A program made the position numbers and the translations under genes. Shown in pieces: positions 1-26,068 of a stretch of DNA of 26,068 bases. Location: the IMG/VR virus record IMGVR_UViG_3300037507_000390, positions 1 to 26,068 of that record; one strand, written 5' to 3'. Under the pieces are notes generated by a model. That model was not told the DNA's origin. It was given only the letters and a program-made list of their open reading frames with translations, and made no database searches. Each line of letters opens with the position of its first letter. Within the stretch, counting starts at the first letter, position 1. The DNA comes from a virus.

Positions 1-14
1 AAATACCAACTAGC

Positions 15-218
15 ATGAATCCAAGAAGGGACAACTGGTGCGGCGATAACCTTGCCGAGGAAGCCGAGGATGACGATGATGAAACCCAGCATTTCAACTG
101 GAGAAACAATCCAATCCGTGCCTTATTCGACAACCCGTCCCAACGATCGCACCAGTCGTCCCTAGACTACGAAAACGAATTGGACTATTATCTACCCCGC
201 TATGGAAAAGAGATTTAA
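15..218 (+). CDS. Small acidic hypothetical protein, 5' end uncertain
   Basis: An open frame of 67 codons starting at ATG 15. The same frame stays open to the left edge of the window, so the true start may lie outside and the gene may be 5'-partial; no Shine-Dalgarno precedes the ATG. The product has an acidic stretch (AEEAEDDDDE, residues 14-23) and an aromatic, charged C-terminus ending YGKEI. I recognise no family. It overlaps the next gene by 17 bases, which is the close packing seen elsewhere here and supports it being a real gene of the plus-strand module. It could also be the C-terminal end of a longer protein. Confidence 0.45.
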   Translation: MNPRRDNWCGDNLAEEAEDDDDETQHFNWRNNPIRALFDNPSQRSHQSSLDYENELDYYLPRYGKEI

Positions 219-447
219 AAAAGTAGTAGTCAACCCAAAGACTGGAAGGAAGAACACTATTCGCTATGGGCAAGCAGGCCCAGCCAAAGACGGCGGGGAT
301 CGCATTAGACCCGGTACGGCCAAAGGAAATTCCTATTGCGCTCGCTCTGCCAAGATCAAGGGTGACTGGAAGGACAACCCCAATAGCCCCAACGCACTTT
401 CCCGCAAAAAATGGAAGTGCCGAGGAAGCAAATCAATGAAGTCATGA
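202..447 (+). CDS. Small conserved phage protein with NSPNxLSRKKWKC motif
   Basis: An 81-residue basic protein. The pattern NPKTGRKNTIRYGQAG, then RIRPGTAKG, then YCARSAKIKGDW and NPNSPNALSRKKWKC matches a small conserved protein that I recall as widespread in phage genomes (possibly the family called DUF6321; the number is from memory and unverified). The two conserved cysteines (C46 in SYCARS and C73 in KWKC) could bind a metal or form a structural pair, which is inference. Its function is not known to me. Its stop overlaps the next start as ATGA (444-447), so the two are probably translationally coupled. No clear Shine-Dalgarno lies before ATG 202. Confidence 0.75.
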   Translation: MEKRFKKVVVNPKTGRKNTIRYGQAGPAKDGGDRIRPGTAKGNSYCARSAKIKGDWKDNPNSPNALSRKKWKCRGSKSMKS

Positions 448-641
448 GTGCCGGCAAGGGGGACACACCGAGGCCCGTAGATATGAAAGTCTATGGGGAC
501 AACTATGACCGAATCTTCAGAAAAACCAATAGATCCGAAAACATACCGATTCCGCTGGAGAAAGAAAGCCAAGCCGGAGGAGCAACAGACTGTCAAAAGG
601 ACTGTCAGTCTGACCCCGGAAACTCACCAGAGGATTCTTAA
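444..641 (+). CDS. Small GKGDTPRPV-type phage protein overlapping the next gene
   Basis: I start this at ATG 444, which overlaps the previous stop as ATGA. An in-frame upstream ATG at 411 would overlap the previous gene more deeply and is less likely. The N-terminus MSAGKGDTPRPVD followed by YGDNYDRIFRK resembles a recurrent short phage protein in which GKGDTPRP and a Y-x-x-x-Y/W-D-x-I-F motif are the conserved parts; its function is unknown to me. After about residue 31 the frame runs on through the start of the next gene in another frame (137 shared bases if that gene starts at 505). That part is low-complexity polar sequence and may be a read-through extension rather than a selected domain. 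Confidence 0.5.
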   Translation: MSAGKGDTPRPVDMKVYGDNYDRIFRKTNRSENIPIPLEKESQAGGATDCQKDCQSDPGNSPEDS

Positions 642-831
642 TTACGCTCGCCGTTCTAGGATCGGGTTCTCCAAGGCAGTAGAGAAACTGCTCGACACCG
701 AGGAGTCCCGTGCTATGGAACCGCTAGTTACCATTGACTGGGACAAGGTGCGCCGGATGAAACTTGGCAACCACTACATGAGCATTGACCTGTTCCGTAG
801 TGGGAACCGCAGAAGATACAAACGAAAATAA
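505..831 (+). CDS. Ribbon-helix-helix-like DNA-binding protein
   Basis: A 108-residue protein from ATG 505, preceded by a GGGGA Shine-Dalgarno-like sequence at 495-499; a start at ATG 493, four residues longer, is possible. Residues 30-66 (VKRTVSLTPETHQRI followed by SRIGFSKAVEKLLD) look like a ribbon-helix-helix fold of the CopG/Arc/MetJ type: a short strand, then two amphipathic helices. Such proteins bind DNA as dimers through the paired strands and are usually transcriptional regulators. The C-terminus is very basic (NRRRYKRK). It lies between a small phage protein and the AAA+ ATPase. It may regulate this module or the repeat region after it, but the sequence does not show its target. 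Confidence 0.6.
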   Translation: MTESSEKPIDPKTYRFRWRKKAKPEEQQTVKRTVSLTPETHQRILNYARRSRIGFSKAVEKLLDTEESRAMEPLVTIDWDKVRRMKLGNHYMSIDLFRSGNRRRYKRK

Positions 832-841
832 ATCACCGAAA

Positions 842-1393
842 ATGAGAGGATTCCCTTCGCGCTACAAGAATGCCCCAGAATGCGTCGGAGACGGCTGGTG
901 GGGACACTACAAGGCTGCGCTACCTATCGTGGATTCTGGAGGCATTGTGGTGCTTTACGGCGGACATGGTACAGGCAAGACCCGCATGGCCCAGAAGCTA
1001 GCATCCGAGGCCAAGCCACCCAATCGCTCCTACAAGGTTTTCGGGGTGTCCAAGGATGTCCATCCGGTCTACACTACCGCAGTCAATTTGTTTATGCAGA
1101 TCCGGGATACCTACCGGCGGGACTCCGAGGTTTCCGAGAAGCAACTTCTGGACTCCTACTGCGAAGCCTCGGTGCTGGTCATCGACGAGATCCAAGAGCG
1201 GGGGGAGACTCAGTTTGAGGACAGGAAGCTGACCCAGATCGTGGATGCCAGATACCAGCATGAGAAGCCAACCATCTTGATCTCTAACTACAACCGCGAG
1301 CAGTTCGCCAAGGCATTGTCCCCGGCGATCCTTGACCGTATTCGGGAGAATGGCATCGGGCTACACTTTGACTGGCCCTCCTACCGCAGGTAA
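842..1393 (+). CDS. DnaC/IstB-like AAA+ ATPase (putative helicase loader)
   Basis: A 183-residue P-loop ATPase. From ATG 842, Walker A is GGHGTGKT (residues 40-47), Walker B is VLVIDE (111-116), a sensor-1-like ISN lies at 147-149, and an arginine-finger-type DRIR is at 165-168. The size and motif order match DnaC/IstB-type AAA+ proteins, which load the replicative DnaB-type helicase onto single-stranded DNA. The N-terminal PSRYKNA is also typical of that group. The frame is open upstream to a TTG at 785, inside the previous gene. I prefer ATG 842 because the leading residues there look like the family N-terminus, but no Shine-Dalgarno decides it. It is the last plus-strand gene and converges on the late operon. 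A loader suggests that the helicase is encoded left of the window or by the host. Confidence 0.75.
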   Translation: MRGFPSRYKNAPECVGDGWWGHYKAALPIVDSGGIVVLYGGHGTGKTRMAQKLASEAKPPNRSYKVFGVSKDVHPVYTTAVNLFMQIRDTYRRDSEVSEKQLLDSYCEASVLVIDEIQERGETQFEDRKLTQIVDARYQHEKPTILISNYNREQFAKALSPAILDRIRENGIGLHFDWPSYRR

Positions 1394-1405
1394 AGAAAAC
1401 GCCAA

Positions 1406-1440
1406 AAGGTTGCCAGATAGCGCAGGAAGGTTACCAGATA
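1406..1440 (+). repeat. Pair of 14-bp direct repeats spaced 21 bp
   Basis: AAGGTTGCCAGATA at 1406-1419 and AAGGTTACCAGATA at 1427-1440 differ at one position and start exactly 21 bp apart, about two turns of B-DNA, so bound proteins would sit on the same helix face. They lie just after the stop of the ATPase, in the noncoding gap between convergent transcripts. A dyad, AGGTG-A-CACCT, follows at 1457-1467. A binding site for a regulator or replication protein is possible, but nothing identifies the partner. Confidence 0.5.
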
Positions 1441-1473
1441 AGGTGGAAATGTTTACAGGTGACACCTCCGCAA

Positions 1474-1520
1474 TTCCCGTTTGGGAACTGACAATTCCCG
1501 CCTATGGCAAACAAGCGGGA
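1474..1520. terminator. Two small dyads between convergent genes (possible bidirectional terminator)
   Basis: TTCCC-GTTT-GGGAA forms a 5-bp stem with a 4-base loop at 1474-1487. TCCCGC at 1496-1501 pairs with GCGGGA at 1515-1520 around a 13-base loop. The position, between the plus-strand ATPase stop (1393) and the last minus-strand stop (1525), is where transcripts from both sides should end. No strong T-run follows either hairpin, so canonical factor-independent termination is not shown. Confidence 0.3.
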
Positions 1521-1524
1521 TTGA

Positions 1525-1683
1525 TTAGTCCGACCTAGCTGCGAGAATCAGCCCAACGTTTGCCAGAGCATAGGCAGTCCATGTTAATGCCCAAGGGAAG
1601 TCACCCTTGACAGCATAGGATAGCCCTACCCATGCGTAGAGGACCGTCACGATCCCCACAATGTGTGACTCATTTAGACTCAC
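1525..1683 (-). CDS. Small two-helix membrane protein, last gene of the late operon
   Basis: A 52-residue frame with a GTG start at 1683, overlapping the 3' end of the amidase gene by 14 bases, and TAA at 1525-1527. The product has two hydrophobic segments: roughly residues 8-25 (IVGIVTVLYAWVGLSYAV) and 31-49 (WALTWTAYALANVGLILAA), separated by a KGDFP turn, and ends RSD. This helical-hairpin layout and the KGxxxWALxxxxYALANVGLI pattern resemble small phage membrane proteins found near lysis genes. A holin or holin-modulator role is inference. The start is uncertain: no Shine-Dalgarno, and a later GTG (1659) is also in frame. Confidence 0.6.
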   Translation of the reverse strand: MSLNESHIVGIVTVLYAWVGLSYAVKGDFPWALTWTAYALANVGLILAARSD

Positions 1684-2335
1684 TTTCAGTTGGGATTTGG
1701 ACTAACTTGGAATACCACCAATTAGAGATGCCTTGGGCGATAGCGTCTGCGATCTCCAAACTCTGTGTCTTGGCGGACACCCAGTCCTTCTTATTTGTGC
1801 CAAAGAATGGTTCAGCAATAACGGCTGGACACGGCATCTTGCGAAGGAATGTGCCACCACGCTCGGATGACTTGATTGGCTTAATGCCGCGCCGCTTGAT
1901 GGAGGGAACCTTCCCAAGGAATCGCTCCTCAATCTTGCAGGCTAGTGCCATACCCTCTTTGCTGGTGTGCCAATAAAGCCACTCATGCCCATTGGCTGTT
2001 ACTCCAGCAGCATTGAAATGCAATTCCACGGCGGCATCTGCCTTCCATGTCTTGAGTAATCCAGCAAGCCAAGCCATAGCGGTAGCATACCCACCACCAT
2101 CGTAAGTCTTAATCACCTTGGCATTGAAGTTTTTCGCCTCCAAATGTTCAGCGATCATGTCCGCCAGCACGTTATTGTAATACCACTCATTCGTCCCATC
2201 CACGGACAACGCTCCTCCTTCGTGGCGGTTCTTCACCAATCTGCTGTGGCCCACGCAAATAGCAATGTTCCCACGTTTAGTGGGTGCGGTTGCTAATTGC
2301 AGATAAGATGACAGCTTCTTAATTATGTTCTTCAT
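1670..2335 (-). CDS. N-acetylmuramoyl-L-alanine amidase (endolysin, Amidase_3 type)
   Basis: A 221-residue zinc amidase predicted to cut the bond between N-acetylmuramic acid and L-alanine in host peptidoglycan at the end of infection. The Amidase_3 motifs are visible in order: a GHS with a candidate zinc ligand H30, E50 in the TNEW segment, H106 in ELHFNA, and the C-terminal glutamate E175 in PAVIAEPFFG that completes the catalytic site. The length fits a single catalytic domain with no separate wall-binding domain. The N-terminal 22 residues are basic rather than hydrophobic, so I see no signal or SAR sequence; export would need a holin. The ATG leader lacks a Shine-Dalgarno (AATACTAACATG). 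It follows a winged-helix-like gene and is overlapped at its 3' end by a small membrane protein. Confidence 0.88.
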   Translation of the reverse strand: MKNIIKKLSSYLQLATAPTKRGNIAICVGHSRLVKNRHEGGALSVDGTNEWYYNNVLADMIAEHLEAKNFNAKVIKTYDGGGYATAMAWLAGLLKTWKADAAVELHFNAAGVTANGHEWLYWHTSKEGMALACKIEERFLGKVPSIKRRGIKPIKSSERGGTFLRKMPCPAVIAEPFFGTNKKDWVSAKTQSLEIADAIAQGISNWWYSKLVQIPTESESK

Positions 2336-2347
2336 GTTAGTATTAGT

Positions 2348-2587
2348 TTATCGCTTACTGTAAACGTTGGATATTTTCCCATTGAGACAAATTTTTCGGC
2401 TCTTCAGTTCGCCCGATTCGATTAGTCTCCTTAAATGCGAGGCTGCTGTATTCTCTGGCAGTTTACGCCCACCGCTTGAGGCTTCTTGGATGAACTCTTT
2501 GAGCGTAAACTCATCCTCCCGCTGCACGTTATCGTTGAGCGACTCAAGCGCGGTAAGAAGTGCCGATTTGTTTCCGATTTTTTTCAT
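2348..2587 (-). CDS. Small winged-helix-like protein
   Basis: A 79-residue protein. The pattern FTLKEFIQEASS, then NTAASHLRRLIESGELKSRKI, then a short beta-like NGKISNVYSK resembles a winged helix-turn-helix: a helix, a recognition helix (about residues 47-57), then a two-strand wing. It may bind DNA as a small regulator, but could equally be a structural or accessory protein; I recognise no specific family. The leader AAACACCATG has no Shine-Dalgarno and is the same ten bases as before the gene starting at 6438. It sits between the phosphoesterase and amidase genes. Confidence 0.6.
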   Translation of the reverse strand: MKKIGNKSALLTALESLNDNVQREDEFTLKEFIQEASSGGRKLPENTAASHLRRLIESGELKSRKICLNGKISNVYSKR

Positions 2588-2605
2588 GGTGTTTTTGTTG
2601 GTTAG

Positions 2606-3400
2606 TTAGTCTGCGGTGTAAATTCTGCGATGCACAAGCGGAAGTTCCCCCTTCTCAACCTGCCTCATGTCGAGGATGACAACTGAAGGTTGTGGAACCG
2701 CGTCTGGCACGACACGGTGGGCGTAGCGAGTGAGACCCTGCCATGCGCCGGTAATGATCGAAAGTTGGTTGCCATCGTCCCAGATTCCGTGGCGGTGTCT
2801 GTGCGCTCGGCACATGACCTTCGGGACTGCCTTGCCTGCCCTAGCTCGGCTGTGGGTTAGATTGCCCAGCATAATCGAATGCGCGGATGCCTCAAGGCAG
2901 CTTCGGGCAGTTGCCGAGATGTGGTGCGCAAAGTTCACTAGTGTGCCACCGACCTCAAGATCGAGGTTGTCCCATGCGTTCTGGCCTGTGGCTGGGTTCT
3001 TTGTGGCTCCAAGCGCACGCCCGATGCGAATCTCGTCATTGCGACTATGTACCTCCGTTCCTTTAATGATGTGCAATTTGTGGCAGGTTTCGGCCAAGAA
3101 TCCCAGCACCTGTCTCACAGCGTCCGTCTGGTCGCCGGGATCGGGTGTCATCACTTGCAGCGTCTTGTGGTGGATGCCGTCCACAAGGTCGCCATTGACA
3201 ACCAAATCGAACTGATCCTTACCGATGACCTTTTGCGACCAGACAAGCATATCCTCCCAGCACTCCCAGAGCCACTTTTGGAACTCGTTCTGCCCGATGG
3301 GATTGCCCTCATTGGACAGGAAGTCTTTTGGCCATAGCCCCATCGTGCTGCCAACGTGGAGGTCGCTCATGAGCATGACGAGCTTGGATGTTGTTTTCAT
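2606..3400 (-). CDS. Calcineurin-type metallophosphoesterase
   Basis: A 264-residue protein with the ordered metal-binding motifs of the calcineurin-like phosphoesterase superfamily: SDLHVG (D13, H15), NGDLVDG (residues 69-75), KGTEVH (113-118, the position of the usual GNHE), FAHH (157-160) and RAHRHRH (198-204). These enzymes use a di-metal centre to cleave phosphomono- or diesters; the substrate cannot be read from sequence. The KGTEVH motif departs from the consensus GNHD/E, with T-E-V-H in place of N-H-E. The start overlaps the upstream protease-like gene by four bases (ATGA), so they are probably coupled. Its position inside the late lysis region is unexplained: host nucleotide or DNA processing, or virion DNA handling, are possibilities. 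Confidence 0.85.
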   Translation of the reverse strand: MKTTSKLVMLMSDLHVGSTMGLWPKDFLSNEGNPIGQNEFQKWLWECWEDMLVWSQKVIGKDQFDLVVNGDLVDGIHHKTLQVMTPDPGDQTDAVRQVLGFLAETCHKLHIIKGTEVHSRNDEIRIGRALGATKNPATGQNAWDNLDLEVGGTLVNFAHHISATARSCLEASAHSIMLGNLTHSRARAGKAVPKVMCRAHRHRHGIWDDGNQLSIITGAWQGLTRYAHRVVPDAVPQPSVVILDMRQVEKGELPLVHRRIYTAD

Positions 3401-3702
3401 GGATTTAGTTTGTTTTCAAGTTTCTCCCACGCCGGAAAGAAAATATTGTCGATAGCACGGACGATGCTTTCCTCGTCAAAACGATCAGCGAATGAACAAC
3501 CGCTGACAGCAAGAGCAGCATGAATAACCTCATGCCTCAATGTATCTTTGAGATTCTTTGGATTGGCAAGACATTTTTTTGACAACAATATCTGCCTGTC
3601 GTCGAAGAGCATCTGCCCCCAGTCATCGTTCTCTAAATCACGGAATGTGATCTTGAACTTCTGCCCACCTATGCTGACAGATCTCGGTGTTTTCTGCCTC
3701 AT
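3397..3702 (-). CDS. HExxH zinc-metalloprotease-like protein
   Basis: A 101-residue protein with RHEVIHAALAVSG at residues 56-68, a typical HExxH zinc-binding helix (H57, E58, H61). A downstream FDEESIVR segment (E77/E78) could supply the third ligand. The N-terminal part (VSIGGQKFKITFRD) is beta-like. The short length and the motif in the last half recall SprT/ImmA-like minimal metallopeptidases carried by phages. Whether it is an active protease and on what is not shown; virion maturation or a role near lysis are guesses. It overlaps both neighbours by four bases, so it belongs to a tightly coupled run with the lipoprotein and phosphoesterase genes. Confidence 0.75.
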   Translation of the reverse strand: MRQKTPRSVSIGGQKFKITFRDLENDDWGQMLFDDRQILLSKKCLANPKNLKDTLRHEVIHAALAVSGCSFADRFDEESIVRAIDNIFFPAWEKLENKLNP

Positions 3703-3977
3703 TGATCTCCTATGATGATGGCTCGTCGATAGGCGTAGTGGGAAAAAAACTTCTGCCCATGCCCATCCACATACCCTTCTTTGAACTGGTAGCGGACGCT
3801 AGGAAGAAGGGTCACTGTTACTGGGTCGCGCAGTGCTGCCTCGTTTTCTCTTGAGACGTTTCGCCAATCTCTCAAGCCGCAACTGGGCAATAGGACTCCC
3901 ATCAGCAGCAAGGCGGTCAATCTCGTCCTCAATGTGGTCGAGTTCTTTTTCACGCTGCCAATCAACCCATTTAACAT
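3699..3977 (-). CDS. Lipoprotein, putative outer-membrane spanin (Rz1-like)
   Basis: A 92-residue protein with a lipoprotein-type signal: a basic n-region (KKNSTTLRTR), a hydrophobic stretch (LTALLLMGVLL, residues 20-30), then LPSC with the candidate lipidated cysteine at C33. Mature residues include GLRDWRNVSRENEAAL and a C-terminal beta-like region ending RAIIIGDQ. The first 179 bases overlap the preceding gene in a different reading frame, the arrangement known for Rz/Rz1 spanins of Gram-negative phages. The o-spanin role, in which an outer-membrane lipoprotein pairs with the inner-membrane partner to disrupt the outer membrane, is inferred from signal, position and overlap. It is not proline-rich as lambda Rz1 is, so the assignment is moderate. 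Confidence 0.65.
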   Translation of the reverse strand: MLNGLIGSVKKNSTTLRTRLTALLLMGVLLPSCGLRDWRNVSRENEAALRDPVTVTLLPSVRYQFKEGYVDGHGQKFFSHYAYRRAIIIGDQ

Positions 3978-4017
3978 AGGCTTGGCAAGCAGAAATTATC
4001 GCTAGGACAAAATTCAC
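3799..4017 (-). CDS. Putative inner-membrane spanin (Rz-like), short
   Basis: A 72-residue protein from GTG 4017, overlapping the upstream stop as GTGA. Residues 1-20 (MNFVLAIISACQAYVKWVDW) form a short N-terminal hydrophobic segment. A highly charged, heptad-like region follows (EKELDHIEDEIDRLAADG and LRLERLAKRLKRKRG), then a serine-rich tail. An N-terminal anchor plus a periplasmic coiled coil is the i-spanin plan, though at 72 residues it is much shorter than lambda Rz. The lipoprotein gene begins inside it in another frame. Alternatively it is a small membrane accessory protein unrelated to spanins. Confidence 0.55.
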   Translation of the reverse strand: MNFVLAIISACQAYVKWVDWQREKELDHIEDEIDRLAADGSPIAQLRLERLAKRLKRKRGSTARPSNSDPSS

Positions 4018-4166
4018 TTGGCATCAGCAGCCTTGAGGAGGCCAATGCCGGCAGTAATGGCCGCAATCGTGGCCCCGAAATCCACGTTTTGTCCATTCAG
4101 TAGGGCAACTGCGGCGTTTACAACTGCCGCGATAATGGTCAAAATTCCCAAAATAGTTGTTTTCAT
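4014..4166 (-). CDS. Small hydrophobic two-helix protein (holin candidate)
   Basis: From ATG 4166 the product is 50 residues: MKTTILGILTIIAAVVNAAVAL (first helix), a turn at NGQNVDFG, then ATIAAITAGIGLLKAAD (second helix). The frame is open to an ATG at 4208 that would add 14 lysine- and asparagine-rich residues; I prefer 4166 because the protein then begins directly at the first membrane helix. Small proteins with this MKTT-hydrophobic-NGQxVDF-AxIxAGIGLLKA plan occur in phage lysis regions, and a class II-type holin role is plausible but inferred. It lies between another membrane protein and the spanin-like pair. Confidence 0.6.
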   Translation of the reverse strand: MKTTILGILTIIAAVVNAAVALLNGQNVDFGATIAAITAGIGLLKAADAK

Positions 4167-4191
4167 ATCTTTTGATGTGAATTTATTTTTA

Positions 4192-4392
4192 TTATTTGTC
4201 TTTTTCATTCCTAGATTTTACCAGATTTCTCAAAGAAATCAAGGCAACAAGAAGAAGAACAACCGCCGTAGATAACCGAACCCAAGCCTCCATCGCCTCA
4301 ACAAATGTCACCATAAATCCAGTAGCAGATGCTAACACACCAGTGGCTCCGTTGGCAATAGTGTGACTGTGGGTGTCTACAAAGTGTCTCAT
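4192..4392 (-). CDS. Small membrane protein (holin or holin-partner candidate)
   Basis: A 66-residue protein. Residues 16-32 (ATGVLASATGFMVTFVE, moderately hydrophobic) and 38-54 (VRLSTAVVLLLVALISL) could form two membrane segments, followed by a positive C-terminus (RNLVKSRNEKDK) likely facing the cytoplasm. It overlaps the upstream gene by four bases and sits next to a second small membrane protein. Two adjacent membrane proteins before a spanin pair fit a holin/antiholin arrangement, but sequence alone does not say which is which. Confidence 0.6.
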   Translation of the reverse strand: MRHFVDTHSHTIANGATGVLASATGFMVTFVEAMEAWVRLSTAVVLLLVALISLRNLVKSRNEKDK

Positions 4393-4703
4393 GGCTCTTG
4401 TGGCGCGTCAGGATCAATAATGTCTTGGGGATTAACGTCAACCCTAGCATCCAATCCGCCAAGGTCATCGATGATTTGGAAAAACTCTGGGAAATCAACC
4501 GGCCTCAATGGAGGATTACCAATCAGCGGGGTATTCATGATGTCATCATCGCATGGCACAAAGGAGAGTCCAGCATGGTATCCAGTAAAGATGTGGTAAT
4601 TCCCCGGCAACCAGAAAACTGGCAGCCCGCGAGATGATTGCGCCAAGGCCACCGCATCATTTGCGGCTTGTGCTTGTTCAGCAGTAACGGCAAATCCGAT
4701 CAT
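4389..4703 (-). CDS. Hypothetical protein, proline- and aspartate-rich C-terminus
   Basis: A 104-residue protein from ATG 4703, which overlaps the stop of the upstream appendage-type gene as ATGA. An earlier in-frame GTG at 4733 would give a 34-base overlap and is less likely. The N-terminus MIGFAVTAEQAQAANDAVALAQ looks helical, the middle is rich in glycine and aromatics (FWLPGNYHIFTGYH), and the end is acidic with NPQDIIDPDAPQEP. I recognise no family. Its coupling to the putative appendage gene suggests a virion or assembly role, which is inference. Confidence 0.6.
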   Translation of the reverse strand: MIGFAVTAEQAQAANDAVALAQSSRGLPVFWLPGNYHIFTGYHAGLSFVPCDDDIMNTPLIGNPPLRPVDFPEFFQIIDDLGGLDARVDVNPQDIIDPDAPQEP

Positions 4704-5524
4704 GGCAGTGTCAGTCCCGTACAGGTTTCCCACATTGTTTTCAGTGCCGCACTGTATTGATCTGCTTGTGTTGTTGTAAACTCAAGCCCGATGTGTGCCG
4801 CGCCAATTGAATCGTTAGAAAAGTTTGCAAAACTGCTATTGTTATTTGCAGCCATAATTTGTGCATTGATAGTTGGGTAGCCTCCAGTAGAAGAAGAAGT
4901 GTTTGTAGCAAGAGAAGTGACTCCGGCAGTTTTCCTAACACGGAAAAACCTATTTGTTGTTGTTGTCTCGCCAGCAACATAGATGCCACCAAACGTGGTG
5001 TCTGTTGCATTCATGTCAACACCAAGGCTTCCAGCTGAAGTTGTGGCCCCGGCAATGGTGTTCCTTGAAATCCGGAAACTCTTCTTGGCTGTTTGTGTCA
5101 CCCCAATTACCGCACGAAAAGAAGATCCAGCACCAGCCGCGTAAATAAGGCAAGAAATGGAAGCGTCTCCATCTACAATACTAAGAGCATCTGGACTTGT
5201 GTCCATTGCCATCCTTGCATTAGATCCGTTTCCAGTAATGTATCCGGCAGAATGGGTGACAGTCCCAGCAAACGTGCCGCTGTTCGTAGTAATCAGATCA
5301 ATCGCATTCGGGCTGGCAATAGCCCAGATCGGCAGATACAGCCTCTTGATGTTGGCATACCATCCCTCATCTTTCCCGGTCGCATAGAACTCGCTGATGG
5401 CCTTCTTTTGCGCTCCCGAGACAGTCGCACCAACAGCAACTACAGCGTCAATGTATGCCTGTGCGTCTGGGTCTAATGTAGTAGGCATGAACCCACCAAT
5501 TCTATTTGCAAGTGCGTAAAACAT
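4700..5524 (-). CDS. Putative virion appendage protein (laminin-G-like beta-sandwich)
   Basis: A 274-residue protein. The start region DPDAQAYIDAVVAVG, a helical linker to a YANIKRLYLPIWA segment, then a long Gly/Thr/Ser-rich beta region (NGSNARMAMDT, FGGIYVAGETTTTNRFFRVRK) ending with a QYSAALKTMWETCTGLTLP helix match a recurrent phage structural-protein design with a concanavalin/laminin-G-like domain. Such proteins usually form tail or capsid appendages that touch sugars or the host surface. ATG 5524 overlaps the upstream stop by one base (TGATG), but an internal ATG at 5488 has a GGTGGG Shine-Dalgarno and may be the real start, 12 residues shorter. It follows the putative adaptor. Confidence 0.65.
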   Translation of the reverse strand: MFYALANRIGGFMPTTLDPDAQAYIDAVVAVGATVSGAQKKAISEFYATGKDEGWYANIKRLYLPIWAIASPNAIDLITTNSGTFAGTVTHSAGYITGNGSNARMAMDTSPDALSIVDGDASISCLIYAAGAGSSFRAVIGVTQTAKKSFRISRNTIAGATTSAGSLGVDMNATDTTFGGIYVAGETTTTNRFFRVRKTAGVTSLATNTSSSTGGYPTINAQIMAANNNSSFANFSNDSIGAAHIGLEFTTTQADQYSAALKTMWETCTGLTLP

Positions 5525-6144
5525 CAGTAGCGAAGTTGCATGTTAGAGTTTGTCATAATTCGCTGCGACACAATTGTTTGTGTGTGCTGCTCGTCCAACT
5601 TCATCAACTCATCTTGCAGAATTGAGTCAGCCTCCTGCTCGGCAAGTGCTGCTTTCTCTTGCTGACCTTCAGCCCGAAGGTAGTCAGCGTATGTTCCGTG
5701 AGCAAGATACTCAAACCATTCATCTGGAACTGTGGTCGTAGAACCGCTCGTCCCGTCCCCATAGGTATCAGAGAACTGCTTCTTGTAAGTCACCCAAGCA
5801 GCCGTGGGAGCAAGTGTTCCTGCAATAATGGTTGCACCTGCGCTAGTCACCATGAAATCAAACTCCTGCACCGAGGCAGTTTGATACGGCTGTTGTTTGT
5901 GAATACGCAGAAATGTGTCAATCGGGTCTTTCCCAGACTCGGTGAATCCAATTACGTTGGATGACACCGCACGCTCTTCGCCAATCTTCAGAAATCTTGT
6001 CCAGTAGTTGGACGCTCGGTAGGCTCGTTTGGCCCGACGATTTACCATCGCCTTAATGCGTGGCAATTCAATAGATGCAAACTCGACACCACAAAGTGCC
6101 TTAATAAGTGGCAAAAGATCAGTGGTGTAATTCTTGGTCTGCAT
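5524..6144 (-). CDS. Putative head-tail adaptor (tail tubular protein A-like)
   Basis: A 206-residue protein. N-terminal helices (residues 8-50, including RIKAMVNRRAKRAY) are followed by a beta-type middle and a C-terminal helix (DEWFEYLAHGTYADYLRAEG then EKAALAEQEADSILQDEL). This helix-sheet-long helix order resembles podovirus adaptor/gatekeeper proteins such as T7 gp11, in which the C-terminal part carries a D/E-rich helix after a W/F-E-Y segment. Adaptors join the portal to the tail nozzle. The similarity is in topology and position (after capsid genes), not in an identifiable motif, so other structural roles remain open. There is no strong Shine-Dalgarno. Confidence 0.5.
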   Translation of the reverse strand: MQTKNYTTDLLPLIKALCGVEFASIELPRIKAMVNRRAKRAYRASNYWTRFLKIGEERAVSSNVIGFTESGKDPIDTFLRIHKQQPYQTASVQEFDFMVTSAGATIIAGTLAPTAAWVTYKKQFSDTYGDGTSGSTTTVPDEWFEYLAHGTYADYLRAEGQQEKAALAEQEADSILQDELMKLDEQHTQTIVSQRIMTNSNMQLRY

Positions 6145-6147
6145 AGA

Positions 6148-6438
6148 TCACATCTTGTAGACGGCCATTGTAGGCTCTAATCGCTGAAAGTCACGAACAA
6201 ATTCCCTGTCCTCCCAGCATTCATGTCCATATTTATGTACCATCTGAAGGTACTCCCGTTGCGGGATCTCCGCAAGGTGTCTCCAGTTCTTCTTGGGAGC
6301 GTATTTCCGCGCCTCTTTAGCGATAGAAGCAGCATCCGCCTCGCGGTATTGCTGGAGAGAATCAAGAAACTGCCGTCCCGTGCATAGTTCACGGACGACA
6401 GCAGCAGTCATCGCCTCTTCTGAAGGCTTAAGTAACAT
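6148..6438 (-). CDS. Small conserved hypothetical phage protein
   Basis: A 96-residue protein from ATG 6438. The frame extends further up, to codon 6558 inside the preceding gene, but that part is translated out of another coding sequence and has no plausible start signal. The product starts MLLKPSEEAMTAAVVREL, has a Q-rich helix, then KKNWRHLAEIP and HKYGHECWEDREFVRDF with several aromatic and charged positions, and ends MAVYKM. It looks mainly helical and basic; I recognise no named family. The leader AAACACCATG lacks a Shine-Dalgarno. It lies just after a hairpin (6461-6479) and three bases before the adaptor-like gene. Confidence 0.65.
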   Translation of the reverse strand: MLLKPSEEAMTAAVVRELCTGRQFLDSLQQYREADAASIAKEARKYAPKKNWRHLAEIPQREYLQMVHKYGHECWEDREFVRDFQRLEPTMAVYKM

Positions 6439-6460
6439 GGTGTTTATGCAAATATGGGCA

Positions 6461-6479
6461 GGGGAGGTTAGAACTCCCC
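6461..6479 (-). promoter_or_regulatory. Hairpin between decoration-type gene and next gene
   Basis: GGGGAG at 6461-6466 pairs with CTCCCC at 6474-6479 around a 7-base loop. It lies between the stop at 6495 and ATG 6438. No T-run follows in the minus-strand direction, so it may be a processing or attenuation element rather than a full terminator. Its surroundings resemble the hairpin at 9190-9209 on the other side of the capsid block. Confidence 0.4.
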
Positions 6480-6494
6480 CACCCGATATTAGGA

Positions 6495-7022
6495 TTAGGC
6501 AACCAGCAATGCGGTGTCCACAATGCGAGCAAAGATTTTTACTTCGCCAGCAGTGCATTCATCCAGCTTGTAACCACTCGGCGTGAACAACGCTTCAAGC
6601 GTATTCGCGGTCGTGTAGGTCTTTCCCTTGATGACGTTTGCGGTCGTCTGTGATCCACCACTATCTGTCCCGGTGAAGTAAGCACCAGTGTTAGCAGCAA
6701 TGAACACTTCCGTTCCATCAAGATGGAGTTCCGTGGAGGTCACGAAACCATCATCATCGCCAGTATCACCAATCTTAATCGTAAGCGAGGCTCCACCAGC
6801 GTCATCATTGAACGGAGTCACCAATCGGAAGCCAACAGACTCGACAATCGAGTACTGAGGAATTGCAGCGATCGGGAACGTCAGCGTGTCATTATCGGCA
6901 GCAGACGGATTGGCAACGAAGTCCGAAAACTTCACAGTGCCAACGTGCGTCCAGCCACGTCCAACTTCATTGTTTACAGATTGATTTGCTTTTCTGTTAT
7001 TCGTTACGTCAATATTAGCCAT
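6495..7022 (-). CDS. Putative capsid decoration or minor virion protein
   Basis: A 175-residue protein immediately after the major capsid gene. It is rich in Thr, Gly, Asp and Val with a strand-like pattern throughout (GTVKFSDFV, SVGFRLVTPF, LTIKIGDTGDDDGFV, TELHLDGTEVFIAAN, EVKIFARIVDTALL), suggesting one beta-sandwich domain. Small beta proteins encoded directly after a capsid protein often decorate the shell or form head fibres; that is inference from position and composition, with no family motif that I can name. The leader AAAATACAATG lacks a Shine-Dalgarno. A hairpin follows its stop. Confidence 0.55.
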   Translation of the reverse strand: MANIDVTNNRKANQSVNNEVGRGWTHVGTVKFSDFVANPSAADNDTLTFPIAAIPQYSIVESVGFRLVTPFNDDAGGASLTIKIGDTGDDDGFVTSTELHLDGTEVFIAANTGAYFTGTDSGGSQTTANVIKGKTYTTANTLEALFTPSGYKLDECTAGEVKIFARIVDTALLVA

Positions 7023-7047
7023 TGTATTTTGTTTCTATCAATTAGGA

Positions 7048-8037
7048 TTAGTATGCAATCTTTCCGTGTGCTTGCGGAGTGCGGCAGACGAGCGTACCCG
7101 CCATGTCCACATAACCACGCTCACCACCACCTTGGTTTTCAAGGCGAGTGGAACCAAGCGGGATAAGTGTCCCGAAACCAAGATACTTGGGATCGAGAAC
7201 ATAACCCACGTTCGTTGTAGCAGTTGGCATACAGGCAGGGTTTCCGTTCACGATGCGAACCAGACCAAAGTCACTATCGAAGAGGCTCACCGAGAGGGTG
7301 ATCTTCTTGGAGGTGGCATCTTGGTTAACTTGATACACCGTTTCGTTAGTGTTGCCTTCTTGTCGGGTGAAGTTGGCAACAACCTTGCGAAGCGCAACGT
7401 TGGCAACAAGCGTAAGGTTTCCGATCTCGCCGGTCTGGGCGAAAATGGAACCAAGAACATCGTTGAAACCAGATTCCGTGAGCGTTGTGGTAACGATCGA
7501 GCCTGATGGCGTACGGAAGGCAGCCGGAACATCCGACGGGCCAGCGGAGTCAAGCCAGTCACCAAGTCCGCGAAGGGCATACGGAGTGCCAGCACCATCT
7601 TCAACCGATCGGTCGTTGTTGGAGCAGATAGCAGCTTCCGCGTCACGCTTGATTTCGCGCATACACTTGGCTTCAGCTTGGGCCACGTTCGCAGGGCCGA
7701 CACTAGTCACAGCGTTCTGCAGGTTCGACACCAGATAATCACGACGGAAGATCTGGGTGTAGTTCCCAAGACGCGCACGACCAGAGAACTTGTCGTCAAA
7801 TGCAGTAACGTCTGCACCCTCTGCGATACCAGCAGTGCTTGGAGCAGCAAGGCTATCCACAACCCACTCATGGAAGGTCGAGGTGGCTTTACCCTTGGCG
7901 CAGAGCGAAAGGATTGGGGTTTCTTCAGGAGCGAGAATCGTCAAGACATCGCTAAGATCCTCCCGGTTGCCGATGGCTGGGCCTACCCCAGTCTTCGCGG
8001 CGGGAGCCGACGGTTGATATGTAGTGCTAATAGGCAT
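7048..8037 (-). CDS. Major capsid protein (HK97-fold, SU10-like type)
   Basis: A 329-residue protein placed directly downstream of the scaffold. The early segment REDLSDVLTILAPEETPIL, then a FHEWVVDSL strand, AEGADVTAFDDKFSGR and GNYTQIFRRDYLVS, a helix with REIKRDAEAAICSNN, and a late DFGLVRIVNGNPACMP strand correspond to the pattern of phage capsid proteins assigned to the SU10/DUF5309 type of the HK97 fold. The protein forms the icosahedral shell around the packaged DNA. The length is normal for the group and there is no fused protease. The leader ATAAAACAATG is A-rich and lacks a Shine-Dalgarno, which is notable for what should be the most highly translated gene here. Confidence 0.85.
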   Translation of the reverse strand: MPISTTYQPSAPAAKTGVGPAIGNREDLSDVLTILAPEETPILSLCAKGKATSTFHEWVVDSLAAPSTAGIAEGADVTAFDDKFSGRARLGNYTQIFRRDYLVSNLQNAVTSVGPANVAQAEAKCMREIKRDAEAAICSNNDRSVEDGAGTPYALRGLGDWLDSAGPSDVPAAFRTPSGSIVTTTLTESGFNDVLGSIFAQTGEIGNLTLVANVALRKVVANFTRQEGNTNETVYQVNQDATSKKITLSVSLFDSDFGLVRIVNGNPACMPTATTNVGYVLDPKYLGFGTLIPLGSTRLENQGGGERGYVDMAGTLVCRTPQAHGKIAY

Positions 8038-8058
8038 TGTTTTATCTTTCTATGTTGT

Positions 8059-9093
8059 TCACTTAAATTGTGCAATTCGGGCGGCAACAAAATCTTCCAC
8101 ACTACCTGTTTGTTCAAAACGAGAGTAGGCTTCTTTAGCCTTAACCTTGACGTTCTTCCCAGATCTTGCAGCCCCGGCCCCATTGGGTGAAGAGGGCGGA
8201 CTCGCCTTCAACTTCGATCCCATGCCAGTCTCAAGTTTGGATTTTCTGCCAAAGATAGACTTTGCAGCGTGAGCAAGGATGTACTCAATCTGCATCCCAA
8301 GCTCCGGGATTTCTTTTCTCAGCTTGCCAACCAACGGATCAGACAACATATTCTGAAAGTTCTTTCCAACATCGGATTCTGCATCCTCGATCTCTGGAAC
8401 CTCCTTGCGAGCCGCTGTATTGTATTGTTCCGTCAGACTTGCGATCTGTTGGCTCTTTACAATTTCTTGATGCTGGGCCGGCAAGAACTTCGTAATTGCA
8501 TCCCTTGCATTGCGATTCGCTTTGCGAACTTGTCTCTTGGTGAACTCGGAGTTTCCAACCACGATGATGTCATCGAGGCCATAATCTTCGTGTTCCTCAA
8601 GAATGCGATCCGTTGTTTCAAGCGTCTCCTCAAGTTCCTTGTACTTGGCTTGCAACCCCTCAACGGAGTCGATTTCACCAAATGGATTGGATTCCTTGGG
8701 GATCTCCCGAACTGTCTTCTCGGCAATCGTGCTAACCTTCTCTTCAAGGGCTTTGTTCTTCGCGGTCAGTTCCCCGATCCGCTCAAGAAGTCGGCTCTTG
8801 CCTTTCTTGGCTAACTCTTTGATTTGCTCTGGAGACAGACTCAACAGATCTATGTCTGATTGAGACTCTTCTTCACCTTCTTCTTCAGATTCCTCGTCAA
8901 CTTCTTCGGCAGTCTCTTCTTCGGATTCAACCTCCTCAGTTTCCTCTACCTCTTCAGTCTCCTCGGCCTCCTCTGGCTCTGGTTCTGATTGTCCCTGTGA
9001 TGCTTGGATTCGTTGAGACATAAGCTCCTCGAAACTCAAGTTTTCCCCACTGGTTTTAGCGTCTCCAGCGTCCGACGGATTTTGTGCTGTCAT
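8059..9093 (-). CDS. Capsid scaffolding protein
   Basis: A 344-residue protein. Residues 38-80 are extremely acidic low-complexity (EEAEETEEVEETEEVESEEE and onward). A predicted coiled-coil region follows (about 100-160: LLERIGELTAKNKALEEK, KYKELEETLETTDRILEEHE), and the C-terminus is basic (GKNVKVKAKEAYSRFEQTG). Acidic N-terminus, coiled-coil centre and basic C-terminal capsid-binding part are the hallmarks of phage scaffolds that guide procapsid assembly and then leave the shell. The position just before the major capsid gene supports this. I see no protease motif. It is the first gene after the 193-bp gap. Confidence 0.8.
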   Translation of the reverse strand: MTAQNPSDAGDAKTSGENLSFEELMSQRIQASQGQSEPEPEEAEETEEVEETEEVESEEETAEEVDEESEEEGEEESQSDIDLLSLSPEQIKELAKKGKSRLLERIGELTAKNKALEEKVSTIAEKTVREIPKESNPFGEIDSVEGLQAKYKELEETLETTDRILEEHEDYGLDDIIVVGNSEFTKRQVRKANRNARDAITKFLPAQHQEIVKSQQIASLTEQYNTAARKEVPEIEDAESDVGKNFQNMLSDPLVGKLRKEIPELGMQIEYILAHAAKSIFGRKSKLETGMGSKLKASPPSSPNGAGAARSGKNVKVKAKEAYSRFEQTGSVEDFVAARIAQFK

Positions 9094-9141
9094 GTCTATT
9101 TACACCAGTTAACGCCCGGCGGTGGCGAGTTCGTGGTGAGA

Positions 9142-9167
9142 CAAACATAAAACTAATAATATGTCAA
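9142..9167 (-). promoter_or_regulatory. Possible late promoter upstream of scaffold and capsid
   Basis: On the minus strand, TTGACA at 9167-9162 is followed by an AT-rich stretch and TATGTTTG at 9149-9142. A sigma70-type -10 box is missing at 16-18 bp from TTGACA. TATGTTTG fits TAnnTTTG, the -7 element described for Bacteroidota promoters, but the distance to the TTG (15 bases) is shorter than usual there. The location, after two hairpins and before the most needed structural genes, makes a promoter reasonable. Confidence is low. Confidence 0.3.
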
Positions 9168-9189
9168 CACCCCTAGAAATGAGCAGGGC

Positions 9190-9209
9190 CGGGAGTTATT
9201 AAACCCCCG
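9190..9209 (-). promoter_or_regulatory. 8-bp hairpin with UAAU loop in the late transcript
   Basis: On the minus-strand RNA, CGGGGGTT pairs with AACUCCCG around a UAAU tetraloop. The fifth pair is G-U in this strand but A-C in the opposite RNA, which suggests that the minus-strand transcript is the one that folds. No U-run follows, so termination is not shown; attenuation or RNA processing ahead of the scaffold gene is possible. Confidence 0.45.
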
Positions 9210-9230
9210 ACCCGCCCAACTAACCAATAA

Positions 9231-9254
9231 GGCGGGAACACCGAAAAACCCGCC
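9231..9254 (-). promoter_or_regulatory. GC-rich hairpin between the small-gene cluster and scaffold
   Basis: GGCGGG at 9231-9236 pairs with CCCGCC at 9249-9254 around a 12-base loop. In the minus-strand direction it comes 33 bases after the stop at 9287 and is followed by TTATTGG, a weak T-rich run. It may end or weaken transcription from the upstream genes before the scaffold gene. With the next hairpin it makes a tandem pair. Confidence 0.4.
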
Positions 9255-9286
9255 GAGCCGATATGAAACTCAAATTATGGAAAATG

Positions 9287-9490
9287 TCAAGATAGTAATT
9301 GCAGCATCTCATCCAGAGTAGCAATGCTTCCTGCCACCTTCATAACCTCTTGCTCACTACTACATTGCCGCAGATCACCAAAGAATCGCTCGCGCTCATC
9401 CCGAAGGAATTGCAAGATTACCTTGTATTCATCCCTATCACGCAGCCCTTCGACTGCCTGTTGGATTGTTGGTTTTGGTATCGGTGTCAT
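9287..9490 (-). CDS. Small helical hypothetical protein
   Basis: A 67-residue protein, MTPIPKPTIQQAVEGLRDRD followed by helical DERERFFGDLRQ and a C-terminal SIATLDEMLQLL. Alternating charged and hydrophobic positions suggest two or three amphipathic helices, possibly a small assembly or connector factor. I recognise no named family, but the design recurs in phages near portal or scaffold genes. The leader AAATACTATG lacks a Shine-Dalgarno. It is the last gene before the hairpin-bearing 193-bp gap. Confidence 0.65.
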   Translation of the reverse strand: MTPIPKPTIQQAVEGLRDRDEYKVILQFLRDERERFFGDLRQCSSEQEVMKVAGSIATLDEMLQLLS

Positions 9491-9499
9491 AGTATTTGG

Positions 9500-9661
9500 T
9501 TAGATTTTGTTCTTTTCCATAGCGCGGATCTTGCGCTCTTGTCGTAGCATCTCCTTGGTCGGCTTGCGTCCAGACCCTTTGTTGGCTCGGATATTATCCC
9601 ATAGTCCGCGTTCGGAGTATGAGCCATCCTTTCGTTTGATCATCTTTTTCACCTTTTTCAT
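9500..9661 (-). CDS. 53-residue basic protein (KDGSYSERGLWDNIRA type)
   Basis: A short gene from ATG 9661, two bases after the previous stop, to TAA 9500-9502. The product starts MKKVKKMIKRKDGSYSERGL and continues with WDNIRANKGSGRKPTKEML, then a charged helix ending MEKNKI. Small phage proteins with the pattern KDG-x-Y-x-x-x-G-L-W-D-N-I and GSG-(R/K)-K-P-T-x-E-M are common next to head genes; their job is unknown to me. It is strongly basic and may bind nucleic acid. Confidence 0.65.
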   Translation of the reverse strand: MKKVKKMIKRKDGSYSERGLWDNIRANKGSGRKPTKEMLRQERKIRAMEKNKI

Positions 9662-9662
9662 G

Positions 9663-9785
9663 TCACTTTACTTTTGTTACTTGCTTGCGAACCTTGGATA
9701 CCTTGGGGACTGCCCCAGATTTTCTTTTCTTGGACTCCTCACGCATCTTGCGCTTAAATTTCTGGTGTGGCAGTTCTCCAATCAT
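9663..9785 (-). CDS. 40-residue lysine-rich protein
   Basis: A small frame from ATG 9785, overlapping the previous stop as ATGA, to TGA 9663-9665. The product MIGELPHQKFKRKMREESKK, then RKSGAVPKVSKVRKQVTKVK, has about 40% Lys/Arg. The four-base coupling on one side and the one-base gap on the other support it being real. Such peptides may coat or bind nucleic acid in the virion; that is a guess from composition. Confidence 0.55.
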   Translation of the reverse strand: MIGELPHQKFKRKMREESKKRKSGAVPKVSKVRKQVTKVK

Positions 9786-9907
9786 TTCTTTTTGCTAGAT
9801 TTTCTTGGCATACGGCTCATCTTGATCTCAACCTCGACATAGCCTTTACCTTTGCCTTTACGCTCCATCTTTTCGTGGCCGCAGCCACATGATTTTCCTT
9901 TTTTCAT
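9782..9907 (-). CDS. 41-residue CxCxH lysine-rich protein
   Basis: A small frame from ATG 9907, with a clear AAGGA Shine-Dalgarno six bases before the ATG, placed inside the end of the portal gene. The product starts MKKGKSCGCGHEKMERKGKG and continues KGYVEVEIKMSRMPRKSSKK. C7, C9 and H11 form a CGCGH cluster that could bind a metal, though a full zinc site would need a fourth ligand or dimerisation. The remainder is basic. It overlaps the next small gene by four bases. I recognise no family. Confidence 0.6.
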   Translation of the reverse strand: MKKGKSCGCGHEKMERKGKGKGYVEVEIKMSRMPRKSSKKK

Positions 9908-9910
9908 AAG

Positions 9911-11980
9911 TTATCCTTGTTGCATTCCTTGTGTTGTTGCCCCACCCATTTGTGCTGGCTGAGTTCCGATTCTTCCGATTTCAGCATTTTGCATCTGCTG
10001 AAGCATAAACTGGTATTGCCCTGCGTACTTCTGGAGACGCTCACCAAACGCTTGATCTTGTTGCGCCCTAGCTGCGACATCAGGCTGCTGAAGGTAAGCT
10101 TGGACAAGCTGTAGGGCAACCTGTGCGCCATTAGGACGGGCTGGAACCTCGATGCCAGAGTAGATCTTGGCAAGGTCGTCAGTCACATCCTTCATCAGCT
10201 TCTCCTGTGCTTCCTCCGCAGGCTGCATAACGTAATCAGCAAAGATCGGGTTAATGCTCGCAGCCGTGAACTCCAGCAGCTTATTGATGTCAATGCGCCC
10301 ATTGCGGTCGAACTGGATCAACGAGATCATGTTCTTCAACTGTGTTTCCGCAGTCTCCGGGTCTGTCTCCTTAGTATCGAACGAGACAACGATACTGTAA
10401 TCATCATCCGCGCTACCCTTGGTCATAATCTGCGGGTTGGGATTGCCGGTCACTTGGAAGAACACCTCGTCCGGCCCCATGCGCTGATACAGCTTCCACG
10501 CCAACGTGAGAACGTCCCGAACGTGGTCAAGGAACTTGTTTACGATGAACTGCTGGCGCACCACGGAAAACGGAGAATTGGGGTCTAGCCCAACTGCTCG
10601 GTCTGCCTGCTGTACCATTTGTGATTCAATGCGCTCGCTTCCTGGGTCAAACGGAGGCACAGGGCCAAACGTCACCTCACCAAGACGGCGGTATGGGACT
10701 CTGCGTCCCGGCCCCCAGTCTGACGGCGGTCGTCCTGCTGGGTGCATAATCGGCGGTAGTGTTGCCAAAGATGCACGGTCAATTCGGCTATCTCGCTCGG
10801 TCTTAATCTGCATCTGCGGCCCACGGAGGATGTCGGAGAACGTCATGGTCTCATACATCCGCTTCTGGTCGTTGGATAGCCGTGTCACCACAAACGGGTA
10901 ATCGTCGTATCCATTGAGCAACTCATGCTTGGCGTATCCCTCGGTCGTAGGATGGAACACTGTGCAGTAGATCCCCTCGCTGCCGTCCTCCTCGTCAATA
11001 AGACGTTGATACGCGTACACCACCATCACAAGGTCGTTGTCGTCCGTGATTGGCAAGCGGTCGATGGTCTTCTGTTTCTCCCCATCAACGTAGAAGGAAT
11101 CCTTACCCCGAAGTGTAGAGATGGCGTTATCCACCCATTGTCTATCCCACCCTTCGTTCTCCACCTTTTTCTCCAGTTCTTGCGAGGTAAGGAAGGTTCT
11201 CCAGAACACATACGGGCTACGTTGTGGGTCTGAAACATAAGGTGGGAAGATTACTTCCCCATCGGGAGCGCAGGCGTAAACCACCGGGCAGTCCACACTG
11301 TTGCGCGGCATCGGGATCTCGGAGATTCCTGTCTTGCGAAGTTCTTTGATTGCCTTCTTGGCACGCTTGTCGGAAATAGCCGGAAACGCCTGCTGGATCG
11401 TCGTAAGAACCATTTCGTCATTCCCACCCATGGCGATCATTTCAGCCAAATCTGGGGCAATCTGGGCGATCTGCTCCAGCGTCACAGATTGTTTGTAGGT
11501 GCGTTTCTCGCGAGTCCACCCAACGTAAGAAACCATAATCCCCTTTTCCAACAAGTAGTTAGCTCCAAGTTCCATTTGGTTCTTGAAGTCAGGGATGTAC
11601 GTCTTACGCATCCACTTCAGGAATGCAGACACAATCTGCGCCCTTGGGATACTAGCCATGCTGGTTGGGAACGCCTTGATGTGACTCCGCTCAAGGGCTT
11701 GGTCAAGGATGGAAACGTAAGCATCAATCCGCTCACCAATGACATTTACCTCCATGTCGGAAGCCCCCTGCCACGGGAAAGCATTCGGCCCTTGTTTACG
11801 CAGATCTTCAGACTTGCCATCCCAGATGTTGCGCCGCTCCTCGTAGGATCGCAGACAAGCCTCAAAGTACTCCTCCAGATCAAGAAGGCAGGTATCGAAT
11901 GCGTTCTGCAATGCAGGAACATTCGGCTCGTTGTCCAAGTAAATCATGGACATTTCTTGATCTTCAGTCGGATCGCTCAT
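9911..11980 (-). CDS. Portal protein
   Basis: A 689-residue protein in the size range of short-tailed phage portals. Near the N-terminus lies FPWQGASDMEVNVIGERID, the conserved portal segment seen in this type, followed by WMRKTYIPDFKNQMELGANY. The middle holds PSDWGPGRRVPYRRLGEVTF, and a C-terminal Q-rich region (QAYLQQPDVAARAQQDQ, YQFMLQQMQNAE, then a Gly/Gln tail) resembles the barrel and tail end. Twelve copies are expected to form the vertex ring through which TerL pumps DNA and to which the adaptor attaches. It overlaps the AT-hook-like gene by four bases. The order TerS-TerL-small gene-portal-scaffold-capsid confirms the identification. Confidence 0.85.
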   Translation of the reverse strand: MSDPTEDQEMSMIYLDNEPNVPALQNAFDTCLLDLEEYFEACLRSYEERRNIWDGKSEDLRKQGPNAFPWQGASDMEVNVIGERIDAYVSILDQALERSHIKAFPTSMASIPRAQIVSAFLKWMRKTYIPDFKNQMELGANYLLEKGIMVSYVGWTREKRTYKQSVTLEQIAQIAPDLAEMIAMGGNDEMVLTTIQQAFPAISDKRAKKAIKELRKTGISEIPMPRNSVDCPVVYACAPDGEVIFPPYVSDPQRSPYVFWRTFLTSQELEKKVENEGWDRQWVDNAISTLRGKDSFYVDGEKQKTIDRLPITDDNDLVMVVYAYQRLIDEEDGSEGIYCTVFHPTTEGYAKHELLNGYDDYPFVVTRLSNDQKRMYETMTFSDILRGPQMQIKTERDSRIDRASLATLPPIMHPAGRPPSDWGPGRRVPYRRLGEVTFGPVPPFDPGSERIESQMVQQADRAVGLDPNSPFSVVRQQFIVNKFLDHVRDVLTLAWKLYQRMGPDEVFFQVTGNPNPQIMTKGSADDDYSIVVSFDTKETDPETAETQLKNMISLIQFDRNGRIDINKLLEFTAASINPIFADYVMQPAEEAQEKLMKDVTDDLAKIYSGIEVPARPNGAQVALQLVQAYLQQPDVAARAQQDQAFGERLQKYAGQYQFMLQQMQNAEIGRIGTQPAQMGGATTQGMQQG

Positions 11981-12249
11981 GGAATGTGTTCAAATTGTTC
12001 TATTAAGTCCCGTTGGATTCTACCAACTTTTATGGTTCTGCCAACTAATTTATTAGTGAACTTTGGTGAAATGGCAATTTTAATGAGTTCGCCGTTTAGG
12101 TCACCAGCCACCCATCTAGGGTTAGGCATTTGACGGATTACCCTAATTTCAAATGTTTCGTTGGTTTTCACCTGTTCTGGCTCGGCTTGTGGTTCCAATT
12201 CGGTTTCCACAACTTTCTTCGGTCTTCCTCGTTTTTTCATGGTATTCAT
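11977..12249 (-). CDS. Small protein with AT-hook-like N-terminus
   Basis: From ATG 12249 the product is 90 residues. It begins MNTMKKRGRPKKVVETELEP, in which KKRGRPKK matches the RGRP core of an AT-hook, a minor-groove DNA-binding motif. The rest has acidic glutamate-rich linker sequence and a beta-rich domain (FEIRVIRQMPNPRWVAGDL, IKIAISPKFTNKLVGRTIKV). GTG 12267 would add six residues but I prefer 12249, which has GGGGGA eight bases upstream; ATG 12240 is also possible. Its coupling to TerL and to the portal suggests a packaging-associated DNA-binding accessory protein; this is inference. Confidence 0.65.
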   Translation of the reverse strand: MNTMKKRGRPKKVVETELEPQAEPEQVKTNETFEIRVIRQMPNPRWVAGDLNGELIKIAISPKFTNKLVGRTIKVGRIQRDLIEQFEHIP

Positions 12250-12250
12250 A

Positions 12251-13849
12251 TTAGTATCCCCCGCCACCCTGTATGGTGACTAAAGTTCTTTTGGCATCCA
12301 CATGGTCGATGTCGGCAATGGATGCGTAGCGTAGCACGTCAATCGGATCTTTCCATGCTTCTTTTAGCCCTGCTTCCCCCGTGTATTCTGACAATGCTTG
12401 AATGATGTTCTCGCATTCATCAGTGACATAAAAGTGTGGGCGGTTAATGGAGTCCATGGGCTTTGTGGTGTCCCAAGACATCTTACCTATTAGGGCTTGG
12501 AGGCCATCGTCGATGTCTAGTCCCGGCGCAGGGATACACACCATTCCTTGATCGTTCAAGTCCTCAATGATGCTGGATGCCCCGTCTGACGATTGGTATT
12601 TTGCAGCACCAAGGCGGGGATCAATAAGTCGCTCGAAAATCTCCTCGTCTCCCTCTAGTTCCTTGATGAGGTCGATGTAGTCCTTGATGCCAAACCCTTG
12701 TCCCTTTGCGCCCGGCCCCGGCTGCCACTTCCCAGCCTTCCACTCGGCCCAGTCGCCAACATCCACTCCCGGCCACTCTCGGTAGACGTAGAATGTACCA
12801 GACCCATCTACGGCGATCCAGCACATGAACCAGTTTTTAGCACCAGCAGGGTCGATAACGTGGTATCTTGTGATTCCCGTTTTGGGAACTTGATCTGCCT
12901 TGATAACGTTTACTGCCTTATTGAACTTGGGGAACTTGGTGGCATGGGATTTAACTGGGACACCATAGGCGCGGATCAAGATCTCTTCCCTTGGTCTGCC
13001 TACTAGCGTTTCACGAATCCGCTCATAGCCCCCGAACGGGTTATCCTTACTGTGAAAGTAATGTATCGAGGCGTTGCGCTTTTTGCTCTTCTGGACATAA
13101 GGAACCATCTCGTTATTGAGAAGCTCGGCCTCGCGCACCTCAATGTTTTCAGCCCCGTCTAGATATTCCTTGATCACCTCTGTGTATCCGTCAATAGGAG
13201 TAAAGGTCAGAAGTAATTTAGAGTCACGGGTGGCCAATCGGAAGCGCAACGTGTTGATTAGCTCTGGCCCTAATAAATATTCGTCGGCCCAAGCTCCAAT
13301 GTTGTGCCATACTGGGGCGCGGCTGCCAAGTTCAGCACCTTCTAGGATTGTAGGGTTGTTCTGGTATTGGCTGTATGTCTTGAAAATAATCTGTGATCCA
13401 TTGGGTAGGATTAACGAGTTGTCAGTAAACCCATTTTTCTGGGTGTAGCTGATGTAGGCATTAGCAGATGTCTGCTTCACCCTGTATTCCGCTGGCAACC
13501 ACCCCCACACAGCTTTCTGTTGCTGCCGGATGCTGACCTCTGTGGTCTGCGCGAAACACATGATCTCGGACTGCGGGTTATCAATCGCAGCACGAACAAC
13601 GCAAAAAGCTCCCCATTGTGTTTTGCCGCTCCGGTTACCTCCTAATGCCACTACCTCGCTTACGCTCTGTAGCTGTTCCTCGGCCCTACTCCAATGTGGC
13701 AGTCTAAACCCATACCGATATGGGTCTTTGTCAGCATTCTCAATTGCCTCATGGTAGACCTTGTGCAGGGCAACCAGTTCTTCCGGCTCCATTACCGCGA
13801 TCTCGTCATCAGACGGCGGGGCAAGGATTGGATGTTTCCTCCAAATCAT
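12251..13849 (-). CDS. terL: Terminase large subunit
   Basis: A 532-residue packaging motor. ATPase part: Walker A GGNRSGKT (70-77), Walker B IGAWADE (184-190) with catalytic glutamate E190, and motif III LLTFTP (213-218). Nuclease part: RNase-H-like acidic residues at D333 (VIDPAG), D410 (LIDPRLG) and D504 (DPIDVLRY). The enzyme cuts concatemeric DNA and pumps it into the procapsid through the portal, using ATP. The length is normal and no motif is missing. It overlaps the small subunit gene by four bases. Confidence 0.93.
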   Translation of the reverse strand: MIWRKHPILAPPSDDEIAVMEPEELVALHKVYHEAIENADKDPYRYGFRLPHWSRAEEQLQSVSEVVALGGNRSGKTQWGAFCVVRAAIDNPQSEIMCFAQTTEVSIRQQQKAVWGWLPAEYRVKQTSANAYISYTQKNGFTDNSLILPNGSQIIFKTYSQYQNNPTILEGAELGSRAPVWHNIGAWADEYLLGPELINTLRFRLATRDSKLLLTFTPIDGYTEVIKEYLDGAENIEVREAELLNNEMVPYVQKSKKRNASIHYFHSKDNPFGGYERIRETLVGRPREEILIRAYGVPVKSHATKFPKFNKAVNVIKADQVPKTGITRYHVIDPAGAKNWFMCWIAVDGSGTFYVYREWPGVDVGDWAEWKAGKWQPGPGAKGQGFGIKDYIDLIKELEGDEEIFERLIDPRLGAAKYQSSDGASSIIEDLNDQGMVCIPAPGLDIDDGLQALIGKMSWDTTKPMDSINRPHFYVTDECENIIQALSEYTGEAGLKEAWKDPIDVLRYASIADIDHVDAKRTLVTIQGGGGY

Positions 13850-14397
13850 TCGATCACTTCAGCTTCGACTGTGACTTCCTTGGCCTTGTTGGCAACCCTC
13901 ATGCGTGCCTCCTCGATCATCTTAGCAGCATCGTCGATAGATGCCCCGCGCCTATGCTCAATAACCGTTGTGGCCATGCCTGATAGCTGCGATGCCTTGT
14001 CCGTCATAATGCCCACCGTAAGGGCAAGCCTGTCCGGCGAGATCATCTTAAGCTGATCTGGGTCATTTGCTAGTTGCTCGGACTTCTGAAACAGGAGATC
14101 TGTATACTCCGCAGCCGCCATAGCGTAGCGGATAGAGAATTGCTTCCTACGGGTCTCCAGCGTGTCAGTGTGTTCCCACTCTAGCCTGCGGATGGTCTCA
14201 TGCCCTAAACCCGTTATGCGCGAAATTTCGGCTATCCTAGCTCCTTGTGCCAGCATCCATAGTGCCTTGGCAGCAACATGGGGTTTACAGTTCTCAACGC
14301 ATCCCCTCGGGAGGTGCTTCGCCCTCTCGCGGATCTCCTCCATGAACTCCCGCATGGCTTGCGGTGAATCCACTTCGGTCAGTGTTTCTTCGGACAT
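13846..14397 (-). CDS. terS: Terminase small subunit
   Basis: A 183-residue protein coupled to TerL by a four-base overlap. Residues 51-75 (QGARIAEISRITGLGHETIRRLEWE) form a helix-turn-helix that would recognise the packaging site; a helical oligomerisation region follows (YTDLLFQKSEQLANDP, MTDKASQLSGM), and a C-terminal basic and acidic tail (ARMRVANKAKEVTVEAEVIE) probably contacts TerL. Small terminases form rings that select viral DNA for packaging. The family is diverse, so the call rests on HTH plus gene order. The leader AAATAACCATG has no Shine-Dalgarno. Confidence 0.78.
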   Translation of the reverse strand: MSEETLTEVDSPQAMREFMEEIRERAKHLPRGCVENCKPHVAAKALWMLAQGARIAEISRITGLGHETIRRLEWEHTDTLETRRKQFSIRYAMAAAEYTDLLFQKSEQLANDPDQLKMISPDRLALTVGIMTDKASQLSGMATTVIEHRRGASIDDAAKMIEEARMRVANKAKEVTVEAEVIE

Positions 14398-14399
14398 GG

Positions 14400-14540
14400 T
14401 TATTTGGTCTTCACCGACCTTCTTACCTTGGCCTTGCCAGAATGCAATTCTTTTTTGAACTTGTCCTTTTGCTTGGTGGACAATGGTGACACGCTGCTCA
14501 GTAGATAGCGCACCTGCTTTTTAGTAGGATTCTTTGGCAT
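14400..14540 (-). CDS. 46-residue basic protein between TerS and ejection protein
   Basis: A short frame from ATG 14540 to TAA 14400-14402, fitting exactly between its neighbours (one base after the upstream stop, two before the next ATG). The product starts MPKNPTKKQVRYLLSSVSPL and continues with STKQKDKFKKELHSGKAKVR, then a KTK tail. It is helical and strongly basic. The leader GAATAACATG has no Shine-Dalgarno. Its perfect fit in the operon argues that it is real. It may help packaging or bind DNA, but no family is recognised. Confidence 0.65.
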   Translation of the reverse strand: MPKNPTKKQVRYLLSSVSPLSTKQKDKFKKELHSGKAKVRRSVKTK

Positions 14541-14541
14541 G

Positions 14542-17500
14542 TTATTCGGATTTCATTTGTTTTAGCATCTCCTCATCGGATTTCATTCCTTGATTGAGTT
14601 CCGAAAGGTATTGAGCAAACTCCTCATCTTCCGCTGCTTGAGTGTAAAGAGACGTAAGCCCACTCCTTGTGGTGAACAAGTTTTTCATCATATTCTTGTA
14701 TGCTTGTTCGGTGGCCTCTACGCCAGAATCTTTTGCAATAAACCGAATAATTCCAGACTTCTCCATAGCCCCGCTACTCAAGGCCCCAGCCATTAGCCAA
14801 TTCCTAACCGGTTTGGTTACCCCTTGAGCCATGTAAACACTAACACCACCAAGACCCATTGTCGCTCTTATGGTTTCATTGTCCTTTTTGGCGATCGGAG
14901 TTGTTGACTCTAGAACTCTTGCAAATGACTCTATGTAATCCGCTTGTTCCTTTCCAAGAACAACTTCTAGTTTATTCCTTAAATCAGATGGTATTCTGTC
15001 ACCAAAGTCATCCAGCCCATTTACATCTTTTAGAAACCTTTCAGAATCAAAAAATCTGATGTAAGGTTTATTGGATGTAAACCCTGCTGATGGGTATTTA
15101 TTTAACAATGCTCTTGTGAAATCTGCTTTGTAAAGATTTTTGTCTTCTGCATTAAGCGATTTCCACACATCCCTTGTTTGTGTAATTGTCGTGTTTGGAC
15201 TCAAGATGAATTGAGAAAGAGAATCTGGATCTACCTTTTCAAAACCAGACTCTTTCGCTAACTTGTAGATTTGACTGTTAGTCAACTTTTCAATTCCCTG
15301 CTCATAAGTTTTCCTAGCAATAATTGATTGGGTAACGCTATTTATTGAATCTTGATCTAATGCGCCATAAAGCTGGTTTACATCATCCATTGTTAGATTT
15401 GTGTCCAACTTTGATTTTGCCAAAGCATTGTTTACACCGCTCAGCGATTTAACCATCCTATCTCCAGATTCTCCCCACAAAGCTCGCACAACTCCAACAT
15501 CAAAATTGACCCTAGATGGTAAATAACCAGTTCCAAGCGTTTTTTCTATGTATGCTTGTTGAAGCCCGAATATCGCTTTGTCAAATGCTTGTTTTTGCTT
15601 TGGGGTAGTTGCATACTGCTTTAATGAACCAACAACACGATTGATTGTGGTTGGCTCTTTCAAGACAAGATCAACTACATCGTATGGAGTTTTAACCTGT
15701 TCTCCAAGAACTTCCTTTAGTATTTGTCCCGGCGTGCCGCGCTCAAAAGCCATTCTGGCATCATAATCGGTGATTGCTTTTTGACGCAAGTCCGTAAGAC
15801 CAGCATCATCGTAAAGTTCATCCCTCCATTTGGAAAGTTTATTTGAAACTTCAGAGGCAACCTCAGCTTGAGTGCCAGCACCAGCAACTTGTCCCGGTGC
15901 AGGAGCAGCATCTTTAATGATTCTTATGTAGGTGTCCAACTCATTTGCACTGATTGGGCCAGTCGTCTGCATCAATTCTTGATATGCTTCTTTCTGAAAC
16001 TGGGTGAGTTCTTTGCCCTTGTCAATTATGCCCTGCAAAACAGACAATCTTTTTCCTCCAAGTATTCTCCGCGTTAGTGCGGATTCAACTTTTTTAACTG
16101 CTGGATTTTCTTTTGGATACGACTCGATTCTAAACTGTCTAATCAATGATCGCAATGCATTGGGATCTGTAGATAATCCAGCAGAATCAGCAGATCGAAA
16201 CAATTCATCATACGAATCATTTTTTATGCTAATAGCTTTTTGTTCGAACTCCCCTGCAAGGGAGGTTAAGCCATTGCCGAGCTCAGTTTTGTTAAATTCA
16301 GATTTTTTGAATCCAGAAATCTTGCTATCAAGATATCCCTCAATAACCCTTTTGGGTTGCCTAGTTTCGAATGAAAGCAAATCAACCAAATCAGACCTTT
16401 GCTTCAAAACATCAGAAGCTGTTTGAGTAAGTGCAGTTGGTTCACCGGGAACTTCACCCAAAAACTTTTCCCACTCTCCAGCCAATGCTTCCTGCGTTCT
16501 ACGCATCTTCCTTGAGAATCCTTTCTCTGGAGACATGCCAGCAAGGATTCTTTCCCCTGCCACGGCGCGAGGGCCGAACTCAATTGTTTTTGGTAAGGAT
16601 ACTTTTGCGGCTTCAGACGCGGACATCCTTGACGTCAACACATCCTTCGCTCTAGTAAGTTCATTAGCGTATCTATTGAACATATCCTCGCCAATCCTTC
16701 TTGATAAAAACTTAGCTGTCCCTGCTGTAGCAAGGTCAATTGGGTACGTTAATGCCGCTTCAGTTAACCTTTGTCCAGCAACTCTTTTTGGAGTTACCTC
16801 AACACCAGCAAGGTATTGCATCAGCATGTCTTGAGTTGCTCCGACACCAGCATAAGCACCACTAGCAGCAAGTGGGCTGCCTGTTTTACCTATGGTTATT
16901 GCACCAGCAATTGTTGGAGCAACCTCGGTTCCAAGTGAAAGCGTGTCAGTAGGTTCCACCTCTCCCCTGCCTGACAGTAAGAATGATCCATCACCTCGAC
17001 GCACGACAAACCTGTTTTTTCCATCAAGATTTATGTCGAAAAGATTTTCGCCTCCATACTTGTTAACGAGATACTCAATTTTTGATTCTGGTTGATTTAA
17101 TGCAGCCAGCTTAATTTTGTCTTCTGCTGGCAAACCAGATGTATCAACCTTTTTTGGATCAACACCAAGATATGTTCCAATGTCGCGCTTTAAGTTTTTC
17201 TCTTGTTTTGATTTTGATGCAACGCTAGTTGATGGCATTGCGGGTGCGTACTTTGATGGAGCAAAGTAGCTTTTTTCTTTATAATCGCCACGAGCAAGTG
17301 ATTCCGCAGCATTTGTTGTTTGTGACAACTCTTGCCCAGCGACTTGATCTTGTTGCGTATCGAGACTTACTTGGATTCTTTCTGCTTCAGCAAGAAGTTC
17401 TTTTTTCTTGGCAAGGAATTGCTGTGCTTTATCTCTTTGACCTTTCTGCATAGCAGATTCGGTCAACAAGGAATATCTCCCAAGAAGATTGTTTATTTCC

Positions 17501-17547
17501 TCAAGCTCTTCTTGTGGATTTTTTTTGTTTACGTCTGCGGTAGCCAT
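14542..17547 (-). CDS. Large internal virion (ejection) protein
   Basis: A 1001-residue, mostly helical protein. An N-terminal coiled coil spans about 11-65 (EELEEINNLLGR, LAKKKELLAEAERIQ); a glycine/alanine-rich hydrophobic stretch at 203-248 (VAPTIAGAITIG, AASGAYAGVG) could contact or cross a membrane; and another lies near the end (MGLGGVSVYMAQGVTKPV, NWLMAGALSSGA). The middle is polar and helical. Large proteins of this composition placed among tail and terminase genes of short-tailed phages usually sit inside the capsid and are ejected to form a channel for DNA; this is analogy with T7 gp15/gp16 and P22 ejection proteins, not a motif match. I see no lytic transglycosylase motif. Confidence 0.6.
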   Translation of the reverse strand: MATADVNKKNPQEELEEINNLLGRYSLLTESAMQKGQRDKAQQFLAKKKELLAEAERIQVSLDTQQDQVAGQELSQTTNAAESLARGDYKEKSYFAPSKYAPAMPSTSVASKSKQEKNLKRDIGTYLGVDPKKVDTSGLPAEDKIKLAALNQPESKIEYLVNKYGGENLFDINLDGKNRFVVRRGDGSFLLSGRGEVEPTDTLSLGTEVAPTIAGAITIGKTGSPLAASGAYAGVGATQDMLMQYLAGVEVTPKRVAGQRLTEAALTYPIDLATAGTAKFLSRRIGEDMFNRYANELTRAKDVLTSRMSASEAAKVSLPKTIEFGPRAVAGERILAGMSPEKGFSRKMRRTQEALAGEWEKFLGEVPGEPTALTQTASDVLKQRSDLVDLLSFETRQPKRVIEGYLDSKISGFKKSEFNKTELGNGLTSLAGEFEQKAISIKNDSYDELFRSADSAGLSTDPNALRSLIRQFRIESYPKENPAVKKVESALTRRILGGKRLSVLQGIIDKGKELTQFQKEAYQELMQTTGPISANELDTYIRIIKDAAPAPGQVAGAGTQAEVASEVSNKLSKWRDELYDDAGLTDLRQKAITDYDARMAFERGTPGQILKEVLGEQVKTPYDVVDLVLKEPTTINRVVGSLKQYATTPKQKQAFDKAIFGLQQAYIEKTLGTGYLPSRVNFDVGVVRALWGESGDRMVKSLSGVNNALAKSKLDTNLTMDDVNQLYGALDQDSINSVTQSIIARKTYEQGIEKLTNSQIYKLAKESGFEKVDPDSLSQFILSPNTTITQTRDVWKSLNAEDKNLYKADFTRALLNKYPSAGFTSNKPYIRFFDSERFLKDVNGLDDFGDRIPSDLRNKLEVVLGKEQADYIESFARVLESTTPIAKKDNETIRATMGLGGVSVYMAQGVTKPVRNWLMAGALSSGAMEKSGIIRFIAKDSGVEATEQAYKNMMKNLFTTRSGLTSLYTQAAEDEEFAQYLSELNQGMKSDEEMLKQMKSE

Positions 17548-17549
17548 GT

Positions 17550-18521
17550 TTATTCACTTAAACGAGCCTCTTCCTCCTTAAGGATTCTTTTTTGTTCTTC
17601 AAGATTGAACAATGGCCTTGTTTCTCCTGCAACTTGGCCATCTTCTGAAACACCAAATGCTTTAAGAATTGAATTGTCGTTTTTGATTGCCCTAATCCGT
17701 CTTTGGATTTGATAGGGATTTTCCCCCTTCTCTTGTCCTTCAAGGATTGCGTCAGCAATTTTATCTTCTTTCTTTGCAGCCTCGCGCAAAAACATTACAA
17801 GTTGCCTGTTTGTTTTTTCATCAAGGCCAATGCCCGGTGAAATTCTATTAGTAAAAAATTCCATTTCTGCATTTGAGATCGCACCTTTTGTTTTTTGGAC
17901 ATATCCAAGTGCAACGTTACCACTCAATGCTCTAAATTCTTCTTGAGTTGCAACATCTGGTGCTTGGAATCCAAGATCAGCAGCAAATTGTTTGATTGGC
18001 AAAACCAATGACTCAAACCTTCCTGTCTTTATGTTTTGATCCAAAAGATTCCCCATTCTATTTACTTGTGGCAACAAGTCGGAAGCTGATTCTGCCTGTG
18101 CTCTTCTTTCATTCAGAATCGTGTATTGCGCTTCAATCTCTTTTTGTTTTGCGTTTTCTTCTGGTGATGCGTATGTTCTAGGTGATACTTCTTTTAATTC
18201 TCCTGTAGAACTTATTTGGAAAACACTTGGGCTTGGCCGACCATTCAACATGGCAGCTTCTTCTTCTTCAGTTAGAGTCTTAAAGGTAGCTCCTTTGCTT
18301 GGTGATGACTTGCTTGCTTGTGAAAATAACATTCCTACATCACTTGAAAGTGCTGCAAATGTTGTTGGATCTTGGTTTTTGATGGCATTAGCCAAATTTT
18401 CCCTGTAAATCTTTGCATCATCACCGAAGCCACGACTTTCAAGCAATGAAAGCCTTGACTCAATCTTGCTTACCTCAGATCGAATGTTGCTGTTTGGGGA
18501 AAGTAAATCTACCAATTTCAT
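17550..18521 (-). CDS. Putative internal virion protein, 323 residues
   Basis: A 323-residue, mainly helical polar protein that begins MKLVDLLSPNSNIRSEVSKI with heptad-like repeats, continues with a proline/serine linker (LNGRPSPSVFQISSTGELKE), and holds many K/E/Q helices (EAAKKEDKIADAILEGQEKG). It lies directly before the large ejection protein and after two other virion-type genes, two bases or so between each. This operon setting is typical of a set of internal proteins ejected together. No catalytic motif or signal sequence is seen. The leader CTAATAATG has A at -3 and no Shine-Dalgarno. Confidence 0.55.
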   Translation of the reverse strand: MKLVDLLSPNSNIRSEVSKIESRLSLLESRGFGDDAKIYRENLANAIKNQDPTTFAALSSDVGMLFSQASKSSPSKGATFKTLTEEEEAAMLNGRPSPSVFQISSTGELKEVSPRTYASPEENAKQKEIEAQYTILNERRAQAESASDLLPQVNRMGNLLDQNIKTGRFESLVLPIKQFAADLGFQAPDVATQEEFRALSGNVALGYVQKTKGAISNAEMEFFTNRISPGIGLDEKTNRQLVMFLREAAKKEDKIADAILEGQEKGENPYQIQRRIRAIKNDNSILKAFGVSEDGQVAGETRPLFNLEEQKRILKEEEARLSE

Positions 18522-18523
18522 TA

Positions 18524-18982
18524 TTAGAAAATAATTTGTTGTCCAGCATTTGGAGGAGCAGCCGGCGCAGTACCTCCACCGCCCATTGCTGCGCGTCTTG
18601 CGCGGAGTGTTTCTAGTTGTTCCCTTTCAACCATCATGTTGAAAGAACTCCTAATTAATCCTTCAGCATTTTGTGCAATACTGGCTTGTTCAAACAATGA
18701 CAAACTTGGGTCATTCATTTGAGTTAGCACAGATTGCGCTTGCTCTTTGAATCCCGGTATGGAATCTCCAACCAAGTTAATCGCGCTCTGAATCTGCATT
18801 TCTGCTGACTTCTTGGTTGCATTTAGTGCTTGGTTCTCTTTTTTCTTTTGCTGGAATTGATCAATCGATCCAGTAACAGCTTGATATGGTGCTGCCGCTG
18901 CTGCGCCACCTGCTGCTGCTGCTCCAGAATAATCTGGAATTTTGTATCCAGATGTTTGTACTTGTCCTGCTACTAGTGCCAT
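18524..18982 (-). CDS. Putative small internal virion protein, alanine-rich
   Basis: A 152-residue protein. Residues 19-31 are an alanine/glycine run (GAAAAGGAAAAAP); then come a polar helical middle (FQQKKKENQALNATKKSAEM, IQSAINLVGDSIPGFKEQAQ) and a C-terminal glycine/proline-rich tail (MGGGGTAPAAPP). It is small, non-enzymatic in appearance and contiguous with the neighbouring virion genes. It is probably a structural component inside the head or at the tail vertex; no recognised family. The leader CTAAAATTATG lacks a Shine-Dalgarno. Confidence 0.5.
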   Translation of the reverse strand: MALVAGQVQTSGYKIPDYSGAAAAGGAAAAAPYQAVTGSIDQFQQKKKENQALNATKKSAEMQIQSAINLVGDSIPGFKEQAQSVLTQMNDPSLSLFEQASIAQNAEGLIRSSFNMMVEREQLETLRARRAAMGGGGTAPAAPPNAGQQIIF

Positions 18983-18986
18983 AATT

Positions 18987-20114
18987 TTAGTCTACGAGTG
19001 AGTAGTTTACTGCCTTGAATCCTGCAATTTCAGAAACTGCATTTGGATTTACCTTTTCAACATCTTGAGCCATGACACCCATCTGTGTCACATTATCCCC
19101 CTTGTATTTGTAGGTGTAAATTGGCAAACCACTATTAGTTGCGCCAACACGCTTGATGTCTGTTTTCAAACGACGATCGGAAAATCTTGCTATTTGAGCA
19201 AATCCAGCAACAGCTTCACCCAAACCTCCACCACCTGACCCACTGCCTGAACCACTACCTGAACCACTACCTGACCCAAATATCAATTTGCCAAACATTT
19301 CGTTTCTTGCTTGTTTTGCTTGCATGTCGGCCTCGTATTGAGCCAAATTACGCGCATCAAGCGCACCAGCACGCTCACGGGCGAGGTTGAGTGGCAGGTT
19401 GTAGTCTAGTTGCGGCCCAAGCGATTGACCAAGTTCAAGACCTGTCAATCCAAGCCTCGTTCCTGCCTCATATGACGCCGGGGTGGCTCCAAGCATACGG
19501 AGTCCCGGTTGCGTGTAGAAAGAAGATGCAGCCTCAAATGAACGTTCTCTTGCTCCTGCTGCTTCTGCGCGCTTGGCTGCCAAAACATTTTCTCGATTCA
19601 AAACCTCTGTTGCCACAGACCCAGTAGACCCAAGCATACCCCTTGCACCGAATGACTCACGGGCGCGTTGCTCGGCTCCTCGTTGTTCTTCTGGAGTAAG
19701 CCCACGTGCTGCTTGTGTTGCCCTTTCAGCCTCGGCGGCTTCCATTTCCACAATTCTTTGTTGTTCTGGAGATAACGCACCAGCAAGCGTCCTAAACAAC
19801 CCAGTCTGGCCAGTCATCGTGCCAAGTTCCTGCGCTCGCAGATCGGCCATTTGTTGCGCTGCACCAGTCCCAGCTTCTCGTTGAAGGCCAAGAACTCCAC
19901 CTAATGCTTCACCACCAAATCCAAATGCTTGCTGCAAAAACTGCGGGGTATATTGACCTTGCATCCCCAAAAACATTGGTAATGCTTGGCCGTAATACCC
20001 AGACACTCCTGCCAATTGCTGTTGTGTAACGCTAGGTTTACCCTTCTTCCCAACCTTGAAAATGTCGGTCGGCATTGGCACTGATGGTGCGTCTCCGCTG
20101 AAAACTGATCCCAT
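18987..20114 (-). CDS. Virion protein with short peptidase-S74-like C-terminus
   Basis: A 375-residue protein in two parts. Residues 1 to about 279 are Gly/Ala/Gln-rich and helical (AEAERATQAARGLTPEEQRG, ARGMLGSTGSVATEVLNREN), with no visible fibre repeats. A 280-297 Gly-Ser linker follows. The end, from S312-D313 in FSDRRLKTDIKRVG, through LPIYTYKYKG and QMGVMAQDVEK, to NPNAVSEIAGFKAVNYS, matches the start of peptidase S74/intramolecular-chaperone domains, where the Ser-Asp pair performs self-cleavage. Only about 64 residues follow the Ser; the long helical bundle of full-size S74 domains is missing. Cleavage is therefore uncertain. It precedes the internal-protein genes. Confidence 0.7.
   Translation of the reverse strand: MGSVFSGDAPSVPMPTDIFKVGKKGKPSVTQQQLAGVSGYYGQALPMFLGMQGQYTPQFLQQAFGFGGEALGGVLGLQREAGTGAAQQMADLRAQELGTMTGQTGLFRTLAGALSPEQQRIVEMEAAEAERATQAARGLTPEEQRGAEQRARESFGARGMLGSTGSVATEVLNRENVLAAKRAEAAGARERSFEAASSFYTQPGLRMLGATPASYEAGTRLGLTGLELGQSLGPQLDYNLPLNLARERAGALDARNLAQYEADMQAKQARNEMFGKLIFGSGSGSGSGSGSGSGGGGLGEAVAGFAQIARFSDRRLKTDIKRVGATNSGLPIYTYKYKGDNVTQMGVMAQDVEKVNPNAVSEIAGFKAVNYSLVD
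19224..19277 (-). repeat. 12-bp tandem repeat coding for a Gly-Ser linker
   Basis: On the coding strand, units of TCAGGTAGTGGT and close variants are repeated through about 54 bases and encode the Gly-Ser run at residues 280-297 of the S74-like protein. It separates the helical body from the S74-like end. Such repeats can change copy number by slippage, which would alter linker length without changing frame. Confidence 0.7.
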
Positions 20115-20115
20115 A

Positions 20116-20448
20116 CTATTTTATTCTGTTAAATGTTTTATCGTAATCCCAAAGTCTTATTCTGCTTGACCCCTTGAAGTCTCGCTTGAAGGCAACATAG
20201 TCGAACTGGTTATTGAAGACCCCAAGAATAGGCTGCATGTGACCGGAGCAATAGGTGACAAACAATGTGTCAGCGTGATACCGCTCGACTGGTAACTCAG
20301 GGTTGAATGAGTCAGAGAAGTATCCCATGCAGAAGCACTCTGGCTGGCAAAGCACAAAACCGTTGCACAGATGCCAGTCAAGCAACTGCTCAAAGTTGTG
20401 GTTTTTTGCTGTGTAGTCATTGAATGCCTTGGTTATGCATGGGTTCAT
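20116..20448 (-). CDS. Hypothetical protein, cysteine- and aromatic-rich
   Basis: A 110-residue globular protein, MNPCITKAFNDYTAKNHNFE at the start, then LLDWHLCNGFVLCQPECFCM with six cysteines in the first seventy residues, a strand-like ADTLFVTYCSGHMQP and a C-terminal AFKRDFKGSSRIRLWDYDKT. No family is recognised. It is coupled to the fibre-type gene (ATGA) and precedes the S74-like gene. The strand-loop-helix pattern with a final charged strand is a little like the small GNAT-type proteins that short-tailed phages carry among internal-protein genes, but I cannot support that call. Confidence 0.6.
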   Translation of the reverse strand: MNPCITKAFNDYTAKNHNFEQLLDWHLCNGFVLCQPECFCMGYFSDSFNPELPVERYHADTLFVTYCSGHMQPILGVFNNQFDYVAFKRDFKGSSRIRLWDYDKTFNRIK

Positions 20449-21311
20449 TCGTACATAATGTTGATAGAACCAGCGTCAAACGCGTCTGTTCCGTTTTCGG
20501 TGGTAATTCTCACTTGAGTCAACGCACTAGCAAGAGCAATTGAACCAGAAGAAAAACACATTGTAGATGTAGAGCCAGCTGAAAATCCAACCATTAAGTT
20601 GCCGATCCAAGTATTGCCAGTTGTTTTGTTCCAAGTGGCAGTACCGTGTATTACATCTGTATTTCCTGTTTGTCTAATTGCTAATCCAGATCCAGCAAGC
20701 GCAGTTCCACCAGCACCACTACCAGCGATTTCGGACATACTTCCAAGATAACCAGTAGTTACAAATCCAGAAGAAGTTCCAAGCTGTATTGTTTTCCTTG
20801 AGCTACCATTTGTGCTAATACCAAAGAGTGTTATGGTAACCCTGTTGACCCAGCTTGGTATATTAGTGAAATCAATGGATGTTCCAGATGTGCTTGCTTG
20901 TGATGTTCCCAACGTCAATGGCTGCGCCAGTTTAGCTGGAGTCACATTTGCGTTAAGAATTTTTGCAGTCGTTACTGCATCATCAGCAATCTTGGCTGTT
21001 GTAATGGCACTATTGTCAATTGTTGCAACGCCAGATGAAACAGTAAAATCTCCAAAATCAGAGTTTGAAAGCTTTGCTGGAGTCACATTGGCATCAGCAA
21101 TTTTGACGGTAGTTACTGCTCCCGTAGCGATGTTTCCCGTTTGCACTGTTCCAACTTTTAAATAGCCACCAGCATCAACCAGCAAAGTAGTCCCATCGAC
21201 AGCCTCTTGGTTCCCAGTTTTAAATACAGCTTGGTCAATGATATTGTTTAGTTTGGTGCTTGTAATTTGCTCACCATCAACAAATGTGTTTGTTGTATCA
21301 AGAATCGCCAT
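20445..21311 (-). CDS. Fibre-type tail protein with NVTPAKL repeats
   Basis: A 288-residue protein starting MAILDTTNTFVDGEQITSTK followed by LNNIIDQAVFKTGNQEAVDG, a typical phage fibre N-terminal part. Residues about 60-125 have repeats of the fibre-shaft type: TVKIADANVTPAKLSN, TAKIADDAVTTAKI and NANVTPAKLAQP. The C-terminal 150 residues form a beta-rich globular part (FTNIPSWVNRVTITLFGIST, with a late NGTDAFDAGSINIMYE). Shaft repeats plus a beta-sandwich head fit a trimeric appendage or a short tail spike for host recognition. It is adjacent to the nozzle-like gene, as expected for a tail component. Confidence 0.75.
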   Translation of the reverse strand: MAILDTTNTFVDGEQITSTKLNNIIDQAVFKTGNQEAVDGTTLLVDAGGYLKVGTVQTGNIATGAVTTVKIADANVTPAKLSNSDFGDFTVSSGVATIDNSAITTAKIADDAVTTAKILNANVTPAKLAQPLTLGTSQASTSGTSIDFTNIPSWVNRVTITLFGISTNGSSRKTIQLGTSSGFVTTGYLGSMSEIAGSGAGGTALAGSGLAIRQTGNTDVIHGTATWNKTTGNTWIGNLMVGFSAGSTSTMCFSSGSIALASALTQVRITTENGTDAFDAGSINIMYE

Positions 21312-21313
21312 AA

Positions 21314-23773
21314 TTAGAATTGTGAGATTGTTTGTCTATTCGTGACTGTGGCATCAACAGAAATTGAGTTAACCTTCGGTCGTCCAACCCCCTGCGATCC
21401 TGACAGATTTGGCAAAATTGTCAATTGGCCATAGAATCCACGGGCATTCCCAATACGCATACGCAAATTGGCAGTCTCATTAGGTGGTAAATCTTGCCCG
21501 ATTAGCGTGTTGATTTGACCAATTTGATACTTGTCAGAGTCTGGATCTTCAGTTGAAAACTGGAATACAGCATCCGTGTTTTGATCGTTTGCCTGACATT
21601 GAACTTGAGCCACGGAGAACTTTTTGCGGTCGTATGTTCCAAGAGTATAACCCCTAGTCTGAAGCTCATACAAAACATTGTATGTTGTAGAGCCGCCAAG
21701 TGGGTCTAAAGACGCGCTGTCTATTGGCGTATCACTAGCATTTGCCTCATGAATGCCACCTTGGTCGTTGATGTAGAATAATGTATTCCTTGCACCAACC
21801 TTGCCGTAGTGCATATTTAGAATGTTAAATTCACCATTTGCAAAGGTGTCTACTGATTCCCATGATTTATTTAGGGTATTGTAGATCAGAATCGTATTGT
21901 TGCCTGTAGCGTCATTTGCCCCGGCAACAGTATCCAATGGGACAGCAATGTAGTAACGATTGTCGTAGAATATTCCAACAGATTTATCTGCCAGCGATTT
22001 ATTGATTCTGTCAATGAATGGCTGTATGTTCTTTGATAGTGGCTCACTCGCGCCACGCAAGTTGTATTCATCTAGGAACTCAATGGCATAGACACCGTTA
22101 TCCGATAGGAAGAATACCACATTGGCAAATCCAACAATAGACTTCCTAGCAAGGCATCCAACTTCGCTTGTTAGCTCGGTTACTACAGTATCCTCAAGGC
22201 TTCCTTGTGTCCCCCTAACACGATGGATACTATTCCGATTGAACACGATAAGATTGTCATCGTAGAACGAGTGGAATCCAACAGTAAAGTCGGCAATACC
22301 AGCCGTAATTCGGAACTGGCTAAAGATTTGATCGTAGGTGTCACCATCGAGAATGTCTGACGCTAGAATCTGATCCCGCTCATTTCTGTCCGTATAATCT
22401 GGAGATAATGCGGTATCACTAACATCATACCAGAACGGAACCCACAAACGTCTTTGGAAGTAGCTGCCCCACGGAGGTGCTGGCATATGGGTAAATCCAC
22501 CACCGATGGAGAATCTACCACCAAATTCAAAAGAGTCCGAACCTCCAGCAGTTATGTCCCCAGCAGGAACATAAAACTTTATTTCAGTGGAACTAGCACT
22601 TACTACTTGATACTGGTTGCCTTGTAGTTGAGAGAGTTGCGGAATCTCTGTGTAGTGAATGGTAACAAAATCACCAACTTGAATTGTCGTGTTTCCAGTT
22701 ACTGTAGCGGTCAAGAGACCATCCGAAACAGCAACGGCACTACTATTGATTGTAAATGCCTGCTGTGCTGTGTATGCACCACCCAAAACCTTTGTAAAAC
22801 CAGATGCAACCATTTTTGCATTGGTAACACCATAGGTCTCGTTGGTTGATGTCAGAGAAAAAGTAAAGGTATCAGCAGTAACTACAGTTATTGTTCTCAA
22901 CCCATTTGGGTTTGTTCCAGTGTAGGTAAGGTCAGATAATGTTACTTGATCCCCAGTATCAAGTCCGTGGGCCTTAACTGTTACTGTGACAACGTTTGAA
23001 GAAAGTGCCGCAGCAGTGATTACTCGGCCTTGTGGAAGCCACTCAAAAGATTGATTACCTCCATCTCGAAACAAGTAAACCCTGTCGAATGCTTGTATCA
23101 TGTTAACCTCACCAGACAAAACAGCACTACCTGGGTAAGGTATATTTGTGACCGCGTAAGTTGTAAGGTTTACCTTCTTGGCATTTAATCCTGTAGCAAG
23201 AATAATGCTTTCGTCATTGTTGCTTGTTGGATCGCTAAACAAACAAGATCCCAAAATGGATGTTACAGCATCATCATCAATCTGTGAATTGATGTACCCA
23301 TAAGTCCCATTGACTGTTAGGGTAGGGTTGTCAGCAATTGTGTAAGAAAATGTAAGTGTCGTGGCTGATGCAACAGTCATCTGGTAAGAACCAGCCTTAA
23401 TCCCTGTGATCGGCTCCGTAGTGACCTGAACATTACCAAGCGTTGCGTATGCTGTACCAGTAAGGCCATGCGCTGACCCAAATGTTAGCGTCACAACATT
23501 ACTTGAACTTGCCGCGCTGGAAATCGCCTTGTTTGAGTTAATCAAGAAGAACGGCAATCTCAATGGTGAACCGCTGGATGCCAACGCACCACTACGCAGG
23601 GCAATCCCTTTTCGTGGCTGCCAATACCCATCCATGCGTCCGTTCTTTGACAAAACCACCTCTCCAGCTTGCAACTGATTAGGCTGCAACCGCTGGTTCA
23701 TACCAACAAAACTGGGATCACCATCCGTTAGGATGTTGTCGTCAAGTCCCCCAAATGAACGATATGCTGGCAT
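21314..23773 (-). CDS. Putative tail nozzle protein (gp10/gp12-like)
   Basis: An 819-residue, beta-rich protein. The N-terminus has GGLDDNILTDGDPSFVGMNQ and KNGRMDGYWQPRKGI, a form seen in nozzle proteins. A later segment, SEVGCLARKSIVGFANVVFF followed by LSDNGVYAIEF, corresponds to the strand pair with V-G-C-x-A-x-x-S-I that I associate with P22 gp10-type tail hub proteins, and many VTLTFGSAHGLTG-like repeats suggest blades or inserted beta domains. Nozzle proteins close the short tail below the adaptor and hold fibres. The fibre gene starts one base inside its stop on the other side, coupling them. The detailed fold is inferred. Confidence 0.65.
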   Translation of the reverse strand: MPAYRSFGGLDDNILTDGDPSFVGMNQRLQPNQLQAGEVVLSKNGRMDGYWQPRKGIALRSGALASSGSPLRLPFFLINSNKAISSAASSSNVVTLTFGSAHGLTGTAYATLGNVQVTTEPITGIKAGSYQMTVASATTLTFSYTIADNPTLTVNGTYGYINSQIDDDAVTSILGSCLFSDPTSNNDESIILATGLNAKKVNLTTYAVTNIPYPGSAVLSGEVNMIQAFDRVYLFRDGGNQSFEWLPQGRVITAAALSSNVVTVTVKAHGLDTGDQVTLSDLTYTGTNPNGLRTITVVTADTFTFSLTSTNETYGVTNAKMVASGFTKVLGGAYTAQQAFTINSSAVAVSDGLLTATVTGNTTIQVGDFVTIHYTEIPQLSQLQGNQYQVVSASSTEIKFYVPAGDITAGGSDSFEFGGRFSIGGGFTHMPAPPWGSYFQRRLWVPFWYDVSDTALSPDYTDRNERDQILASDILDGDTYDQIFSQFRITAGIADFTVGFHSFYDDNLIVFNRNSIHRVRGTQGSLEDTVVTELTSEVGCLARKSIVGFANVVFFLSDNGVYAIEFLDEYNLRGASEPLSKNIQPFIDRINKSLADKSVGIFYDNRYYIAVPLDTVAGANDATGNNTILIYNTLNKSWESVDTFANGEFNILNMHYGKVGARNTLFYINDQGGIHEANASDTPIDSASLDPLGGSTTYNVLYELQTRGYTLGTYDRKKFSVAQVQCQANDQNTDAVFQFSTEDPDSDKYQIGQINTLIGQDLPPNETANLRMRIGNARGFYGQLTILPNLSGSQGVGRPKVNSISVDATVTNRQTISQF

Positions 23774-25854
23774 TAACTTAAACAGGTTGCTTGCATTTTC
23801 ATTCTCACCACTGTTACCGTTGGAGTTCCGCTGGTGGAAGCCAAGAATAACTCAACATAGTCGTTTGGTGCAATATCAATAATCCACATTATGTGGAGCT
23901 TCCCGATTCCATTATGGGGAACAGTTGCGTTGCATTGAGTCGCATCTATTAAGGTTCCACCTTTGTTCAATTTTGCTGAAACCTCAATTGAAGAACCAGT
24001 AGTATTTTGAACATCACAAGTGGCAATTATGTTGAAAACCCTGCTATAGTCGCTAGTATGTCTTAACCTGCAATTTGCTGGACTGCTAAAATTAATGCTT
24101 GTACTGGTATCTAGCGTACTAGAGTGGCTAATTTTAGCGTACGTTGTCGATAATGACATCGTGGATGAATTGCCTTGGAAGTAAAGTTGCCCCCTAGGAA
24201 GATCTTTTAATGCAATAACACCAGACTGGTCAGGCAATTGCCATGTTCTGCTGTCCGTTTGGGTTGCTGGTTTTAGTAGACCATTTAATGCTGATCCCTC
24301 CTTAAACCACTCAATCCCAAAATTAGACTTACTAATTCTGATTAGGTCATCAACCCCATTTACGCCAAACCACGCATGATGGTTACCACCGCCATAAATT
24401 TCAGCCCCCACGCCTGTGCTTGTATTGCCGGCCACAAGTGCTGCACTGCTGGAGTTTGAGTTAAATTGACAACCACCAGTCGAGCTTCTCTTTGCAAAAG
24501 TGTTTGGTGTGCCGATATTGGTTGCCGTAACCCATTCAACATCTGAAGCACTTGAGTTTAATGCAAGTGCCTTACTGGCATTGCTACTGTACGATGGCAA
24601 CAGGTTGACCCTAGCATTTGCAACAGTTGTAGCCCCAGTTCCCCCATTGGCAACCGGAAGAGTTCCCCCAGTTCCACCATTGGAAACCCCAAGCGTCCCG
24701 CTTACGGCAGTCGTATCTCCAAGTGGAACCTTCTGGAAAGAAACGTTTGTCCCGTCAGTCCTCAAAAACTCACCAGCACTTGCTGATTGGCTTGGCAAAA
24801 GATTGTTCCTTGCGGCACTAGCTGTAGAAGCCCCAGTTCCACCATCAGAAATCGCCAAATCCGTTATGCCTGAAACACTTCCACCAGTAATAACTACTGA
24901 ATCAATTGTGCCGCCACTAATGGTAACAGTCCCAGCGTTTTGCGTGGCCATGCTGCCAAGTCCAAGGGTAGATCTCTGTGCTGTAGCATCAGCATCATCC
25001 AATAAGTTCCTACCAGCTTGAGTAATGCTGGCTTCAGCCCAAGTATCTACTCCGGTGGTGTACGCGAGCTTGTCAGCGGCAGTGCCTAGGGCTGACAACG
25101 ATTGCAGGGTTGCATCATATGCTTGGACATTCGTGCCGATAACCAAGCCAAGGGTTGACCTTTGGTCATACACAGTAGCGTCATCCAATAGTGCTCTCCC
25201 AGCAGCCGTACAGGTAATTTCCTCAACGTCACCAGAACCAGCACTAGATCTTCCAAGAATCTTATCTGTGGCAGAAACATTCTGCATCTTTGCATACGTT
25301 ACGGAGTCTGATGCAATTGTCGTCGCCCCACTACCAGCGGATGCCGTTACATCACCAGTCAGCGCACCTCTTCGTATGCCACCAGATCCAGTAAACTCCA
25401 AACCACCACCAACAGTTAACTGCTCAACATCCCCAGAACCACTACTATCTCTGCCAAGAAGTCTGTCAGACGTGATGTTCTGTATCTTGCCTAAAGTCAC
25501 CGCATCATTGTCAATAGTCCAGACAGTTCCAGAACTACTTACAGTGATGTCGCCATAGTCCCCATCACCGGGGACACCTCCGCTTGCACCTGTTGATGCA
25601 ATCGTGATTCCACCAGACGTATTGGTTACAGTAACGTTAGCTCCAGCCGTAATCGTTGACTTGCTGAACCCAGAACCATTGCTGATAAGCAACTGGCCAT
25701 TGGAGGCCGACTCTAGCTTGTCCGCGCTAATCTGACCATCCTCAATGTTGTCACCCTTAACCTTGGTTTTCTCTAAACCACGAATGCGCTGAACCCCAAG
25801 CCTATCCTTGAGCCAGTCGATGCTTTTATCACCAATGGATGTCTTGACGAACAT
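23773..25854 (-). CDS. Modular tail fibre with C-terminal receptor-type domain
   Basis: A 693-residue fibre. An N-terminal attachment-type part (1-50) is followed by a repetitive shaft: LLGRDSSGSGDVEQLTVGGG (132-151) and ILGRSSAGSGDVEEITC (199-215); LLDDATVYDQRSTLGL (222-237) and LLDDADATAQRSTLGL (284-299); and SDGGTGASTASAARNNLLPS and NGGTGATTVANARVNLLPSY, both ending in a phage tail-repeat NGGTG motif. The QLPDQSGVIALKD segment (539-551) closes the shaft, and residues 560-693 are a beta-sandwich (GDYVELF-like NDYVELFLAS near 664) resembling C1q/TNF-type receptor-binding heads. It binds the host surface, probably as a trimer. Confidence 0.85.
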   Translation of the reverse strand: MFVKTSIGDKSIDWLKDRLGVQRIRGLEKTKVKGDNIEDGQISADKLESASNGQLLISNGSGFSKSTITAGANVTVTNTSGGITIASTGASGGVPGDGDYGDITVSSSGTVWTIDNDAVTLGKIQNITSDRLLGRDSSGSGDVEQLTVGGGLEFTGSGGIRRGALTGDVTASAGSGATTIASDSVTYAKMQNVSATDKILGRSSAGSGDVEEITCTAAGRALLDDATVYDQRSTLGLVIGTNVQAYDATLQSLSALGTAADKLAYTTGVDTWAEASITQAGRNLLDDADATAQRSTLGLGSMATQNAGTVTISGGTIDSVVITGGSVSGITDLAISDGGTGASTASAARNNLLPSQSASAGEFLRTDGTNVSFQKVPLGDTTAVSGTLGVSNGGTGGTLPVANGGTGATTVANARVNLLPSYSSNASKALALNSSASDVEWVTATNIGTPNTFAKRSSTGGCQFNSNSSSAALVAGNTSTGVGAEIYGGGNHHAWFGVNGVDDLIRISKSNFGIEWFKEGSALNGLLKPATQTDSRTWQLPDQSGVIALKDLPRGQLYFQGNSSTMSLSTTYAKISHSSTLDTSTSINFSSPANCRLRHTSDYSRVFNIIATCDVQNTTGSSIEVSAKLNKGGTLIDATQCNATVPHNGIGKLHIMWIIDIAPNDYVELFLASTSGTPTVTVVRMKMQATCLS

Positions 25855-26068
25855 CAGTCGTAGTAAGCAATCCCAGAACCGGCAGTAAGTGTTACTTCAG
25901 TAAACTGGCACTCGATCACCTGACCAGCCGGAACCGTCACAACGAGGTAGGAACCACCAAGTCCGTCTAGCGGATCTCCATTAGGCTTCCTAGCATCGTA
26001 GAACGTGCAATCAGCATCCTCAATCGCAAGGAATGAACGATAGCCCTCCAACCTTATGGCAGTATCAG
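25854..26068 (-). CDS. Small beta-type protein upstream of the fibre gene, 5'-partial
   Basis: The frame is open to the right edge of the window; a TTG at 26051 is in frame, but the upstream codons continue with DTAIR, so the start probably lies outside. The product contains EGYRSFLAIEDADCTFYDAR, then GGSYLVVTVPAGQVIECQFT and a short TAGSGIAYYD end. It looks like one small beta domain, as found in several phages next to tail-fibre genes, with no named function. The stop overlaps the fibre start by one base (TGATG), so the two are probably coupled. Confidence 0.65.
   Translation of the reverse strand, partial: DTAIRLEGYRSFLAIEDADCTFYDARKPNGDPLDGLGGSYLVVTVPAGQVIECQFTEVTLTAGSGIAYYD

Follow-up and report, generated by a model that had tools for sequence, protein, structure and literature searches.

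Small Basic Genes Between Portal and Scaffold of an IMG/VR Phage as Putative Virion Cargo Modules

Introduction

T7 gp6.7 and the T4 internal proteins IPI-III are small virion proteins that are encoded beside head genes and vary between relatives; those of T4 are carried in the capsid and injected. A second point of comparison is cargo protein 1 of the crassviruses (Pfam family PF25725). In phicrAss001, gp45 is this cargo protein C1, which mass spectrometry places in virions and which is partly resolved on the portal wing (PMC10172136). Polyvalent proteins are phage proteins of several domains for which packaging and injection are predicted, and some of their domains also occur solo (Iyer et al., 2017; PMC5512222). 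Finally, Pfam holds two small basic families, DUF6321 (PF19846) and DUF6496 (PF20106), of which our literature search found no mention.

Here we describe four very small genes, s1 to s4, in a 26,068-nt stretch of viral DNA (IMG/VR record IMGVR_UViG_3300037507_000390, positions 1 to 26,068; hereafter the window). Like T7 gp6.7 and T4 IPI-III, the putative virion proteins s1, s2 and s3 are small, are encoded beside head genes and vary between relatives. The window's small genes are encoded among head genes and variable between relatives, as expected of ejected internal virion proteins; the strong positive charge expected of small DNA-condensing proteins is found in s1-s3 but not in s4. All four are single units of 40-67 aa, unlike polyvalent proteins, which join several effector domains in a long polypeptide. 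Among the papers listed when the literature was searched for virion proteomes, phage portals and small basic proteins, none concerned these genes, and none offered virion mass-spectrometry evidence for the small proteins.

Results and Discussion

Gene Order of the Head Cluster

The head genes of the window, all on the minus strand, run from portal through s1, s2, s3 and s4 to scaffold and capsid. The portal gene (9911..11980, minus strand; 689 aa) is the upstream border of the slot that holds the small genes. Its product is 22% identical to an annotated portal protein (MW202524, E 1e-19) and 54% identical to a hypothetical protein of Phage C75C1, and the call is further supported by the place of the gene after the terminase gene. 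It is followed, all on the minus strand, by s1 (9782..9907; 41 aa, net charge +11), which belongs to a conserved small basic family; by s2 (9663..9785; 40 aa, +12), whose start overlaps the s1 stop via ATGA; by s3 (9500..9661; 53 aa, +13) after a 1-base gap; and, after a further gap of 9 bases, by s4 (9287..9490; 67 aa, -3). The first-pass annotation had described four frames of just these sizes, order and spacing, with the first three basic, and in this it was right.

The scaffold-like protein (8059..9093, minus strand; 344 aa), with an acidic N-terminal tract of charge -30 in 60 residues, was called from its position before the major capsid protein and its acidic composition, family matches being all weaker than E 0.05. 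The major capsid protein (7048..8037, minus strand) is of the SU10 type (PF17236, E 3.2e-53). Outside the head cluster, the window encodes another basic protein of 81 aa, DUF6321-like and here assigned to family c2 (202..447, plus strand). The 193-nt gap between s4 and scaffold (9094..9286, minus strand) has a folding energy of -67.5 kcal/mol, against -52.4 kcal/mol for shuffles (z -3.7), and is a possible processing or terminator element. Apart from within the portal gene, a scan of the minus strand from portal start to s4 end revealed no terminator-like site. No GTDB contig bearing the window's terminase was confirmed.

Conservation of the Four Frames

A portal search of IMG/VR gave 343 relatives, of which 80 loci were kept, making 81 records with the window; one of them (L002) is the same virus as the window. 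Intact copies of s1, s3 and s4 are present in 58, 31 and 73 of the 81 records. Every relative with a tblastn match to one of these three genes holds an intact copy, and no broken copy was seen among the 80; stops inside some of the alignments are not breaks, because the alignments read past the genes' own stop codons. The pN/pS ratio is 0.21 for s1 (45 distinct DNA sequences), 0.22 for s3 (25) and 0.25 for s4 (64, one from phage C75C1). For s2, found only in the window, L002 and L003, the ratio of 0.27 comes from one pair of sequences. The proposed conservation check of each frame thus turned out in favor of genes, with s1, s3 and s4 unbroken in relatives and pN/pS at 0.2-0.27 over all four. 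The four frames are real genes under purifying selection, more than chance would give. None matches a Pfam family at E 1, which also sets them apart from DUF6321 and DUF6496, and their matches in PHROGs all lie above E 0.1.

The AAGGA before s1, which the first-pass annotation considered a good Shine-Dalgarno sequence, proved uninformative. Motifs of this kind precede 2 of 30 minus-strand genes (window 1670-25854), against 12.5% of random 15-mers. In the relatives, a looser pattern precedes 19 of 58 s1 copies, 11 of 31 s3 copies and none of the 73 s4 copies, against 28% of random 18-mers. We therefore rejected the Shine-Dalgarno motif, which stands at chance level, as evidence for s1. Upstream regions of the window's minus-strand genes appear A-rich by eye, a trait of Bacteroidota. 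Given these regions and the 2 of 30 genes with a Shine-Dalgarno-like motif, the host may be independent of such motifs.

A search with s1 kept 80 loci of 132 relatives, and all 70 newly kept loci carry a portal gene of the window's type. The family follows the pattern GCGHE..GKGKGYVEIEIKM..PKK. The CGCGH cluster remarked upon in s1 is present, but it does not hold as a conserved metal site: of its residues, C9 and H11 alone are invariant across 15 aligned sequences, and a zinc-finger reading was rejected on this ground.

A Variable Slot Between Portal and s4

Complete portal-scaffold intervals were available from 51 records, namely the window and 50 relatives (L002 among them), and span 559 to 3695 bases. 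In the relatives we followed six basic families: s1, s2, s3, c2 (DUF6321-like), c3 (DUF6496) and c9 (the GLYANI family). With one copy counted per family and locus, these families supply 107 genes (s1 36, c2 26, c3 21, s3 18, c9 4, s2 2), every one of them located after the portal gene and before s4. They form 16 different gene sets or orders over the 50 intervals, the empty set included, and 2 of the 50 hold none of the six families. Because the window's c2 gene lies outside the head cluster, but c2 occupies the portal-s4 slot in 26 of the 50 relatives' intervals, it seems to have moved.

A close relative (L003) gives a view of how the slot changes. It lacks s1 and carries a diverged s2 allele (pS 0.75); its portal protein is 98% identical to the window's, and the products of its portal, s3, s4, scaffold and capsid genes share 92-98% identity with those of the window. 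The slot thus evolves by the swapping of small pieces.

The families c2 and c3 correspond to the two small basic Pfam families named above, both of which occur in the slot of relatives. For c2 the correspondence is seen by profile comparison with a DUF6321-type domain, in which 39 columns align at E 3e-7 with a probability of 93%; the window's own c2 protein has no match to Pfam DUF6321 at E 1 and does not reach the gathering score, and a protein of another record (L093) scores above the Pfam cut-off.

The s3 Module and Crassvirus-Like Cargo Proteins

The s3 family shares a module of about 45 residues, DGS.S.RGLWDNIRANKGSGKKPTKEML.QERKI, and the sequence pattern reported for the third frame, KDGSYSERGLWDNI, is indeed present in s3. 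Searching with the s3 alignment returned at least 545 relatives, from which 80 loci were kept, 78 of them new and 75 outside the window's clade. Many of the carriers are large crassvirus-like proteins, reaching 1821 aa, in which the module is N-terminal, central or C-terminal. Compared over 48 sequences of widely differing phages, the module has 16 positions that never vary. Among the 32 carriers of at least 250 aa, seven contain the crAss_CARG1 domain (PF25725), two a glucosaminidase, two a DUF5754 and one a lysozyme domain; 25 have no CARG1 match. These are the only domains that the 32 carriers yield at E 0.001, a further difference from polyvalent proteins.

As a control we drew 55 large neighbors of s3 carriers at random from 75. 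Muzzle proteins make up 13 of the 55, and CARG1 is found in none, against 7 of the 32 carriers (Fisher p 6e-4); a local profile search likewise gave seven CARG1-type carriers and no such neighbor. Since some carriers are near-identical (L138 and L143), sequences were also merged: at 90% identity, 6 of 30 carriers and 0 of 52 neighbors are CARG1-type (p 0.002), and at 50% identity 5 of 24 and 0 of 44 (p 0.004).

Gene position gives a second link. A homologue of the muzzle protein (query phicrAss001 gp44) was found in the fetched flank of 50 of the 75 kept loci outside the window's clade, 44 times upstream and six times downstream. Sixteen of the 75, including three near-identical pairs, have an s3-bearing gene (713-1821 aa) that begins no more than 10 nt after the muzzle gene; in phicrAss001, gp45 is likewise the next gene after the muzzle gene gp44. 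One 134-aa s3-bearing protein (L144) matches gp45 directly (E 2e-6). A search of phicrAss001 gp45 itself for s3 gave no match, and the window's s3 also differs from cargo protein 1 in being a free 53-aa gene after the portal gene, without CARG1 or any other Pfam match. At the 25 kept loci that lack a muzzle gene, 10 of 34 candidate neighbors (from 9 loci) were scanned, and only one matches a virion structural family.

The window's s3 is homologous to a module of proteins that either bear CARG1 or are encoded at the cargo gene position. Unexpectedly, s3 is thus a portable module that also occurs in crassvirus-like cargo proteins; other phages build it into proteins that probably travel inside the virion. 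The module also enters other combinations: 18 distinct but closely similar proteins of other phages, 149-190 aa long (Pfam run on one), join it to a DUF6321-type domain. In the window's clade the relative of this domain, c2, is a gene of its own, and s3 and a DUF6321-type gene adjoin in 5 of the 50 complete intervals of the window's relatives.

The predicted structure of s3 is of moderate confidence (mean pLDDT 70) and has two helices after a loosely ordered start; a fold search gave no match (best E 7). The window's s3 has no match at E 1 in a collection of named phages, where three Arthrobacter records that matched another s3 member at E 6-8 were taken as chance. A union of s3 and the GLYANI family c9 in one superfamily is suggestive only and was not adopted (hhalign probability 41%, E 3e-4, against 0.2% for s1 and c9).

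Related Basic Families in Other Phages

A similar cluster of small basic genes is found in the Pelagibacter phage HTVC168P, which encodes three proteins of 35, 49 and 81 aa with charges of +16, +17 and +25 between scaffold and capsid; two of them match the sister families c9 (E 6e-28) and c2 (E 6e-5). Members of c9 also lie between scaffold and capsid in Eistla, Bylgja and S-SBP1. None of the basic families was found in Syn5 and P-SSP7, and the s4 HMM has no match in the region searched of Roseobacter phage CRP-212. Fifteen named records, chosen by us from the matches, were opened for c2, c9 or c3: an annotated head, packaging or virion gene lies within 2 kb in 10 of them and is absent in five. 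Over all c2 loci, 30 of 76 have no head gene of the window's type. The scaffold-capsid region of the cyanophages S-SBP1 (L312) and P-SSP7 (L324) also holds hli and psbA genes. In another record (L295), a terminase-like ORF at 6982-9492 has weak matches to intein/Hint domains, below the Pfam curated cut-offs.

s4 and the Acidic Scaffold

All 50 complete intervals of relatives contain s4, which is a conserved core gene separate from the basic genes and forms the downstream border of their slot. The first-pass annotation had treated the four frames as one lysine-rich set, while itself calling only the first three basic; the grouping stands for s1-s3 and fails for s4, a core gene with a charge of -3. 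The AF2 model of s4 (mean pLDDT 94) has three helices and is mainly an alpha-hairpin. It resembles many helical hairpins in a fold search, none significantly (best PDB E 0.31, best BFVD E 0.06), and a search for solved relatives of s3 and s4 gave none below E 0.5. Phage C75C1 has a weakly s4-like gene (E 6e-4) after its portal homologue. As a small helical-hairpin protein encoded at the end of the same gene string, s4 could perhaps serve as an assembly chaperone of portal or scaffold, though a role as chaperone or adaptor is a guess.

The most acidic 60 residues of the scaffold carry a charge of -30 in the window and a median of -31 over 90 distinct homologues. Such a very acidic scaffold would fit, as a guess, an electrostatic recruitment of basic proteins. 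For C75C1, a phage without the basic genes, the value is -17. The pelagiphage scaffolds that accompany basic genes reach only -8 in this measure, against -20 and -14 for Syn5 and P-SSP7, phages without these families, and because this comparison gives no support, we keep scaffold recruitment only as a weak idea.

Possible Function of the Small Basic Proteins

Taken as a whole, these small genes likely encode virion passengers and are not chance frames. Our main reading, to which we give a probability of slightly under one half, is that s1-s3 form an exchangeable set of small basic modules that travel as virion cargo, with s4 as a separate core gene. Expressed along with the portal, the proteins would enter the procapsid close to it, possibly through electrostatic contact with the acidic scaffold and afterwards with DNA, and would exit together with the genome when the phage infects. 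That s1-s3 are expressed late with the portal, are packaged, touch portal, scaffold or DNA, and are ejected is what we infer from the genes and their neighbors. For s3, the cargo reading is supported by the presence of its module in CARG1 proteins or at the cargo gene position. For the set, it draws support from the confinement between portal and s4 and from the similar cluster in pelagiphages; s1 and s2, neither of which has a cargo link of its own, are counted as putative cargo from position and charge. The suggestion that basic peptides beside packaging genes might be virion factors is strengthened on the same grounds for the first three frames and does not extend to s4. For the DNA binding that it included, the searches for solved relatives of s3 and s4 and the fold search with s3 brought no significant match. 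Several results weigh against cargo: phicrAss001 gp45 is without s3, Syn5 and P-SSP7 are without the families, 25 of 32 large carriers have no CARG1 match, 30 of 76 c2 loci have no window-type head gene, and small frames of other kinds lie beyond s4 in relatives.

The strong positive charge of s1-s3 would also suit nucleic-acid-binding proteins with a task in the infected cell, be it replication, transcription, translation or the condensation of DNA. Such proteins would have no special route into the particle, and the site behind the portal gene would be one where insertions are tolerated. This is the alternative that survives best, and we regard it as somewhat unlikely. The adjacency of c9 and c2 to a DnaB helicase gene in one record (L232), together with the place of the window's c2 outside the head cluster, weakens the cargo reading and speaks for action in the cell. 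Action in the cell is also favored by the psbA and hli genes in the cyanophage scaffold-capsid region, whose products are not expected in virions. It is opposed by the muzzle gene near s3 in two thirds of the kept loci outside the clade (50/75), by the CARG1 domain that 7 of 32 large carriers combine with the s3 module, and by the location of every counted basic gene (107/107) between portal and s4.

The gain, loss and allele swapping in the slot, seen in L003 against head proteins of 92-98% identity and in the 16 gene sets or orders with the empty one included, would also be expected if s1-s3 were accessory effectors of host takeover or against host defense that the capsid delivers into the cell as it does the T4 internal proteins, with charge merely aiding their packaging. 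Yet s1, s3, c2 and c3 evolve at pN/pS 0.16-0.22, slowly for arms-race effectors, and the invariant positions of the s3 module are kept across very different phages, so that we hold an effector role to be improbable. A lasting place of s1-s3 in the particle, as minor structural components of the portal vertex or as aids to assembly and not as ejected cargo, would agree with the adjacency of their genes to those of portal and scaffold and with the domain of crassvirus C1 that is bound to the portal wing (PMC10172136). It is improbable, since the genes are not essential: 2 of 50 complete intervals do without all six families, and C75C1 has a single gene, the weakly s4-like one, between portal and next large gene.

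If the cargo reading of s1-s3 is extended, tiny basic modules for cargo (s3, GLYANI, DUF6321, DUF6496 and s1) may make up a kit common to phages of unrelated groups. Such interchangeable packaging units, encoded as separate genes in a slot of their own next to portal and scaffold or as domains of crassvirus cargo proteins, would load passengers at the portal side and deliver them with the DNA; we consider a kit of this breadth unlikely. Tiny basic "hypothetical" genes of these families adjoin head genes in many of the aquatic phages examined. Should s3-type modules be cargo tags, one could test these genes for a passenger role in the virion, a defined sub-domain would be added to the crassvirus cargo protein, and a short portable sequence would be at hand to ask how phages choose the proteins they carry into the cell.

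Other Small Genes and Tails at the Slot

Beyond s4, the relatives do have small frames of other kinds, such as a family with an NKARGT tail that is seen in 12 instances. Dissimilar cassette proteins of nine loci (L019, L021, L022, L044, L047, L048, L051, L071, L077) share a 16-residue C-terminus, NKARGTQSS..RK..K or close variants, and a related NKARGTMSS tail ends another family after s4. Overall, NKARGT-type tails occur in 19 distinct proteins and 23 instances. Under the unlikely reading of a shared kit of cargo modules, the NKARGTQSS..RK..K tail may be a further loading tag.

In some relatives, extra genes after the portal gene copy the 3' end of the gene upstream as their own C-terminus (66 of 87 bases in L038 and L040, 68 of 86 in L045), and in L055 an extra gene after c2 copies the c2 3' end with 24 of 27 bases identical. 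A similar copied tail is visible in protein only in L037 and L074, and in L019, L027 and L044 the DNA match is not at the ends. We read the extra genes with copied tails as HNH or endonuclease VII types, the one tested being that of L019 (endonuclease VII). The copied tails look as if insertion recreates the end of the target gene.
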